The notes beneath the pieces are model-generated. The model searched no databases, was not told where the DNA came from, and saw only the letters and a program-made list of their open reading frames with translations. The translations under genes were made by a program, and so were the position numbers. From positions 62,001-126,000 of the forward strand of contig NZ_JAPONB010000005.1 of assembly GCF_026676115.1 (NCBI RefSeq): DNA of 64,000 nt. The letters run 5' to 3'. Each line of letters opens with the position of its first letter. Positions within the stretch are counted from its first letter, which is position 1. This stretch comes from Salinimicrobium sp. TH3 (GTDB taxonomy: Bacteria; Bacteroidota; Bacteroidia; Flavobacteriales; Flavobacteriaceae). Shown piece by piece: positions 1 through 64,000 of this stretch.

Positions 1-261
1 TTCGACAACGAACCCGAAAACGGGCCGCTGCTCAACGAGAAAAGTCGTTTAAAAGAAACAGATCTTCAGGAAAGACCTTCTGACACAATTTCCGGCACCA
101 ACAAAAAAGCTGCTCAACCAGAACCACTTTTAAGGCAGGAGGAAATCGACAGTCTTCCCGTTCAGGACACTGTGCAACCGGGTTCGGGCCAAATGCCACG
201 CATGATAAAAAAGCAGGATACCATCTCCCCTGCCGCAGGAAAATTTCCCAAAAAAGAATAA
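1..261 (+). CDS. C-terminal tail of a protein cut by the window edge
   Basis: Frame 1 is open from the first base and stops with TAA at 259-261, giving the last 86 residues of a protein that begins outside the window. The visible part is low-complexity, rich in Pro, Ser, Glu and Lys, with no membrane segment or known motif. Four bases separate it from the aminotransferase, so the two are probably co-transcribed. From memory, an OstA/LptA-like protein often precedes this aminotransferase in Flavobacteriaceae; the visible residues can neither confirm nor refute that. Confidence 0.6.
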   Translation, partial: FDNEPENGPLLNEKSRLKETDLQERPSDTISGTNKKAAQPEPLLRQEEIDSLPVQDTVQPGSGQMPRMIKKQDTISPAAGKFPKKE

Positions 262-265
262 AGAT

Positions 266-1447
266 TTGAAACAGGATTTTTTGAAATATCAGGCGCAAAC
301 ATCGCCTTTTCCGTTGGCGCTGGAGGTTTCCCATGCTTCCGGTTCTTACATTTATGATCCCGCTGGAAAAAGTTACCTGGACTTTGTGGCAGGCGTTTCA
401 GCCTGCACTCTTGGTCACTGCCATCCCAGGGTTGTAAATGCAATAAAGCAGCAGGCAGAAAAATACCTTCACGTAATGGTGTATGGGGAATATGCACAAG
501 GCCCGGCAGTTGACCTATGTAAGTTGCTGGCCTCTCAACTCCCTGCACCATTGGAAAAAACATACCTTACAAATTCGGGTACCGAAGCTATTGAAGGCGC
601 CTTAAAACTGGCCCGCCGTTATACGGGAAGAACCGGAATAATTGCGGCAAAAAGCGCCTATCATGGAAATACCATGGGATCTTTAAGTCTAATGACCTTT
701 GAGGAGCGCCAAAAACCATTTCGCCCGTTAATTGGAGACGTTTCGTGGATAGAGTTCAACAGTGAGGAAGACCTGCAGAATATCACAGAACATACCGCGG
801 GAGTGATCCTGGAAAGTATTCAGGGTGGGGCGGGATTTATTCAGCCGCAAAATGATTACCTCAAAAAAGTAAAAGCCAGGTGTGAAGAAGTAGGCGCTCT
901 GCTTATTCTGGATGAAATTCAGCCGGGTTTTGGCCGTACCGGCAAACTCTTTGGATTTGAGAATTTTGATATGGTGCCCGATATTGTTGTGATGGGAAAA
1001 GGTATGGGTGGCGGAATGCCGATAGGAGCCTTTACATCCTCTTCAGCAATAATGGATACTTTGAGTGACAATCCCAAAATGGGCCATATTACTACTTTTG
1101 GAGGGAACCCCGTTATAGCAGCAGCAGCATTGGCGACGCTTCAGGAATTGACAGAAAGTGATCTTATTGAACAAACCCTTCAAAAAGAGCAATTATTCAG
1201 GAAATTATTGGTGCACCCTTTGATTTCAGAAATTCGGGGTCGCGGATTAATGCTGGCACCAATCTTGACTTCAGAAGAAATAGTGAACGAATTGGTGATT
1301 AAGGCTCAGAATAAAGGCCTAATTTTGTTCTGGTTACTTTTCGAAGGAAGGGCCGTAAGGATCACTCCACCGCTAACAATCACAATGGAAGAGATAAAAA
1401 AAGGTTGCGGCATAATTATTGAAACATTAGACTCTTTATTGCAGTAA
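266..1447 (+). CDS. Class-III (acetylornithine/GABA-type) PLP aminotransferase
   Basis: A 393-residue fold-type I PLP enzyme of the class-III (omega) group. Visible motifs are NSGTEA (about 103-108, phosphate cup), LDEIQ (215-219, Asp pairing with the pyridine nitrogen) and the Schiff-base Lys at about 245 in VVMGKGMGGG. Length matches acetylornithine and related aminotransferases. The best start is TTG at 266, since the next in-frame Met is about 70 residues in, past conserved sequence. It lies 4 bases after the upstream stop. No arg genes are nearby, so the substrate is open: acetylornithine, 4-aminobutyrate and other omega-amino acids are all possible. Confidence 0.88.
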   Translation: MKQDFLKYQAQTSPFPLALEVSHASGSYIYDPAGKSYLDFVAGVSACTLGHCHPRVVNAIKQQAEKYLHVMVYGEYAQGPAVDLCKLLASQLPAPLEKTYLTNSGTEAIEGALKLARRYTGRTGIIAAKSAYHGNTMGSLSLMTFEERQKPFRPLIGDVSWIEFNSEEDLQNITEHTAGVILESIQGGAGFIQPQNDYLKKVKARCEEVGALLILDEIQPGFGRTGKLFGFENFDMVPDIVVMGKGMGGGMPIGAFTSSSAIMDTLSDNPKMGHITTFGGNPVIAAAALATLQELTESDLIEQTLQKEQLFRKLLVHPLISEIRGRGLMLAPILTSEEIVNELVIKAQNKGLILFWLLFEGRAVRITPPLTITMEEIKKGCGIIIETLDSLLQ

Positions 1448-1550
1448 ACCTGTGGTGTTAATTACTTTGTTAACAACAAATTTGTACTTTACCACAGTCG
1501 CTGTAGAACATTTATAACTTTAATACTGTAGAAATCAGTAAAAACTGCTT

Positions 1551-2951
1551 ATGCTATTAAGCCATAACGAAGAAAACAATTTCTCCCTTACTCGTTTTGA
1601 ATCGATGCTGAAGACAAATGATGTCTTATTTTTTGACTCCGAGGAGTTTGAAAGTATAATTCATTTCTATTTAGAGAATGGAAAAATTGCCCTTGCCAAG
1701 AAAGCTGTTAGACTGGGACTTTCACAACACCCTACCTCGGTAAACCTTAAATTACTCAGGGTAGAGATCCTTGTATTTGAAGACAAGCTTGACCAGGCCG
1801 AAGAAATACTGAATGAAATCTATGATCTGGAACCCTCCAACGAGGAAGTCTATATCCAAAAGGCCAATATACTATCCAAAAAGGACCAGCACCAGGAAGC
1901 TATTCACATGCTTGAGGTCGCTCTCGAAATGACGTATGATGAAGCCGATGTCTATTCCCTGCTGGGAATGGAGTACCTGTTCCTGGAAGATTTTGAAAAT
2001 GCAAAACAGAACTTCATGAAGTGCCTGGAAGCCGATGAGGAAGATTACTCGGCCCTGTACAACATCATGTATTGTTTTGATTTTCTTGAACAGAAACAGG
2101 GAGCCATAGATTATCTTACCAACTTCCTGGACGGGAACCCATACTCTGAAGTGGGTTGGCACCAGCTGGGAAAACAATATTTCGATCTTAAAAATTATGT
2201 AAAGGCATTATCTGCCTATGAATTTGCGATCATTAGTGACGATACTTTTATAGGCGCATACCTTGAAAAAGGAAAGGTGCTGGAAAAACTGGGGAGGTAT
2301 AATGAAGCCATTGAGAACTATACCATTACAATGGATCTCGATGACCCAACCTCCTTTGCTTATTTAAGGATTGGAAAATGCTACGAAAAACTGGGACTGG
2401 ATGAATTGGCGTTAAAGAATTACCGCCAAACGGTTCATGAAGATCCCTTGTTGGATAAAGGATGGATTGCCATCACCGACTTCTTTTACAAAAAAGGAAA
2501 CCATCGTAAAGCCCTTTACTATATCAATAAAGCTATCAACATTGACAGCGAAAATGTATTGTACTGGAAAAGGTATGCCCGCATCAATAACAAATTAGAG
2601 CAACTTGAGGAGGCCGAAAGAGGTTACCGCAGGACTCTTGAACTGGGAAACTACGAATTGGAAACCTGGGTCAAACGATGCGATGTTCTTATTAACCTTG
2701 GAGAGTTTGAAGCTGCAGTACAAAACCTGTTACAGGCTGTAGAATTCTATCCTGAAACAGCCGAGATAGAATACCGTCTTGCCGGCCTGTATTTTATGCT
2801 ACACGAACCTGAAAAGGGTAATACACACCTCAATAATGCACTCAAGATGGATTCTGAATATTATATCATCATTGAGGAGCTTTTCCCTTCAATTTTCGCG
2901 AGAAAATCGGTGAAGGAGAAAATAAAAATGCACCTTAAATCTTGCAGTTAA
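1551..2951 (+). CDS. TPR-repeat protein
   Basis: A 466-residue soluble protein made almost wholly of tetratricopeptide helical hairpins; A/Y..G..Y/E..A type periodicity runs from about residue 50 to 440, roughly eleven or twelve repeats. There is no signal peptide or membrane segment, so it is probably cytoplasmic. TPR arrays bind partner proteins; the partner cannot be told from sequence. It sits just upstream of the DUF368 pair, but a -7 box at 2957-2964 suggests the DUF368 genes also have their own promoter. Confidence 0.85.
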   Translation: MLLSHNEENNFSLTRFESMLKTNDVLFFDSEEFESIIHFYLENGKIALAKKAVRLGLSQHPTSVNLKLLRVEILVFEDKLDQAEEILNEIYDLEPSNEEVYIQKANILSKKDQHQEAIHMLEVALEMTYDEADVYSLLGMEYLFLEDFENAKQNFMKCLEADEEDYSALYNIMYCFDFLEQKQGAIDYLTNFLDGNPYSEVGWHQLGKQYFDLKNYVKALSAYEFAIISDDTFIGAYLEKGKVLEKLGRYNEAIENYTITMDLDDPTSFAYLRIGKCYEKLGLDELALKNYRQTVHEDPLLDKGWIAITDFFYKKGNHRKALYYINKAINIDSENVLYWKRYARINNKLEQLEEAERGYRRTLELGNYELETWVKRCDVLINLGEFEAAVQNLLQAVEFYPETAEIEYRLAGLYFMLHEPEKGNTHLNNALKMDSEYYIIIEELFPSIFARKSVKEKIKMHLKSCS

Positions 2952-2956
2952 TTCTT

Positions 2957-2964
2957 TAACTTTG
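2957..2964 (+). promoter_or_regulatory. Bacteroidota -7 box for the DUF368 genes
   Basis: TAACTTTG matches the Bacteroidota sigma-A -7 consensus TAnnTTTG and lies 19 bases before the ATG at 2984. No convincing -33 TTTG was found at the usual spacing. Confidence 0.5.
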
Positions 2965-2983
2965 CGCACTTCAAAATTAGACA

Positions 2984-3931
2984 ATGCGTAGAAGTTTTAA
3001 AGATTACCTTATTCTTACGGCAAAAGGAATGGCTATGGGAGCCGCAGATGTGGTTCCCGGAGTTTCCGGTGGTACCATAGCTTTTATTTCGGGCATATAT
3101 GAAGAGCTCATTTCTACCATTAGCGGTGTAAAGATCGGGCTTTTGCAGACCTGGAAGAAGGACGGCTTCAAAGCCATGTGGACAGAGCTCAACGGGAACT
3201 TCATTGTAGCTCTGTTAGGCGGTATTCTGTTCAGCATCTTTACGGTGATGCGCCTTACCAATTATTTGCTTGAAGAACATCCAATCCTCATCTGGTCTTT
3301 CTTTTTTGGATTGGTCCTGGCAAGTGTGTACTATGTGGCCAAACAGATCAAGAAATGGACTTTTAATGTCTTTCTCTTTCTGGTCATTGGTGCCGGGGTG
3401 GCTCTTTACATTACTTCCCTGCCTCCGCTAACCGCAGCCGCAAGTGATCTCTATCTATTCTTTGCCGGGGCAATCGCAATTTGCGCCATGATACTGCCGG
3501 GAATTTCGGGAGCGTTTATTTTGGTGCTATTAGGCGCATATAAAACTGTTAGTGAAGCCGCTCACGAATTTGACCTGAAGATCCTGGGCATTGTAGGACT
3601 TGGAGCTATTTTTGGACTGCTTTCCTTTTCCCGACTGCTCAAATGGCTTTTCGCGAATTACAGCACCCTTACCCTCGCTACGTTGACAGGTTTTATTGCC
3701 GGTTCTTTAAACAAGATCTGGCCATGGAAGCTGCAACTGGAAACAGTAAGAATTGGGGATAAGATAATTACCCTTAGAGACGAATCTGTAATGCCGTGGA
3801 ATTTTGAAGCAGAACCTCATACCCTACCGGCAATGGTTCTTATGCTTGCAGGGTTTGCCCTTATTCTTATCTTAGAGGGCCTCGCAGAAAAAAAGCCGGT
3901 GCAGGAAAATGCAGCAAACCCGAACGTATAG
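2984..3931 (+). CDS. DUF368 membrane protein (PopT-type undecaprenyl-phosphate translocase), copy 1
   Basis: A 315-residue polytopic membrane protein of the DUF368 family. It shows the two family signatures VPGVSGG (24-30) and LPGISG (171-176), which look like an internal inverted-repeat pair. DUF368 proteins have been shown in other bacteria to recycle undecaprenyl phosphate across the inner membrane for cell-wall and O-antigen synthesis; that role is transferred from the family. Its 3' end overlaps the next DUF368 gene by 23 bases, so the two are translationally coupled. Confidence 0.88.
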   Translation: MRRSFKDYLILTAKGMAMGAADVVPGVSGGTIAFISGIYEELISTISGVKIGLLQTWKKDGFKAMWTELNGNFIVALLGGILFSIFTVMRLTNYLLEEHPILIWSFFFGLVLASVYYVAKQIKKWTFNVFLFLVIGAGVALYITSLPPLTAAASDLYLFFAGAIAICAMILPGISGAFILVLLGAYKTVSEAAHEFDLKILGIVGLGAIFGLLSFSRLLKWLFANYSTLTLATLTGFIAGSLNKIWPWKLQLETVRIGDKIITLRDESVMPWNFEAEPHTLPAMVLMLAGFALILILEGLAEKKPVQENAANPNV

Positions 3932-4931
3932 CGATAAAGTATTTCTGGTCATCAAAGGCATCTTGATGGGTGCCGCAAATAAAGTCCCCGGAGTTTCCGG
4001 AGGAATGGTCGCATTTGTTGGAGGTTTTTACGAGGAATTCATTTTTTCCCTGCGGCGCTTCAATATAAATTCCCTCAAACTTATTGTAAACGGAAGGTTT
4101 CGCAGCCTGTGGTATTACACAAACGGTCGCTTTCTTTCCCTGCTCATCCTGGGGATGGTGATAAGTTATTTTTCTGTATCCCTTTTGCTGGATTACTTAA
4201 TCACACACTATGAACTCTACGTCTGGGCCTCCTTTTTTGGGATGATCCTGGGCTCGATCTACTACATAAGCAAGGATTTCGAGGAGTGGAACCAACGTAA
4301 TATAGGTTTTATGCTACTCGGTATCATTGCCGGGGTGAGCATTAGTTTTCTTGAACCTGCCGCGCAAAATGACAACCTGTGGTTTGTATTTTTCTGCGGA
4401 ATTGTCGGGGTCTCGGGGATGACGTTACCCGGTCTATCAGGTTCCTTTATTCTTATTCTTTTGGGCAATTACGTACTGCTCCTGGTAGATTCTGTAAACG
4501 CTCTTTACCTCACTTTATCTGAAATTTTTCAGCTGGATTTTTCGTTTCTCAATAATGAAGACAGGTTGCGCCTGCTTGAGGTGTTGCTCGTATTTACAGC
4601 CGGGTCAATTACGGGGCTCGTCTCTCTATCCCATATCTTAGGCTACCTGCTGAAGCACTATAAAAACGCCACATTTGCAGTTATCATTGGCTTTATCACG
4701 GGTTCCCTGGGAGTTGTGTGGCCCTGGAAAGAAGCTGAATTCCGTAGGGATACCGAAGGTGTTTTTCTACTTGACCAAAAAGGTAACAAGATCATAGATA
4801 ATTACGACAGGTATATTCCGCAACTCGATGAGCTTAGTACCTGGATTGCAATTTTCTTTATAATAGCGGGAACTCTCCTGGTTCTTTGGCTGGCCATTGC
4901 CGAACTTAAAAACAGAAAATCTTATGCATAA
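3909..4931 (+). CDS. DUF368 membrane protein, copy 2
   Basis: A 340-residue paralog of the preceding gene with the same paired signatures, VPGVSGG (26-32) and LPGLSG (173-178), and similar hydrophobic spacing. It carries a charged insertion near the C-terminus (about 250-300). ATG at 3909 lies inside the end of copy 1 and its stop overlaps the aroE start by 8 bases, giving a tight three-gene operon. Two copies side by side suggest either a heteromeric translocase or two lipid-carrier specificities; both ideas are inference. Confidence 0.87.
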   Translation: MQQTRTYSDKVFLVIKGILMGAANKVPGVSGGMVAFVGGFYEEFIFSLRRFNINSLKLIVNGRFRSLWYYTNGRFLSLLILGMVISYFSVSLLLDYLITHYELYVWASFFGMILGSIYYISKDFEEWNQRNIGFMLLGIIAGVSISFLEPAAQNDNLWFVFFCGIVGVSGMTLPGLSGSFILILLGNYVLLLVDSVNALYLTLSEIFQLDFSFLNNEDRLRLLEVLLVFTAGSITGLVSLSHILGYLLKHYKNATFAVIIGFITGSLGVVWPWKEAEFRRDTEGVFLLDQKGNKIIDNYDRYIPQLDELSTWIAIFFIIAGTLLVLWLAIAELKNRKSYA

Positions 4932-5658
4932 ATTTGGGCTGGTAGGTCGCAACATTTCTTATTCTTTCTCGCGGAAGTTTTTTTCTGAAAAATTTGATCG
5001 GGAAGGTATTGCCGCTGTTTATGAAAATTTCGATCTGCAGGACATCAAGGAATTTCCAGAAGTTGTTACCAACAACCCCGAACTCAAAGGCCTTAATGTA
5101 ACCATTCCATACAAGGAGGTCATTTTCCCATTTTTGGATGCTCTGGACCCGGTGGCCCGGGAAATAGGTGCTGTAAACACTATTAAGATCAACGAAGATG
5201 GCAGGTTAACTGGCTACAACACCGATTATTTCGGCTTTACTGAAGCCCTTAAACCTCACCTGAAGCCACATCATCAAAATGCACTTATCCTCGGTACCGG
5301 CGGTGCTTCCAAAGCAATTGATTACGCCCTGAAGTCTTTGAACATAAACACAAGATTTGTTTCCCGGTCACCTTCCAAAAATGCCATTTCTTATGAAAAT
5401 CTTTCTAAAGAAATTCTTGCAACATATACGGTGATCGTCAATACTACGCCACTGGGCACCCATCCAAAAATCGAAGAATTTCCGGCCCTTCCTGTGCAGC
5501 ATATAGGTTCGCGGCACCTGCTTTTCGACCTAATCTACAACCCTTCAAAAACCGCATTGATGCAGCTGGCCGAATCTCGTGGGGCCACCGTGCTTAACGG
5601 GCAGAAAATGCTGGAACTTCAGGCTTTGAAAGCCTGGGAAATATGGAACAGGAGATAG
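4924..5658 (+). CDS. aroE: Shikimate dehydrogenase
   Basis: NADP-dependent reduction of 3-dehydroshikimate to shikimate in the chorismate pathway. The 244-residue protein shows the substrate-side serines in NISYSFS (10-16), catalytic Lys64 in NVTIPYKE, Asp101 in GYNTDYFG, and the nucleotide-binding loop GTGGASK (124-130), followed by NTTPLG. The ATG at 4924 is preferred over a TTG 27 bases upstream because the product then begins at the family's usual MxxFGLVG. It overlaps the DUF368 gene by 8 bases and is slightly shorter than E. coli AroE. Confidence 0.95.
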   Translation: MHKFGLVGRNISYSFSRKFFSEKFDREGIAAVYENFDLQDIKEFPEVVTNNPELKGLNVTIPYKEVIFPFLDALDPVAREIGAVNTIKINEDGRLTGYNTDYFGFTEALKPHLKPHHQNALILGTGGASKAIDYALKSLNINTRFVSRSPSKNAISYENLSKEILATYTVIVNTTPLGTHPKIEEFPALPVQHIGSRHLLFDLIYNPSKTALMQLAESRGATVLNGQKMLELQALKAWEIWNRR

Positions 5659-5700
5659 CTGCTTCAGCTCATTTTTCCATTTATAAATAGCCGCAATCCC

Positions 5701-5731
5701 TTGTTAGGTACGCGGGGAGTTGTTATCTTTC
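5701..5731 (+). promoter_or_regulatory. Promoter of the DUF349 gene
   Basis: TTG at 5701-5703, a 20-base spacer, then TATCTTTC at 5724-5731 (one mismatch to TAnnTTTG). The layout fits a Bacteroidota -33/-7 promoter about 40 bases before the ATG. Confidence 0.45.
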
Positions 5732-5770
5732 ACGTTTATTACTGAATAGTGAACCCTAACATTGAAAGAT

Positions 5771-8200
5771 ATGTCTGAGAAAGATAAACTGTTTAAACAG
5801 GAGCAGCCGGAGAAAGAGAATAATGACTTGAATTCGCAAGCCGAAAATCCTGTGAAAAAGACAGAAGAAACAGCTGAAAAACCTTCCGAAGAAAAGGAAG
5901 ATAAAGACCACATTGCCGATGCTATGGTAGATGAAGGAAAATCTGCCGAAGAAAAGAGAAATGCCGAACCCGGCACCTCTGCAGAAGCGGCTATGGATAG
6001 TGATGATGAGGAGGAGGAAGGACAAACGGCTTCTCAGAAAAAAGAAACTACAGCATCTCCTTCAAAAAAACCTGTTTCGGAAGTGAAAACTTCAGACAAA
6101 ACAAAAGATAAAGATTCTATTGAAGAAGCTATGGTAGATGAAGCACAGTCGACCGAAGATAAGAAATCGGCCGAACCTGCCACTTCTCCCGAAGCAGCTT
6201 TGGAGACAGATGATGAGGACGCAGAGAAAGCAGCTTCAGCTTCTAAGGAGAAAGAAAATGAGGAGAAGACATCGGGTGAAAAATCTGAGGCCAAAAATCC
6301 ATTTTTTGACTCCTCCAGTCCGGGTACTTCAGACGAAAAGGTAGAGAAGGAATCTTCCGAAGAAAGTGAAGAGGAAGAAAGTCCTGCGCCAAAGAAAGCC
6401 CGCGATGCACAAAGCGAAATGGAAGAATCTGTAGCCGAAGAAAGGGAAGACGAGACTGCAGGAGAACGCCACGGGATCGAGAAGAAGGATTACCATGCGA
6501 TGAGCAAGGAAGCCCTGGCCGATGAGCTGGAAAAACTTCTTAAGAATGAAAAGGTACAGGCTATCAAAGAGCACGTGGAAGAGATACGTGCCGAGTTCAA
6601 TGCTAAGCTAGATGAGGAGATAGAAGAAAAAAAGGAAGAATTTCTTGCTGATGGCGGAAATATCATTGACTTCCACTACTCCACCCCTCTAAAAAAGAGA
6701 TTTAATTCCCTGTATTTTGATTACAAGGAAAAACGAAATAAATATTACCAGCAACTCAAGCAGGACCTCAACAAGAACCTCGAGAGAAGACTGGAAATAA
6801 TTGAGGAGTTAAAAGGCTTGATCGATGTGGAAGAGAACATCAATACTACCTACAAGCACTTCAAGGATTTGCAGGATCGCTGGAAAACGGCAGGTCCCAT
6901 CCCAAGAGACAAGTACAACACTGTTTGGAATACTTATCACCATCACGTAGAGAATTTTTATGATTTTCTGCACCTCAACAGGGAGTTTCGGGATTTGGAT
7001 TTCAAGCACAACCTGGAGCAGAAATTAAAGATCATTACCCGCGCAGAGGAACTTACACAGGAAGCCGATACTAACCGTGCTTTCCGGGAGTTACAAATGC
7101 TCCACAAGATGTGGAAGGAAGATCTGGGACCGGTAGAGAAAGAATACCGGGATGACATTTGGCAAAAGTTTAGTGATGCCACTAAACAGATCCATGACAA
7201 AAGGCAGGAATTTTTTGCGCAGATGGAAAAGGATTTTGAGAAAAATCTTGAAAAAAAGCAGCAGATCATTGAGCAAATAAAAGAAATAGCTTCAGAAAGT
7301 TATAAGTCTCACAGGCAGTGGCAACAAAAGATCACCGAAGTTGAAGCCTTACGGGAAGCCTTTTTCAATGCGGGAAAAGTGCCACGTCATGTGAATGACG
7401 AGACCTGGAAGAAATTCAAGGAGACCGTACGTAGCTTTAATCGCAATAAAAATGCTTTTTATAAGAACCAGAAAAAAGAGCAATACGAGAACCTGGAGAA
7501 AAAACAGGAACTCGTTAAGTTAGCCGAAGAGCATAAGGATAGCGACGATTTTAAGGCCACTACGCCGCTTATGAAAAAGATCCAGAACGACTGGAAAAAC
7601 ATTGGACATGTTCCCCGGAAGGACAGCGACAAGATCTGGAAAAAATTCAAGGCCGCCTGTAATCATTATTTCGACAGGCTTCATGCTTCGAGAAACGAAG
7701 AGAACCAGGAAGAAAATGAAGCCTTTGATCAAAAGAAGGAGCTCCTGGAAAAACTGAAAAATGTAGAACTATCCGGCGATCGTAAACAAGATCTTCCTAC
7801 CATTAAGAACTTTATTGAAGAGTGGAAAAAACTTGGACGTGTCCCGCACACCAAGCGTTATATAGAAGGAAAGTTCAACAAAGCCCTTGATCAGGCTTTT
7901 GATAAGCTCGACCTGGATAAGAAACAAAGTGAGATGCTTAAGTACGAGAATAAAGTACAGGCTCTTGAAAATTCTGATGATTCCAGAAAACTGAATAATG
8001 AGCATTATTTCCTTACCAAAAAAATTGAGGAAACAAAGGCAGAAATAAGGCAGCTGGAGAACAACCTGCAGTTCTTCTCAAATGTAGATGACAAGAATCC
8101 ACTGGTACAGGATGTTCACAAGAACATTCAAAACCAGAAGGATCAATTAAAGATCTGGAAAGAGAAGCTGGAAAAAGTAAAATCCCTTTACGATCAATAA
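5771..8200 (+). CDS. DUF349 repeat protein with acidic N-terminal region
   Basis: An 809-residue protein with two parts. Residues 1 to about 235 are highly charged and disordered-looking (Glu, Lys, Ser, Asp) and hold a duplicated block of about 41 residues (about 42-83 and 112-152), each with DAMVDE or EAMVDE, an AEP-TS segment and an acidic run. Residues about 240-809 are helical repeats with the W-K--G--P pattern typical of DUF349. The biochemical function of DUF349 is not firmly established. ATG at 5771 is preferred over the TTG nine bases earlier. A strong terminator follows. Confidence 0.85.
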   Translation: MSEKDKLFKQEQPEKENNDLNSQAENPVKKTEETAEKPSEEKEDKDHIADAMVDEGKSAEEKRNAEPGTSAEAAMDSDDEEEEGQTASQKKETTASPSKKPVSEVKTSDKTKDKDSIEEAMVDEAQSTEDKKSAEPATSPEAALETDDEDAEKAASASKEKENEEKTSGEKSEAKNPFFDSSSPGTSDEKVEKESSEESEEEESPAPKKARDAQSEMEESVAEEREDETAGERHGIEKKDYHAMSKEALADELEKLLKNEKVQAIKEHVEEIRAEFNAKLDEEIEEKKEEFLADGGNIIDFHYSTPLKKRFNSLYFDYKEKRNKYYQQLKQDLNKNLERRLEIIEELKGLIDVEENINTTYKHFKDLQDRWKTAGPIPRDKYNTVWNTYHHHVENFYDFLHLNREFRDLDFKHNLEQKLKIITRAEELTQEADTNRAFRELQMLHKMWKEDLGPVEKEYRDDIWQKFSDATKQIHDKRQEFFAQMEKDFEKNLEKKQQIIEQIKEIASESYKSHRQWQQKITEVEALREAFFNAGKVPRHVNDETWKKFKETVRSFNRNKNAFYKNQKKEQYENLEKKQELVKLAEEHKDSDDFKATTPLMKKIQNDWKNIGHVPRKDSDKIWKKFKAACNHYFDRLHASRNEENQEENEAFDQKKELLEKLKNVELSGDRKQDLPTIKNFIEEWKKLGRVPHTKRYIEGKFNKALDQAFDKLDLDKKQSEMLKYENKVQALENSDDSRKLNNEHYFLTKKIEETKAEIRQLENNLQFFSNVDDKNPLVQDVHKNIQNQKDQLKIWKEKLEKVKSLYDQ

Positions 8201-8227
8201 GATCTAAACGGACATTAGTAAAAGAAA

Positions 8228-8268
8228 AACACCTCTTGAAAAATGACATTTTTGAGAGGTGTTTTTTT
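8228..8268. terminator. Palindromic terminator between converging genes
   Basis: Arms AACACCTCT and AGAGGTGTT enclose a second pairing of AAAAATG with CATTTTT around a single A, followed by a T run. It lies between the DUF349 gene and mazG and can serve both strands. The inner core recurs elsewhere in the window (see findings). Confidence 0.85.
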
Positions 8269-8289
8269 ATGTTCGTTACTTAAACCTGC

Positions 8290-9069
8290 TTATCTCTGCT
8301 TGGCTTCTTCCCAGTAGACATCCATTTCGGCCAGGGTCATATCTTTAAGGCTCTTATTTTGCTCCTTAGCTTTACTTTCCAGGTACTGGAACCGTTTAAT
8401 AAATTTCTTGTTCGTACGCTCCAGGGCATCTTCGGGATTTACTTTTAGGAATCGGGCGTAATTGATCATACTGAACATCACATCCCCAAACTCCTCCTCT
8501 ATCTTTTGTTGATTTTCTGAGTTGATCTCATGTTGGAGTTCTTCCAGCTCCTCCTGTAGCTTTTCGAATACCTGTTGTGGCTCCTCCCAGTCAAATCCAA
8601 CCCCTGCAACTTTATCCTGGATCCTGCTGGCTTTCACTAGGGCCGGCAAAGATGCAGGTACGCCTTCCAGGACACTCTTTTTGCCTTCTTTTAGTTTTAG
8701 CTGTTCCCAGTTTCTCTTCACATCTTCCTCATCGTTCACTTTTGTGTCGCTGTAGATGTGGGGATGGCGGCTAATTAATTTTTCAGAGATACTATTTGCA
8801 ACGTCTGCGATATCAAAATCCTTAGTCTCGCTCCCAATTTTTGAATAGAAGACGATGTGCAGTAAAAGATCTCCCAGCTCCTTTTTCACCTCCTGCAAGT
8901 CATTGTCGAGAATGGCATCTCCCAATTCATAAGTTTCTTCGATGGTAAGGTGCCGCAGACTTTCCAGAGTTTGCTTGCGATCCCAGGGACATTGCTCCCG
9001 CAATTCATCCATTATTGTGAGTAGCCTGTCAAATGCTTTGAGCTGTTCTTGTCGTGAATTCATTTTCAT
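8290..9069 (-). CDS. mazG: Nucleoside triphosphate pyrophosphohydrolase
   Basis: A 259-residue MazG protein that hydrolyses (d)NTPs to monophosphate and pyrophosphate, cleaning the nucleotide pool. Two MazG domains are visible: the N-terminal one with CPWDR and the metal-binding EETYELGD pattern, and the C-terminal one with EELEELQ and EFGDVMFS. Length equals typical full-length two-domain MazG. Two ATGs six bases apart (9069 and 9063) are equally good starts. It is the last gene of a minus-strand housekeeping group. Confidence 0.93.
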   Translation of the reverse strand: MKMNSRQEQLKAFDRLLTIMDELREQCPWDRKQTLESLRHLTIEETYELGDAILDNDLQEVKKELGDLLLHIVFYSKIGSETKDFDIADVANSISEKLISRHPHIYSDTKVNDEEDVKRNWEQLKLKEGKKSVLEGVPASLPALVKASRIQDKVAGVGFDWEEPQQVFEKLQEELEELQHEINSENQQKIEEEFGDVMFSMINYARFLKVNPEDALERTNKKFIKRFQYLESKAKEQNKSLKDMTLAEMDVYWEEAKQR

Positions 9070-9101
9070 GATCTTTAAGAAAGGAAAGGTAAGTTTTACT
9101 C

Positions 9102-9139
9102 AAATAAAAAACCAACTGAGAACAGTTGGTTTTTTATTT
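9102..9139 (-). terminator. Perfect 17-bp hairpin terminator
   Basis: Left arm 9102-9118 and right arm 9123-9139 are exact reverse complements around the loop AGAA, with the CCAACTG core flanked by A and T runs. It follows the DUF5606 gene and separates it from mazG; the symmetric A/T flanks would let it work in both directions. Confidence 0.85.
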
Positions 9140-9157
9140 ATAATTCCTGCAAGGCTA

Positions 9158-9616
9158 TTATTCTTCGCCACCGGAGTCTTTTGTAGCTTTTTCGGTTTCG
9201 GCTGTTTCTTCCGAAGCTTTTTCATCTGGCTTACTAAAGTCGGTATAACCTTTACTCACCAAAAGATTGTACCACTGGATGATCTTTTTGATGTCGCTTA
9301 CATATACACGATCCTCATCATAATCGGGCAGTACTTCACTAAAGTACTCCTCCAGTTTTGCCTTGGATTCCTTGTGGCTTATTGCCTCTCCCCCGTTCTC
9401 CTTATCATAGATCTTCTGGAAAACCTCACGCAACGGGATTTCTTCAGTATAGGTATATATGGCGATCTCACTCAACAAGCTTACATTGTGACGCATGTTT
9501 ACAGAGATCTTTTTTCCGTCTAACATAGATTCAGCTACAAAACCTCCGCGGGTTTGTGCTTTAAGTTCATACAATCCCGGTTTGCCGGAAATTGACAACA
9601 CTTTATCTAACTTCAT
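9158..9616 (-). CDS. DUF5606 domain protein
   Basis: A 152-residue protein matching the DUF5606 family of Bacteroidota: it begins MKLDKVLSISGKPGLYEL, and its globular part ends at about residue 130 before an acidic Glu/Lys/Ala tail. No signal peptide or catalytic motif is apparent and the function is unknown. Neighbours are def upstream and mazG downstream on the same strand, an arrangement I associate with flavobacteria. Confidence 0.85.
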   Translation of the reverse strand: MKLDKVLSISGKPGLYELKAQTRGGFVAESMLDGKKISVNMRHNVSLLSEIAIYTYTEEIPLREVFQKIYDKENGGEAISHKESKAKLEEYFSEVLPDYDEDRVYVSDIKKIIQWYNLLVSKGYTDFSKPDEKASEETAETEKATKDSGGEE

Positions 9617-9672
9617 ATTTTTTATTTTTTGGAAGGCAAATATCTTACCTCCTGCCTAGAAAACAAAACTAA

Positions 9673-10263
9673 TTAACGGCCTTTTTTAAGTTCGGGGAAT
9701 TTCATGCGGTAATCAACCTGAATCTTTCCCTTAGAAATGTTGGAAAGTTTGCCTTTAATAAGTCTCTTTTTAAGACTACTTAGCTTATCTGTAAATAAAA
9801 TACCTTCTATATGGTCGTATTCATGCTGGATCACACGCGCCGCGATGCCTTTATACTCCTCCACGTGTTTATTAAAATCTTCGTCAAAATATTCAATTTT
9901 GATCTCGGGTTTCCTAAAAACGTCTTCTCTCACTTCAGGAATGCTTAAACAGCCTTCATTAAAAGCCCATTCGTCCCCAGTCTCCTCCACAATTTTTGCA
10001 TTGATAAACACCTTTTTTAAAGACGCCAATTCCTTTTGTTCTTCTTCAGAAAGCTCTACGTCTTCAGCAAAAGGAGAGGTGTCTACAAGAAATATTCTAA
10101 TTGGCAGCCCTACCTGTGGAGCTGCGAGCCCAACTCCATATGCGCCATACATGGTCTCCCACATATTATCCAAAAGCTCTTTCAACTTGGGGTAATCCTC
10201 CGGAATATCTTTGGCTTTCTTTCTTAATACCGGATCTCCGTATGCTGTAATTGGTAATACCAT
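9673..10263 (-). CDS. def: Peptide deformylase
   Basis: Removes the formyl group from the initiator Met of new proteins. All three metal and active-site motifs are present in the 196 residues: GVGLAAPQ (43-50), EGCLS (103-107, metal Cys) and QHEYDH (146-151, two metal His and catalytic Glu). The insertion between motifs 1 and 2 is acidic. In related genomes def lies next to ruvX; here a repeat-bounded segment of about 400 bases with a broken gene separates them. Confidence 0.96.
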   Translation of the reverse strand: MVLPITAYGDPVLRKKAKDIPEDYPKLKELLDNMWETMYGAYGVGLAAPQVGLPIRIFLVDTSPFAEDVELSEEEQKELASLKKVFINAKIVEETGDEWAFNEGCLSIPEVREDVFRKPEIKIEYFDEDFNKHVEEYKGIAARVIQHEYDHIEGILFTDKLSSLKKRLIKGKLSNISKGKIQVDYRMKFPELKKGR

Positions 10264-10283
10264 TCTTTAATAAATATTGTATA

Positions 10284-10296
10284 TTTTATATTGAAT
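10284..10296 (+). repeat. 13-bp direct repeat, left copy
   Basis: TTTTATATTGAAT, identical to 10684-10696 and exactly 400 bases from it. The pair brackets the frameshifted four-helix-bundle gene. Confidence 0.6.
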
Positions 10297-10323
10297 AATT
10301 TATAATCTATATTTTTTTAAAAA

Positions 10324-10681
10324 CTACTTCAGGTTCTTCAGAGCCGTAATTCGGGAAGCAATAAAAATTGAAGTCAATTCTTTAGCTTCCTTTAGCGCCT
10401 CATTAAAATCAACATGTTTTGCCATACCCTCATCTCTCAAAAATTCAAGCCAGAAAATACACTCATCTGCTTCCTCAATTACTATTCCTAACTTGGAAAT
10501 AAATGCTCTTTTTGACTGACCAAGACATGCTGCCCTGTAATTGGCCGCAACAGAGGTAGAACCTCCTAATTAATTGTCCTTCAATATGAATTCCCAGCTT
10601 ATTCTTTGGCAACTCAACTGCCAGTTTAACACATTTGTGAGCAAAAAGATTTGATCTTTTCTTGATTTCTTCCTTCATCAT
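10324..10681 (-). pseudogene. Frameshifted four-helix-bundle protein (23S rRNA intervening-sequence type)
   Basis: Reading from ATG at 10681 gives a start typical of the IVP/four-helix-bundle family, up to EGQLIRR. The frame then ends early after 68 residues. Skipping one base near 10562-10563 restores STSVAANYRAACLGQSKRAF and on through LGIVIEEADE to a TAG at 10324-10326. The repaired protein is about 118 residues, the family's normal size. One extra G in the coding strand (AGGAGG for AGGAG) explains the shift, so this is either a recent mutation or a sequencing error. Proteins of this fold occur inside rRNA intervening sequences and as stand-alone accessory genes of unknown function. Confidence 0.8.
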
Positions 10682-10683
10682 CT

Positions 10684-10696
10684 TTTTATATTGAAT
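10684..10696 (+). repeat. 13-bp direct repeat, right copy
   Basis: Second copy of TTTTATATTGAAT. It runs into TTGAATTCAA (a palindrome), and an inverted form (ATTCAATATAAAA) follows at about 10709-10721, so the end is more complex than a simple target duplication. Confidence 0.6.
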
Positions 10697-10721
10697 TCAA
10701 TATACCATATTCAATATAAAA

Positions 10722-11129
10722 TCACTTATAAAGGTATGACTGCAGTATAATAGTTGCGCTTATCTCATCTACAAGGGCTTTATTTTGTCGCTGCTTTTTT
10801 TTGAGTCCGCTGTCGATCATGGACTGGAATGCCATTTTAGAGGTGAAACGTTCATCTACTCTTTCGAGTTTCATTTCGGGAAAATTTTCTATGAACTTCT
10901 TCAGGAATTCCTGAATGCTCACTTCACTGTGAGACGCAGTATTGTCCATTTGTTTAGGCTCTCCCAAGAGGACAAGTTCAACATTTTCATCAGAAAAATA
11001 TTTTTTTAAAAAAGGCAGCAGTTCGGCCGTAGGAACTGTAGTTAATCCCGAAGCTATGATCTGTAGCTCATCGGTAACTGCAATTCCGGTGCGTTTTGTG
11101 CCGTAATCTATTGCCAGTATTCTGCCCAT
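10722..11129 (-). CDS. ruvX: RuvX/YqgF pre-16S rRNA nuclease family
   Basis: A 135-residue RNase H-fold protein. It starts MGRILAIDYGTKRTGIAV with catalytic Asp8, has GEP at about 75-78, ERVDERFTS (about 95-103) and a C-terminal VDEISATIILQSYL carrying the last acidic residue. YqgF in E. coli matures the 16S rRNA 5' end; the Holliday-junction role is older and less certain. Length is typical. A minus-strand -7 box lies 11 bases upstream. Confidence 0.93.
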   Translation of the reverse strand: MGRILAIDYGTKRTGIAVTDELQIIASGLTTVPTAELLPFLKKYFSDENVELVLLGEPKQMDNTASHSEVSIQEFLKKFIENFPEMKLERVDERFTSKMAFQSMIDSGLKKKQRQNKALVDEISATIILQSYLYK

Positions 11130-11139
11130 AATTCGGCGG

Positions 11140-11147
11140 CAAAGATA
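11140..11147 (-). promoter_or_regulatory. -7 box for ruvX
   Basis: On the minus strand the sequence reads TATCTTTG, an exact TAnnTTTG match, 10 bases before the ruvX ATG at 11129. Confidence 0.5.
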
Positions 11148-11225
11148 CGGGTTAATTCGTGAACCTAAAAATGGGTTACATCCGCCGCGATACTCAAGCC
11201 TTCAGCTAATCTGAGTTAAATGTAT

Positions 11226-11233
11226 TACCTTCG
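11226..11233 (+). promoter_or_regulatory. -7 box for dapD
   Basis: TACCTTCG, one mismatch to TAnnTTTG, is followed by CA as in many Bacteroidota promoters. It would give a 5' leader of about 110 bases containing the hairpin at 11253-11290. Confidence 0.45.
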
Positions 11234-11252
11234 CACAACAGGCAGCCTGCAT

Positions 11253-11290
11253 AAAAAACCTCTGTAAAAGGTCATTTTCAGCAGGTTTTT
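11253..11290 (+). terminator. Terminator-like hairpin in the dapD leader
   Basis: AAAAACCT and CTG pair with CAG and AGGTTTTT around a loop of about 14 bases, ending in a T run, after the proposed dapD promoter and 60 bases before its ATG. It could be an attenuator or part of a leader RNA. It may be chance, since the loop is AT-rich. Confidence 0.35.
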
Positions 11291-11351
11291 CTGCTTAAAT
11301 TTCACTTCTTAAGTGGAAGGATATTTAATTAAAAGAAATAAAATTTTCAAA

Positions 11352-12167
11352 ATGGAACATCTTAAAGGGATCATAGAAAAAGCGTGGGACGACAGGGATC
11401 TTCTCAATAAAACTGAAACTACAAATGCCATTAGGGAAGTAATTGATTTGCTCGACGAAGGAAAACTACGGGTTGCCGAACCTGTAACCGATGGCTGGCA
11501 GGTGAATGAATGGGTGAAAAAGGCTGTAGTACTATATTTCCCTATTCAGAAAATGGAAACCCTGGAAGCAGGAATTTTTGAGTATCATGATAAAATTCCA
11601 CTAAAAAGAGGTTATAAAGAAAAAGGAATAAGAGTAGTTCCCAATGCAGTAGCAAGACATGGGGCTTATATTTCCAGCGGAGTCATTATGATGCCAAGTT
11701 ACGTGAACATTGGAGCTTATGTTGATGAAGGTACGATGGTAGACACCTGGGCAACTGTTGGAAGCTGCGCCCAAATTGGCAAAAATGTGCATTTGAGCGG
11801 CGGCGTTGGTATTGGCGGCGTATTGGAACCCTTACAGGCGGCGCCGGTAATTATTGAAGATAATGCCTTTTTAGGATCCAGAAGTATCGTTGTTGAAGGT
11901 GTAAAAGTGGAAAAAGAAGCAGTTCTTGGAGCTAATGTAGTTCTAACTGCATCCACCAAGATTATAGACGTTACTGGAGATGAGCCGGTTGAGATGAAAG
12001 GAATTGTGCCTGCGCGTTCTGTAGTGATACCCGGAAGCTACACCAAGAAATTTCCGGCGGGAGAATACCAGGTGCCATGCGCTTTGATCATTGGAAAGCG
12101 AAAGGAGAGCACCAATAAGAAAACTTCTCTAAATGATGCTTTGAGAGAACACAATGTAGCAGTTTAG
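11352..12167 (+). CDS. dapD: Tetrahydrodipicolinate N-succinyltransferase
   Basis: Transfers succinyl from succinyl-CoA to tetrahydrodipicolinate in lysine and diaminopimelate synthesis. The 271-residue protein has the helical N-terminal domain (through about 100) and a left-handed beta helix built of hexapeptide repeats (about 105-235), with VPNAVARHGAYI, GTMVDTWATVGSCAQIG and GGVGIGGV typical of DapD. The ATG at 11352 is chosen because an in-frame extension upstream lacks conservation. lysA, the last step of the same pathway, is at 42093. Confidence 0.95.
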   Translation: MEHLKGIIEKAWDDRDLLNKTETTNAIREVIDLLDEGKLRVAEPVTDGWQVNEWVKKAVVLYFPIQKMETLEAGIFEYHDKIPLKRGYKEKGIRVVPNAVARHGAYISSGVIMMPSYVNIGAYVDEGTMVDTWATVGSCAQIGKNVHLSGGVGIGGVLEPLQAAPVIIEDNAFLGSRSIVVEGVKVEKEAVLGANVVLTASTKIIDVTGDEPVEMKGIVPARSVVIPGSYTKKFPAGEYQVPCALIIGKRKESTNKKTSLNDALREHNVAV

Positions 12168-12325
12168 ATTGTTGATACCTTATAATACAATAGAAAGACT
12201 GTTTGAAAGTGCGGTTTAATCTCAACCTGAAATTTTTCAGGCTCTAACCGGCTTAGGTAATAAGATTCTGAAATAAATTCAGAATTACGATTATTTAGAT
12301 GCTCAAACAACCTCCAACAGGAGCT

Positions 12326-13417
12326 ATGAAGATACTTGTGATTCAGCAGAAAATGATAGGGGATGTACTTACGTCCTCTATCCTGTTTGAAGCCCTTCGG
12401 AAGAAATATCCTGAAGCAGAACTGCATTATCTTATTCAGCCTCACACCCGGCCGGTCGTTCAAAATAATCCTTATATCAATAAACTGGTTATTTATGATC
12501 CAGCTCTTAATAAAAATCCGGTCAAGTTTCTGTTTTTTGGAAAGCAGATCAGGAAAGAAGGCTACACTCATGTGATCGATATCTACTCCAAAATAAGCAC
12601 GGGAATCATATCGCTGTTTACAGGAGCCAGCTGTAGGCTGGGTTATCATAAGAAATACACAAGTTATTTCTACACTAAAACCTTTACACCTGTTAACGAG
12701 CCGGCTACATCTGCAGGATTGGCTATAGAAGACCGGATGCAGTTTCTACAGGGACTTCAAAAAGATTTTCCGAAACATTCGCGACCAAAGATATACCTGG
12801 ACAACCTGCAGAAGCAAAAAGCCGCAGTAAAATTAAAAGCAGGAGGAATTTCTTTTGAAAAACCTTTGATCATGTGCGGCGTGCTTGGAAGCTCAAAAAA
12901 TAAAAGTTACCCGTCTTCTTATATGGCCGCTTTATTAGATAAGGTGGTGGCGCAGGTAGAAAATTGTCAAATTTTATTCAATTACTCCCCCTGCCAGGAA
13001 AAAGATGCTCTTGAAATTTACAATCTTTGTAATCCTGTCACCAGATCCAGAATATTTTTAAAGCTTTATGCCCTGGAACTGCAGGATTTCATTGCCAATT
13101 GTGCCACCTGTGATCTTTTTATGGGGAACGAAGGCGGTGCAGCCAACATTGCCAAAGCCTTAAAGATTCCCTCGTTTTCCATACATTCTCCTTCTGTAAA
13201 AAAAAATTACTGGGGAATTTACGAAGATGGAGACAGGAATGTTTCGGTACATTTGAAAGACTTTCGAAAAGAAGCATTTAAAGGCTTGTCAACCAAGGAG
13301 ATCACAAAAAATGCTGCAGGTTTTTATGAACTGCTGGAGCCAAACCTTATCTTCGCCAAACTGAATCCTTTTTTACAGAAGGTGATTTTGAAAAAATCTG
13401 AAGAAAAGTACTTATGA
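12326..13417 (+). CDS. GT9 (heptosyltransferase-like) glycosyltransferase
   Basis: A GT-B glycosyltransferase of family 9, the group that adds heptoses to the LPS inner core. The product starts MKILVIQQKMIGDVLTSSI, the classic GT9 N-terminus with the GD dipeptide. The acceptor side is followed by a sugar-nucleotide half with MGNEGGAANIAKAL (the family usually has GxDTGxxHLA). Length is 363 residues from ATG 12326; an ATG 27 bases upstream is also possible. It overlaps the next gene by 4 bases and opens the glycan cluster. LPS core or another surface glycan is the likely target. Confidence 0.87.
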   Translation: MKILVIQQKMIGDVLTSSILFEALRKKYPEAELHYLIQPHTRPVVQNNPYINKLVIYDPALNKNPVKFLFFGKQIRKEGYTHVIDIYSKISTGIISLFTGASCRLGYHKKYTSYFYTKTFTPVNEPATSAGLAIEDRMQFLQGLQKDFPKHSRPKIYLDNLQKQKAAVKLKAGGISFEKPLIMCGVLGSSKNKSYPSSYMAALLDKVVAQVENCQILFNYSPCQEKDALEIYNLCNPVTRSRIFLKLYALELQDFIANCATCDLFMGNEGGAANIAKALKIPSFSIHSPSVKKNYWGIYEDGDRNVSVHLKDFRKEAFKGLSTKEITKNAAGFYELLEPNLIFAKLNPFLQKVILKKSEEKYL

Positions 13418-14094
13418 AAATTGTCATTTTAGCCGCAGGTATAGGTTCAAGATTAGGAAATCCTTTCCCGAAGCCCCTCACACCTTTAAAAGGAGGAAAA
13501 AGCATCATGGAAAAACAGGTTGAGAACTTTTCTGAATATTTCAATGAACATGATATTTCTGTTGTTGTAGGCTTTAAAAAAGACCTCATCATGGAACGTT
13601 TTCCCGACCTCACTTATATCTACAACCAGTTCTTCGATGCCACCAACACCTCAAAGAGCCTTTTAAAGGCACTTAAAAAGTATAGAAATGAAGATGTTCT
13701 TTGGATCAATGGAGATGTTATCTTTGATTCCGAACTCTTTTCTGTATTGAACAGGGAAATAGAAGCCAGCCATTCTTTTGTTGCTGTCAACACTTCTCGT
13801 GTTGCCGAGGAAGAAGTCAAATACACCCTGAAAAATGGCAAAATTGATGAACTTTCCAAGCAAGTAAAAAATGGTCTTGGGGAAGCTGTGGGTATTAATT
13901 TTGTAACAAAACAAGATATGCCGGTACTGCTGGAGCAACTTGAGAACTGCGATGACAACGACTATTTTGAGCGCGGAATTGAAAAGGCTATTGCAGAAAA
14001 TAACATGCAGGTGAACGCCGTTGATATTTCAGATTTCCGGTGCATGGAAGTAGATTTTAAAGAAGATCTTGAAGCTGCAAATAACCTCTTTTAA
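13414..14094 (+). CDS. LicC-like sugar/alcohol-phosphate nucleotidyltransferase
   Basis: A 226-residue NTP-transferase with LAAGIGSRLG (6-15), then PKPL and the metal-binding NGDVIFD. It is the small single-domain kind, like choline-phosphate cytidylyltransferase LicC and sugar-phosphate guanylyl/uridylyl transferases. Substrate and nucleotide cannot be read from sequence. It overlaps the GT9 gene by 4 bases and is 2 bases from the TagB/F-like gene, which in known systems uses CDP-activated alcohols, so a CDP-product is a reasonable guess. Confidence 0.85.
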   Translation: MKIVILAAGIGSRLGNPFPKPLTPLKGGKSIMEKQVENFSEYFNEHDISVVVGFKKDLIMERFPDLTYIYNQFFDATNTSKSLLKALKKYRNEDVLWINGDVIFDSELFSVLNREIEASHSFVAVNTSRVAEEEVKYTLKNGKIDELSKQVKNGLGEAVGINFVTKQDMPVLLEQLENCDDNDYFERGIEKAIAENNMQVNAVDISDFRCMEVDFKEDLEAANNLF

Positions 14095-14096
14095 AA

Positions 14097-15137
14097 ATGA
14101 AAGTTGTCCTCTTTTGTCAATATCCTTACGCCTTTGGAATCCTTGAACCAATAATGAAGGTGCTTAAACAGAGGAATTGCGATTACCTCTGGTTTCTAAC
14201 AGAAAATCTTAAAGAAAGCTTTCCCTTTAAAGATGAACCGCACACCTTTGATCTTGAAAAGTTGGTATCCTATGAAAGTGACGCCATCTTCTGTCCTGGA
14301 AATGAAGTGCCACATTACGTGCGGGGTGTAAAAACGCAAATCTTCCATGGGCTGGCAGGAGAAAAAAAAGGTCATTTTAAAATTCGCCATTATTTCGATC
14401 TTTACCTTACCCAAGGGCCATTCTTCACGCGCCGTTTTAATAGAATGAAGAGAAGGCACCGCAACTTTGAAGTAGTTGAAACAGGTTGGCCAAAACTTGA
14501 TATTTACGGAAAGAAACATGATAAGTACAACTCTGATAAGGCCACTCTACTTGAAAAACATAAAGCGTCAAAAATGATACTTTATGCTCCAACCTTTTCC
14601 CCATCGCTCACCTCAGCTTCGTTTTTATTGAAGGAGCTTGAAAAACTGGCTCAAGAAAAAGACTACCTCATCCTGATAAAGTTCCACGATAAGATGGCCG
14701 CCGAATTGATACAGCAATTCCGGAAGCTGGCAGCCGACAATAAGAATATCATTTTTGAAGAGGAACCAAATATTGTGAAATTCCTGCTGATGGCAGATTT
14801 GCTTATAAGCGATACTTCGTCTGTAGTTTACGAATTTCTGTTACTCGACAAGCCAGTAGTCACCTTTAAGAATAACTCTGAAAACATTTTGTGGAGCGAC
14901 ATTAAAGATGCTTCCCAACTGCAGCAGGCAGTAGAAAAAAATCTGCAACAAGATCCTTATCGGGAAGAGCGAAAAGAGATCATTTCAAGCTATCATCCTT
15001 ACAGTGATGGCAAATCTGCCGAAAGAATGGTTGATGCCGTGGAACAGTATATTGCCGAACATGGTGTACCGGAAAGACGTCGTCTCCCCTTCCTTAGAAG
15101 GAGGAAAATGAACAGGATGTTTAGAAGGAAATTATGA
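14097..15137 (+). CDS. CDP-glycerol glycerophosphotransferase family protein (TagB/F-like)
   Basis: A 346-residue member of the family that makes or extends poly(alcohol-phosphate) chains such as teichoic acids. Visible motifs are IFHGLAGEKKG (equivalent of the TagF HG..K), GWPKLD, ILYAPTFSPSLT and the C-terminal SDTSSVVYEFLLLDKPVV. The last five are strong family marks. The C-terminus is very basic (about 325-346), fitting membrane association. Finding it in a Gram-negative glycan cluster implies a phosphodiester-linked glycan or an alcohol-phosphate decoration. Confidence 0.85.
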   Translation: MKVVLFCQYPYAFGILEPIMKVLKQRNCDYLWFLTENLKESFPFKDEPHTFDLEKLVSYESDAIFCPGNEVPHYVRGVKTQIFHGLAGEKKGHFKIRHYFDLYLTQGPFFTRRFNRMKRRHRNFEVVETGWPKLDIYGKKHDKYNSDKATLLEKHKASKMILYAPTFSPSLTSASFLLKELEKLAQEKDYLILIKFHDKMAAELIQQFRKLAADNKNIIFEEEPNIVKFLLMADLLISDTSSVVYEFLLLDKPVVTFKNNSENILWSDIKDASQLQQAVEKNLQQDPYREERKEIISSYHPYSDGKSAERMVDAVEQYIAEHGVPERRRLPFLRRRKMNRMFRRKL

Positions 15138-15184
15138 TTTCTTTCTAAATTAAAATCTGAATACTTGGATTAAAATCATATCAC

Positions 15185-16174
15185 ATGACAGAACCTCTAG
15201 AAAATATTCAGGTTGATGCCGTTATAACCTGGGTGGATGGAAATGATAAAAACTGGCAGGAAAAAATAAATGTTTATTCTGAATCTAAAATAAATTTCTC
15301 TTCTGAAAATCATCTGAAACGGTACAATTCGATTGGAGAAATTGACATTGCAATTAAATCTATAATCAAGTTTGCTCCATTTATTAAAAATATTTTTTTA
15401 GTAACCGATGATCAATCGCCTGAATCTTTTGATTCCTTAAAATCATTAGCTCAAAAAAATGGTATAAACCTGGAACTGGTTGATCATAAAATTATTTTTA
15501 GCGGATTTGAGGAATATCTACCCTCCTTCAACTCGTGCTCTATTATATCGATGTTATTCAAAATACCCAACTTATCTGAGCATTTCATTATTTTTAATGA
15601 TGATACTTTTATAATGAAAGAAGTATCGGTAAGTGATTTCTTCATTAATGGAGAACCAATTATACGAGGTAAATGGCAACATTTTAATGAAAATAAAACA
15701 TTAAGAAAATCCTACCGTGAAGTTTTGTCTTTTTTAAATATTCCGCAAAAAAAAGATAAGATCAGTTTCAAGACATTACAACAAAACAGCGCCAAACTGG
15801 CTCAAATGAATAAATACGTTAGACGTTTCCACACGCCGGTTAGCGTGAGAAGGTCAACACTTACAAACTTCTTTAAAGAAGATACCCTACTTAGAAAGAA
15901 TATACAATACAGGTTTAGAAATCAAGATCAATTTCTTTTATCTTCTTTATCTGAGCATTTGGAGATCAAAAATGGTACTTATCATTTTCGGAATTTTTCA
16001 CAATTAACATACTTTCGATCGTATAAAAAGCTATGGCTAACCAAGTTAAAATTGAAGTGGTATAGAAAAAACCAGAGTAAACTCTTCATCACATTCCAAA
16101 GTTTGGATATGGCAAATGATAAAATATTGAATTATATTTTGAATTGGATAGAAGAACGACTAGATAAAAACTAA
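15185..16174 (+). CDS. Stealth-family sugar-phosphate transferase
   Basis: A 329-residue Stealth protein. Conserved region 1 is VDAVITWVDGND near residue 10. Region 2 runs over RYNSIGEIDIAIKSI to IFLVTDDQSP, then HFIIFNDDTF. Stealth proteins in capsule loci transfer hexose-1-phosphate to make phosphodiester-linked polymers. Base composition is clearly more AT-rich than dapD or the GT9 gene, suggesting separate origin. It ends the plus-strand run of four glycan genes. Confidence 0.85.
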   Translation: MTEPLENIQVDAVITWVDGNDKNWQEKINVYSESKINFSSENHLKRYNSIGEIDIAIKSIIKFAPFIKNIFLVTDDQSPESFDSLKSLAQKNGINLELVDHKIIFSGFEEYLPSFNSCSIISMLFKIPNLSEHFIIFNDDTFIMKEVSVSDFFINGEPIIRGKWQHFNENKTLRKSYREVLSFLNIPQKKDKISFKTLQQNSAKLAQMNKYVRRFHTPVSVRRSTLTNFFKEDTLLRKNIQYRFRNQDQFLLSSLSEHLEIKNGTYHFRNFSQLTYFRSYKKLWLTKLKLKWYRKNQSKLFITFQSLDMANDKILNYILNWIEERLDKN

Positions 16175-16207
16175 GATGTTCTTTTAAAATGTTATTTGCT
16201 ACCTCTC

Positions 16208-16384
16208 GATTTTCAATGGTAGGAAACCCTGGTATTTAGGAAACCGGAATCTTTAGTTGAATTTATGGATTGGGTTTCGCATTTAAATGTTGCTGAAACA
16301 GACTTTGAAAAAAAGGCTTTTTCTAATTCTTCAGGTAAAACGGTGACTTTGATTTTTAGGCCCGGATTTAATTCTTTAAGCTCT
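16208..16384 (+). other. Possible gene remnant between Stealth and kinase genes
   Basis: After an in-frame TAG the plus strand reads ETLVFRKPESLVEFMDWVSH and on through about 50 protein-like residues, then runs antisense into the kinase gene with no family match I recognise. It may be the end of a degraded gene or chance coding. Nothing else is visible in this gap of about 210 bases. Confidence 0.2.
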
Positions 16385-17131
16385 TTATTCCTTTTTAAAT
16401 TTTTTCTTTATCATTTCTTTTTTATCACGTTTTGTAAAAAAGCTTTGATTAAAATGCCACATTTGATCAAAAACTTCAGATGAAGATCGCTCTGATTGTT
16501 TGGCATATTCATCTGCCATAATCTCGTAAATCGCTCTTTCCCTTGTTAAACGTTTAAAATTCTGCATTCTTTCAGTGAAACTTAACCTTTTAAAATTCAT
16601 CCTGTTGAGATCAACCAGGTAAAATTTAAAAGTATTTTCATGGATCTGGATTAAGGTATTTCCGGGGGAATGATCTAAGAATTCTATTCTTTTTTCATGC
16701 AGCTCAAATGTGAAACGGGTAAAAGCCCGCAGGATTTCTTCATGCCCTTTCTTTTCCAAATTTAAATCTCTGAAAGTAAGATCATAATCGAGTTGCTCAC
16801 TTACATAAAAACTTTTTAGAAAGGCCACAGAAGTCACTTCTTCTGCATAAGCAACGGGAGCCGGGGTGTTGATTCCTCTCTTTAAAAGTTCCTGAGCATA
16901 TATAAAAGATCTTTCTGCTTTTGATTTTCTGAAGAAACGATAGGCTATTTTATTTACAGCATTGGGAACTTTGAAAGCCTTGATATTCAGCTCCTTTTCA
17001 TTTAGTGATATTGCCTTTACAATATTTCTTTTGCCCGGGCCAATTTTACGTCCCTCGTTGTCAAAATTGTCAAGAGCCTGAAAAATTTCTTCTTTATAAG
17101 AAGAATATGCTTCATCTATGATTACTTTCAT
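16385..17131 (-). CDS. InaA/WaaP-type LPS core (Kdo/heptose) kinase
   Basis: A 248-residue protein-kinase-fold enzyme of the lipopolysaccharide kinase group. The likely ATP-site Lys lies in KELNIKAFKVPN, the catalytic loop is FLDHSPGNTLI, and the metal site is YLVDLNRM in place of DFG. The ATG at 17131 is used; the frame extends to a TTG at 17155 without conserved sequence. Family members phosphorylate Kdo or heptose in the LPS inner core. It faces the other genes of the glycan cluster. Confidence 0.8.
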   Translation of the reverse strand: MKVIIDEAYSSYKEEIFQALDNFDNEGRKIGPGKRNIVKAISLNEKELNIKAFKVPNAVNKIAYRFFRKSKAERSFIYAQELLKRGINTPAPVAYAEEVTSVAFLKSFYVSEQLDYDLTFRDLNLEKKGHEEILRAFTRFTFELHEKRIEFLDHSPGNTLIQIHENTFKFYLVDLNRMNFKRLSFTERMQNFKRLTRERAIYEIMADEYAKQSERSSSEVFDQMWHFNQSFFTKRDKKEMIKKKFKKE

Positions 17132-17370
17132 ATTATTTCCCGAACTTTTAAGCAAAGTTAGCTTTTTGAGTTTGCATTAACTTTAAACTTCAGAGAATAT
17201 AGGCTTCTTTCTATCACTTTAAAATTTGAGGGTAATTATTTTTCGATACATCTTTATAACTAAAATATACACTTCCTAAAATAAAGATTGAGAATCAAAG
17301 CTTCATACCTGCCAAAAATAGCAACGTAACTACCTATTTTGCATCCATCTCTACTTGACTAGATTTATTT

Positions 17371-17378
17371 TACCTTCG
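17371..17378 (+). promoter_or_regulatory. -7 box for the GT4 gene
   Basis: TACCTTCG (one mismatch to TAnnTTTG) lies 40 bases before the ATG at 17419. It is the same octamer as in front of dapD. Confidence 0.4.
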
Positions 17379-17418
17379 CAATTATAGCCATTGAAAAGAC
17401 GAGTACAGAAAAAGTTTT

Positions 17419-18534
17419 ATGAGAATCCTTCATTTATCGGCAGTAAGAAATTGGGGCGGCGGTGAAAAACATATTGAAAACCTTTGCCTGGAGATGGCTG
17501 AAAACCATCCCGAAGTTTTCAATATTATTCTGTGCAGGAAAGGAAGCCTTTTTGAGCAGAGTCTTATAAAGCGAAATCTCAAGCATTATACCTCTCCTGT
17601 CTTTACAAATTTCGATTTTAGATATGCGTTAAAAATAATTTTTATCTGCAAGAAAGAGAATATTGATCTTATTCATATTCACGACCCCAAAGCTCTTGCA
17701 TTGGCTGTGGCTATAGATAAATTTAAAGATCTCCCTCCTTTTATCTTCAGTAAAAAAACCTCTTTTCCAATCCGTTCCCGACGGCAAACCCTGTACAAAT
17801 ACAATTATCCGAAAATTAAAAAGATCCTTTGTGTTTCTCAAGCTACCAGGGAAATAAGTTTAGAGGTCCTTGACTGCCATGAACGCCTGGAGGTAATTTA
17901 TCACGGGACCCGATTGAAAAACAAGGACAAAAATCCGCCTTTTTGGATAGCGAAAAAATATAATCTTCCCCATGATGCAGTTATAATTGGAAGCATCGCA
18001 AACCATATAGAAGCCAAAAACCTGGAAACTCTTGTAAGAACTGCCGACTACCTGGTTAACCAAAAGAAGCAGAAAAATCTATTTTTTTTCCAGGTGGGTA
18101 ACTTCAGTCATAATACTATAGCACTTAAAAAATTGGTTCGGGATCTGGAATTGGAAGAGCATATATTTTTTACAGGATATGTTCCTGAAGCTTCAGCATT
18201 TATTCCACAGTTTGGCATGATGCTGCTCACTTCAGAAAGTGAAGGAATTCCGCAGGTGATCTATGAATCTTTTTATTACAATGTGCCGGTAGTGAGCACA
18301 AATGTTGGAGGAATACCAGAAGTCATTGAAAATAAAATTAATGGTCTTTTGAATGATCCATACGATCATAAAGGATTAGGTGAAAACCTGTTGTTTTTGC
18401 TTGAAAATCCACAGGTAATCCCGAACTTTGCAAAAATTTCCAGGGAAAAACTGTTTAAGCACTTTACCAGCCGCATCATGGCCGGAAAAACTCTGGAAGC
18501 CTATAAAAATGCTTTAAATGGTAGACTACACTGA
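17419..18534 (+). CDS. GT4 family glycosyltransferase
   Basis: A 371-residue GT-B glycosyltransferase of the retaining GT4 group. The N-terminus is MRILHLSAVRNWGGGEKHI with the usual glycine-rich loop, and the C-terminal donor half has SESEGIPQVIYESFYYNVPV (EGxPxxxxE) and GGIPEVIE. No signal or membrane segment is seen. The 3' end overlaps the tsaC-like gene by 17 bases. Donor and acceptor are unknown; the position suggests LPS core or O-glycan assembly with the GT9 and kinase genes. Confidence 0.87.
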   Translation: MRILHLSAVRNWGGGEKHIENLCLEMAENHPEVFNIILCRKGSLFEQSLIKRNLKHYTSPVFTNFDFRYALKIIFICKKENIDLIHIHDPKALALAVAIDKFKDLPPFIFSKKTSFPIRSRRQTLYKYNYPKIKKILCVSQATREISLEVLDCHERLEVIYHGTRLKNKDKNPPFWIAKKYNLPHDAVIIGSIANHIEAKNLETLVRTADYLVNQKKQKNLFFFQVGNFSHNTIALKKLVRDLELEEHIFFTGYVPEASAFIPQFGMMLLTSESEGIPQVIYESFYYNVPVVSTNVGGIPEVIENKINGLLNDPYDHKGLGENLLFLLENPQVIPNFAKISREKLFKHFTSRIMAGKTLEAYKNALNGRLH

Positions 18535-19087
18535 AGAACTCAACAATGCCTTAGCCGTCCTTAAGAGAGGTGGAATCATTTTATATCCTACAGATACGGT
18601 TTGGGGGATAGGCTGTGATGCCACCAACGCAGACGCAATAGACAAAATTTTCGCCCTTAAGAAAAGAAGCGAGGAAAAAGCGTTGATTTGCCTGGTTTCA
18701 GATTTTAAAATGCTCAACCAGTTCGTGGAGGAAGTTCCTGAGGTAGCTTATGATATCCTCAAATATGCCGCTAAACCCACCACGATTATCTACGACAAAC
18801 CCATTAGAGTTGCCGAAAATCTTGTTGGAAAAGATAACACCCTTGGGATAAGAGTAACCAAAGATGAATTTTGTCAAAAACTGATAAAAAAATTAAAACG
18901 ACCATTGGTTTCTACTTCGGCAAACATTAGCGGTGATCCTACCCCTGAAGTGTTTGGACAGATTAATGCAGGAATTTTAAAAGGTGTGGACTATGTGGTA
19001 AATTTGCAACAGTCTATTAAGACCCCTAAACCTTCGGCTATAATTAAGCTTAGCAACGACGGAAAAGTTAAAGTGATTCGTAAATAA
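18518..19087 (+). CDS. L-threonylcarbamoyladenylate synthase (TsaC/Sua5 type)
   Basis: Makes threonylcarbamoyl-AMP from Thr, bicarbonate and ATP for the t6A37 modification of ANN-decoding tRNAs. The 189-residue YrdC-fold protein has YPTDTVWGIGCDA near residue 23, KRSEEKAL and PLVSTSANISGDPTP near 130. It is the short form without the C-terminal Sua5 domain, i.e. TsaC-like. It begins inside the end of the GT4 gene. Confidence 0.93.
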   Translation: MVDYTEELNNALAVLKRGGIILYPTDTVWGIGCDATNADAIDKIFALKKRSEEKALICLVSDFKMLNQFVEEVPEVAYDILKYAAKPTTIIYDKPIRVAENLVGKDNTLGIRVTKDEFCQKLIKKLKRPLVSTSANISGDPTPEVFGQINAGILKGVDYVVNLQQSIKTPKPSAIIKLSNDGKVKVIRK

Positions 19088-19108
19088 AGTAGTAAAAAAA
19101 GTCAAAAG

Positions 19109-19130
19109 GGCCACGAATACACGAATAATT
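19109..19130 (+). repeat. 22-bp terminal inverted repeat, left
   Basis: Starts GGCCACGAATACACGAAT and continues AATT. It is the reverse complement of 19549-19570 with a single mismatch (ATACACG versus ATTCACG). The pair encloses only the GxxExxY gene. Confidence 0.8.
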
Positions 19131-19172
19131 AGTAGCTCTCACTGGGATGTGTAAAACTGAATCGTAAAATAT

Positions 19173-19547
19173 ATGGCCAATATTTTATATAAAGATGAGA
19201 GTTATGCTGTTGTAGGTGCGCTGTTCGAAATATACAACAATCTTGGGAGTGGTTTTTCGGAAATAGTTTACAAGGATGCTTTAGAGTATGAACTCAAAAA
19301 CAGAAAAATTCATTTTACACGAGAAAAAGAGTTTTCCGTTTCTTATAAAGATATCATTCTCCCACATAAGTTCTATGCTGATTTTGTGGTGGACGAAAAA
19401 ATAATATTAGAGATTAAAGCGGTGGAAACTTTGCATGATAAATTTTTTGCTCAGTGTATTAACTATCTGAAAGTTTCGAATTGCCGATTGGCAATTTTAG
19501 CCAATTTTCATAAAGATTTGCTTGACCATCGACGTATTATTTTATAG
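19173..19547 (+). CDS. GxxExxY protein
   Basis: A 124-residue protein with the naming motif GSGFSEIVY (G-x-x-E-x-x-Y) near residue 26. A PD-(D/E)xK-like core follows: FYADFVVD, then ILEIKAVE, then a Q/N-containing helix ([11 protein letters not shown]). Such a core suggests nuclease ancestry, but I know of no demonstrated activity for the family. The gene lies within 22-bp inverted repeats between two housekeeping genes, fitting an accessory cassette. Confidence 0.87.
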
Positions 19548-19548
19548 A

Positions 19549-19570
19549 AATTATTCGTGAATTCGTGGCC
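19549..19570 (-). repeat. 22-bp terminal inverted repeat, right
   Basis: Ends TCGTGAATTCGTGGCC. It begins one base after the GxxExxY stop codon and is directly followed by the purine tract in front of cca. Confidence 0.8.
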
Positions 19571-19624
19571 AAAAAAAGAAAAGAAAAGAAAAGAAAAAGA
19601 AAAGAAAAGAAAAAGAAAAGAGAA
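19571..19624 (+). repeat. Polypurine AAAAG-type simple repeat
   Basis: About 54 bases of A and G only, mostly AAAAG and AAAAAG units, between the right inverted repeat and the likely GTG start of cca. Read in frame from a GTG at 19565 it would encode a run of Lys, Arg and Glu joined to Cca. Confidence 0.8.
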
Positions 19625-21040
19625 GTGAACAACTATAAACAGGCATTAACCAACAACATCTTTAAAGTAATTTCTCTGGCAGCAAAAGAACTGGAGCTTG
19701 AGAGCTATGTGATTGGCGGATTTGTAAGAGATTACATTCTGCAACGGGGAGAGCACAAGGATATAGATATTGTGACGGTTGGCAGTGGGATTGAACTTGC
19801 CCAAAAAGTCTCTTCACTTCTTCCGCATAAACCCAAGGTGCAGGTTTTTAAAACCTATGGGACGGCTATGCTTCGGGCTTATGATATGGAGATAGAATTT
19901 GTTGGGGCCCGTAAGGAAAGTTATAGTGAAGAAAGTAGAAATCCAAATGTGCAGCAAGGTACTCTTGAAGATGACCAGAACCGAAGGGATTTTACAATAA
20001 ATGCTCTTGCATTAAGCCTTAATGAGGAAACCTACGGAAGTCTCCTTGACCCATTCAACGGATTGCAGGACCTCAATGCCGGCCTTATTCGCACTCCGCT
20101 GGATCCCGACATTACTTATTCTGATGATCCTTTGAGAATGCTGAGAGCTGTGCGATTTGCTTCTCAACTACAATTCAGGATTGAGAAGGATTCCCTGCAG
20201 GCTATTATTCGCAACAGGAGCCGACTGAAAATCATTTCCCGTGAAAGAATAGTAGAGGAAATAAACAAGATCTTATTATCGAAGAAACCTTCGGTAGGTT
20301 TTAGTCATCTTCATAAAACGGGCCTTTTGAGATTGATCCTGCCAGAGCTTACAGCGTTGGAAGGCATAGATGAAATTGAAGGTCAGCGGCACAAAGATAA
20401 CTTTTGGCACACGCTGGAGGTGGTAGATAATATATCAGAAAATACAGACGACCTTTGGTTGCGTTGGGCTGCATTACTCCACGATATAGGAAAAGCTCCC
20501 ACCAAGAAATTTGACGAAAAACTGGGATGGACCTTCCATGGCCATGAGTTTGTAGGCTCTAAAATGGTTTACAGGCTTTTCAAGAGACTAAGGATGCCAT
20601 TGAATGAAAAGATGAAGTTCGTGCAGAAGATGGTGTATATGAGTTCACGGCCTATAGTTCTTTCACAGGATGTGACAGATTCGGCCGTTCGCAGGCTCAT
20701 ATTCGACGCAGGAGAAGACATTGAAGATCTAATGACACTGTGCGAAGCCGATATAACTACCAAGAATCCCCGTAGGTACCGCAAATATCACAACAACTTT
20801 AAAGTCGTTAGACAAAAGATAAAAGAAGTTGAGGAACGCGACCACGTTCGAAATTTTCAACCCCCGGTATCGGGAGAAGAGATCATGGAAACTTTTGATC
20901 TTAAACCTTCCCGGGAAATTGGAATAATAAAAGATGCCATCAAAGAAGCTATTTTAGAGGGGGTGATCCCTAATGAATATGATGCTGCCAAAGAATATAT
21001 GCTTCAAAAAGGCAAAGAAATAGGTTTATCTCCCAATTAG
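19625..21040 (+). CDS. cca: CCA tRNA nucleotidyltransferase with HD domain
   Basis: Adds or repairs the 3' CCA end of tRNAs. From GTG 19625 the product is 471 residues. It shows VIGGFVRD and the metal-binding KDIDIV in the head domain, [26 protein letters not shown] in the neck, and an HD domain (HTLEVVDN, then LLHDIGKAP and FHGHEFVGS). The frame stays open upstream to GTG 19565, which would add 20 residues that are almost all Lys/Arg/Glu and come from the simple repeat; these are probably not native. The lack of a nearby ATG makes the true start uncertain. Confidence 0.93.
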
Positions 21041-21068
21041 TTTATGCTATACTTTCACATGCACCCCT

Positions 21069-22082
21069 ATGAAAGACAATAAAAAGGTAGTTTACTGGCT
21101 GTTTACCGGCTGTTTCTTGATTTTTGTAATGGTTGTAGTTGGAGGGATCACACGTCTTACCAACTCCGGACTTTCCATTTCGGATTATAAATTGATCACT
21201 GGCACTATTCCTCCCCTCACAGAGGAGCAATGGGTCGCCGAATTTGAATTTTACAAGCAGTTCCCCGAATATCAAAAACTGCATTACCACTTTACCCTTG
21301 AGGATTTTAAGGGCATTTACTTCTGGGAATGGTTACACAGGCTCATTGGTCGTCTTATTGGCCTGGTTTTTATTATTCCATTTCTTTATTTTCTCTTCAC
21401 AAAACAGCTTACTAAGCCTACGATCTACAAATCTTTAGTGCTATTATTTTTGGGAGGTTTCCAGGGATTTCTGGGTTGGTATATGGTAAAAAGCGGCCTG
21501 GTAGATATGCCTTCTGTTAGTCACTATAGACTAGCAGCACATTTGACCACTGCCTTTGTCACTTTTGCATACTGCTTCTGGGTGGCTATGGACCTGATCT
21601 ATCCAAAGAAAAAACAAATTAACACGAGCTTCAGGAACCTCGTATGGGTGGGAATGATCATTTTACTACTTCAAATAATATGGGGAGCTTTTGTAGCCGG
21701 TTTAGATGCCGGTTGGATCCATAATTTCTGGCCCTGGATGACCGGCGGGGAATGGGTACATGAAACAGTTTATATAGAACAGAATCCTCTCTGGAGGAAT
21801 TTTATTGAAGGAAAAAGTGGCGTGCAGTTCGTACACCGTTACCTGGCGTATGTTGTGGTTGCAATAATCCTTTATATCTGGTACAGATCGCGAAATTTGC
21901 AACTCACCCTTCCGCAGCAAAGAGGAGTGCAATGGCTTGTGGGACTGGTCTTTCTACAGTTCCTTCTCGGCGTGCTCACGCTCATTTATGCTGTTCCTTT
22001 GTGGCTTGGAGTCGCTCACCAGGTAGGAGCTTTTTTCCTGCTCACTGCAATGACTTTTACCCTGCATAGATTTAGTCGTTAG
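21069..22082 (+). CDS. ctaA: Heme A synthase (COX15/CtaA)
   Basis: Converts heme O to heme A for aa3-type cytochrome oxidase. The 337-residue protein has about eight membrane segments and the four paired His positions: EWLHRLIGR, VSHYRLAAHL, VQFVHRYLAY and VAHQVGAF. GGITRLTNSGLSI near the N-terminus is also typical. The 337-residue size fits the COX15-like form. No cytochrome oxidase genes are next to it. Confidence 0.93.
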   Translation: MKDNKKVVYWLFTGCFLIFVMVVVGGITRLTNSGLSISDYKLITGTIPPLTEEQWVAEFEFYKQFPEYQKLHYHFTLEDFKGIYFWEWLHRLIGRLIGLVFIIPFLYFLFTKQLTKPTIYKSLVLLFLGGFQGFLGWYMVKSGLVDMPSVSHYRLAAHLTTAFVTFAYCFWVAMDLIYPKKKQINTSFRNLVWVGMIILLLQIIWGAFVAGLDAGWIHNFWPWMTGGEWVHETVYIEQNPLWRNFIEGKSGVQFVHRYLAYVVVAIILYIWYRSRNLQLTLPQQRGVQWLVGLVFLQFLLGVLTLIYAVPLWLGVAHQVGAFFLLTAMTFTLHRFSR

Positions 22083-22105
22083 CTAAAATTTCTCATCTAA
22101 AAATG

Positions 22106-22113
22106 TATCTTTG
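22106..22113 (+). promoter_or_regulatory. -7 box upstream of the passenger-family gene
   Basis: TATCTTTG is an exact TAnnTTTG match followed by CA, 20 bases before the ATG at 22134. Confidence 0.55.
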
Positions 22114-22133
22114 CAATCCAATTTTTTTGACTT

Positions 22134-22643
22134 ATGCTGTATAGATTTAGAATTATCCTTGATGCCGAAGAAGATGTATTCCGTGACATAGAAATTATGT
22201 CGGAAAACACCCTCGAAGATTTACACAATACCATACTGCAATCCTTTGGATTTGACGGCACCGAGATGGCTTCTTTCTACATAAGTGATGACGAATGGAA
22301 CCAGGGGGAAGAAATTTCACAGTTCGATGTGACCGAAGGCACAGGCTCTGTAAGGTTAATGAACGAAACGACCCTTGACAGCGTGGTTTCTGAAACCCAA
22401 ACTAAGCTTATTTACGTATACGATTTCTTTAGCATGTGGACTTTCCTTGTGGAACTTGCAGAGATCGCAGAACCCGATCCTCAAATGGATTACCCAAACC
22501 TGCTGTTTGTCCATGGGCAGCTACCTACCGCCGCTCCAGAGAAAGAATTCCAGGCCGAAGAAGACGATCTTAGTCTTGACTATGATGATGATTTTGATGT
22601 AGACGATTACGACGATCTTTCTTTCGACGAGAATTGGAACTAG
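22134..22643 (+). CDS. pRiA4b ORF-3 / IS1096-passenger (TnpR) family protein
   Basis: A 169-residue protein of the family named after plasmid pRiA4b ORF-3 and the IS1096 passenger gene. It shows YRFRIILD, TLEDLHNTILQSFGFD and a Y-D-F-W-x-F-x-V-like stretch (VYDFFSMWTFLVEL). The last 35 residues are almost all Asp, Glu, Tyr and Ser. The resolvase-like name is historical and no catalytic Ser or Tyr motif is visible. No insertion-sequence ends flank it, and its own -7 box and chromosomal neighbours suggest a stable gene. Confidence 0.8.
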   Translation: MLYRFRIILDAEEDVFRDIEIMSENTLEDLHNTILQSFGFDGTEMASFYISDDEWNQGEEISQFDVTEGTGSVRLMNETTLDSVVSETQTKLIYVYDFFSMWTFLVELAEIAEPDPQMDYPNLLFVHGQLPTAAPEKEFQAEEDDLSLDYDDDFDVDDYDDLSFDENWN

Positions 22644-22703
22644 CTTAAATTTTTCTATTTTTCCGCCTTTATTAATCCGGTAACTTAACCGCACCTTTTC
22701 AAT

Positions 22704-23762
22704 ATGATCAATTTATATAACGCTCACATTGACTCTCTTTCTATTCACAGAGTTGGCAACAAAAGCCGGAACGAGAACATTTTCCTTTCCGCACAACCCT
22801 TTCACCTTAATGATGAGATCACTCCCCTTGTAAAAGAGTATTTTCTCAAGCCGTTTCGTGATAAAGAGGAGAATTATTTTCAGTTTTCTAATGACGTGGA
22901 TGTGGAATTCAACCCATTGTTCGAGATTGCCGGAAAGATATTTGATAACCCGCAGGCAATCCACGAACAGTCAAAAAAGATCACAACACTGCTTTTTGAA
23001 CAGTCGGCCCACCCGCACATCAAAAGCGGCGAGGTGTATGTTGTATTTTTCGACAACATGATGCTCGACAATGAAAAAACTACTGCAATTGGGATTTTTA
23101 AATCTGAATTAAAGCATGATTTCCTTCAGTTCCAGGAAAAAGAGAGCATACTGGAAATGATCATTCAGCAGGGGATCAACCTGAACAAGCTGGATAAAGG
23201 AGCTCTTATCTTCAACAAAAACCGTGAAGAAGGTTTTAAAATTCTTTCGGTCGATTCCAACAGGTATGATACCAAATACTGGCTGGAGAATTTCCTCGGA
23301 GTTGATGTCATGGCCGATGATAATTTTCACACCAAAAAATACCTGAAATTCTGCCAGAATTTTGCCAAAGATGTAGTTCTTCCCGCCGAAGATAAAAAGG
23401 AAGAAGTGATGTTCATGAACCGAAGTGTGGATTATTTCGCAAAAAATGATGACTTTGAAGAAACTGCATTTCTGAATTCAGTTATTGACAACCCTGCCCT
23501 TTTGCCCGAATTTCAGAATTATAAGACCGAAAAAGCACCAAAATACAAGATCGAGGATCTTACCAGTTTTCCTATTTCAAACACGGCGGTAACTTCTGCC
23601 CGTAAGTCGATCAAGAACGTCATCAACCTCGACACAAACATCCAGATCAAAATGGACTTCATCAATCCTGAGTCGGCTGAAAAGTTCGTGGAAAAAGGCT
23701 GGGACGAGGAAAGGCAGATGTATTACTACCTGGTTTACTTTAATAAGGAACAGAAAAGCTAG
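22704..23762 (+). CDS. Nucleoid-associated protein (NdpA/YejK-like)
   Basis: A 352-residue member of the 37-kDa nucleoid-associated protein family. It begins MINLYNAHIDSLSIHRVGNK, the family's usual opening, and contains SGEVYVVFFDN and LDKGALIF in the conserved core. E. coli YejK binds the nucleoid and topoisomerase IV; the role here is inferred from the family. It is followed by an exceptional palindromic terminator. Confidence 0.85.
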   Translation: MINLYNAHIDSLSIHRVGNKSRNENIFLSAQPFHLNDEITPLVKEYFLKPFRDKEENYFQFSNDVDVEFNPLFEIAGKIFDNPQAIHEQSKKITTLLFEQSAHPHIKSGEVYVVFFDNMMLDNEKTTAIGIFKSELKHDFLQFQEKESILEMIIQQGINLNKLDKGALIFNKNREEGFKILSVDSNRYDTKYWLENFLGVDVMADDNFHTKKYLKFCQNFAKDVVLPAEDKKEEVMFMNRSVDYFAKNDDFEETAFLNSVIDNPALLPEFQNYKTEKAPKYKIEDLTSFPISNTAVTSARKSIKNVINLDTNIQIKMDFINPESAEKFVEKGWDEERQMYYYLVYFNKEQKS

Positions 23763-23785
23763 AAAAAGAGCCAAGAGCCAAGACT

Positions 23786-23834
23786 AAAAAAGGAAGGGTC
23801 TCAAAAATGTCATTTTTGAGACCCTTCCTTTTTT
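23786..23834. terminator. 49-base perfect palindromic terminator
   Basis: Bases 23786-23809 and 23811-23834 are exact reverse complements, 24 bp around one central T, with A6 and T6 at the ends. It lies between converging genes and would terminate both. The inner core TCTCAAAAATG/CATTTTTGAGA is shared with other terminators here. Confidence 0.9.
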
Positions 23835-23864
23835 ATTATTCCTTAATAATTAAACCTTAATCAT

Positions 23865-24911
23865 TTAAATAAGTCTTTTCATATTCACATCTTCATAATT
23901 CCTTTTTACGAAATCAAGAGCTGTTCTTATGATTTGCCCCATGGAGCGTGCCCTTTTGAATTTCATATCGCTGGAGAAATCATAGAGCTCTTTGCGCAGT
24001 TGTTTCACGTTGGACTCATTTGATATCTGGTCGTTAAGGATACAGCGCATTAATTCTTTGTAACGGGATTGTGCGTTGATGATCCTTTTGGCCAGCAGAG
24101 AACGTTCTTCCCTCCTATATTGCTCTATAGAGGATTCCTGCAGCTTCTCCTGCACCAGTTGTACCATCTTTAAGTTTTCCTTAAAGAATTGCGGCCTGTA
24201 TACTTTTAAACTTCCTTCAAAGCATTGCTGATCAAAATCGATAGCTCTTATTTGATACTCCACGTGATCAAAATCGTGGGTGGGAATGATCACGTAATTG
24301 TAGGATCGCATATCTCCCAAAAGCCGGATCGTACAGCGCTCATTGAATTTCACGAATTGTTTCGCAATTTGCGTTTTCGCCCGGTCATCACACATTGGCA
24401 GTTCATCTTCAATAAAGACATCGCCCGGGATCCCTGCAATATGCTCCTCAATTAAGGTATCCCGGTACACCAGGAAATTAATCCTGTGCGGGGAAAGTAT
24501 ATGCTCAAATTCAAGTCCGTAAATACGAGAGGCATCTGCTTTTTTAACGTAAAAATAGGTGAAACTGTCGTTGAGAATATTTCTGATCTTTACACGAAAA
24601 GGTTTTGAATTTCCAAAGGTGCAGTAGTCAATTGCATCCACATTAAGAAATTCGAGCGAATCGTCACTCCCATCGGAATGCAGGATGGTATATACCTGTT
24701 TGAGGCTGTTGTCAATATCATCCCTTTCATAATCGGGATAATAGCAACGCACCCAAAAGGTATCTTCATCATGTTGATCATAAACTACAATCGAACCCGA
24801 AAACCTCAGCAGATCATCGTAAAAGACGGGAATTTTAGTATTTCGGTTATATTTTGCGAGGTATTTATGGAACCGGTCATTTACCGGAAAGGATGGTTTT
24901 TTCTTTGACAT
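23865..24911 (-). CDS. Conserved-type hypothetical protein with kinase-like motifs
   Basis: No named family is recognised. From ATG 24911 it has 348 residues (TTG at 24977 and ATG at 24926 are alternatives), no signal peptide and no membrane segments. The order of motifs resembles APH/HipA-type kinases: a VKK (about 122-124) and an acidic helix, a hinge-like LIEEHIAGIPG (153-163), a catalytic-loop-like LLGDMRSYNYVI (GD-4-N, about 197-208), and a metal-site-like RAIDFDQ (222-228). The rest of the C-terminus is helical and basic. A kinase or kinase-derived fold is inference. Confidence 0.7.
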   Translation of the reverse strand: MSKKKPSFPVNDRFHKYLAKYNRNTKIPVFYDDLLRFSGSIVVYDQHDEDTFWVRCYYPDYERDDIDNSLKQVYTILHSDGSDDSLEFLNVDAIDYCTFGNSKPFRVKIRNILNDSFTYFYVKKADASRIYGLEFEHILSPHRINFLVYRDTLIEEHIAGIPGDVFIEDELPMCDDRAKTQIAKQFVKFNERCTIRLLGDMRSYNYVIIPTHDFDHVEYQIRAIDFDQQCFEGSLKVYRPQFFKENLKMVQLVQEKLQESSIEQYRREERSLLAKRIINAQSRYKELMRCILNDQISNESNVKQLRKELYDFSSDMKFKRARSMGQIIRTALDFVKRNYEDVNMKRLI

Positions 24912-24969
24912 TAATTTTTCCTGCATACCCTGAATTTCCTCAAAAATAAGACTTCTTTTTCTTTCGGCC

Positions 24970-24995
24970 TGTAACAAAACGTTAACTTAGGCGTC
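24970..24995 (+). promoter_or_regulatory. Candidate ECF-sigma promoter for the ABC exporter
   Basis: TGTAAC at 24970-24975, a 17-base spacer, then CGTC ending at 24995; transcription would start near 25003, about 14 bases before the TTG start at 25017. The layout fits ECF-type -35 (GTAAC/GAAC) and -10 (CGTC) elements, and matches two other sites at 38.8 and 39.3 kb. Confidence 0.45.
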
Positions 24996-25016
24996 AAATG
25001 TTAAAACCGGTTTATT

Positions 25017-25919
25017 TTGAGTACAATTCTTCGTCTTAACAATCTCACCAAAAGATTTGGTCCCGTTACTGCGGTCAAGGATCTTTCTTTCTCCATTGAA
25101 AAAGGTAACGTTTATGGCATCCTTGGTCCTAACGGAAGTGGAAAATCTACTACCCTTGGTATCGTTTTAAACGTAGTGAATAAAACCAGCGGCGACTTCC
25201 AGTGGTTCGATGGCACACAAAGCACCCACCAGGCCCTTAAGAAGGTAGGAGCTATCATTGAACGTCCTAATTTTTATCCTTACATGACGGCCGCCCAAAA
25301 CCTGGAGCTCGTATGTAAGATCAAAAATGTGGCTCCAAATAATATTGATGAAAAACTTGAATTAGTTGGCCTATTAGACAGAAGGTACAGCAAATTTCGC
25401 ACTTTTTCTTTGGGTATGAAACAACGGCTCGCCATTGCCTCTGCTCTACTCAATGATCCCGAAATTCTTATTCTGGATGAACCCACCAACGGCCTCGATC
25501 CCCAGGGAATACATCAAATAAGGGAGATCATAACCAGGATCGCATCTACAGGAACTACCATTTTACTTGCCTCTCACTTGCTGGACGAGGTAGAAAAAGT
25601 TTGTACTCATGTAGTGATCATTCGCAAAGGTGAGAAATTGTACAGCGGACCTGTAGACCAAATGAATGCAAGTTTTGGCTTTTTCGAACTAAAGGCATCA
25701 AATGAAGAGAAACTACTGGCACTTCTAGATTCCCATCCCGCATTTGGGAAGGTGATCCAAAAAGGAGAGCTTATCACTGCCTTCCTGGAAGAACCTTTAG
25801 AACCTGAAGCTCTCAACACCTACCTTTTTGAAAACGGATTAATCCTTTCACAACTCGTGAAACGTAAGGAAAGCCTCGAGGAACAATTCCTACTGTTAAC
25901 TAACCAAATTTCTGCCTAA
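25017..25919 (+). CDS. ABC-2 type transporter, ATP-binding protein
   Basis: A 300-residue ATPase with Walker A GPNGSGKST (37-45), signature FSLGMKQRLAIA (a variant of LSGGQ), Walker B ILILDEPTNGLDP, and switch His in LLASHLLDE. The C-terminal 80 residues are of the DrrA/YhaQ type. TTG at 25017 is the only start that keeps the conserved N-terminus. It overlaps the permease gene by one base (TAATG), so the two form one exporter. Substrate unknown; single-subunit ABC-2 exporters often handle antibiotics, peptides or envelope stress. Confidence 0.92.
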   Translation: MSTILRLNNLTKRFGPVTAVKDLSFSIEKGNVYGILGPNGSGKSTTLGIVLNVVNKTSGDFQWFDGTQSTHQALKKVGAIIERPNFYPYMTAAQNLELVCKIKNVAPNNIDEKLELVGLLDRRYSKFRTFSLGMKQRLAIASALLNDPEILILDEPTNGLDPQGIHQIREIITRIASTGTTILLASHLLDEVEKVCTHVVIIRKGEKLYSGPVDQMNASFGFFELKASNEEKLLALLDSHPAFGKVIQKGELITAFLEEPLEPEALNTYLFENGLILSQLVKRKESLEEQFLLLTNQISA

Positions 25920-26755
25920 TGCTACGATTACTTAACATAGAATATCACAAACTACGCTATAGTAAATCTTCGCGGGTTTTGGTCACTACCTACTTTATCC
26001 TTATTACTTTTATTGCGCTCATAGCATCTATAGAATTTAACTTTGGAAATGTCAACTTCAGGCTGGCAGACCAGGGAATCTTTAATTTCCCTTACATATG
26101 GCATTTCAACAGCTATATTGCTGCTACTCTTAAGTTATTCCTGGCCATTGTGATCGTTTCTATGATGTCCAACGAATACAGTAACCGTACAATAAAGCAA
26201 AATCTTATCGACGGCTTAAGTAAAAAGGAGTTCATCCTTTCAAAATTCCTTACTGTTGTTTCTTTCGCACTGTTATCGACTCTTTTCCTGTTCATAGTTT
26301 CTTTGATACTTGGCCTGTCTTTTTCAGATTATACAGAGATGAACATCATCTTTTCTGATATGGAATACCTGCTGGCCTATTTTATTAAGCTAACAGGGTT
26401 CTTTGCTTTTTGTATGTTCCTGGGAATTTTCGTGAAAAGATCGGCTTTTGCGCTGGGCTTCCTGTTCATTTGGTGGATCCTTGAGAGCATCTTAAGGGGA
26501 GTTATGGAGTATAAGATCTTCAGGGATTCTAATATTGCCGAAAATATTGCACAATTTTTTCCGCTGGAATCTATGGCTTTGCTTGTTAAGGAGCCTTTTA
26601 CCAGGCTTAACGCAGTACAGTCTGCAGCCACTCAATTGGGATCGGAGATCACGAAGGACTATTCCATTCACTGGTATCAACTTTTAATTGTGATCCTGTG
26701 GATAGTTATCATCGTTTACCTCTCTTATTTACTGCTGAAGAAGAGGGATCTTTAA
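25919..26755 (+). CDS. ABC-2 type transporter, permease
   Basis: A 278-residue membrane protein with about six hydrophobic segments, starting with a short cytoplasmic MLRLLNIEYHKLRYSKS and a first segment at about 22-40. NEYSNRTIKQNLIDGLSKKEFILSK is split by the usual ABC-2 coupling-helix pattern. It is coupled to the ATPase by overlapping stop and start. No peptidase or accessory domain is present. Confidence 0.88.
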   Translation: MLRLLNIEYHKLRYSKSSRVLVTTYFILITFIALIASIEFNFGNVNFRLADQGIFNFPYIWHFNSYIAATLKLFLAIVIVSMMSNEYSNRTIKQNLIDGLSKKEFILSKFLTVVSFALLSTLFLFIVSLILGLSFSDYTEMNIIFSDMEYLLAYFIKLTGFFAFCMFLGIFVKRSAFALGFLFIWWILESILRGVMEYKIFRDSNIAENIAQFFPLESMALLVKEPFTRLNAVQSAATQLGSEITKDYSIHWYQLLIVILWIVIIVYLSYLLLKKRDL

Positions 26756-26791
26756 CCGGCCTGATATTAAACTTCTTAGGAGCAGGCAATA

Positions 26792-26823
26792 TTTGTTGGT
26801 AGCTTTAAAATTGGTTATTTTTG
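26792..26823 (+). promoter_or_regulatory. Promoter of uvrB
   Basis: TTTG at 26792-26795, a 20-base spacer and TATTTTTG at 26816-26823: both elements match the Bacteroidota consensus. It lies 19 bases before the ATG. No SOS-like box is evident. Confidence 0.65.
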
Positions 26824-26842
26824 CAAGTCAGCAAAAAATCCT

Positions 26843-28846
26843 ATGAAATTTAAAGTAAAGTCAGATTTTAAGCCCACGGGAGATCAGCCGCAGGCTATAA
26901 AGCAACTGGTTAGCGGAATTGAAAACAATGAACGATACCAGACACTTCTTGGAGTAACAGGATCGGGGAAAACCTTTACAGTCGCCAACGTAATCGAAGA
27001 GGTTCAAAAACCTACTCTTGTACTTGCACATAACAAGACCCTGGCCGCCCAGCTTTATTCTGAATTTAAGCAGTTCTTCCCTGATAATGCGGTAGAATAT
27101 TTCGTAAGTTACTACGACTACTATCAGCCGGAAGCTTTTATACCCTCCTCGGGAACTTATATTGAAAAGGATCTTTCGATAAACGAAGAAATTGAGAAAA
27201 TGCGTCTCAGCACCACCTCTTCCCTCCTCTCCGGAAGGAGAGATGTGATAGTGGTAGCTTCGGTTTCCTGTCTTTACGGTATTGGGAACCCGGTTGAGTT
27301 CAAGAAGAACGTTGTTTCCATTGAAAAAGATATGGTGATCTCACGAACACAGCTGCTTCATAAGCTTGTGCAAAGTCTTTATTCAAGGACCGAAGCTGAA
27401 TTCAACCACGGGAACTTCCGAATTAAAGGAGATACTGTAGATGTCTATCCAAGTTATGCAGATAATGCCTTCAGAATTCACTTTTTTGGAGATGAGATAG
27501 AAGAGATTGAAGCTTTTGACCCGGCTACAAACGAGGTTATAGAGAAATATGAACGTCTTAATATCTATCCTGCGAACATGTTCGTGACTTCGCCCGATGT
27601 ACTCCAGGGAGCTATACGGCAGATCCAGGATGATTTGGTAAAACAAGTAGATTACTTCCAGGACATAGGAAAACATTTGGAGGCAAAACGTCTTGACGAG
27701 CGCACAAATTTCGATCTTGAAATGATAAGGGAATTGGGCTACTGTTCTGGAATTGAGAACTACTCGAGGTACCTGGATGGTCGTCTACCGGGCACAAGAC
27801 CTTTCTGTTTACTGGATTATTTCCCCGACGATTTCCTTATGGTAGTGGATGAAAGTCACGTTACTATCCCGCAGGTACATGCGATGTACGGAGGGGACAG
27901 ATCCAGAAAAGAAACTCTGGTCGATTACGGTTTCCGGCTTCCGGCAGCAATGGATAACCGTCCGCTTAAATTTGAGGAGTTTGAAATACTTCAGAATCAG
28001 GTGATTTACGTAAGTGCTACTCCGGCAGATTATGAACTTCAGAAGACAGAGGGAATGTATATTGAACAGGTAATTAGACCTACCGGTTTACTGGATCCTG
28101 TAATTGAAGTGCGACCCAGTCTCAACCAGATAGACGATCTCATTGAGGAAATGCAGGTGAGGATCGACAAAGACCAGAGGATTTTAGTTACGACCCTTAC
28201 AAAACGAATGGCCGAAGAGCTAACGAAATACCTTACCAGAATTGATATTCGCTGTCGCTACATACATAGCGATGTCGATACATTAGAGCGGGTGGAAATT
28301 ATGCAGGACCTTCGAAAAGGGCTTTTTGACGTGCTGGTTGGAGTAAACTTGTTACGGGAAGGACTTGACCTTCCGGAAGTTTCCCTGGTGGCAATTCTCG
28401 ATGCCGATAAAGAAGGTTTCTTAAGGAGCAACCGTTCCCTTACGCAGACAATTGGCCGGGCTGCACGCCACCTGGAAGGAAAAGCCATTTTGTATGCTGA
28501 TAAAATTACAGATAGTATGCAAAAGACTATTGACCAGACGGAGTACAGGCGTGAGAAACAGCTGAAGTACAACGAAGTCAACAACATCACTCCCACCGCG
28601 CTTAAAAAGTCTTTTGAGAATATGCTGGTGCGTAAAAAACCAGAGCCCTATGTGTATGAGGTTGCTCCCGATCTAAAAGCCGCAGAGGCTGAAACAGAAT
28701 TCTTTAGTAAACCACAACTTGAAAAAAGGATCAGGGAAAAAAGAAAGGCCATGGAATCGGCGGCTAAAGAGCTGGATTTTATGACAGCGGCAAAATTGCG
28801 TGATGAAATCAAGATGCTGCAGGAAAAAGTACAGGAAACCTCTTAA
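26843..28846 (+). CDS. uvrB: Excinuclease ABC subunit B
   Basis: DNA-damage-verifying helicase-like subunit of nucleotide excision repair. The 667-residue protein has Walker A GVTGSGKT (37-44), the beta-hairpin region with YYDYYQPEAFIP, the DESH motif in VVDESHVTIPQ, motif VI QTIGRAARH, and a C-terminal UVR domain (MESAAKELDFMTAAKLRDEI). Length is normal. It has its own strong promoter. Confidence 0.97.
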   Translation: MKFKVKSDFKPTGDQPQAIKQLVSGIENNERYQTLLGVTGSGKTFTVANVIEEVQKPTLVLAHNKTLAAQLYSEFKQFFPDNAVEYFVSYYDYYQPEAFIPSSGTYIEKDLSINEEIEKMRLSTTSSLLSGRRDVIVVASVSCLYGIGNPVEFKKNVVSIEKDMVISRTQLLHKLVQSLYSRTEAEFNHGNFRIKGDTVDVYPSYADNAFRIHFFGDEIEEIEAFDPATNEVIEKYERLNIYPANMFVTSPDVLQGAIRQIQDDLVKQVDYFQDIGKHLEAKRLDERTNFDLEMIRELGYCSGIENYSRYLDGRLPGTRPFCLLDYFPDDFLMVVDESHVTIPQVHAMYGGDRSRKETLVDYGFRLPAAMDNRPLKFEEFEILQNQVIYVSATPADYELQKTEGMYIEQVIRPTGLLDPVIEVRPSLNQIDDLIEEMQVRIDKDQRILVTTLTKRMAEELTKYLTRIDIRCRYIHSDVDTLERVEIMQDLRKGLFDVLVGVNLLREGLDLPEVSLVAILDADKEGFLRSNRSLTQTIGRAARHLEGKAILYADKITDSMQKTIDQTEYRREKQLKYNEVNNITPTALKKSFENMLVRKKPEPYVYEVAPDLKAAEAETEFFSKPQLEKRIREKRKAMESAAKELDFMTAAKLRDEIKMLQEKVQETS

Positions 28847-28938
28847 TGTGTTAAAATTTTTATAGAGTGCTGTAAAACAGGAAGATATTTAAGTATATTG
28901 ATTTTTATTGGTGTCTCCCCGAGAAAAAAAATGCACTC

Positions 28939-30150
28939 GTGTACAAACTTTTGTTATTGGGGATCGTACTCCTCTTGATTTCTTTTAAAACAAATGCGCA
29001 GGTAGGGATCAATACCCATGACCCAAAAGCCCAACTGGATATAAGCATTGAAGATCCGGCTTCGCCGGAAAATACAGATGGCATTCTTATCCCGCGAATG
29101 TCAAATTTTCCAGCCACTAATCCAACGGAAGCTCAACACGGGATGCTGATCTTCCTCACCTCTCAAAAATTGGAATTCCCAACAGGATTTTATTGGTGGA
29201 ATTCCTCCCTGGTAGCCTGGGAAAGTGTGGGAAGAAAAGCTACATCAGATTTTTACAAAATTGGAACAACATCTCCCTCCACCAGTCCAGAGGATGCGGT
29301 CTTTAGAAAAGGTAATGTTAGCATTGGCGGCTCTTCCCAAAATGTTAAACTGAAGGTGATAATTGATGATAAGGAAGATCATTTAATACGTACCGGCCTT
29401 GAAGTTGACAACGCAAGTTCGACAGCAAAAAATGTTACTTACGGCATTGTAACCAGTAATAATACTGCAACAGCCGATAAAAAGTATGGAATAAAAAGCT
29501 CTGTTAGTGCCAATGGAATTGGTATTCACTACGGCATTTTTAATGAGGTGAATCAGAATACAAATGAAGAGATCTACGGGATCTATAATGATGTAGGTAA
29601 GACATTTGGGTCCACAAAAAACCACTATGGAATCTACAACGAAATTGGAACAGTACAGGGGAATGGCTTTGTCTATGGCATATACAGCACGGCCTATGGG
29701 AATGATCCAAAAAAGGTATATGCAGGCTACTTTTCGGGGAGAGTAGGCATAGGAACAACAGGAAATGATTACGTGTTGCCGGATGTGAGAGGTTCCCATG
29801 ACCAGGTTTTAATGACAGATGCAAGTGGCATTGTGAGCTGGAAATATCCATACTCCGGCACCTATTCCTCCACTGCCTCTAATACCGGAGCTTTTATAAT
29901 TCCCGAAGAAACTTACTCCCTTCGCATCAATAACCAGGTGAGCAGCGTTGTAATTCCCGACGCCGCTACTAATAAAGGCCGACTAATTTACCTTATCAAC
30001 TGGCCCGGAAACTCAAAAAAGATTCTGGATTTTATAGGCAGTAACGACCTGTTTGATATTACCACAAATTCAACAGTGACTAGTATTGATCCGGGAACAA
30101 AGTACCTCATTCAGAGTGCCGGCAACCGGTGGATCCTTTTGGATAAATAG
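28939..30150 (+). CDS. Secreted structural-type protein of unknown function
   Basis: A 403-residue protein with an N-terminal signal peptide (MYKLLLLGIVLLLISFKTNA, then QVGINT). QVGINT followed by P-x-A-x-LDI is a very common opening of Bacteroidota surface and tail-fibre-like proteins. The middle has repeated YGI(Y/F)N/S units (about 155-255), like phage-fibre or adhesin beta repeats. There is no sorting domain at the C-terminus. The start is GTG at 28939; an ATG eight bases upstream is out of frame. Function unknown. Confidence 0.75.
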   Translation: MYKLLLLGIVLLLISFKTNAQVGINTHDPKAQLDISIEDPASPENTDGILIPRMSNFPATNPTEAQHGMLIFLTSQKLEFPTGFYWWNSSLVAWESVGRKATSDFYKIGTTSPSTSPEDAVFRKGNVSIGGSSQNVKLKVIIDDKEDHLIRTGLEVDNASSTAKNVTYGIVTSNNTATADKKYGIKSSVSANGIGIHYGIFNEVNQNTNEEIYGIYNDVGKTFGSTKNHYGIYNEIGTVQGNGFVYGIYSTAYGNDPKKVYAGYFSGRVGIGTTGNDYVLPDVRGSHDQVLMTDASGIVSWKYPYSGTYSSTASNTGAFIIPEETYSLRINNQVSSVVIPDAATNKGRLIYLINWPGNSKKILDFIGSNDLFDITTNSTVTSIDPGTKYLIQSAGNRWILLDK

Positions 30151-30166
30151 ATTAAAGAAAAGGATT

Positions 30167-30178
30167 GGGCTAAAGCCC
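30167..30178. repeat. GGGCTAAAGCCC palindrome, copy 1
   Basis: A 12-base near-palindrome just after the secreted protein gene. It also occurs at 30370-30381 and, reversed, at 30522-30533. Confidence 0.7.
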
Positions 30179-30207
30179 TAATGACATTTTAATTCTAAAT
30201 CCTCCGG

Positions 30208-30284
30208 ATAAATTCGGAGGCAATTCATGGATAGACCAGGATTTCTTGTGAATGGATGAGAGCCTGTAGACATGAATTACCTCC
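30208..30284 (+). repeat. Conserved stem-loop repeat, copy A
   Basis: A 77-base element. GGAGG, then AATTCATG, pairs with CATGAATT, then CCTCC at the other end; an inner CAGG pairs with CCTG; the apical loop TTCTTGTGAATGGATGAGAG is identical in copy B. Fold and loop are conserved; stem bases vary. Confidence 0.75.
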
Positions 30285-30338
30285 CCTTCAAAAAGAGGCA
30301 TAAAAAGTTCTCTTCAATAGCCTTTAAACAAAAAAAGG

Positions 30339-30368
30339 ACACCAAAAAATGGCATTTTTGAGAGGTGT
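30339..30368. repeat. Degenerate copy of the CATTTTTGAGA palindrome
   Basis: ACACC, an extra A, AAAAATG, then G and CATTTTTGAGAGGTGT: the same core as the terminator at 8.2 kb but with the left TCTC missing and no T run, so probably not an active terminator. It lies between the two stem-loop repeats. Confidence 0.6.
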
Positions 30369-30369
30369 G

Positions 30370-30381
30370 GGGCTAAAGCCC
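30370..30381. repeat. GGGCTAAAGCCC palindrome, copy 2
   Basis: Same 12 bases as 30167-30178, upstream of stem-loop copy B at a similar distance. Confidence 0.7.
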
Positions 30382-30410
30382 TTTTTGATACAGGATCCTC
30401 TTACCTTCAG

Positions 30411-30486
30411 ATAAATCCGGAGGAAATCATGGACAGACCAGGAGTTCTTGTGAATGGATGAGAGCCTGTAGATATGAATTACCTCC
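30411..30486 (+). repeat. Conserved stem-loop repeat, copy B
   Basis: A 76-base relative of copy A in the same orientation, about 85 percent identical by eye. The outer GGAGG/CCTCC and inner CAGG/CCTG pairs are kept. It is followed by a small hairpin CCGCCT-TC-AGGCGG (30485-30498). Confidence 0.75.
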
Positions 30487-30521
30487 GCCTTCAGGCGGAA
30501 GCTCAAGGTGTAATCAATCCT

Positions 30522-30533
30522 GGGCTTTAGCCC
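30522..30533. repeat. GGGCTTTAGCCC palindrome, copy 3 (reversed)
   Basis: Reverse complement of the other two copies; it closes the repeat cluster about 50 bases before the stop of the acyl-CoA synthetase gene. Confidence 0.7.
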
Positions 30534-30581
30534 AATAAAAAACTCAAAAATGGAGGGTTATTATAATTTTGATACATCAGC

Positions 30582-32678
30582 TTATGCGATCTCATTTATT
30601 TGATTAGGCTGTAGCTTCTTAACCGATCTTTCTAAACGAATTCTTACATCCACAGCAGTTAAATCATTCTGAGTAGCCATAAGAGGATTGAGGTCCAATT
30701 CTGCAATTTCGGGCACAAGAGTCAGGAGATCTGAAATTTTTACAATGGTGTCAGCAAACAATTTGATGTTGATACCGGCCTGACCTCTAATTCCTTTTAA
30801 AATGGGTGCTGCTTTTAGATCTGTTATCATTTGTAAAGCCTCTTCGTCTGAAACAGGAGTCATTGCAGCACTAATATCCTTTAAAACCTCAACAAAGATG
30901 CCTCCCAATCCGCATAAAATGACATGAGGATAATTTGTTTCTTTTTTCGCTCCTATGAACAATTCCATTCCCTTGATCATAGGCTGGATCATGACAGAAG
31001 TTGCTCCTTCGATTTGCATCAACTTGTGGAAATTATCATGTAATTCGACTTCGTTTGAAACATTCAGGATAACTCCGCCAACATCAGATTTATGCAACGG
31101 CCCTTCAACTTTTAGAACTACTGGGTAAGTAACAGAATTTGAAATATTGTTTAGCTCTGCTTGATTCCTTGCCTGAAGTGGAACGGCAAATTTCACTCCT
31201 GCAGTTTCCAACAAACTAATTGCAACTTCTGTAGGCAAGTACCCGTCAGGAAGTGCATTTATTAACTTTCGGATTTTTGTAGAAAATTGTAGGACAGGAT
31301 TTTTAGTTTTTTTACGCACCGGTGTTTGATTATAAACTTTGGATAAGGCCTGTCCAAATAATACCTCATCATGGAATGCGATATTTCCTTTTTTAATAAA
31401 TTCCCTGATCTCATTCTTCACATTCACTACTGAAGGCAATACGGCGTAAATCGGCTTTTTAGAAGTGTTGATTTTTTTATCCAGTACTGCATATACATCA
31501 TCCACAGCGGTTAAACCGGGACTCCCGAAGATCACAGTTATCGCATCAATTTGGGTCGAGTTCTCACAGTACTCAATAATGGCATCTAACTGCCCAGCAT
31601 TACCGGTCGCTAGAAAATCAATAGGATTGGATACAGTTGATCCATCAAATAATTTATCCAATAAGGCTTTGCTTTCTTTACCTTCTAAATGTGGGATCTT
31701 TAATCCATTCTTTGATAATACATCTGTCAGCATTACAGCAGGCCCGCCGGCATGGGTAATAATGGCTATATTCTTTCCTTCAGATTCCTTTTGCTGAAGT
31801 ATTCCGGCAACAGTAATGAGTTCGTTCCTGCCGTAGCAACGTAAAATACCGGCTTTTTTAAACAATGTATCTACAAAAACATCTGAATTGGCTATAGCTC
31901 CTGTATGTGAAGAAGCCGCCCTGTTTCCTTCCTCCGAACTTCCGGCCTTAATTGCCGCAATTTTACAACCCTTACCTATAAGGGAGGCTGTATGTTCCAG
32001 GAATTTAAGCGGGTTCTTGATGCTTTCAATGTAAAGCAGTTTTACTCTTGAACTTGTTTCTTTGTCAAAAGAGCGGTCCAAATATTCCAGAATCTCCTCC
32101 ACTCCTATTTGAGCACTGTTTCCAACGGTATACAAGCTAGAAAATGTTAGCCCCATGCTCTTTGCTGCTTCAATAATAAAAACTGCCGTCGCACCGGAAC
32201 CTGATATAAAGTCAACACCATTCTCATCCAGTTTTGGGATGGGCGTTGTAAAAACTCCTGTGTAATGCTTGTTTATTAATCCAATATTGTTAGGACCCAA
32301 TAAACTCCCGCCCGCTTCATTGATCAACCCGACAATTTCCCTTTCCAGCTTTGCACCGGCTTCATCTTTTTCACTGAAGCCTGCCGAGAAGATAATAAAG
32401 CCCTTTGTGTTCTTCTTTTGAGTAAGAACTTTAACGGCTTCAACAACATATTTTGCAGCAATGGCGATTATCGCCAAATCTACTTCAGGCAAATCATTGA
32501 TGTCATTATAAGATCTCACCCCCTGCACCACGTCCTGTTTGGGATTGACCACAAATAAGTTCCCTTCGAATTGATGGTCGAGCAGGTTTTTCAAAACTCG
32601 GCCACCAGGACTATGAATATTATCAGACCCCCCAACAACAACGATGCTTTTAGGATGAATTAATTTGGGATGAAGCAT
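30582..32678 (-). CDS. ADP-forming acetate/acyl-CoA synthetase, fused alpha-beta
   Basis: Converts acyl-CoA + ADP + phosphate to acid + CoA + ATP (reversible). The 698-residue protein joins the alpha part (CoA-binding Rossmann domain with SIVVVGGSDN near the N-terminus, LLGPNNIGL, and the phospho-His loop in ASSHTGA) to a beta part with an ATP-grasp domain from about 480 (LPTEVAISLLE; VLKVEGPLHKSDVGGV; LDLNPL). In archaea and some bacteria such enzymes harvest ATP from acetyl-, phenylacetyl- or indoleacetyl-CoA. Its neighbours, an aminotransferase and indolepyruvate oxidoreductase, favour aryl-acetyl-CoA. Confidence 0.9.
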   Translation of the reverse strand: MLHPKLIHPKSIVVVGGSDNIHSPGGRVLKNLLDHQFEGNLFVVNPKQDVVQGVRSYNDINDLPEVDLAIIAIAAKYVVEAVKVLTQKKNTKGFIIFSAGFSEKDEAGAKLEREIVGLINEAGGSLLGPNNIGLINKHYTGVFTTPIPKLDENGVDFISGSGATAVFIIEAAKSMGLTFSSLYTVGNSAQIGVEEILEYLDRSFDKETSSRVKLLYIESIKNPLKFLEHTASLIGKGCKIAAIKAGSSEEGNRAASSHTGAIANSDVFVDTLFKKAGILRCYGRNELITVAGILQQKESEGKNIAIITHAGGPAVMLTDVLSKNGLKIPHLEGKESKALLDKLFDGSTVSNPIDFLATGNAGQLDAIIEYCENSTQIDAITVIFGSPGLTAVDDVYAVLDKKINTSKKPIYAVLPSVVNVKNEIREFIKKGNIAFHDEVLFGQALSKVYNQTPVRKKTKNPVLQFSTKIRKLINALPDGYLPTEVAISLLETAGVKFAVPLQARNQAELNNISNSVTYPVVLKVEGPLHKSDVGGVILNVSNEVELHDNFHKLMQIEGATSVMIQPMIKGMELFIGAKKETNYPHVILCGLGGIFVEVLKDISAAMTPVSDEEALQMITDLKAAPILKGIRGQAGINIKLFADTIVKISDLLTLVPEIAELDLNPLMATQNDLTAVDVRIRLERSVKKLQPNQINEIA

Positions 32679-32800
32679 AAAAAAAATAATATAATATTAG
32701 TAAAGAAAGAGAATTGAAAGAAGATTTTAACTGATATTCATCAGCATCTGTTTGATTAGATATTAGTTAATTTGATAGAACAGTCAAAACTTTTTAGGCT

Positions 32801-34018
32801 ATGTATGCATTTTCGAAAGCAGTCAATTCCATGCATTCAGAGGACGTTAAACAATTGATGAAACAAGCTTCCGGCAAAAACCTGATCTCCTTTGCAGGTG
32901 GTATGCCCAACAATGATCTTTTTCCGGTAAAGCAAATTGATGAGATCTATAATTCTTTACCTGAGGATGTCAAAAAGTTGTGTTTTCAATATGGTCCCAC
33001 TTCCGGTTATCCTCCTTTGATCAGGTCCCTGGAAAGCTATTTAAAAAACAAGGGATTGGCAGTTGATGATAATAAAATTTTGATCACTACAGGTTCCCTG
33101 CAAGCGATATCGATAATCACTCAGGAATTTGTCAATGAAGGAGATATTATACTTACAGAAAATCCTTGTTTCGTTGGAGCTTTAACGGTCTTTGAAACTT
33201 TTGGAGCCGAGATACACAGCATACCTATCGACGTGAATGGCATCAACATCGAAGCCTTAAAAAGTAAGATCGAATCCTTGGACCGGAAGCCGAAGTTCCT
33301 ATATGTAACACCCAATTATCATAACCCGGCAGGCATTATTTACACACCTGAAAAGAAAAGAGAACTCCTGGAAGTTTTATCGGGTACAGGAATTATTCTT
33401 GTTGAAGACGATGCTTACAGTGATCTCTATTTCAACGGGGAAGAGAAATCTCTGACTAGAGCCATGAAATCTTATGGCGTTAAAGATGTAGAAATCATCT
33501 ATACGGGATCATTTTCAAAAATACTGGGTCCGGGTTTTAGGTTGGGTTACATGCTTTCTTCTGAAGAGATCTTCGAAAAAGCTGAAACGGTTAAACAGGC
33601 TCTAGATGCCTGTACTTCCAGTTTTATGCAGATACTGGCCAATGAATTTCTAGCACAAAATAAACTGGAACCTTATTTGACATTTTTGAGGAGTGAGTAT
33701 CTGGAACGAAAGAATATGCTTCAAAAATATTTAAAAACTTACATGCCTGAAGAAGTCACCTGGAATGAACCCAAAGGTGGTTTTTACGTCTGGCTAAAAT
33801 TACCCCCACACATTAGATCAACAGACATATTTAAAGAAAGTGTTGCCAAAGGAGTAGTATTTGTAACCGGAAGAACCTTTGATCCTGCCAGTCAAAAGGA
33901 TGACAGGTTGCGACTTTCCTTTTCTAATATGCCCAAAGATCAAATTGAAAAAGGAGTCATTATCTTATCCAAAGCAATAAAAAAAGTGCTCCAGAATTCT
34001 AAAATGCAAATCTCCTGA
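32801..34018 (+). CDS. PLP aminotransferase, aromatic/2-aminoadipate (LysN/ARO8-like) type
   Basis: A 405-residue fold-type I class-I/II aminotransferase. Visible marks are ISFAGGMPNNDLFP near the N-terminus, YGPTSGYPPLI, TTGSLQAI, the PNYHNPAG loop, VEDDAYSD (cofactor Asp) and the Schiff-base Lys in TGSFSKILGPGFRLGY. The N-terminal GG-P and G-R-L-G pattern is that of LysN, ARO8 and kynurenine-type enzymes, which accept aromatic amino acids and 2-aminoadipate. It diverges from the acyl-CoA synthetase and converges on iorBA, giving a compact catabolic cassette. Confidence 0.88.
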   Translation: MYAFSKAVNSMHSEDVKQLMKQASGKNLISFAGGMPNNDLFPVKQIDEIYNSLPEDVKKLCFQYGPTSGYPPLIRSLESYLKNKGLAVDDNKILITTGSLQAISIITQEFVNEGDIILTENPCFVGALTVFETFGAEIHSIPIDVNGINIEALKSKIESLDRKPKFLYVTPNYHNPAGIIYTPEKKRELLEVLSGTGIILVEDDAYSDLYFNGEEKSLTRAMKSYGVKDVEIIYTGSFSKILGPGFRLGYMLSSEEIFEKAETVKQALDACTSSFMQILANEFLAQNKLEPYLTFLRSEYLERKNMLQKYLKTYMPEEVTWNEPKGGFYVWLKLPPHIRSTDIFKESVAKGVVFVTGRTFDPASQKDDRLRLSFSNMPKDQIEKGVIILSKAIKKVLQNSKMQIS

Positions 34019-34040
34019 TCGTTTTTTTAGGTGCTAAGCG

Positions 34041-34089
34041 AAAAAAGTATCGGGAATAAAACCAAGCCTTTTTCCCGATACTTTTTTTA
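34041..34089. terminator. Bidirectional terminator between aminotransferase and iorB
   Basis: AAAAAAGTATCGGGA pairs with TCCCGATACTTTTTT around a loop of about 16 bases. A and T runs on the outer sides allow use from both converging genes. Confidence 0.85.
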
Positions 34090-34110
34090 TAAAGAACTAT
34101 TATATCTACT

Positions 34111-34707
34111 CTAAGAATTAGCCAGATTGGTTATTCCTTCAGCTACTTTTTTTCCTTCAGCAAAAGCTTCAAGGTTTAGCTTGATGATCTTTTCACTTTT
34201 ATTCTGAAACAACTTTTTAATGGCTTCGATCATGCTGTTTTCTGATAATGGAATTATCGCTGATGCAGCTCCCAATAAAACGATATTGGCCACTTTTGAA
34301 TTACCAATGGCTTTGGCAATTTCTGTAGCGTTTATAATGACGTGATTGGGATGCTTCTTTATCTGGTCAAAAAGATCTTTTTTTTCAGGGTAATTGGAAG
34401 TATTAATAAAAGCCTCCGAATCTGTAACCAGCCAGCCATCCTTCTTCAAAAAAGGCATATATCTCAAAGCTTCCATGGGTTCTACCGATAAGATCAAATC
34501 AGCTTTTCCTTCAGGAATGAGATCAGAAAATATTTGCTTGTCCGATATTCTTACATGGGATTGTACAGCACCGCCACGTTGGCTCATCCCGTGAACTTCA
34601 GATTGTTTAATGAACAAGTTCTCGCTTAAAGCAGCAGTATCCAAAACCGCAGCGATGGTAAGGATCCCCTGACCACCAACACCCGATAATATTATATTTG
34701 TTTTCAT
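34111..34707 (-). CDS. iorB: Indolepyruvate ferredoxin oxidoreductase, beta subunit
   Basis: A 198-residue subunit of the 2-oxoacid:ferredoxin oxidoreductase gamma type. MKTNIILSGVGGQGILT is the family opening; SEVHGMSQRGGAVQSHVRI and LIPEGKADLILSVEPMEALR follow. With IorA it oxidatively decarboxylates aryl-pyruvates to aryl-acetyl-CoA. The ATG at 34707 is used; a longer frame to 34827 overlaps iorA and is not conserved. It is 28 bases downstream of iorA. Confidence 0.93.
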   Translation of the reverse strand: MKTNIILSGVGGQGILTIAAVLDTAALSENLFIKQSEVHGMSQRGGAVQSHVRISDKQIFSDLIPEGKADLILSVEPMEALRYMPFLKKDGWLVTDSEAFINTSNYPEKKDLFDQIKKHPNHVIINATEIAKAIGNSKVANIVLLGAASAIIPLSENSMIEAIKKLFQNKSEKIIKLNLEAFAEGKKVAEGITNLANS

Positions 34708-34735
34708 CTGTTTAATTTGTTCTAAGTGAGATACT

Positions 34736-36349
34736 TTAGTTGAGTGACGCAATTCTGGCCTTAATTTGCTCTTTTTGATCCCTTGATAATCTAACGCAGG
34801 GCCTTTCAGAAATAATGACCGAAACACCTTTGTATTTTAATTCCTTTCGCAAGACTTCCACGTTTTCTTCGTGGTTCTTTTTTAAGGGTACTATAGTTTT
34901 AAGATGATCGGGATGAACCCCAATACCTAAACAAATTTTGTGCAATCGGCCTACTGCAGAAGATTCCTGAGCTCCTGTCATAGCAACAGCCGAGTTATCT
35001 GAAATGATGATCGTAACTGGTGTATTTTCATAAACCGCATCCAGAAGTCCCGTCATGCCCGAATGTGTGAAGGTGGAATCTCCTATAACTGCAAGAGCAT
35101 TCTCCAAACCCGCATCTGCGGCGCCTTTTGCCATTGTAATAGAGGCTCCCATATCTATAAGTGTGTTTATAGTACCTAAAGGCGGTAAAGCTCCCAATGC
35201 ATAACATCCAATGTCTCCAAAAACGTTTTTATTCCCTATTTCTGGTATTAATTCATTAATAGCGTTAAAGAGGTCTGTATGACCACAACCTTCACAAAGT
35301 TGTGGAGGTCTTGGAGTTACCACCGAAGGGATAGGGGCTATCTCGTTTTGAAAAAGCCCCAGGGATTTCCCCACTAGCTTAGGGTTCAGTTCTCCCGTTC
35401 GCGGCAGATCGCCCGATAATTTTCCTTTTATTTTATCGTTATCATCAAAATAGTTGTGAAGCAATTCTTCCACTATGGGGTATCCGTCTTCCACAACCAG
35501 GATTTTTTCACAGTGGTTGTATAATGCTTTTACTTTTTCTTTGGGTAAAGGGTATTGCGTGACTTTTAAAATAGAATAATCTGAGTCATCATCTCCCAGA
35601 TTTTCCATCACATAATTATAAGCTATTCCACAAGCTATAATTCCTACTCCCCTGCTTTTACCTTTTTTCAGGCTGTTAAGGTCAGATTTTTCTGAATATT
35701 CAATAAGAGTTTCCTGTTTATTGACCAACAGATCAAACTGCTTTCTGGCATTCATGGGAAGCAGAGCAAACCGCGAGGTATCTGATGGTAAATTGATATC
35801 ATTTGGATCACGTCTTTCCTTTACTTCAATACCTGCACGGGAATGCGATAAGCGGGTAACCAACCTTAACAATACAGGTAATTTCAATTCTTCCGAGAGA
35901 TCAAAGGCATAAAACATCATATTATAGGCTTCCTGCTGATTTGATGGTTCAAGGATTGGAATCATTGCAAATTTTCCATAGAACCGGGAATCCTGTTCAT
36001 TCTGCGAAGAATGCATAGAAGGATCATCGGCCACTACGACAACAAGTCCACCATTGATTCCGGAAACAGCCATATTCATAAAAACATCTGAAGCTACATT
36101 CAAACCTACATGTTTCATAACCACCATGGATCTCTTGCCAACATAGGACATTCCCAAAGCTGCTTCCATGGCCGTTTTTTCGTTAACAGACCAGGTGGTG
36201 TGTATCTTTAATTCTTTAGCAAGTTTGGACTTTTGAATGTATTCGGTTATTTCAGTTGAAGGGGTGCCGGGATATGCATAAACACCGGATAGACCTGCGT
36301 CGATACTACCCTGAGCAAGTGCTTCATTACCTAAAAGTAAACTTTTCAT
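34736..36349 (-). CDS. iorA: Indolepyruvate oxidoreductase alpha subunit lacking the ferredoxin domain
   Basis: The TPP-binding catalytic subunit: MKSLLLGNEALAQGSIDAGL and AYPGTPSTEI (pyrimidine domain), PQLCEGCGHTDLF, then FGDIGCYALG and a GDSTFTHSGMTGLLDAV stretch for TPP/Mg binding. It has 537 residues and ends soon after IISERPCV. Canonical IorA continues with a domain of about 60-80 residues holding two CxxCxxCxxxCP clusters; those cysteines are absent here and there is no frameshifted remnant before iorB. Electron exit must therefore differ. ATG 36349 is chosen over the 25-residue upstream extension. Confidence 0.9.
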   Translation of the reverse strand: MKSLLLGNEALAQGSIDAGLSGVYAYPGTPSTEITEYIQKSKLAKELKIHTTWSVNEKTAMEAALGMSYVGKRSMVVMKHVGLNVASDVFMNMAVSGINGGLVVVVADDPSMHSSQNEQDSRFYGKFAMIPILEPSNQQEAYNMMFYAFDLSEELKLPVLLRLVTRLSHSRAGIEVKERRDPNDINLPSDTSRFALLPMNARKQFDLLVNKQETLIEYSEKSDLNSLKKGKSRGVGIIACGIAYNYVMENLGDDDSDYSILKVTQYPLPKEKVKALYNHCEKILVVEDGYPIVEELLHNYFDDNDKIKGKLSGDLPRTGELNPKLVGKSLGLFQNEIAPIPSVVTPRPPQLCEGCGHTDLFNAINELIPEIGNKNVFGDIGCYALGALPPLGTINTLIDMGASITMAKGAADAGLENALAVIGDSTFTHSGMTGLLDAVYENTPVTIIISDNSAVAMTGAQESSAVGRLHKICLGIGVHPDHLKTIVPLKKNHEENVEVLRKELKYKGVSVIISERPCVRLSRDQKEQIKARIASLN

Positions 36350-36710
36350 CTGTTTAAATTTGATATTGCGTAGTGGAATGACCCGATCTTTATCGTCATC
36401 CCCCAAAACGATATAGTTGTGCAACTAATTTAGAAGATTCAATGTAATTAGAGTATGATCTTCATCATGCCCTGGTACTATAAACAATACAGAATTGCTC
36501 AAATGAAATATCTCAAAAAACGCCTTTTTTGGCAATAATTAAGCTGAAGTCCTTCCAAAATCCAAAAAAATACCTACCAGGTTAGAATGCTTATTAAATT
36601 ACCTCCACATTTAGGTCGAGGTATATAACCTACCCTTCCTTACTGCTTAGTCCAAACAAAAAAAAACGCTCCCGTAAAGGAACGTTTTTTACACTTTGCA
36701 AAACCTTACA
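36350..36710. other. Intergenic region upstream of iorA
   Basis: About 360 bases between iorA and hsp20, both on the minus strand. A non-conserved frame extends iorA upstream to 36424. The hsp20 terminator lies at 36659-36690. No RNA gene or further coding sequence is visible; the iorA promoter should lie here, but no clear -7 box was found. Confidence 0.5.
36659..36690 (-). terminator. Terminator of hsp20
   Basis: An AAAAAACG arm pairs with CGTTTTTT around a short inner CC/GG pairing, 20 bases after the hsp20 stop on the minus strand. Confidence 0.75.
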
Positions 36711-37157
36711 TTATTTGATATCAATCATTCGTTTGGCCTGTACCTTAGCATCTTCACGTTTTGGAAGCTCAATTTTTAATACTCCCTCTTTGTACTGTGC
36801 AGAGATCTTTTCGGGATCTACTGTTTCAGGAAGACTGAAAGCACGTTTAAAGCTACTGTAGCTAAATTCCCGACGGGTAAATCTTCCACCATTCTCCTTT
36901 TTCTCATCTTCTTTTTTTACTTCAGAAGAAATGGTAAGAACTCCATTATCCAACTCCAGGTTAAAATCTTTTTTAGTCATACCGGGAGCGGCAAGTTCGA
37001 GATGAAAAGTATCATCGTCTTCAGAAATGTTTACAGCAGGTACGCTGGTTCCAATGCGGTTCATTCCAGAGTTTCCATTGTCCATCCAGTCGGTTTTGAA
37101 CATGTCGTCAAAAATAGATGGAAGCCAGTTGTCTGTGTTTCGTTTTACAAGGTTCAT
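36711..37157 (-). CDS. Small heat-shock protein (Hsp20/alpha-crystallin)
   Basis: A 148-residue ATP-independent holdase. The alpha-crystallin domain spans about 45-145 with VPAVNISEDDDTFHLELAAPG, LDNGVLTISSE, the SYSSFKRAFSLPETVD region, and the closing GVLKIELPKRE. The N-terminus (NLVKRNTDNWLPSIFDDMF) is the common Bacteroidota form, and IDIK at the end stands where others have I-x-I. It is monocistronic. Confidence 0.93.
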   Translation of the reverse strand: MNLVKRNTDNWLPSIFDDMFKTDWMDNGNSGMNRIGTSVPAVNISEDDDTFHLELAAPGMTKKDFNLELDNGVLTISSEVKKEDEKKENGGRFTRREFSYSSFKRAFSLPETVDPEKISAQYKEGVLKIELPKREDAKVQAKRMIDIK

Positions 37158-37372
37158 AGCTAAATATTTTTAAGTTATACAATTTTATTTTTCAAATTTT
37201 ACCAGTCAAATTAAATACCAGTTCATAAAATACGTCATTTTGTCGGCGTTAAACCCTTTTAAACTGTCATTATGTCTTTATTGATAAGGTTTTTACAGAA
37301 ACGCTTTTACTTTGCTTTTGAAACTTCCTTAATTCATTAGGCTTATGTATTTTTACAGCTTAAAACTCACCT

Positions 37373-37618
37373 ATGCCTCTATCTAATAATGACATCTTCA
37401 AGAAACTGAGAGTTGCTTTAAAACTACGGGATGAGGATATTGTTCATATTTGCTCTCTCGTGGATTTCAAAGTCACCAAAAGTGAGATTGGAGCTATTTT
37501 TCGAAGTGAAGACCATCCAAAATATATGGAATGTGGGGATCAATTTCTACGGAATTTCCTCAATGGTTTAGTGATCTACAAACGTGGACCTATGCCCAAA
37601 AAAGAAGAAAAAAAGTAG
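37373..37618 (+). CDS. DUF1456 single-repeat protein
   Basis: An 81-residue protein with one DUF1456 unit: SNNDIFKKLRVALKLRDED, then VTKSEIGAIFRSEDHP and QFLRNFLNGLVI. E. coli YehS has two such units (about 150 residues); this has one, plus a Lys/Glu tail. Function unknown, cytoplasmic. It ends 3 bases before cysH starts, so co-transcription is very likely. Confidence 0.85.
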   Translation: MPLSNNDIFKKLRVALKLRDEDIVHICSLVDFKVTKSEIGAIFRSEDHPKYMECGDQFLRNFLNGLVIYKRGPMPKKEEKK

Positions 37619-37621
37619 CCC

Positions 37622-38311
37622 ATGGAAGTAATTGCCGAGAAGAGAATCGTCACGGCTTCTGAAGTTGCCTCGCTCAATAAAAAATACCGGAATCTTAACC
37701 TACATGAGAGAATAGAAGAACTCTACAAGGATTTTAGTCTTACCGAAATAATGCTTACCAGCTCCTTTGCTGCTACCTCTGCTTTTCTTTTAAAACTATT
37801 TTCGGAGGTTAACCGCGATCAACTTATATATTTTATTGATACCGGCTACCATTTTGAAGAAACCCTTAAGTACAGGAAAAAGTTGTCTGAGCTTTACGGT
37901 CTTCGGGTGAAATCTATTAGTGCTATAAAAGAGGAACACGACTTTACAAGAACTGATGAGACATGGAAAAAAAACCCCGATTTCTGTTGTCACATAAACA
38001 AGGTGAAGCCCCTGGATTTAATCAAGGCAAAATATACTGTTTGGGTAAGCGGCTTGATGGAATGGCAAAGCGACCACCGTTCCACACTTGACATTTTCGA
38101 AAACCGGGGAGAAATCCTCAAGTTCTACCCGCTGCTGGACGTCACAAAGAAAGAGCGGGATGATTTTATTGCAAAACATGAACTCCCTTTCCACCCTCTG
38201 GTTTCCAAAGGTTACAGTTCGATTGGCTGCTCTCCCTGTACTGCACCGGGAGAAGAAAGAAGCGGCCGCTGGAACAACAGCCCTAAAACCGAATGTGGTT
38301 TACATCTATAA
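37622..38311 (+). CDS. cysH: Phosphoadenylyl/adenylyl-sulfate reductase
   Basis: Reduces activated sulfate (APS or PAPS) to sulfite with thioredoxin-type reductant. The 229-residue protein has FIDTGYHFEET, then CC at 122-123 and CSPC at 203-206 (the four ligands of a [4Fe-4S] cluster) and the catalytic ECGLH at 224-228. The cluster ligands place it with the bacterial APS/PAPS reductases rather than the E. coli PAPS type. No other cys genes are beside it, and it is coupled to the DUF1456 gene. Confidence 0.92.
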   Translation: MEVIAEKRIVTASEVASLNKKYRNLNLHERIEELYKDFSLTEIMLTSSFAATSAFLLKLFSEVNRDQLIYFIDTGYHFEETLKYRKKLSELYGLRVKSISAIKEEHDFTRTDETWKKNPDFCCHINKVKPLDLIKAKYTVWVSGLMEWQSDHRSTLDIFENRGEILKFYPLLDVTKKERDDFIAKHELPFHPLVSKGYSSIGCSPCTAPGEERSGRWNNSPKTECGLHL

Positions 38312-38313
38312 AC

Positions 38314-38350
38314 AAAAAACCCGGAGTGATTACTTCCGGGTTGTTTTTTA
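38314..38350. terminator. Terminator between cysH and the first small secreted gene
   Basis: AAAAAACCCGGA pairs with TTCCGGGTT and a T run, between converging genes. Confidence 0.85.
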
Positions 38351-38363
38351 AGGTCAGCTTAAC

Positions 38364-38702
38364 CTAACTCACTTTCTTTACAACAGTGAGTTCATAAATT
38401 CTGCCTTTCATCCAGGATTCGGCAGGAAGCAATCTGTTGGACAATTGCTTCTGAATGTACTCATTCACTTCCCCGTGAGGAGAAGAAACCGATAAGCTCT
38501 GGATCTTTTGATCTTCAGAAACTGAAAAGAAAACTGTTACTTCAAGTGGTTCACACTCGTTGGCTAATTTCACATTTTCAAGAATTTTTTCAATTTCAAC
38601 AGATACTGAATCTGGATTTGCAAGACTTTTAATCTCCCTGGCTGATACAGTTGAAGAAATGATCATTGCAAATACTACTAACAACAGTTTTAAATTTTTC
38701 AT
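38364..38702 (-). CDS. Small secreted TonB-C-terminal-like protein, paralog 1
   Basis: A 112-residue protein with a signal peptide (hydrophobic 5-19, cleavage near SA-R). The mature part has the beta-helix-beta order of a TonB C-terminal domain: VTVFFSVSEDQKI, a short loop SSPHGEVNEYIQKQL, then YELTVVKK. Paralogs follow at 38880 and 39346. An ECF-like promoter lies upstream. No TonB N-terminal membrane anchor exists, so it is a free periplasmic or secreted domain. The fold is inference. Confidence 0.75.
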   Translation of the reverse strand: MKNLKLLLVVFAMIISSTVSAREIKSLANPDSVSVEIEKILENVKLANECEPLEVTVFFSVSEDQKIQSLSVSSPHGEVNEYIQKQLSNRLLPAESWMKGRIYELTVVKKVS

Positions 38703-38756
38703 GACGTTCGTTTTTAAATTAATAGATGCGATTTGATTATTGATGATTTACTATAA

Positions 38757-38783
38757 AGACTTCATAAAGAGGTAATTGTTACA
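38757..38783 (-). promoter_or_regulatory. Candidate ECF-sigma promoter of paralog 1
   Basis: On the minus strand TGTAAC (38783-38778), a 17-base spacer and GTCT (38760-38757), followed by TTAT. An ACTGTTAAAGTT block lies further upstream at 38794-38805. The same order of blocks occurs before paralog 2. Confidence 0.5.
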
Positions 38784-38833
38784 ACACACAGAAAACTTTA
38801 ACAGTAATTTTTAATTTTAAATTGTAAGGTCAT

Positions 38834-38863
38834 AAAAAAACCCGGTGATTAGCCGGGTTTTTT
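38834..38863 (-). terminator. Terminator of paralog 2
   Basis: AAAAAACCCGG pairs with CCGGGTTTTTT around an 8-base loop. Confidence 0.85.
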
Positions 38864-38879
38864 ACCAATGTGCTGTAGC

Positions 38880-39221
38880 TTACCTGCTTGTCTGCACTTT
38901 TACCGGTAATTCATAGATCTTCTCAGAACGCCAGGTGTTACCGTAAAGCTTTTGGTTCTCCAATCTTTTTTTAAGGAAAGAATTTACTTCCTCGTTTGGA
39001 GAATCAATCAAACTGATCTCAATTTTTCTATCTTCATTTACTTTAAAGATAACCCGCACTGTAAATTCTTCTTCAATGACTAAACCGGAATCTAAAAGCA
39101 TTTGTTCTATTTGATCGCTAATTGATCTGTTTCTTTCTTCAAAATCGAAATTGGTGTTTGCAAGAGTTGCAGTTGATACAGTTAATGCAAAAGCAGCTAA
39201 TAAAAGTCTAAAGCGTTTCAT
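38880..39221 (-). CDS. Small secreted TonB-C-terminal-like protein, paralog 2
   Basis: A 113-residue paralog with a signal peptide (MKRFRLLLAAFALTVSTATL, cleaved after ANA-like residues). The core is VRVIFKVNEDRKIEI, DSPNEEVNSFLKKRL and KIYELPVKV, the clearest of the three for a TonB C-terminal-like beta-alpha-beta fold. Its upstream region shares four blocks with paralog 1, so promoter and gene were duplicated together. It is monocistronic with its own terminator. Confidence 0.78.
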   Translation of the reverse strand: MKRFRLLLAAFALTVSTATLANTNFDFEERNRSISDQIEQMLLDSGLVIEEEFTVRVIFKVNEDRKIEISLIDSPNEEVNSFLKKRLENQKLYGNTWRSEKIYELPVKVQTSR

Positions 39222-39270
39222 AATCGTTCGTTTTAAAAATTAATATTAATTGATTGATGTTATACCATAA

Positions 39271-39298
39271 AGACTGTAAGCAATTTCCGATTGTTACA
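39271..39298 (-). promoter_or_regulatory. Candidate ECF-sigma promoter of paralog 2
   Basis: On the minus strand TGTAAC (39298-39293), an 18-base spacer and GTCT (39274-39271), then TTAT. The ACTGTTAAAGTT block is at 39319-39330. The leader ends AAAACGAACG before the ATG, as in paralog 1. Confidence 0.5.
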
Positions 39299-39345
39299 GT
39301 CGGCTTTTTGCTTAACTTAACTTTAACAGTTTCTCGAAACCTGAA

Positions 39346-39687
39346 TTATCGAATGGCCTTTACCCTTACCGGTAATTCATACACCTTGTTAGAGTCCCAA
39401 TTCGCACCTTTCAATTGTTGACCACTTAGACGTGCTCTCAAAAATTTATTTGCTCTTTCATTTGATGAGGAAATGGATCTTATTTCAATTTCCTTACTGT
39501 CATTAAGGATGAACCACACCTTAATTGTAAAATCTTTCTCAATAATAAGGGATGAACGGGAAAGCATCCTGGAAATTTCTTCGCTAAAAGGATCTTTTCC
39601 AGCCGTCATACTTAAAGAAGTCGCCGCAATACTTGAAAAGGAGATAAACATGATTAGTGTAAACAGGAAAGATTTAATTGTTTTCAT
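39346..39687 (-). CDS. Small secreted TonB-C-terminal-like protein, paralog 3
   Basis: A 113-residue paralog with a signal peptide (KTIKSFLFTLIMFISFSSIA). The core is IKVWFILNDSKEIEI, SSNERANKFLRARL and KVYELPVRV. The ATG at 39687 is chosen; the frame runs to 39765 but the extra 26 residues precede the signal peptide. The ECF-like blocks of the other two are missing here, so regulation probably differs. Confidence 0.75.
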   Translation of the reverse strand: MKTIKSFLFTLIMFISFSSIAATSLSMTAGKDPFSEEISRMLSRSSLIIEKDFTIKVWFILNDSKEIEIRSISSSNERANKFLRARLSGQQLKGANWDSNKVYELPVRVKAIR

Positions 39688-39907
39688 AACTCTGGTTTTT
39701 AGTTTTTGATTTCGGGGTAAAATTATCTCAAACCAGTTGTCCTGAGAAAAAAACGAGGTTATCAAAATGTTGAGGAATGTTTATCTAATTCGCAAAAATT
39801 GAGGTGGAATTTAAGACCAGGTTACGAATATGTCAACAGGGTAATGACACAGGTATTCAACAATAGGTATTAGGGAGCTTCCAATCTTCTACTCTACTGC
39901 CATAAAT

Positions 39908-39939
39908 AGAAAAACCCCGGAGCTTTCCGGGGTTTTTCT
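39908..39939 (-). terminator. Terminator of sucC
   Basis: AGAAAAACCCCGGA and TCCGGGGTTTTTCT are exact reverse complements around a 4-base loop. Confidence 0.88.
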
Positions 39940-39959
39940 ATTTTATGTTTTAAAGAGTA

Positions 39960-41153
39960 TTAAGCCAATACTTCCTGCACTTTATCTGCTGCTTCCTGGA
40001 ATTCAACAGCACTGTACACATCAAGTCCGCTGTTATCAATTAGTTCCTTGGCAATATCTGCGTTAGTTCCCTGGAGACGAACAATAATAGGTACATTAAT
40101 AGTATCCCCAAGGTTTTTGTAAGCATCAACAATTCCCTGTGCAACACGGTCACATCTTACAATTCCTCCAAATATGTTTACCAATATAGCTTTTACTTTA
40201 TCATCTTTCAAGATAAGACGGAATGCTTCTTCAACTCTCTTTGCATCGGCAGTACCTCCAACATCAAGGAAGTTCGCAGGTTCCCCACCGGCCTGTTTAA
40301 TAAGGTCCATGGTAGCCATTGCAAGTCCGGCACCATTTACCATACATCCAACATTCCCATCAAGGTCAACGTAGTTAAGACCTACTGCACGGGCTTCTAC
40401 TTCTACCGGGCTCTCCTCACGCTCATCACGCATTTCGGCGTAATCTTTATGACGAAAAAGCGCATTATCATCAAGAGTAACTTTAGCATCAACAGCCATG
40501 ATCTTATCATCGCTGGTTTTAAGGACCGGATTGATCTCGAAAAGAGAAGAATCAGATTTTGTGAAGGCCTCATAAAGAGACATCACGAATTTGGTCATTT
40601 CTTTAAAAGCATTTCCGCTTAATCCAAGGTTGAAGGCAATTCTTCTCGCCTGGAATGGCAGCAATCCTACTGCAGGATCCACCTCTTCATTGAATATCAA
40701 ATGTGGTGTTTCTTCGGCAACAGTTTCTATGTCCATACCACCTTCTGTAGAATACATGATCATATTCTTACCTGTAGCACGGTTAAGAAGAACAGACATA
40801 TAATATTCTTCGGGCTCATTGTCCCCAGGATAATAAACATCCTCGGCCACCAATACCTGATGTACTTTTTTACCTTCAGCAGAAGTTTGTGGCGTTACCA
40901 GGTTCATCCCGATTATTTGCCCTGCAATTTCTTCAACTTCCTGGAGATTTTTGGCAAGTTTAACTCCGCCACCTTTTCCACGTCCACCTGCATGTACCTG
41001 GGCCTTAATAACATGCCATCCTGTACCGGTTTGTTCTGTAAGTTTTTTTGCAGCTTCAACTGCCTCTTTTGCATCCTGAGCAACAATCCCACGTTGTATG
41101 CGGACCCCAAAACTGCTTAAAATTTCTTTTCCCTGATATTCGTGTATGTTCAT
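39960..41153 (-). CDS. sucC: Succinate-CoA ligase, beta subunit
   Basis: ATP-grasp beta subunit of succinyl-CoA synthetase in the TCA cycle. The 397-residue protein has MNIHEYQGKEILSSFGV, QVHAGGRGKGGGVKLA (nucleotide-binding), FEINPV, DAKVTLDDNALFRH, NGAGLAMATMD, GGTADA and VNIFGGIVRCD. Length is standard. sucD is not adjacent, which is usual in Bacteroidota. A clear minus-strand promoter precedes it. Confidence 0.97.
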   Translation of the reverse strand: MNIHEYQGKEILSSFGVRIQRGIVAQDAKEAVEAAKKLTEQTGTGWHVIKAQVHAGGRGKGGGVKLAKNLQEVEEIAGQIIGMNLVTPQTSAEGKKVHQVLVAEDVYYPGDNEPEEYYMSVLLNRATGKNMIMYSTEGGMDIETVAEETPHLIFNEEVDPAVGLLPFQARRIAFNLGLSGNAFKEMTKFVMSLYEAFTKSDSSLFEINPVLKTSDDKIMAVDAKVTLDDNALFRHKDYAEMRDEREESPVEVEARAVGLNYVDLDGNVGCMVNGAGLAMATMDLIKQAGGEPANFLDVGGTADAKRVEEAFRLILKDDKVKAILVNIFGGIVRCDRVAQGIVDAYKNLGDTINVPIIVRLQGTNADIAKELIDNSGLDVYSAVEFQEAADKVQEVLA

Positions 41154-41187
41154 AATAAGGTGTTTCTTCAGTATTCGTTAAGGTTCA

Positions 41188-41219
41188 CAAAAGTAGCAAA
41201 TGTTAGAGGATTCTGCCAA
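41188..41219 (-). promoter_or_regulatory. Promoter of sucC
   Basis: On the minus strand TTG (41219-41217), a 21-base spacer and TACTTTTG (41195-41188), an exact -7 match, 35 bases before the sucC ATG. Confidence 0.6.
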
Positions 41220-41255
41220 TCTTTTTAATGCTGGCACATAAAACAAAGATTTTCC

Positions 41256-41912
41256 TCACTTTTTAGTTCTTAACCTGAATTCTGTGAAATCAAGCGGGTC
41301 ATAATTTCTGAAATGACCGTTAAGTTCAATGACTTGTTTGGTGCGGTTCATCTCCTGAACAATTGGAATAGTAATAAGAAGGTGATTGATCAAATATTCC
41401 TGCCTGGCTTTTTCTGAAGTTAGCTTTAGCAAAGAATATTCCTGCTCCAGGGAAAGACCAATTTTATGAGCGAGGGTGTAACTCGTAAAACCGGAGATGT
41501 CTATTATAGGACGGGGCACTTCCAGGTGTTCATACAGTTCATAAATGAGATCCAGTAATTGCTGTTTTAAAGCCCCGGTAGATTCCCCACGATCTTTTAA
41601 AAATTCAACATCTCCTCCTGCATATAATTTACCGGCTTCTTTATAATCAAATTTCTTTAACCTGAAGACCCGAAGACCTATACATATAATATCTTTGGCA
41701 CCAGTATCATAGCGCTTCATAACTTTTGTAAGCTGCATCTCTGTTCCATATTCCAAATGGTCATTAAAATATATGGGAATACCAAAGTGCATCCCGGTAC
41801 TTTCACAATCTTCAATTAACTGTACATAGCGTTTTTCAAAAATGTGCAAAGGCAATTTTTCACCCGGAAATACGACACTTTGTAATGGAAATAATGCAAG
41901 CCGTGAGACCAT
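41256..41912 (-). CDS. LON-domain (Lon N-terminal-like) protein
   Basis: A 218-residue protein that is one LON substrate-binding domain: LALFPLQSVVFPGEKLPLHIFEKRY at the start (read in two parts) and SLEQEYSLLKL later. It lacks the AAA and protease domains of Lon, so it probably binds peptides or partners only. The ATG at 41912 gives the usual start; the frame extends to 41990. Function unknown. Confidence 0.87.
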   Translation of the reverse strand: MVSRLALFPLQSVVFPGEKLPLHIFEKRYVQLIEDCESTGMHFGIPIYFNDHLEYGTEMQLTKVMKRYDTGAKDIICIGLRVFRLKKFDYKEAGKLYAGGDVEFLKDRGESTGALKQQLLDLIYELYEHLEVPRPIIDISGFTSYTLAHKIGLSLEQEYSLLKLTSEKARQEYLINHLLITIPIVQEMNRTKQVIELNGHFRNYDPLDFTEFRLRTKK

Positions 41913-42066
41913 AAATAATTGGTTTACAACCTGTAAATTACAAAAATTCTTCCTCACTGGACAAGTGAGGTCACCAAAATTTTCTTTCAATATCCCCTGA
42001 AAAATAACATTTAGTTAGAATTGGTTAATTTTCAATATGCAGTGCAGGAATACCGAAAAACCCTTT

Positions 42067-42074
42067 TACTTTTG
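42067..42074 (+). promoter_or_regulatory. -7 box for lysA
   Basis: TACTTTTG, an exact TAnnTTTG match followed by CG, 18 bases before the ATG at 42093. Confidence 0.55.
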
Positions 42075-42092
42075 CGCCTTTAATAAATAAAA

Positions 42093-43319
42093 ATGAACAA
42101 CCAGGACCTTTTAAATATTGCGGAAGAATTCGGTAGCCCTGTATATGTATATGATTCCGAAAAGATCATTTCACAGTACAATCGCCTTACCTCTGCTTTC
42201 AATAAGATAGAAAACCTTCGGATTCACTACGCCGTTAAAGCCCTTTCCAATATTTCAATCCTCGGTTTGTTTAAAGAATTAGGTGCCGGACTTGATACTG
42301 TGTCTATCCAGGAAGTGAAATTAGGACTGGAAGCCGGTGTGGAACCTTCCAAGATTATCTATACCCCCAACGGAGTTTCCCTTGAGGAAATTGAGAAAGT
42401 ATCGGCAATGGGGGTACAGATCAATATTGACAATCTCTCCATCCTTGAGCAGTTTGGAACAAAACATCCCTCGGTACCGGTTTGTATAAGAATCAATCCT
42501 CATGTGATGGCAGGTGGCAACACCAATATTTCTGTGGGCCATATAGATTCCAAATTCGGAATTTCAATACATCAGATCCCGCACCTCCTGCGCATTGTAG
42601 AGAATACGGGGATGCACATCAATGGGATCCACATGCATACCGGAAGTGATATTTTAGATATCGAAGTATTCTTATATGCTTCAGAAATTCTTTTTGACAC
42701 AGCCCGTCATTTTAAAGATCTTGAGTTCATTGATTTTGGAAGTGGATTTAAAGTGCCTTATAAAGAAGGGGATATTGAAACCAATATTGAAGAACTCGGC
42801 GAAAAACTCACTTCCAGGTTCAAATCCTTTTGTAAAGAATATGGTCGTGACCTTACCCTTGCTTTCGAACCGGGGAAATTTTTAGTGAGTGAGGCAGGAA
42901 AATTCCTGGCGCGGGTAAATGTGATTAAACAAACTACCTCAACTGTTTTTGCAGGAGTGGATAGTGGCTTTAACCATTTAATTCGCCCCATGTTCTATGG
43001 CTCCCGCCACGAAATTCATAACATTTCCAATCCCGGTGGGAAAGAAAGATTTTACTCTGTGGTTGGCTACATTTGTGAAACCGACACTTTCGCCAATAAC
43101 CGCAGAATTTCAGAAATTAAAGAAGGAGATATTCTGGCCTTTGATAATGCAGGAGCCTACTGTTATTCCATGTCAAGCAATTTTAACTCCCGATATCGCC
43201 CCCCTGAAGTATTGTGGTACAATGGCGCAGCCCACTTAATTAGAAAAAGGGAAGATTTCGAAGATCTTACCCGGGGACAAGTGAAGCTTGATCTCTCTGC
43301 TTTAATAGAAAAAGAATAA
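42093..43319 (+). CDS. lysA: Diaminopimelate decarboxylase
   Basis: Last step of lysine synthesis: meso-diaminopimelate to L-lysine. The 408-residue fold-type III PLP enzyme has the Schiff-base Lys49 in HYAVKALSN, HMHTGSDI, DFGSGFKVPY (phosphate-binding glycines), EPGKFLVSEAG, and the C-terminal CETDTFANNR and NAGAYCYSMSSNFNSR (catalytic Cys and Tyr). All expected active-site residues are present. dapD is 30 kb upstream on the same strand. Confidence 0.96.
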   Translation: MNNQDLLNIAEEFGSPVYVYDSEKIISQYNRLTSAFNKIENLRIHYAVKALSNISILGLFKELGAGLDTVSIQEVKLGLEAGVEPSKIIYTPNGVSLEEIEKVSAMGVQINIDNLSILEQFGTKHPSVPVCIRINPHVMAGGNTNISVGHIDSKFGISIHQIPHLLRIVENTGMHINGIHMHTGSDILDIEVFLYASEILFDTARHFKDLEFIDFGSGFKVPYKEGDIETNIEELGEKLTSRFKSFCKEYGRDLTLAFEPGKFLVSEAGKFLARVNVIKQTTSTVFAGVDSGFNHLIRPMFYGSRHEIHNISNPGGKERFYSVVGYICETDTFANNRRISEIKEGDILAFDNAGAYCYSMSSNFNSRYRPPEVLWYNGAAHLIRKREDFEDLTRGQVKLDLSALIEKE

Positions 43320-43456
43320 ATTTTCAAAAAAGGAGTTTTTTGTGTCATTTTTAATCCAAAAGTGGGAACTTTCTCCATTTTGAGTTGAAAAAAGCCAACT
43401 TCTTTGCCTTTTTGGATCATTACCTTTAGGTTTGTAAAAAACCTAAATTAAACGAT

Positions 43457-43900
43457 ATGATCTTAAGTAAGATGAAAATGTTCGGCTTATTATTTCTCAT
43501 GATAATTGGCAGTTCCAGCTTAATGGCTCAAACCAATGTGTCAGACGAGGAAATAGGTCAATTTGCCGTAACCTTTCAAAAGATGCGCATGATAAATCAG
43601 GAAGCTCAGAAGCAATTGAGTGAAGCGATCGCAGAAGAAGGCATGGAGGTTACCAGATTTAATACTATTCACCAGGCTCAAATGGATCCTGCGGCTGAAG
43701 TTGAACTCACCAAGGAAGAAGAGAAAAAATACAACACTATCATAAAGGATCTAAACGAAATGCAGGCAGAATTCCGCAAGGAGATCGAAGATATGATCAA
43801 AGATGGCGGACTTTCGGTAGAGCGTTATGAACAAATTGGAAATCAGTTACAAAATGACGCCGAACTTCAGGAGAGACTTCGGGAAGAATTGACCAACTAG
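43457..43900 (+). CDS. DUF4168 secreted protein
   Basis: A 147-residue protein with an N-terminal signal peptide (FGLLFLMIIGSSSLMA, then QTN) and a helical mature part. VSDEEIGQFAVTFQKMRMI and LSVERYEQIGNQLQND bracket the DUF4168 domain. Function unknown; probably periplasmic. A -7-like TACCTTTA lies at 43421-43428. It stands alone with a strong terminator after it. Confidence 0.83.
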   Translation: MILSKMKMFGLLFLMIIGSSSLMAQTNVSDEEIGQFAVTFQKMRMINQEAQKQLSEAIAEEGMEVTRFNTIHQAQMDPAAEVELTKEEEKKYNTIIKDLNEMQAEFRKEIEDMIKDGGLSVERYEQIGNQLQNDAELQERLREELTN

Positions 43901-43926
43901 ACACTTCCCTAAGAACAAAGCTCAGA

Positions 43927-43962
43927 GCCTGCCTGGAAATACTTTCTAAGCAGGCTTTTTTT
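43927..43962. terminator. Terminator between DUF4168 gene and trkH-like gene
   Basis: GCCTGC pairs with GCAGGC around a 17-base loop, then seven T. The T run reaches the stop of the converging potassium-uptake gene. Confidence 0.8.
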
Positions 43963-45476
43963 CAATTCTGGAGTACAGACTTTTCTTTTCTTTTTACAGC
44001 TACTTTGCTTTTCAATAAATAAAATGGGGAAATAATCAGAATAACTATGGCCATAATTTCAAGCCGTCCCAACCACATCAATAAAGAAAGAAGATATTTC
44101 GCATTTTCGGGCATTCCTGCCCCGGTTAATCCTGTACTCAATCCTACATTGCTCAAAGCTGAAGCAGTATCAAAAAGGATCTGGTAGAATGTATAATCAT
44201 CCCCCACTGATAAAGAGAGAAAGAAGGTTCCAAAGGTAAGGGTGATCACCCATAGAAAAAGAACATTTGCAGCCTGTTGAATGTTATTCCTCATCTCCCT
44301 GGGTTCTTTCATTTCTCCATCAAAGGTGACTTTGGCTTCCTTTTCTTCAGGAAACCATACCTGCTTAATGCTCCGCCAGATACCTTTGGCAAACCATGCG
44401 AATCTTACTGTTTTAATACCACCACCTGTTGATCCGGCATTAGCACCCAGCAACATTAATATTACTAGCACAAAAGCCGGAGCCATTGGCCATAGTCCAA
44501 GTTCTACGGTGTTCAATCCACAAGTGGCAAGTGCAGAAGTTGCCTGAAATAGTAAATCAATAATACTTAGCTCTGGATAGATCCACAAAAGGAGACAAAA
44601 TGCTGCCACCAGAAAGAAAAAAAAGTAGTGAAGCTGAGTTTGTTTTAGAAATCTTTTTAGATCAAATTGAAAAACCAGTAAGTAATGAATTTTAAAAGCA
44701 ATCGCTCCCATGACCATTATTAGGATGGTCAAGGCTTTTATCTGTGTAGTATAATCTGTAAAACTGTTGGAGGTGACAGAGAAGCCACCTGTTCCAAGAG
44801 CTGTCATTCCGTGATTTAAAGCTTCCCAAAAAGGCATTCCGGAGAAATAATAAAGTAGAATTGAAACCAGAGTATATCCGATATATATCCACCAGATTTT
44901 CTGAATGGTAGCCGTTACGGGGGCATCCTTAATTTCCCAATGCCTGGTTTCCGCGTGGTATAGTCGTTCATCATCATGATTAAGCTTAAGAAGAAGGGAA
45001 GCCAGCATTATCACTCCAATTCCCCCTATCCATTCAGAAAAGCTACGCCACCACTGCAGGCTATAGGGAATTTCGGAAGGATCATCTAACATCGTTAGGC
45101 CGGTCCCGGTGAACCCGGAGACTGATTCAAACATACTGTTTACCAGCACTTCAAAAACAGGCAGCTGAGCGTAAACTCCCGGAGGTGCTGTCAAGGCGAT
45201 ACCATAGAAGGGAATTATTCCAAACAAAGAAATGAGCAACCAGGCCAAGGCCACAAGTATGACCGAAAGACCTTTACTGGTTTCCTTCTCGGCTTTAAAA
45301 AGATAGAAAAACAGTTGTCCTGTTCCCACACTTACTAACGCCATTCCCGCGAAAGGCCCTAAGGCAAACCATTCGGAGTAAGAGATTATTACGGGTAAAG
45401 ACAAAATGGCCAGACCTGCAGGAATGTGAAGAAGTTTTCCAATATCTCTTAAAAAAGTACTTAAGGAAGGTTCCAA
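43962..45476 (-). CDS. TrkH-family potassium uptake protein
   Basis: A 504-residue polytopic membrane protein of the Trk/Ktr/HKT superfamily with about ten membrane segments and four pore loops, including VSGFTGTGLTML, GMTALGTGGFSVTS, SALATCGLNTV and SALSNVGLSTG, each centred on the selectivity Gly. It starts at ATG 45476. TrkH normally works with a cytoplasmic TrkA gating ring, and no trkA is nearby. A TxGxGD-channel gene lies just upstream on the same strand. Confidence 0.9.
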   Translation of the reverse strand: MEPSLSTFLRDIGKLLHIPAGLAILSLPVIISYSEWFALGPFAGMALVSVGTGQLFFYLFKAEKETSKGLSVILVALAWLLISLFGIIPFYGIALTAPPGVYAQLPVFEVLVNSMFESVSGFTGTGLTMLDDPSEIPYSLQWWRSFSEWIGGIGVIMLASLLLKLNHDDERLYHAETRHWEIKDAPVTATIQKIWWIYIGYTLVSILLYYFSGMPFWEALNHGMTALGTGGFSVTSNSFTDYTTQIKALTILIMVMGAIAFKIHYLLVFQFDLKRFLKQTQLHYFFFFLVAAFCLLLWIYPELSIIDLLFQATSALATCGLNTVELGLWPMAPAFVLVILMLLGANAGSTGGGIKTVRFAWFAKGIWRSIKQVWFPEEKEAKVTFDGEMKEPREMRNNIQQAANVLFLWVITLTFGTFFLSLSVGDDYTFYQILFDTASALSNVGLSTGLTGAGMPENAKYLLSLLMWLGRLEIMAIVILIISPFYLLKSKVAVKRKEKSVLQN

Positions 45477-45620
45477 ATATTCAATTGTATTTTATAGCAG
45501 TATAAAAAATAATAATACAAAAGAGCAATTTAGCTAATCCTCTTCAAGTCCAAGTTATTAATACTGCAATTATAGATCTATAATATATTCTTAAAGTAGA
45601 AGAAAAAGATATAAAAGGAT

Positions 45621-46601
45621 TTATTCTTGGGAAACTGTTTTTAACCGGTAAACTTCTTTCCAGTTCCATCCCGCGTATTTTAAACTGGAAGTAAATTGCC
45701 GGTCCATTTCCAGGTGATTCTCAAAGTAATACCCATATTTCATCCAGTGACTCCTGTAAGTTTTTAATTCCTCCTCACTGTGAGTGGCGGCATCTGGATC
45801 CTCCAGTCCCAGTTCCAGGTATTTTTCTATTCCATTTAGTAAGGCAGTTATTTTTTTGTGCTGTACAGAATCTTTTTTCCAATCCAGTTTAATGATCATA
45901 AGAACTTCATATAGCCTCGCAAGCTGTACGACCAGAGCAGATTCATGTTGTTTGGATAAAAAATAATTTACCATTGGAAAAGCCAGGTAACTACTTGCAT
46001 TCTGCAAAATTTGCTGTCTTAGACCACTTGCATTGGAAACCAGGTTCTCAAGGTCCTCTTGCTGCTTATAAAATTGAAAGATCTCTTCCACATCCTTTCC
46101 CATGGTAGAAATAAGGAAAGCCAGCTGCTTTTTAGACAGCACAGCATTGATCACACTTAGAAGATAAGTCAATCCAGTGGTGATCAAAATAAATCCCGAA
46201 AAGGACAAAATACCGGTAAGGATCCTGCTTGTATCATTCCCGGGAACGAAGTCTCCAATTCCCAACGTCGAAAGGACATACCCGGTATAATAAAATCTTT
46301 CTGGATGTGTGGCCGGTAAGCCTGTGGTACCATTCACTACCATTTCCTCTCCGGCGCTAAATACCGTATAAGTTCCAATAAACAATAACAACATCCACAG
46401 GAAAGTTGTCATTAAAAGATGTGTTATACCCGAAAACTTAAAAATGGTACGGGTGCGGTTTTGAATCATAATCCGGTTGAGGATCTGATTTACAATTCTT
46501 GAAAAAATACCAAAACCATTACCGGAAAGTGTGGTGTGAAAAAAGTCAAGATAGGTGAAAAGGATAATAGATAAACCAATTACAATTTGAGCTGTCTGCA
46601 T
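45621..46601 (-). CDS. Two-helix potassium-channel-family protein
   Basis: A 326-residue protein with membrane segments near the N-terminus and a pore with filter-like STLGIGDFVPG (TVGYGD pattern). ATG 46601 is used; the frame extends to 46646. The last 170 residues are helical and soluble, without an RCK/TrkA_N Rossmann motif (no GxGxxG), so gating is not of the usual nucleotide kind. It sits 145 bases upstream of the TrkH gene, suggesting a K+ homeostasis pair. Confidence 0.83.
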   Translation of the reverse strand: MQTAQIVIGLSIILFTYLDFFHTTLSGNGFGIFSRIVNQILNRIMIQNRTRTIFKFSGITHLLMTTFLWMLLLFIGTYTVFSAGEEMVVNGTTGLPATHPERFYYTGYVLSTLGIGDFVPGNDTSRILTGILSFSGFILITTGLTYLLSVINAVLSKKQLAFLISTMGKDVEEIFQFYKQQEDLENLVSNASGLRQQILQNASSYLAFPMVNYFLSKQHESALVVQLARLYEVLMIIKLDWKKDSVQHKKITALLNGIEKYLELGLEDPDAATHSEEELKTYRSHWMKYGYYFENHLEMDRQFTSSLKYAGWNWKEVYRLKTVSQE

Positions 46602-46730
46602 ACACTCTAAATTAATTAAAAGGTCCTTAAAAAAAACTAATATCAACTTAAACTTTTCTAAAGCCTCTGCTCATTATCTAATTTTTAGTCATTGAATTTC
46701 GTACATTATAATATCTTAAAATGATCTATC

Positions 46731-48023
46731 ATGAATCTGGAAAATGAAAAAGGAAAGGAGTATATCAAACCTCTTGAAAATGCAAAGGATCTTGATCCCC
46801 TGCTGGACAAAATTGGAGATTCTAAATATGTGCTGTTGGGCGAGGCCACTCACGGCACTCATGAATATTATACATGGAGGGCAGAAATTTCAAAAAGGCT
46901 CATTAAGGAGAAAGGATTTTCCTTTGTCGCCGTTGAGGGAGACTGGCCCGATTGTTTTGAGATCAATCGATGGATCAAAAATTTCCCCGATACTCCTTCT
47001 CAAATTTCTAAAGTCCTTAATAACTTTAAGCGCTGGCCAACCTGGATGTGGGCAAACTGGGAAATTGCCGCTTTCGCGGAATGGCTGAGGAACCACAATA
47101 AAAATCTTGACCCAAAGAAAAAAATTGGCTTTTACGGGCTGGACGTATATAGCCTTTGGGAATCCATGGAAATCATCGTCAACTACCTGGAAAAGGAAGA
47201 TCCCGAAGTTGCTGCCCTGGCCAGACTTACAGCCGACTGTTTTGAGCCTTACAGGCAAAATGATTCTTACGTGACAGCTTACCGGGGGTTAAATCAAAAG
47301 TGCCGCAGTGAAGTGGTTCAACTGCTTAAGGAGGTTCGTCAAAAAAAATCACAATATGAAAACGAACCCGAAGCAGGGCTCAATGCAGAGCTCAATTCCC
47401 TGGTCCTTAAAAATGCTGAAAAATACTATGAAGCCATGGCAAAATTTGACCATTCTTCCTGGAATGTTAGGGATAGTCACATGGTAGAAACCCTTAATAC
47501 TCTGGTAAATTATCATGGAGAAGACGCCAAAGTAATTGTTTGGGAGCACAACACCCATATTGGAGATGCCCGCGCCACAAATATGGCCGCATCGGGATTG
47601 CACAATGTGGGCCAATTGGTGCGACAGCAACACAAAAAAGACGGGGTGGTCCTAGTAGGTTTCGGCTCGTATGAAGGATCTGTAATAGCAGGTGAATTCT
47701 GGGGGGCTCCCATAAAGAACATGGATCTGCCAAAAGCTATTGATGGCAGTATAGAAAAAATGTTACACACTTTGGGCGCAGAGAATAAGTTACTGCTCTT
47801 TGAGGAAGGAAGCGACCTCTCCAAAAAGCTGAAGGATAAAATAGGCCATCGTGCCGTGGGGGTGGTGTACGATCCTCACCAGGAGCGCGGCAATTATGTC
47901 CCCTCAAAAATGTCAAAAAGATATGATGCTTTTCTGTACATCGACAGGACGCAGGGAGTCCATCCCCTTCACCTTAAACCCGAAGGCAGCAAGATCCCCG
48001 ATACTTTTCCCTTCGGAATTTAA
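46731..48023 (+). CDS. Erythromycin-esterase family protein
   Basis: A 430-residue protein of the EreA/EreB/SatD-like family. GEATHGTHEYY (about 36-46), VAVEGDWPDCFEIN (Glu), HSSWNVRDSHM and VWEHNTHIGDARAT provide the His and Glu positions used in the family. Erythromycin esterases open macrolide lactones, but most chromosomal members have other unknown substrates. It ends 9 bases before the MBL gene. Confidence 0.87.
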   Translation: MNLENEKGKEYIKPLENAKDLDPLLDKIGDSKYVLLGEATHGTHEYYTWRAEISKRLIKEKGFSFVAVEGDWPDCFEINRWIKNFPDTPSQISKVLNNFKRWPTWMWANWEIAAFAEWLRNHNKNLDPKKKIGFYGLDVYSLWESMEIIVNYLEKEDPEVAALARLTADCFEPYRQNDSYVTAYRGLNQKCRSEVVQLLKEVRQKKSQYENEPEAGLNAELNSLVLKNAEKYYEAMAKFDHSSWNVRDSHMVETLNTLVNYHGEDAKVIVWEHNTHIGDARATNMAASGLHNVGQLVRQQHKKDGVVLVGFGSYEGSVIAGEFWGAPIKNMDLPKAIDGSIEKMLHTLGAENKLLLFEEGSDLSKKLKDKIGHRAVGVVYDPHQERGNYVPSKMSKRYDAFLYIDRTQGVHPLHLKPEGSKIPDTFPFGI

Positions 48024-48032
48024 AGTTTACTT

Positions 48033-48719
48033 ATGAAGATCAAGATCCTGGGCACCCGCGGAAAAATTGAACCCAAAGCTGAAAATCATGTAAATCACAC
48101 AGGTTTCCTGCTCGACGACAAGATCCTTATAGATGTTGGCGAACCAGATTATATGGAATACAAACCTGAAGCCATAGTCTTTACGCATTTTCACCCGGAC
48201 CATGCCTTCTTTGTTCCTAATAAAGAAAAATTCGATCCTAATATTCCCCTTTTTGGGCCCGAAGCTCATGAACTCATTCCAAAGCTACAGGTGATTTCCG
48301 AAAAATTTGAACTGGAAGGTTACAGCTTCACTCCTATTCCGGTAATTCACGCTTTAAGACTGAAGTCTCTCGGATACATCATCCAAAAAGGGCAAAAAAG
48401 GATCTTCATTACAGGCGACGTCGCCTGGATAGAAAAAGCTAACCTTAAAGATTTGCCTCCACTGGACCTTGTGATCACTGAAGCTACTTTCATCCATAAA
48501 AGCGGCAGAATAAACCGGAAGAAAGATCGAATTTTTGGTCACACAGGAGTACCCGATCTTATTCGACTGCTAAGTCCGCATACAAAAAAGATTGCCTTTT
48601 GCCACTACGGTGAATGGTTCTTTGAAACTTCTCCTGAAGAAAGCAAGAAGCAGATAAAATCACTTGAAGAGGGTGTGGAGCTTATTCCCACGCAGGATGG
48701 AATGGAGCTGAAAGTTTAA
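48033..48719 (+). CDS. MBL-fold metallo-hydrolase
   Basis: A 228-residue metallo-beta-lactamase fold protein with the zinc motif THFHPDHAFF (HxHxDH), a later ITGDVAWI (Asp ligand) and FCHYGEWFF (His ligand). It resembles the small RNase Z/UlaG-like hydrolases. Substrate unknown. It is 9 bases behind the esterase gene, and its stop overlaps that of the converging DUF72 gene (shared TTAA). Confidence 0.88.
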   Translation: MKIKILGTRGKIEPKAENHVNHTGFLLDDKILIDVGEPDYMEYKPEAIVFTHFHPDHAFFVPNKEKFDPNIPLFGPEAHELIPKLQVISEKFELEGYSFTPIPVIHALRLKSLGYIIQKGQKRIFITGDVAWIEKANLKDLPPLDLVITEATFIHKSGRINRKKDRIFGHTGVPDLIRLLSPHTKKIAFCHYGEWFFETSPEESKKQIKSLEEGVELIPTQDGMELKV

Positions 48720-49435
48720 TCCTCCAACATCTTCAGAAGTTGTTTGGCATTTTCGGGGGCATTGGCGTGGATGTCATTATTAAAATAAATATAGATCTCC
48801 TTTAAACCCGAATTCCTTATCATGTGCGCCCATTCCTGTAATTCATCTTCAGAATAATAGTAATCATACCATTTTTTACCTTTTCCGTGGAAGCGCAGGT
48901 AACCAGTTTCTGAAGTTGTGATCATTTCTTCAGGAAAACGGGGGCTGGAAATAGCACAGAAAATCACATTTTGCTTTCTCAACAAAGCATAAACCTCTTC
49001 ATCATACCAGCTCTCGTGTCGAAATTCAATGACATTATTTACGCTTTTATCGAAAAGCTTAATAAAATCCAGCAGCCTTTCATCATTGCGGTGTACGCTG
49101 GGTGGCAACTGCCACAGTAAATTTCCAAGCTTATGGCCCATAATGCCTGAAGTAGTATTAAAGTTCCCCACACTTTCCTCTACGTCATTCAGCTTTTTCA
49201 TGTGGGTAATATAGCGACTGCCTTTGAGCGTAAACTTAAAATCTTCGGGCACAGTATCCCGCCACTTTTCAACAGTTTTGTCCTGCGGAAATCTATAAAA
49301 AGTGCTGTTTATTTCGACAGTATTAAATTCTCCTGAATAATGGTCCAGCCAATTCTTTTGAGCGAGTTTTTCAGGATAGAATTTTCCTCTCCAGTCCCTG
49401 TAATTCCATCCGGAACACCCTATATATAACTTCAT
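48716..49435 (-). CDS. DUF72 protein (YecE-like)
   Basis: A 239-residue TIM-barrel-like protein of the DUF72/YecE family: MKLYIGCSGWNYRDWRGKFY, then EINSTFYRFP, KGSRYITHMKKL, LPPSVHRNDERL and YLRFHGKGKKWY. Catalytic function is not established. ATG 49435 gives the usual start and overlaps the stop of the glycosylase gene by 4 bases, so the two are translationally coupled. Confidence 0.9.
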   Translation of the reverse strand: MKLYIGCSGWNYRDWRGKFYPEKLAQKNWLDHYSGEFNTVEINSTFYRFPQDKTVEKWRDTVPEDFKFTLKGSRYITHMKKLNDVEESVGNFNTTSGIMGHKLGNLLWQLPPSVHRNDERLLDFIKLFDKSVNNVIEFRHESWYDEEVYALLRKQNVIFCAISSPRFPEEMITTSETGYLRFHGKGKKWYDYYYSEDELQEWAHMIRNSGLKEIYIYFNNDIHANAPENAKQLLKMLED

Positions 49436-50217
49436 TTTTCCTCTTTTTGACAGGATGGGCAAAAATAAGTACTCCTTCCCGAAACTTTTATTTGTTTTAT
49501 CTTTCCTTTACAAGCCGGGCAATCCTTGCCTCCTTTCCTATGCTTAATAAGGTAAGAGTTCGGGAAATCCTCCCGCACCCCTTCTTTCTCTATAGCTTTT
49601 TCCAGCACTTTTTTCATCTGCTTAAAAAGCTGTTTTTTATCCTTTTCTGAAATCGCATTTGTCTTTGTCTTTGGATGTATTTTAGACTGGTACAGCATTT
49701 CGTCTGAATATAAGTTCCCAATTCCGGCGAGAACATGCTGGTCTGTAAGGACTCCTTTAATGCTTCCGGTTTTATCTTCCAGCAACTCAAGAAATTCTTT
49801 TTCGGTTAATTCCAATGCATCCTTTCCAAGTTCCTGACTCTCCCTGAAATCTTCCAGACCTTCAGCAATAAAAAGCTTCCCTAATTTCCTCTGGGATAAA
49901 TAAGCCAGGTGATCATTATCTTCAAATGAAAAAACTACGCGGGAATATTTAGGAGGATCCTGGTTCTTGTAGTACTCAATTTTTCCTGTCATTCCAAAAT
50001 GCATCACCAGGGCCTTATCGCCGGTAGTTTCAATGAGTAAGTACTTTCCCAGCCTAATACCATTTTTAAATTTCTTCCCTTTAAATGCCTTAATGAATTC
50101 TTCTTTTGGGGATTGCAGGCTACCCGTGTGTAGAAATTCAATAGCTGTGATCTTTTTATTAAGCGAAGTGGCGTTGAGATAATCTTTGAAAAGAGAAATT
50201 TCGGGTAGTTCTGGCAT
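49432..50217 (-). CDS. Fpg/Nei-family DNA glycosylase
   Basis: Base-excision repair bifunctional glycosylase/AP lyase. The 261-residue protein begins MPELPEISLF, with Pro2 as the Schiff-base nucleophile and Glu3 next to it, has HFGMTGKIEYY, H2TH-region VLAGIGNLYSDEMLY, and a C-terminal zinc finger CPAC plus CPSC. MutM versus Nei cannot be settled by eye, so no symbol is given. It is coupled to the DUF72 gene. Confidence 0.92.
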   Translation of the reverse strand: MPELPEISLFKDYLNATSLNKKITAIEFLHTGSLQSPKEEFIKAFKGKKFKNGIRLGKYLLIETTGDKALVMHFGMTGKIEYYKNQDPPKYSRVVFSFEDNDHLAYLSQRKLGKLFIAEGLEDFRESQELGKDALELTEKEFLELLEDKTGSIKGVLTDQHVLAGIGNLYSDEMLYQSKIHPKTKTNAISEKDKKQLFKQMKKVLEKAIEKEGVREDFPNSYLIKHRKGGKDCPACKGKIKQIKVSGRSTYFCPSCQKEEK

Positions 50218-50343
50218 AGTCGTTGTTTTTTATGGCTTCCTCAAATTACTTAAAATCAACCTAACACCCCATTTTTTATGAAAAGTTTCAAAGAATTCAA
50301 TTTGAGAATTTCTAATTTATGGAAGCAGGTACAAATAAGAAAT

Positions 50344-51030
50344 ATGCACAGATCATTGAGAACAAAATTAGCTTTATTTATCATGCTGCCTTTGCTGGCA
50401 GGGAACTGGAGCTGTGCTGCAAAAAAAGATATGGAAGAAGAAAAGATCATTTACCAGGGCAACAAAATCATTCCTGAAAGTATACTGGACGAGGCAAAAA
50501 TTGCTCTTTCCTACTACCCCGAACTTAAAGATGTTGAAATCGAATTCAAGTACAAAGACAACATAAAAAAATCTTTTATGCAGGCCCAACCAAAGGTTGC
50601 GAATCTTTTCAAGGGGAAAAAAGATCGCAGCTATCACATCTTTATTAGCAGTAGATTCTTAATCGAAAAAGAAGAATTTTCCATGGCCGATGTTCCCCCT
50701 GATGTTCTTATTGGCTGGCTTGGACACGAACTTGGGCATATAATGGACTACCGGGATAAATCGGCTATGGGATTGGTCATTTTCGGAATGAGGTATATAA
50801 CTTCAGACAACTATATAAAGGAAGCAGAACGTACTGCCGACACCTATGCCGTAAACAGCGGAATGGGAGATTATATCCTGGCAACAAAGGATTTTATTTT
50901 AAATCACTCTCATCTTTCAGATTCCTACAAGGAAAGGATCGCCCGCCTGTATCTCTCTCCTGAAGAGATCCTGGTCCTGGTGAACAAACTGGAAGAAGAG
51001 CTGGAAGAAGCTGAAAAAGAGGAAAGCTAA
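50344..51030 (+). CDS. Membrane-anchored or lipoprotein metalloprotease (HExxH)
   Basis: A 228-residue protein with a signal peptide and possible lipobox (PLLAGNWSC). The core has the zinc motif HELGH (GWLGHELGHIMDYRD) and a downstream EAERTADTYAV, where the Glu and Asp fit the third-ligand ExxxD of M48-like peptidases. The C-terminus is acidic. The ATG at 50344 places a basic n-region right before the hydrophobic stretch; an in-frame ATG at 50278 adds 22 residues. Substrate unknown. Confidence 0.8.
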   Translation: MHRSLRTKLALFIMLPLLAGNWSCAAKKDMEEEKIIYQGNKIIPESILDEAKIALSYYPELKDVEIEFKYKDNIKKSFMQAQPKVANLFKGKKDRSYHIFISSRFLIEKEEFSMADVPPDVLIGWLGHELGHIMDYRDKSAMGLVIFGMRYITSDNYIKEAERTADTYAVNSGMGDYILATKDFILNHSHLSDSYKERIARLYLSPEEILVLVNKLEEELEEAEKEES

Positions 51031-51057
51031 TCTATTGTAGATTATATATCGCGTTTA

Positions 51058-52581
51058 TTATTTGTAGTTCCTGACGAACTCTTCCCACTCAGCAAATTTC
51101 TCTTCTTTCATTACTTTTTCCATTTTTACCTGTCCGCCTTTCTTTTTATTGGCGGCGCTCCATTCAGTGAATACCTTTGGTGGAACCTTTACCACTTCCA
51201 CCCCTTTTAAGGCTTTACTTCGGGCAACACCATAATTCTTATTAGCATCCTGCAGGGCTTTGTCGAGTGATTCTGCCAGTTTCTTTTCATCAATTTCTGC
51301 TTCAGTTCCCAGGTACCATTTATGAATGTATTCACCGTTCTTTTTTACGGCTGCCACTGTAAATTCGGGAATTGTAATATTGAATTTCTCCTCCATCTCT
51401 TTTACTGCCTCATTCATCTTATTGACAGATAATTGAGATCCCACCACATTCAAAAAGAATTTAGTCCTACCTGTTATTCGTATCTCCAGGCGCTCAACAT
51501 CTGTGAATTTCACGGTGTCGCCAATAACGTAACGCCAGGCGCCCGAAACCGTGCTTATCAAGAGTACGTAATCTTTTTCGGGTTCTACTTTATCCAAAGG
51601 CACTACCGGCGCTTCAGGTTTTACAGATCCATCTTCAGTTATATATTCAGGTTTAAAAGGAACAAATTCAAAATAGATCCCATTGTCGACCACCAGCTGC
51701 ATAGAATGCGTTTCGGGACGCGCCTGGAAAGCCAAAAAACCTTCAGAAGCCAGGTAAGTATCTATCACCACCAACGGGGAGGCAACCAGTTTTTCAAAAG
51801 CCTTTTCATAAGGTTCAAAAGCTACTCCTCCAGTGGTATATACCAGCAGGTTTGGCCAAATCTCATGAATGTTCCTGGCATTGTGGAATTCCAGTATCTT
51901 CTTGATCATCAATTCGGTCCATGAGGGAATACCCGACATGGCACCTATATCCCAGTTCTTAGCCTCTTTAGCGATCTCTAAAACCCGCTTATCCCAATCT
52001 TCAATCTCAGAAATTTCAACTCCTGGCTTATAGAAATTCCTGAACCAAAAAGGAATATTACTCGCGCTAATTCCGCTTATTTCCCCTTCCTCATGATCCT
52101 CAACCTTATTAAGATCTGTAGAACTGCCCAGCATCAAGATCTCTTTCTGAAAAAAATCTGAGGGTAGATCATAATTCGCGAGGGAACCTACCTGTTTTAT
52201 CCCCGTTTGGCGAATTGCTTCTACCATATCTTCGGTAACGGGAATCCTTTTGCTCGACTTTCCGGTCGTACCCGAGCTCAAGGCAAAATAGGGAGGTTTC
52301 CCGGGCCACGTAATATTTTCTTCCCCTTCATGCATCCTGCTCCACCATTCTTCATTGATCTTATTATAATCAAAAATGGGAATTCGGCTCGAAAATTCTG
52401 CCTTTATGTTATCAGATTCAAGGATCTCATCAAATTTATAATGCTTACCAAAGGCCGTGTTTTCTGCCTTTTTAAGCAGGCTTCTTAGCACCTCAACCTG
52501 GGCTTCATCGGGTTTTGGTTGAGAAGTCACGGCATCCCGTGCCTGTATAAGTCCTTTTATGATCGATCCTATTACTGCCAT
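51058..52581 (-). CDS. GH3 family acyl-adenylating enzyme
   Basis: A 507-residue member of the GH3 family (plant auxin-amido synthetase homologs) within the firefly-luciferase acyl-adenylate superfamily. FALSSGTTGKSSKRIPVT is the ATP/AMP-binding loop; VYTTGGVAFEPYEKAF, then YLASEGFLAFQ and GRTKFFLNVVGSQLS follow. Bacterial GH3 proteins lack assigned substrates; acid-to-amino-acid ligation is the family chemistry. It is monocistronic and has no terminator of note at its 3' end. Confidence 0.9.
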   Translation of the reverse strand: MAVIGSIIKGLIQARDAVTSQPKPDEAQVEVLRSLLKKAENTAFGKHYKFDEILESDNIKAEFSSRIPIFDYNKINEEWWSRMHEGEENITWPGKPPYFALSSGTTGKSSKRIPVTEDMVEAIRQTGIKQVGSLANYDLPSDFFQKEILMLGSSTDLNKVEDHEEGEISGISASNIPFWFRNFYKPGVEISEIEDWDKRVLEIAKEAKNWDIGAMSGIPSWTELMIKKILEFHNARNIHEIWPNLLVYTTGGVAFEPYEKAFEKLVASPLVVIDTYLASEGFLAFQARPETHSMQLVVDNGIYFEFVPFKPEYITEDGSVKPEAPVVPLDKVEPEKDYVLLISTVSGAWRYVIGDTVKFTDVERLEIRITGRTKFFLNVVGSQLSVNKMNEAVKEMEEKFNITIPEFTVAAVKKNGEYIHKWYLGTEAEIDEKKLAESLDKALQDANKNYGVARSKALKGVEVVKVPPKVFTEWSAANKKKGGQVKMEKVMKEEKFAEWEEFVRNYK

Positions 52582-52737
52582 TGTTTGAAGTTTGGCTGAA
52601 ATTACTGAAAAGGTCTTTAACCACCCGAAATGCAGGTTTGAATTATCAAGATTTTAACCTTTTTATTCCTGAAGTTTTTACCTGAAAAACTTCGGAAAAA
52701 AACTTTCTTATGTTGACATTTTTGAGACCTTAGCCAC

Positions 52738-52971
52738 ATGGATCCCAAACCCGATTATAAAGCTCTGTTAGACCTCGCCCATGCAAAGATGCATTTTGGA
52801 AAATACAAGGGCCGTTACCTTTCAGAACTACCTGAATTTTACCTGGTTTGGTTCAGGCAGCAGGGATTTCCCAAAGGAAAAACTGGAGATCAACTTCAAC
52901 AGGTGCTGGATATAAAAGTCAACGGGATGGAAGACATTCTTAGGACAATTAGAAGGAAATATCCCAGGTAA
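52738..52971 (+). CDS. DUF3820 small protein
   Basis: A 77-residue cytoplasmic protein with MHFGKYKGRYLSELPEFYLVW, split here as HFGKYKG and LSELPEFYLVWF, which is the DUF3820 signature. It resembles the putative quorum-sensing-regulated factor group. No catalytic motif is seen. The upstream 25 bases hold a lone half (CATTTTTGAGACC) of the window's terminator palindrome. Confidence 0.82.
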   Translation: MDPKPDYKALLDLAHAKMHFGKYKGRYLSELPEFYLVWFRQQGFPKGKTGDQLQQVLDIKVNGMEDILRTIRRKYPR

Positions 52972-53094
52972 GTGATTTTGAGGCCTTTTTGAACGCTTCT
53001 AAACCCTTAAAGTTTTGCTAACATATTCTCCAGCAAATGGTTTCTTTTTCTTTTCTTCTTTGTAATTTAGCGCCCTGAATAAAAAGACGCATAA

Positions 53095-54744
<1,650 letters not shown>

Positions 54745-54809
54745 TCCTGTTTGGTCACAATTTTGACTGGCAATGACGGCGGAACGGTCCGCATTTATTA
54801 TTTTTTAGA

Positions 54810-56648
54810 ATGGAAGAAAAAAAATTTGATATTAATTCTCTTATAGGTTTCCTTTTAATTGGAGGGATCCTGTTATGGATGTTGTACATGAATCCTTCTG
54901 CTCCAGAAGTTGTGGAGGAACCGGCTACAGACGAAGTTGTAGTTACTCCAGATGAACAAGAGGGCCTGGCACAATCTGAAATAATACAGGAGGCAGATTC
55001 TGCAGCCGTTGCTCGTGCAGCCAGCAGGTTGGGTGCTTTTGGATATTCGGCCACTTTACCTTCGGCTACAGAGAATGAAACTTCGGTTGAGAACGACGTT
55101 CTTGCATTGAGCTTTTCAAACAAAGGCGGTTATCTTTCCGAAGCAAAGATGAAGAACTACAAGACCTTTGATTCGATTCCTGTTTATCTTATTAAGGACA
55201 ATAATGCCTCTTTAAATCTCACATTTACAACAAGTGATGGAAGGGTATTAAATACAAAAGATCTTTACTTTGAACCTACAGTGACCAAAAATGTAGAAAA
55301 TACTGTTGTCTCCATGAAGTTAAAGGTCTCTCCGCAAGAATTCCTTGAATATCGATACGTTCTGAAACCGGGAGAATACATGATGGATTTCACCATCCGC
55401 TCACAGGGTCTTAGCGACGTCCTCAATCCATCAGATCCTGTCCTGCTTGACTGGAAACTTAAAGGCTACCGGCATGCGAAAAGTATAACCTACGAAAACC
55501 GTTATACCAAACTTGTTTACGAGTATGATGGCGGTGACGATGACGAGGTGAACGATGGAGAAGAGGAAGAAAATGATATTTCCTACGTTGCCTATAAGCA
55601 GCATTTCTTCACCTCAATCCTTCTTACCGATACTCCTTTTGAAACCGGAAAGTTTAAGGCCGAAGACCTTGTAGAAGATGAGGAAGTAGATACTTTATAC
55701 ACTAAAGCCTTTGCTTCTACCCTGCCGCTGCAGCTTAATGGTGGGGAGCTTAATTACAACATGAACTGGTACTATGGACCAAGTGATTACCAGATCCTAA
55801 ACGACTATGACAGGAATCTGGACGAAATCATACCACTAGGATGGGGAATCTTTGGCTGGATCAACAAGTACGTGTTCATTCCTTTCTTCTCCTTTATCAC
55901 CAATTATATGGGGTATGGGTTAGCAATTATCGTTATGACCATTGCAATTAAACTGGTGCTTTCCCCTGTTCAATACAAACAGTATTTGTCCCAGGCCAAA
56001 ATGAAGGTTTTAAGACCCGAAATTAATGAGCTGAATGAGAAGTATAAGGACAACGCAATGAAAAAGCAGCAGGAAACCATGAAGCTTTACAGCAAGGCCG
56101 GTGCCAGTCCTATGAGCGGTTGTCTCCCTGCGTTGATGCAAATGCCGGTGTTTTATGCCTTATTCATGTTTTTCCCAAGTGCCTTCCAGCTGAGACAAAA
56201 GGATTTCTTGTGGGCCGATGACCTTTCAAGTTATGACAAGATAGCCGAATTGCCTTTTTACATTCCTTTCTATGGAGATCATGTAAGTTTATTCCCTATT
56301 CTTGCGTCCATTGCTATCTTCATTTATATGATGATGACAACCGGACAAACTATGCAGAATGCCCAACAGCCGGGAATGCCCAACATGAAGTTCATTATGT
56401 ATCTTTCCCCCCTCTTTATGTTGATCTTCTTTAACAACTTTGCGAGTGGGTTATCTCTGTATTATTTGGTTTCAAACCTTATTACTATTGGAATCATGCT
56501 CTTTATTAAACATTTTATCCTTGATGAGGAGAAGATACACGCGAGAATTCAGGAAAATAAGAAGAAGCCTAAGAAACAGGGGAAATTTGCCCGCAAAATG
56601 CAGGAGATGATGGAACAGGCAGAACAGCAAAAGAAAGGAAAGAAATAA
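54810..56648 (+). CDS. yidC: Membrane protein insertase YidC
   Basis: Inserts and folds inner-membrane proteins, alone or with Sec. The 612-residue protein has an N-terminal anchor (SLIGFLLIGGILLWMLYM), a long periplasmic beta domain (about 90-340, with a D/E-rich insertion), then the conserved core: YGLAIIVMTIAIKLVLSP, GCLPALMQMPVFYALF and FNNFASGLSLYY. The basic C-terminal tail (KKPKKQGKFARKMQ) fits ribosome contact. Length is typical for Bacteroidota. Confidence 0.95.
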   Translation: MEEKKFDINSLIGFLLIGGILLWMLYMNPSAPEVVEEPATDEVVVTPDEQEGLAQSEIIQEADSAAVARAASRLGAFGYSATLPSATENETSVENDVLALSFSNKGGYLSEAKMKNYKTFDSIPVYLIKDNNASLNLTFTTSDGRVLNTKDLYFEPTVTKNVENTVVSMKLKVSPQEFLEYRYVLKPGEYMMDFTIRSQGLSDVLNPSDPVLLDWKLKGYRHAKSITYENRYTKLVYEYDGGDDDEVNDGEEEENDISYVAYKQHFFTSILLTDTPFETGKFKAEDLVEDEEVDTLYTKAFASTLPLQLNGGELNYNMNWYYGPSDYQILNDYDRNLDEIIPLGWGIFGWINKYVFIPFFSFITNYMGYGLAIIVMTIAIKLVLSPVQYKQYLSQAKMKVLRPEINELNEKYKDNAMKKQQETMKLYSKAGASPMSGCLPALMQMPVFYALFMFFPSAFQLRQKDFLWADDLSSYDKIAELPFYIPFYGDHVSLFPILASIAIFIYMMMTTGQTMQNAQQPGMPNMKFIMYLSPLFMLIFFNNFASGLSLYYLVSNLITIGIMLFIKHFILDEEKIHARIQENKKKPKKQGKFARKMQEMMEQAEQQKKGKK

Positions 56649-56671
56649 TATTTCCTTTTCGAAAAATAAAA

Positions 56672-56701
56672 AGAAGAGCCCGGAAATTTCCGGGCTCTTC
56701 T
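56672..56701. terminator. Perfect 30-base palindromic terminator after yidC
   Basis: AGAAGAGCCCGGAAA is followed directly by its exact reverse complement. It lies between converging yidC and the fasciclin gene. The flanking T run is short. Confidence 0.8.
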
Positions 56702-56731
56702 AATTTAACCAACCACTATTAATCATCTAAC

Positions 56732-57712
56732 CTATTCCATAGAAGGCAGCAACACTGTATCAACTACATGAATCACTCCATTGTTCGCCTGTACATCAAC
56801 TACGATAATATCTGCTATTCTACCATTGGCATCTGTAATTTGTGCCCCGTTTTCGGTATTAATTGTAAACATTTGATCCGCAAGAGTAGAGACTTCCATA
56901 TCGTCCATAATATCTCCAGATCTCACATTAGCCTCGGTTACAACGTGGTAACTTAAAGTTGAAGCAAGCACATCTGTAGGAATATCTCCCAGAGAATTCA
57001 TCTCCAACTCCGCCAACAAATCAACAAAAGCATCATTTGTAGGTGCAAAGACTGTAAAAGGAGCCGGAGAATCTGTCATCATTAAAGTACTTACAAAGGT
57101 TAAGTCGTCTTCACGTGTAAGAGCTGCCACCAAAGTGTCAAAAGTAGGGTCTGCCAGTGCAAAAGTCACAATAGTTGGCAAGCCTATAACTTCATCTACA
57201 GCATGGATAACCCCATTGTCTACCTCAATATTTGCGGCAGTAACTGTAGCTACACCATTAATCATTACGCCATTTTCAGTACTTATGTACATAGATAGGT
57301 TATCATCAGATCCAGTTCTGGTAGCCATACTCGGTATATAACCGGTAGAAAGATCGGCTGCCATTATTTCCCCCATTTGAACATGATTAAGGAGTACCTG
57401 GGTAAGCAAAGCGACAGGAACTTCAGATAGTTCAGAAAATCCGTTATCTGCCAGGAAAGCAGCAAATGCATCATTATCGGGTGCAAAGACGGTATAATTT
57501 TCTGTTCCGTCAAGCGTTGAAGTAAGACCGGTCACCTCGAGTGCTGCCTCCAGGGAAGAGTAGTCATCATTTGCGGCAACAAAATCTGCTATGGTGTTTG
57601 TTTCAACGACCGGTGGAGTTGTACCATTGTCATCATCATCACTGCAGCCAGTAAAAGCTAGCAGAAAAAATAGACCTGCTGCTATACGATTTAAATTCAA
57701 TAAATGTTTCAT
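56732..57712 (-). CDS. Fasciclin-domain lipoprotein
   Basis: A 326-residue secreted lipoprotein: signal peptide with lipobox LAFTGC followed by SDDDDN, then two fasciclin (FAS1) domains (about 45-180 and 185-325). Both carry the motif YTVFAP or FTVFAPTNDAF and NGVIHVVD/NGVIHAVD. FAS1 domains mediate adhesion or matrix contacts. The Asp run after the lipid Cys fits export to the outer-membrane surface in Bacteroidota. A -7 box lies at 57738-57745. Confidence 0.92.
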   Translation of the reverse strand: MKHLLNLNRIAAGLFFLLAFTGCSDDDDNGTTPPVVETNTIADFVAANDDYSSLEAALEVTGLTSTLDGTENYTVFAPDNDAFAAFLADNGFSELSEVPVALLTQVLLNHVQMGEIMAADLSTGYIPSMATRTGSDDNLSMYISTENGVMINGVATVTAANIEVDNGVIHAVDEVIGLPTIVTFALADPTFDTLVAALTREDDLTFVSTLMMTDSPAPFTVFAPTNDAFVDLLAELEMNSLGDIPTDVLASTLSYHVVTEANVRSGDIMDDMEVSTLADQMFTINTENGAQITDANGRIADIIVVDVQANNGVIHVVDTVLLPSME

Positions 57713-57737
57713 AAGTTTTAATTTAGCGTTACAGTTT

Positions 57738-57745
57738 CAAAGTTA
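57738..57745 (-). promoter_or_regulatory. -7 box for the fasciclin gene
   Basis: On the minus strand TAACTTTG, an exact consensus match, 25 bases before the ATG at 57712. Confidence 0.5.
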
Positions 57746-57802
57746 GATCATTACAAACGACAATAATGTTTAAGTTTAGTTAATTTTTATTAAACAAAAA
57801 GA

Positions 57803-58480
57803 ATGAACAAATTAAAGAGTTTTACCCTCACATGTTTCCTGGTTATGCAAGTGATCACGGGATGGGCACAGGAAGATATAAATAGGCACGACCCAGAAGA
57901 GAGGAGGCATGGATACTGGAAAGAATATTTTAATGACAACAAATCACAACTAAAATTTGAAGGAGAATTTAAACACGGAAAGAAAATAGGATTGTTTAAA
58001 TTTTATCAAGAAGGATTGAAACAACCTGTCGCTATCATGGACTTTAATGCCGAATCTGACCGGGCTACGGCAAAATACCTCTCTCAAAATGGAAAAATTA
58101 TTAGCGAAGGGGAAATTTATGATCAAAAACGAGTAGGAGTTTGGACCTATTATCACAAAAATTCTGATGAGGTGATGATGACCGAAAATTATGAAGAAGG
58201 AGAACTTCACGGTCCAAAAAAGGTTTATTACGATGAAGGACAACTCGCCGAGGAGGCTAACTATAATTATGGAGAATTACACGGCCCCCGGAAGCTATAC
58301 TCAGAAAAAGGTATTGTACTCGAAGATCTCTATTATGAAAACGGGGAGCTTCATGGACCTGCTAAGATTTTCAATGGCAAAGGAGAATTAATGATTGAAG
58401 GCATTTATCGCAACAATAAACACCATGGCACCTGGAGATATTATGAGAACGGAAACCTTAAGGAAGAAAAAGAATTCTAA
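57803..58480 (+). CDS. MORN-repeat (YwqK-like) secreted protein
   Basis: A 225-residue protein with a signal peptide (KSFTLTCFLVMQVITGWA) and about seven MORN-variant repeats of the type (G/N)-E-L-H-G-P-x-K-x-Y. It belongs with the YwqK 'antitoxin' name group, although no toxin gene is adjacent and secretion argues against a toxin-neutralising role here. Function unknown. Confidence 0.85.
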   Translation: MNKLKSFTLTCFLVMQVITGWAQEDINRHDPEERRHGYWKEYFNDNKSQLKFEGEFKHGKKIGLFKFYQEGLKQPVAIMDFNAESDRATAKYLSQNGKIISEGEIYDQKRVGVWTYYHKNSDEVMMTENYEEGELHGPKKVYYDEGQLAEEANYNYGELHGPRKLYSEKGIVLEDLYYENGELHGPAKIFNGKGELMIEGIYRNNKHHGTWRYYENGNLKEEKEF

Positions 58481-58538
58481 CTAATCTTTTTCTTAGCAGA
58501 CTTTTGATATATTTACTTAAAACCTAAAATTGACCAAT

Positions 58539-58937
58539 ATGAAGAAGTATTTGTTTTTATTTTCAGCATTTGCACTTTTGTTATTTGCATCCTGTAGTGA
58601 TGATGATGACAACACCGCAGACAACAGTATAGTTGGAACCTGGACCTTAGTAAGTGTCAATCCTCCTGTTATTAACTTAAATTGCCCACAACCTTCAACT
58701 CTTGATCTTATGGGGAATGGTACAGCAGAGTGGGAACTCTATGATGCCGAGAACGAATGTGCCCTTGAGTCAAGCACCGGTACCTGGGAAAAAAATTCCG
58801 GTGATAGCTACACCATTTATGTTCCCAACCTGGAAGCTATAGAGGGAACAGTCAAATTCCAAAACGCTAACAGCTTTACCTTCACCACATCGGTGATGGG
58901 GGTTCCCGCAATCCTTACCTTTAACAGGCAGATCTAA
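58539..58937 (+). CDS. Lipocalin-like lipoprotein
   Basis: A 132-residue lipoprotein: signal peptide and lipobox (LLFASC) followed by SDDDDN, then IVGTWTLVSV as in the Bacteroidota lipocalin-like (DUF4923/lipocalin) small lipoproteins, and further beta-strand pairs ending FTFTTSVMGVPAILTF. ATG at 58539 is preferred over the TTG nine bases earlier. Ligand unknown. It is 58 bases behind the YwqK gene. Confidence 0.83.
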   Translation: MKKYLFLFSAFALLLFASCSDDDDNTADNSIVGTWTLVSVNPPVINLNCPQPSTLDLMGNGTAEWELYDAENECALESSTGTWEKNSGDSYTIYVPNLEAIEGTVKFQNANSFTFTTSVMGVPAILTFNRQI

Positions 58938-58954
58938 ATTGCTTTAGAATATTT

Positions 58955-58982
58955 TAAAAAGGCGGCTTAGTCCGCCTTTTTT
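58955..58982 (+). terminator. Terminator of the lipocalin-like gene
   Basis: AAAAAGGCGG pairs with CCGCCTTTTTT around a 7-base loop. Confidence 0.88.
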
Positions 58983-59038
58983 AATTCAGGTCATTCCCAC
59001 CATACATTCCTAGCTTCCCAAAAGTGGCAAATTTTCTG

Positions 59039-59046
59039 TATTTTTG
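59039..59046 (+). promoter_or_regulatory. -7 box for mnmA
   Basis: TATTTTTG is an exact consensus match followed by CA, 38 bases before the ATG at 59085. Confidence 0.55.
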
Positions 59047-59084
59047 CACCTCATTTTAAGCCTTAAAAAGGCGGGAGAAAGCAT

Positions 59085-60272
59085 ATGAAAAGAGTAGTTG
59101 TAGGTTTATCGGGCGGTGTCGATTCGAGTGTGGCAGCCTATCTTTTAAAAGAGCAGGGATATGAAGTAATTGGCCTTTTTATGAAGAACTGGCACGATGA
59201 AGGGGTAACGATTTCTAAAGAATGCCCCTGGCTTGATGATTCCAACGATGCCATGCTTGTAGCCGATAAACTGGGGATTCCCTTCCAAACCGTGGACCTT
59301 AGTACCGAATACAAGGAGCGAATCGTGGATTACATGTTTAATGAATACGAGCGAGGCCGTACTCCCAACCCGGATGTTCTTTGTAACCGCGAAATAAAAT
59401 TCGACGTGTTCATGAAGATCGCCCTATCTTTGGGTGCCGATTTTGTCGCTACCGGTCATTACTGCCGCAAAGGAGAAATCACTGTAAATGGTGAACCCGT
59501 TTATCGTCTCCTTTCAGGAAAAGACAAAAATAAAGATCAGTCATACTTTCTTTGCCAGCTCTCTCAGGAACAACTGGCAAAAACTCTTTTTCCCATTGGG
59601 GAGCTTCAAAAAAGTGAAGTGCGACAAATAGCTGCCGGGCAAGACCTCATTACTGCGGAAAAAAAAGATTCTCAGGGCCTTTGTTTTATAGGAAAAGTTC
59701 GGCTTCCCGAATTTCTTCAGCAAAAGCTTCAGCCTAAGGAGGGAGATATTGTGGAGGTTTCGGCTTCCGAGGCAAAGTACAAACCTGAAGCACGGGAATT
59801 CAGGAATAAACAAGAGGAACTGGAATACCTATCGAAAAAATATACCTATTCTCCTTCAGAAGGAAAAAAAGTTGGGGAGCACCAGGGGGCCCATTATTTC
59901 ACTAAAGGCCAACGCAAAGGACTTGCAGTTGGAGGTACACCAGAACCTCTTTTTGTGATCGAGACAGATGTGGAGCAAAATGTTATTTATACTGGCCAGG
60001 GAAAAGATCACCCAGGGATTTACCGGCGTGCGCTCTTTGTCTCGCCCGACGAGACCCATTGGGTGCGTGAGGATTTAAAACTGAAAGAAGACCAGGAGAT
60101 GCAGGTACTCGCCCGAATTCGTTACCGACAACCCTTACAGAAAGCCACCCTTCATCAAACCGGCAGTGGCCTTTATATAGTTTTTGAGGAGCCCCAGGCT
60201 TCCATTACAGAAGGCCAGTTTGTTGCCTGGCATCTTGATGATGAGTTAATAGGATCGGGAGTTATTTCTTAA
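59085..60272 (+). CDS. mnmA: tRNA 2-thiouridine(34) synthase
   Basis: Thiolates U34 of Lys, Glu and Gln tRNAs. The 395-residue protein has the PP-loop [14 protein letters not shown], catalytic Cys in [12 protein letters not shown] and second Cys in [19 protein letters not shown]-like [12 protein letters not shown] follows. A stretch of about 30 charged residues before it (about 225-262) is longer than in E. coli but common in Bacteroidota, to my knowledge. It has its own promoter. Confidence 0.95.
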
Positions 60273-60338
60273 ATTCGCGAAAGAACTTTTTCAACCCTTC
60301 CAGGATTTCAAACCCCAGAAGGGTTATAATCTCCATAT

Positions 60339-61283
60339 ATGACCAACAACAGAATTACTCAACTCTTCAAAATTAAATATCCAATAATCCAGGCGGGAAT
60401 GATCTGGGCAAGCGGCTGGAAACTGGCCAGTGCCGTGAGCAATGAAGGAGGACTGGGTATAATTGGTGCAGGCTCAATGTATCCCGAAGTGCTGCGGGAG
60501 CATATCCAAAAATGTAAAAAAGCGACTTCCTTTCCTTTTGCCGTAAATGTCCCCATGCTATATCCAAATCTGGAACAGATCATGGAGATTATCATTGAAG
60601 AGAAGGTGCCAATTGTCTTTACCTCGGCGGGAAATCCTAAAACCTGGACCTCCTATCTTCAGGAAAAAGGTATAAAAGTAGTGCATGTGGTGAGCAGCGT
60701 AAAATTTGCTCTTAAAGCTGAAGCCGCCGGAGTCGATGCAGTTGTTGCCGAAGGTTTTGAGGCCGGTGGTCATAATGGAAGAGATGAAACTACCACCTTT
60801 ACACTCATCCCAATGGTTAAGGAACAGATCAAGATCCCATTAATAGCCGCCGGCGGAATCGCTACCGGTCGTGGAATGCTTGCTGCCATGGTCCTGGGAG
60901 CAGATGCGGTACAGGTAGGAAGCAGATTTGTTGCAAGTAACGAAGCTTCTTCTCATCCCCATTTTAAGGAAATGGTTGTGAAAGCCAAAGAAGGGGATAC
61001 TGTGCTCACTCTAAAAGAACTGGCTCCGGTAAGACTGCTTAAAAATCACTTTTTTGAGCAGGTAACCGAACTCTATTCTAAAAATCCTACCAAAGATCAA
61101 TTAATAGAGCTCCTGGGAAGAGCAAGAGCTAAAAAAGGAATGTTTGAAGGGGATCTGGAAGAAGGGGAATTGGAAATTGGCCAAATTTCGGGCTTGATCC
61201 ACGATATCAAACCTGCAGCAAAGATCCTGCAAGACATGCTATTGGAATTCAATGAAGCTAAAGCAGAAGTTGCTAATCTTTAG
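60339..61283 (+). CDS. Nitronate monooxygenase/enoyl-reductase family flavoprotein
   Basis: A 314-residue FMN TIM-barrel of the 2-nitropropane dioxygenase/FabK family: IQAGMIWASGWKLA near the start, GGLGIIGAG, then AEGFEAGGHNG and AAGGIATGRGM with GADAVQVGSRF (phosphate grip). The family's catalytic His is in GGHNG. FabK-like and nitronate-oxidising members cannot be told apart by eye. Its stop overlaps the converging DUF922 gene. Confidence 0.88.
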   Translation: MTNNRITQLFKIKYPIIQAGMIWASGWKLASAVSNEGGLGIIGAGSMYPEVLREHIQKCKKATSFPFAVNVPMLYPNLEQIMEIIIEEKVPIVFTSAGNPKTWTSYLQEKGIKVVHVVSSVKFALKAEAAGVDAVVAEGFEAGGHNGRDETTTFTLIPMVKEQIKIPLIAAGGIATGRGMLAAMVLGADAVQVGSRFVASNEASSHPHFKEMVVKAKEGDTVLTLKELAPVRLLKNHFFEQVTELYSKNPTKDQLIELLGRARAKKGMFEGDLEEGELEIGQISGLIHDIKPAAKILQDMLLEFNEAKAEVANL

Positions 61284-61828
61284 GAAGAAAAATTTTCCAG
61301 CTTTTCCAGTTCTTTTTTAATATACTCCTGCCACTCAAGCTGGGCGGCTTCTTCCATGCTGTGTTTGGTTTCAAGATCGAATTTATTCTGCATAGAAGCC
61401 CGTTCTATTTCTACTTTTTGATAAATTGCCTGCAAAGCAGGCTTTACTTCCCTGGTTTTCTTAAAATCGAATTCTGAAAGAGCTTTACGCAACTTTCGTG
61501 CGTGAAGTTCTGTAATATCAAAATGCAACTGCTCATGAGCTAAAAGGTGGATTGAGCCGCTATTTTTGACCCAGGATTCTTCAGGATTAAAAAAAGAATG
61601 CACTTCATATTTATATTCTTTTCCTAAAACAGAACTTTTGAGGGACCAGGAATAAGAGATTCCCGAGCTTGTATTGGCAGTGAAGGGACTATTTGGATCT
61701 GGCGTGGCTTTGAAATTTTCCCAGGTAAGGGAATTTGCTCCCCATTTCAATTTCTCCTCTTCCATTTGAGCCTGTAACCCAAAGGAAATCAACAGGAATA
61801 GGAGACCGTTAAAAATCTTTATTTTCAT
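61280..61828 (-). CDS. DUF922 secreted putative metallopeptidase
   Basis: A 182-residue protein with a signal peptide (FNGLLFLLISFGLQA) and the DUF922 mark LLAHEQLHFDITELHARKL, in which HEQLH is an HExxH zinc motif and the later Glu a possible third ligand. LTWENFKATPDP near residue 38 is also a family feature. ATG 61828 starts the signal peptide; the frame extends to 61933 inside the OsmC gene, so the two genes overlap by 20 bases. Confidence 0.85.
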   Translation of the reverse strand: MKIKIFNGLLFLLISFGLQAQMEEEKLKWGANSLTWENFKATPDPNSPFTANTSSGISYSWSLKSSVLGKEYKYEVHSFFNPEESWVKNSGSIHLLAHEQLHFDITELHARKLRKALSEFDFKKTREVKPALQAIYQKVEIERASMQNKFDLETKHSMEEAAQLEWQEYIKKELEKLENFSS

Positions 61829-62228
61829 GCTTATAGTGAAAACTAATATCCAGAACAATATCGGGGTGTAAACTGTAGAGAACGGGACAGGTCTTTGCTG
61901 CCCGCTCAAGGATCTTCCTGTGCTTCTCGTCATAGGAAGCCGGGAATGTTAGCACAACTTCTATGCCTGCTATTCTCCGTGGGTCTGCAGCCATACTTTT
62001 AGTTATTCCGGCAGTTGCGCCTTCAATATTTATTCCCAGGTCCCGGGCCTTGATCCCCATGATCGTAAACATACAACTACCCAGGGCCGTGGCGACAGTA
62101 TCTGTTGGAGAAAAGGCTTCCCCTTTTCCCTGATTATCAATGGGCGCATCTGTAATGAAACTGCTTTTGCTTTGCAAATGTTCACATTTGGTCCTAAGCT
62201 CCCCTAAATATGTCACTTTTGAAGTCAT
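61809..62228 (-). CDS. OsmC-family protein
   Basis: A 139-residue OsmC/Ohr-fold protein. Family members of the Ohr group reduce organic peroxides through two Cys; here one is in KCEHLQSK and the other in ALGSCMFT, in the expected places. TDTVATALGSC and IEVVLTFPASYDEKHRKILERA support the fold (the two strings are separate). It overlaps both neighbours (the LysM gene by 1 base, DUF922 by 20). Confidence 0.9.
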   Translation of the reverse strand: MTSKVTYLGELRTKCEHLQSKSSFITDAPIDNQGKGEAFSPTDTVATALGSCMFTIMGIKARDLGINIEGATAGITKSMAADPRRIAGIEVVLTFPASYDEKHRKILERAAKTCPVLYSLHPDIVLDISFHYKHENKDF

Positions 62229-64000
62229 TACCGCACTACATTTAAATTAAGGTTGCGGTCGTAGGCAAGAATATAAACCGAATTGTTGATGTACCCCCCA
62301 TTTGGCCTTTGCTCATAATTGAATTTATTCTCAACGTATTGTGTAGTTCCATCTTTTTTGATCGACTCATAAAGATTCCCGGCAGATGCCAGCCTTAGCA
62401 GTACATCATAAGTTACGTCAAAACCTCTTACCGCAGCTGCTGAAGGCGTAACGCCGTATTTCTCAATATACTTTTTAATGAAATTCCGGTTCTTTTCGGG
62501 ATCAAAAGCGCGATCAATCGATGGATAATGGAAGTTCAATTTTCCCAGGTGATTGTTGGAAATATTATCACTTTCAAAAGATTTATTTCTGTCGGTGGTC
62601 AAAAGTGTGATCTTATAACTATCGGCCAGGGAGTTGAGGTATGAGGTCGCATTGCTCAATACACCAATCTTACTGGATTCCAGTATAACCCAATTTGGCC
62701 TGGTTTTATCTAAAGCTCCTGCCACCTGTCCCTGATTGAGATATCCACCTTCTGAAGGAGTGATGACCCGTGCTGAAGGAAAGGCAGAAGAAAGTCTTCT
62801 TCTTTTTTCTGAAGCACTTCCATCGGCAATAATGATTAGGTTCTTGCCTGCAGAATGTTCTGAAACATAAGTGATCATCGCCTCACTCAGCATTTCATCT
62901 GTAGGACGTGCCTGCAGGAAATTATTAAGAGAGGCAGTCTCTCTTTTGGTAAGGGGAGAGATCACAGGAATATTCCGGTTTTCCATTGAACGTGCAACGG
63001 TTTCTACCGTAGACTGCAAAAGAGGTCCAATTACGGCATCTACATCATTGAAGTTATGAGTATTTAAAAGCACATTTACCTTCCCCGGATTCCCTTCGGT
63101 ATCCAAAAAAGTAACATTTGAAGAAATTCCCTTTGCCTTGGCAGAATCAATAGCCATAAGTACTCCGCTGTAAAAATCCAGTGAGAGTTGCATTACCTGG
63201 TCTTTCTTGATCCTTTCAGGAAAATTGTTGGAAGTATCGTTTACTACAAGCTTGTTCTTATTGAATGGCAACATCACCACCAGCTTTTTAGTCTCATAGT
63301 TATTGATCTTGCGCTCCAGGTTCACGTATTCTTCAACAACATATTCCCCTACTCCTTCAGCAAGCTCAATGTTGGGAATTCGTAAAACCATGCCCGATTT
63401 TAAACCATCGGTTAATGCGGGATTTAACGATTCAAGGGAATCCCGGCTTATTCCAAAGCGACGCGTAAGACTAAACAAAGTTTCCTGCGGCTGTACCTGG
63501 TAATATTTAAAGAGGTTTCCTTCCACATCCACAACTTTCTCCACATCCCCGTTACGAACCTTGATCACCATACCAGGCTGCAGGTTCTCCATGCTTGGAT
63601 TTAATCTTTGTAGATCGGCAATGGTGATGTTGTATTTCCGGGAAATACCGTAGAGGGTTTCCTGCGGAAGCACTACATGCTCCTTGACACTAAGGTCTAA
63701 TGGATTAGAACGTGGCGGTGTGCTGGTTTGGACCTCAACTTTAGCGGATTGTTTTGGGATCCTGATGCGTTCTCCCCTGCGAAGTTCACTGGAATAAAGA
63801 TGCTTATTATACTTTTTGATGGCCTCAATACTTACGTTGTACTGCTGAGACAGGCTAAACAGGGTTTCTTTCCTTTTTACCCGATGAATTTCAAATTGTT
63901 GATCGTCTCCTCCTGAAGTCTGAACATTTTCTACTGACCCTGAATTAACAGGCACTACCAACTTCCCTTCCGGCGTTATTCCGCGGCGGGCATCGGGGTT
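62228..64000 (-). CDS. LysM and periplasmic-binding-type protein, 5' end cut by window
   Basis: The frame is open to the window edge, so the N-terminus is missing; at least 590 residues are seen. At least three LysM domains are visible in the first 210 residues (HRVKRKETLFSLSQQYNVS, LPQETLYGISRKYNI, VQPQETLFSLTRRFGIS), each ending GxxIRIP or like. Then comes a type-I periplasmic binding fold (KLVVMLPFNKN, then DAVIGPLLQSTVE and NIPVISPLT). LysM should bind peptidoglycan; the ligand of the other domain is unknown. Its stop overlaps the osmC start. Confidence 0.88.
   Translation of the reverse strand, partial: NPDARRGITPEGKLVVPVNSGSVENVQTSGGDDQQFEIHRVKRKETLFSLSQQYNVSIEAIKKYNKHLYSSELRRGERIRIPKQSAKVEVQTSTPPRSNPLDLSVKEHVVLPQETLYGISRKYNITIADLQRLNPSMENLQPGMVIKVRNGDVEKVVDVEGNLFKYYQVQPQETLFSLTRRFGISRDSLESLNPALTDGLKSGMVLRIPNIELAEGVGEYVVEEYVNLERKINNYETKKLVVMLPFNKNKLVVNDTSNNFPERIKKDQVMQLSLDFYSGVLMAIDSAKAKGISSNVTFLDTEGNPGKVNVLLNTHNFNDVDAVIGPLLQSTVETVARSMENRNIPVISPLTKRETASLNNFLQARPTDEMLSEAMITYVSEHSAGKNLIIIADGSASEKRRRLSSAFPSARVITPSEGGYLNQGQVAGALDKTRPNWVILESSKIGVLSNATSYLNSLADSYKITLLTTDRNKSFESDNISNNHLGKLNFHYPSIDRAFDPEKNRNFIKKYIEKYGVTPSAAAVRGFDVTYDVLLRLASAGNLYESIKKDGTTQYVENKFNYEQRPNGGYINNSVYILAYDRNLNLNVVR

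Follow-up and report, generated by a model that had tools for sequence, protein, structure and literature searches.

A Putative ATP-Yielding Route for Aromatic Amino Acids behind Conserved Crp/Fnr-Type Operators in the Marine Flavobacterium Salinimicrobium sp. TH3

Marine flavobacteria are major degraders of proteins and polysaccharides and are usually described as aerobes. In the marine flavobacterium Salinimicrobium sp. TH3, ORF reading and family scans place the genes for an acyl-CoA synthetase (ACD), an aminotransferase (AT), IorB, and IorA as neighbours at positions 30582–36349 of a 64,000-nucleotide stretch, which was analyzed as a whole and is referred to here as the window. What would such an organism do with this set of genes, and under which circumstances would it use them? 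In our reading, the cassette is probably a low-oxygen catabolic route for aromatic amino acids, with substrates that we infer from enzyme families and gene context. The genes and the region between the first two are as follows:

30582–32678, minus strand: fused ADP/NDP-forming acyl-CoA synthetase (ACD), 698 aa, with Pfam PF13380, PF13607, and PF13549
32679–32800, no strand: 122-bp intergenic region holding the promoters of the divergent genes ACD and AT
32801–34018, plus strand: class I PLP aminotransferase (AT), 405 aa, PF00155 (Aminotran_1_2)
34111–34707, minus strand: IorB, gamma-type subunit of a 2-oxoacid oxidoreductase, PF01558 (POR), 5.8e-39
34736–36349, minus strand: IorA, 537 aa, without C-terminal ferredoxin domain, matching POR_N, TPP_enzyme_C, and TIGR03336

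A preliminary description of this DNA had located four such genes together and assigned them to these families; all four ORFs were found where it had put them, and the Pfam scans agree for every one of the four proteins. The genes are indeed adjacent, but AT is encoded on the plus strand and ACD, IorB, and IorA on the minus strand, so that AT runs towards iorB and away from ACD. Thus, the cassette is not one operon and requires at least two transcripts.

The domains CoA_binding_2 (PF13380), Succ_CoA_lig (PF13607), and ATP-grasp_5 (PF13549) of ACD all exceed their cut-offs in the family scan, and against NCBIfam the protein stays below the cut-off of every model matched. Its best solved relative is the ADP-forming 4-hydroxybutyrate-CoA ligase 8wzu (1.1e-82), with a His of which both His258 (in SHTG) and His529 (in HKSDVGG) align; we take these two residues to be candidate catalytic phosphohistidines. 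The best solved relatives of AT are 1x0m (4.2e-79) and PH0207 (3aov, 6.2e-79), followed at a greater distance by the LysN-type 2egy (2.8e-65) and KAT-II (about 1e-36), and Lys240, a position read off the sequence, is presumably the PLP lysine. IorB scores above the cut-off of NF005324 (283.6 bits versus 222) and below that of TIGR03334 (165.7 versus 205.8 bits). IorA carries POR_N (PF01855, 3.3e-14) and TPP_enzyme_C (PF02775, 7e-13) and falls below the TIGR03336 cut-off (524.7 bits versus 650.9, the alignment covering model positions 1–541 of 595), a cut-off that no match in the 60 related genomes exceeds. A C-terminal ferredoxin-like domain is absent from this IorA and from all 79 complete relatives compared (L110 was left out for its Ns). 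The cysteines of a CxxC motif and those at +30 and +166 are invariant in the same 79 proteins; Cys352, Cys355, Cys382, and Cys518 may be regarded as candidate ligands of a TPP-proximal [4Fe-4S] cluster.

An ATP-yielding aromatic pathway is thus supported by family and context. AT would convert Phe, Tyr, and Trp to arylpyruvates, IorAB would oxidatively decarboxylate these to arylacetyl-CoA with release of CO2 and reduced ferredoxin, and ACD would use ADP and Pi to convert arylacetyl-CoA to arylacetate, yielding CoA and ATP. The archaeal precedent to which the preliminary description had appealed is real: the P. furiosus gene PF0532 (ACS2-alpha) lies in an operon with the IOR genes, ACS2 is active on phenylacetyl- and indoleacetyl-CoA, and ATP is made from arylacetyl-CoA (PMC3942289). 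Since the IOR/ACS pairing is an operon in that archaeon, the chemistry itself is already known. Both systems combine an IOR with an ADP-forming synthetase through linked genes; however, the P. furiosus ACS consists of two subunits encoded by unlinked genes, whereas ACD is fused, and the archaeon is a hyperthermophilic peptide fermenter, whereas the host here also encodes oxygenase routes. Also unlike the P. furiosus system, IorA here lacks a ferredoxin domain and an aminotransferase shares its operator with ACD.

Bacterial parallels are found as well. The earlier view of the gene set as unusual is only partly right, as our scan finds IorA relatives encoded in 371 stretches and IORs are reported near ADP-forming ligases in Peptostreptococcales (PMC13285125). 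The IOR/VOR clusters of that order (with an ADP-forming ligase or Pta-Ack) and Hpd of Clostridium scatologenes lead from arylpyruvate through acyl-CoA to ATP, as proposed here, but these organisms are anaerobic fermenters, and Hpd relies on a VOR-like OFOR together with a kinase route (PMC13285125). Within the phylum, the Bacteroidales IorA proteins compared also lack the ferredoxin domain; the Bacteroides IOR is, however, partnered with an AMP-forming arylacetate-CoA ligase and is proposed possibly to run in the biosynthetic direction, in contrast to the ADP-forming partner here (PMC13285125). Our search found no literature on indolepyruvate ferredoxin oxidoreductase in Flavobacteriaceae, most subscription papers being outside its scope.

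How widely and for how long has the cassette been kept together? The comparison of presence and synteny in relatives that had been proposed was carried out, and IorAB and ACD co-occur in 57 of the 80 loci examined, with AT joining them in 25. Conservation of the set extends over several genera, and the cassette is therefore not a chance arrangement. IorA is encoded in 10 of 199 family genomes (our genome among the 10), every one of which also encodes ACD, and ACD is found in 12 of the 189 genomes without IorA. In one genome (G161), AT and ACD remain divergent neighbours while iorAB lies about 20 kb away. Within the genus, IorA was not seen in 6 of 12 genomes, four of which are at least 99 percent complete.

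It had further been suggested that the genes were acquired, with a bordering repeat cluster as a sign of this. The repeat exists, as two 74-nt copies beside ACD (30211–30284 and 30413–30486) that are matched, among the sequences compared, only here and in S. sediminilitoris L031; no tandem repeats occur between 28800 and 40200. A recently acquired island beside mobile repeats would also agree with the patchy spread among the 199 family genomes and with the empty site present in all four tested congeners without the cassette. However, Salinimicrobium, Salegentibacter, and Christiangramia/Gramella all have the cassette between hsp20 and uvrB; the ACD tree, built from 41 of 71 proteins, groups the window's ACD with Salinimicrobium and then with Salegentibacter and Christiangramia; the window contains no tRNA; and the six neighbours scanned include no integrase or transposase. 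Because the hsp20–uvrB site is common to these genera and is empty in the congeners, ancestral presence followed by loss fits better; recent acquisition is not supported, and we consider the island scenario highly improbable.

An indication of when the genes would be used comes from their promoters, for which the following elements were annotated:

32700–32708, minus strand: inferred -7 element of the ACD promoter, TTTCTTTAC, 35 bp from the box start
32731–32744, no strand: palindromic operator CTGAT-N4-ATCAG, a Crp/Fnr-type box common to the AT and ACD promoters, found in 25 of 25 regions
32767–32774, plus strand: inferred -7 element of the AT promoter, TTAATTTG, 35 bp from the box start
36425–36432, minus strand: inferred -7 element of the iorA promoter, TAAATTAG, 35 bp from the box start
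36455–36468, no strand: palindromic operator ATGAT-N4-ATCAT before iorA, where most ACD-bearing relatives keep the relaxed box

We take the -7 elements to be of the Bacteroidetes type. They also bear on the gene calls: the TTG-started ORF of iorA extends to 36424, and the alternative ATG at 36349 is preferred because 36425 is the last base of the inferred -7 element. The iorB ORF is readable to 34827, with a MKTNIILSGVGG start at 34707.

By count, the window holds no excess of such boxes: the FNR consensus TTGATNNNNATCAA with up to two mismatches gives 66 matches versus 69 expected, and exact TGATNNNNATCA gives 3 versus 1.8 expected. It is thus only their position and conservation that make the boxes convincing. 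Outside ORFs, TGAY-N4-RTCA occurs in the window only at the AT/ACD and iorA boxes. When the window was compared with the 24 relatives' loci whose AT/ACD region is under 200 bp, this palindrome was present in all 25 intergenic regions, as were, on the AT side, TTT at offsets 39–41 and G at 42 and, on the ACD side, TT at offsets 39–40 (a third T follows in 92 percent). The iorA element reads TAnnTTT in relatives, its last T being A here. The relaxed box lies within the 300 bp preceding iorA in 54 of 57 ACD-bearing loci versus 91 of 861 background upstream regions; unlike in the cassette, it is absent before iorA in 21 of the 23 loci without ACD. The two that have it, L045 and L048, are contigs of flavobacteria and break off shortly behind iorB. 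In G161, the box appeared neither between AT and ACD nor in the iorA promoter. New here is that, in both cassette promoters, a conserved TGAY-N4-RTCA palindrome stands at a distance of 35 bp from a -7-like element.

The composite pattern of box and spaced -7-like element occurs at 37 places in the genome (the AT/ACD box being counted twice) versus none in the reversed control, and an ORF starts within 350 nt at 34 of them. Composite sites precede hemN, ccoS, nrfH, citrate synthase, and five usp genes, as well as genes for Fhs, a U32 peptidase, and hemerythrin proteins; they also precede ferredoxin–PFOR, korAB, and the ORF holding nuoB (nuo). Compared with typical FNR targets, hemN, ccoS, nrfH, PFOR, and the five usp genes are characteristic of anaerobiosis, and many others of the 34 ORFs are not, such as those for a CAAX-type protease, HlyD, BON proteins, and a Cys/Met PLP enzyme; two have no family at all, and four fall outside the family scan. 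A looser WTGATNNNNATCAW scan of the genome gave 54 sites versus 8 in the reversed control, 11 of the 48 examined lying outside ORFs. In a spacing test on 191 boxes that relatives carry elsewhere than in the cassette, offset 56 (10 boxes) came out nearly level with offset 35 (11 boxes). We read the 37 composite sites as an FNR/Anr-like low-oxygen regulon, for which a response to oxygen is predicted. The TGAT-N4-ATCA type palindrome, the class-II-like spacing, and targets of the hemN, cbb3, nrf, and usp kinds are shared with FNR/Anr regulons, unlike the -7 element and the candidate regulators. Two Crp/Fnr proteins, encoded at L195:1655–2320 and L215:1072–1728, have a box upstream of their own genes; measured against the E. 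coli FNR cysteine pattern, the best two Crp/Fnr candidates lack it, having only Cys 28/140/187 and Cys 75/76/165, and the signal could therefore be NO or another cue. To our knowledge, no low-oxygen regulon is known in Salinimicrobium, and among the papers listed in a literature search, none has a title on an FNR motif in its group. Since its promoters group the cassette with genes for low oxygen, the earlier label of a probably aerobic host needs revision: it hides the main point.

A metabolic switch can be outlined on this basis. With plentiful oxygen, the same amino acids would probably be degraded through HppD, HmgA, and tryptophan dioxygenase (HppD is encoded, together with HmgA-like and TDO-like proteins that are both below cut-off), and as oxygen falls, a Crp/Fnr protein would be expected to activate the cassette. 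Electrons would probably pass from ferredoxin through a NuoF-less complex I to quinone; the complex I genes adjoin PFOR, ferredoxin, and KorAB, and NuoF has no match in the genome, the E. coli control being detected. We regard it as an even call that flavobacteria with oxygenase routes switch in this way to a ferredoxin/ADP-forming route and that a Crp/Fnr protein without the FNR cysteines commands the cassette, PFOR, KorAB, ferredoxin, and the NuoF-less complex I together.

Two further candidates were considered and set aside. Phenylacetate degradation as a sink was rejected: PaaA/PaaC had no match in any of the 12 genus genomes (4 of 14 controls were detected), and arylacetyl-CoA is thus not expected to feed the Paa pathway. 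Rnf as a ferredoxin outlet was rejected too, with no RnfC above cut-off in the 12 genus genomes and weak matches in two.

Another role is conceivable for the synthetase, namely that ACD mainly converts acetyl-CoA, supplied with PFOR, to acetate and ATP at low oxygen, its linkage to IorAB being secondary and its breadth admitting aryl substrates as well. Related ACDs (51–52 percent identity) occur without IorA in eight family genomes, five of them with a box 50–121 nt upstream and at least two close to genes resembling nor or nos; ACD may therefore serve acetyl-CoA from PFOR, which carries the same composite site as the cassette. The genome holds a single match to ACD at 1e-60, and ACS enzymes are broad in substrate, each of the five alpha subunits of ACS in P. 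furiosus using acetyl-CoA (PMC3942289). As the tree is drawn, the eight standalone ACDs fall among the ior-linked ACDs, but they form their own supported branch (100/100), and the association of ACD with IorA, in all 10 IorA-bearing genomes and at one locus with iorAB in 57 of 80, speaks against an acetate role, which we consider rather unlikely. It is also conceivable that the cassette runs backwards, with arylacetate being activated, reductively carboxylated to arylpyruvate, and aminated to Phe, Tyr, or Trp. All of its steps are reversible in principle. A reverse IOR is proposed for Methanobacterium and possibly for Bacteroides beside its AMP-forming ligase (PMC13285125). Biosynthesis is nevertheless hard to reconcile with the ADP-forming family of the partner synthetase here, with promoters whose composite site is also found at anaerobic energy genes, and with the half of the genus genomes that show no IorA, and it seems to us quite improbable. 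Catabolism of aromatic amino acids at low oxygen remains the preferred reading.

If this reading is correct, a number of marine flavobacteria would have a ready-made way of living at low oxygen, gaining ATP from aromatic amino acids and releasing arylacetates; the auxin indole-3-acetate might be among these and could affect algae. The motif supplies an operator open to direct test and lists 37 places that may make up a low-oxygen regulon in Salinimicrobium. If the wider proposal also holds, the entire ferredoxin economy of this lineage, supposedly an aerobic one, would constitute one low-oxygen regulon, and marine flavobacteria short of oxygen would have arylacetates as their signature products.

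The cassette at window positions 30582-36349 consists of the following four genes.

ACD, minus strand, fused NDP-forming (ADP-forming) acyl-CoA synthetase
AT, plus strand, class I aminotransferase
iorB, minus strand, IorB of indolepyruvate:ferredoxin oxidoreductase (IOR)
iorA, minus strand, IorA of the same enzyme

AT is convergent with iorB and divergent from ACD, from which it is separated by 122 bp. All four open reading frames lie where the preliminary description placed them, and family scans and comparison with solved structures agree with the enzyme families that it named; the nearest structures to AT are 1x0m and Pyrococcus PH0207, followed by LysN-type and KAT-II enzymes.

A scan for IorA relatives, with one genome per species, returned 371 stretches, the best 80 of which were kept as loci. 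Among these, IorB was present in 80/80, ACD in 57/80, and AT in 26/80, counts that are lower bounds because some loci (e.g., L045 and L048) stop soon after iorB. The genes are conserved together in relatives, IorAB with ACD in 57/80 loci and the complete set in 25/80; 32/80 loci carried IorAB and ACD without AT (as in Lutibacter-type loci, ordered iorA-iorB-ACD), 22/80 IorAB alone, and 1/80 IorAB with AT. Within the family, IorA was detected in 10/199 and ACD in 22/199 genomes, own genome included (E 1e-60 for both). ACD was present in all 10 IorA-bearing genomes versus 12/189 others. Because this genome set and the named loci share members, they do not count as independent samples. Those 12 comprise two distant ACDs (31-32 percent identity, open frames of at least 900 aa), one fragment, one genome (G180) in which part of iorB adjoins ACD on a short contig, and eight full-length ACDs standing without IorA. 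In genome G161, AT and ACD are still divergent neighbours, with iorAB about 20 kb away.

The Crp/Fnr-type palindrome TGAY-N4-RTCA (the box) is present in 25/25 AT/ACD intergenic regions compared, namely the window and 24 loci with a region below 200 bp (two longer-region loci were excluded). On either side, at 35 bp from the box (measured between starts), is a conserved element that reads TTAnTTTG towards AT and TTnnTTTAC towards ACD, so a single operator appears to serve both promoters. A 35-bp spacing of this kind is that of a class II activator. Upstream of iorA, a search from -55 to -90 relative to the ATG located a relaxed box in 46 of the 57 ACD-bearing loci, at distances between -60 and -81 and nearly all with TAnnTTT at offset 35; the window's box is at -118 because its leader is longer. 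When any position within 300 bp was allowed, the exact box was found in 39/57 and the relaxed box in 54/57 of these loci, which are kin and hence not independent trials; background upstream regions gave 57/861 and 91/861, respectively. Only 2/23 loci without ACD had a box upstream of iorA, both of them (L045 and L048) flavobacterial contigs stopping soon after iorB, and G161 had none in either its AT/ACD region or its iorA promoter. Box counts alone show no enrichment in the window, yet its only two copies outside open reading frames are those of the cassette; a third lies at the end of hsp20.

The composite pattern of box and -7-like element (TGAY-N4-RTCA-N23-T-N3-TTTR, both strands) occurs at 37 places in the own genome, the AT/ACD box being counted twice, versus 0 for the reversed control pattern; across all 12 genus genomes, 8 to 37 places were found versus 0 to 2 reversed. 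In relatives, 11 of 191 boxes lying outside the cassette had the element at offset 35 and about as many (10) at offset 56, with a mean of 2.6 for other offsets; inside the cassette, 95/189 boxes were at offset 35. An ORF begins within 350 nt of 34/37 places (exceptions L283, L284, and L291), and 30 of these 34 were compared with family libraries (L278, L282, L289, and L293 left out); no family match was obtained for the ORFs at L269 and L276.

ORFs at composite sites in the own genome
HemN, CcoS, NrfH, citrate synthase
Malic-enzyme-type protein, AdhP-type alcohol dehydrogenase, lactate-type MFS transporter
Rrf2 and five universal stress proteins
Formate-THF ligase, U32 peptidase, two hemerythrin proteins
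Ferredoxin-PFOR, KorA (korAB), ORF holding nuoB (box 296 nt upstream)
Atypical: CAAX-type protease, ferric-reductase-like, HlyD, BON, YgaP-like, and Cys/Met PLP proteins

The combination of HemN, cbb3, Nrf, PFOR, and Usp is typical of FNR/Anr control. Eight Crp/Fnr-type proteins are encoded in the own genome, and two of these (L195:1655-2320 and L215:1072-1728) are, judged from sequence, the best regulator candidates, since they have a common recognition helix (GTVKETVNR) and each has a box before its own gene, exact in one case and relaxed in the other. With the cysteine pattern of E. coli FNR as reference, that pattern is absent from both, so their signal may possibly be NO or another cue rather than oxygen sensed through Fe-S. 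Among the eight ACDs that stand without IorA, a box was found 50-121 nt upstream of five (L143, L144, L145, L147, and L150). Two neighbourhoods were scanned, both from flavobacterial genomes lacking IorA, in which the ACD, a relative at about 51 percent identity, has the palindrome upstream and nos- or nor-like genes near: NosD and nos-propeller genes at L143, and COX1-type, cytochrome c, VWA_CoxE, Rrf2, and ScdA-type genes at L145.

The window's gene order (sucC, cysH, DUF1456, hsp20, cassette, uvrB) recurs at L032 and L034, from S. sediminis and S. xinjiangense. S. catena (L035) matches on the sucC side, and uvrB was not found there within 4.7 kb past ACD. In Salegentibacter and Christiangramia/Gramella (L033, L036, L037, and L051), the cassette likewise lies between hsp20 and uvrB. 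IorA was not found in 6/12 genus genomes, two of which are only 74-75 percent complete; the remaining four, of 99 percent completeness or higher, have the flanks without the cassette, three with a 403-aa gene between hsp20 and uvrB and the fourth (G004) with hsp20 followed by uvrB. In a tree of 41/71 ACD proteins, with every second ior-linked ACD taken, the window groups with Salinimicrobium, then with Salegentibacter and Christiangramia. Ancestral presence with block loss is the simpler reading, and exchange of the whole segment is a possible alternative. The preliminary description took a bordering repeat cluster to fit acquisition; a repeat is indeed there, but recent acquisition finds no support. 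The 74-nt repeat, with GGAGG...CCTCC-like ends, has two copies beside ACD (30211-30284 and 30413-30486), was matched only in the own genome and S. sediminilitoris among the sequences fetched, and is possibly a small mobile or structured element. Between cysH and sucC (38364-39765), three small secreted-looking proteins (112-, 113-, and 139-aa ORFs), alike by eye, stand in a row. Farther away, at 2984-4931, two neighbouring ORFs with like starts (MGAAxxVPGVSGG, by eye) are possibly tandem membrane-protein paralogues.

IorA aligns with the IOR-alpha model only up to position 541/595, with a score below the cut-off, and lacks the C-terminal ferredoxin domain of that model. The same was true of 79/79 complete relatives (from the 80 loci, L110 being omitted for Ns), which end shortly after the fourth conserved cysteine and in which the CxxC, +30, and +166 cysteines are invariant; the top-ranking IorA relatives belong to Salinimicrobium (S. 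sediminilitoris, 96 percent), which is probably the source genus of the window. IorA would accordingly be read as a single-cluster enzyme handing electrons to a separate ferredoxin. At G000:C6:7000-20000 (L212) in the own genome, KorAB, a 4Fe-4S ferredoxin, and PFOR adjoin nuo genes (NuoB, NuoH, and NuoI), and a composite site precedes korAB, ferredoxin-PFOR, and the nuoB-holding ORF. RnfC gave no match over cut-off in the 12 genus genomes, and NuoF was not found in the own genome; the ferredoxin outlet would most likely be a ferredoxin-fed complex I without the NADH module. HppD scored over cut-off in 12/12 genus genomes, and PaaA/C was not found in them. An oxygenase route for aromatic amino acids is likely, given HppD and the HmgA-like and tryptophan-dioxygenase-like genes close to the own hppD, both far below NCBIfam cut-offs.

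P. furiosus ACS2 accepts both phenylacetyl-CoA and indoleacetyl-CoA as substrates, with the gene for its alpha subunit in an operon with IOR genes (PMC3942289), whereas in the window ACD is fused and IorA has no ferredoxin domain. Many IOR- and VOR-cluster genes of Peptostreptococcales lie close to ADP-forming ligases or Pta-Ack, and the IOR of Bacteroides, with a suggested biosynthetic role, stands beside an AMP-forming ligase (PMC13285125), unlike the ADP-forming partner here. Aromatic-preferring OFOR activity has been measured in gut anaerobes (PMC13290082). Lutibacter profundi, described as microaerophilic, with ferredoxin-using enzymes and no fermentative or anaerobic growth, is a warning that such genes are not proof of anaerobic growth (PMC5219744). 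A literature search, missing most subscription papers, found no publication combining indolepyruvate, Flavobacteriaceae, and ferredoxin oxidoreductase. The chemistry of the cassette is already known, and the locus is a variant of it through its fused ACD, ferredoxin-domain-free IorA, shared operator, and proposed flavobacterial low-oxygen regulon; on the best reading, aminotransferase, IOR, and ADP-forming synthetase, acting in that order, would yield arylacetate and ATP at low oxygen.
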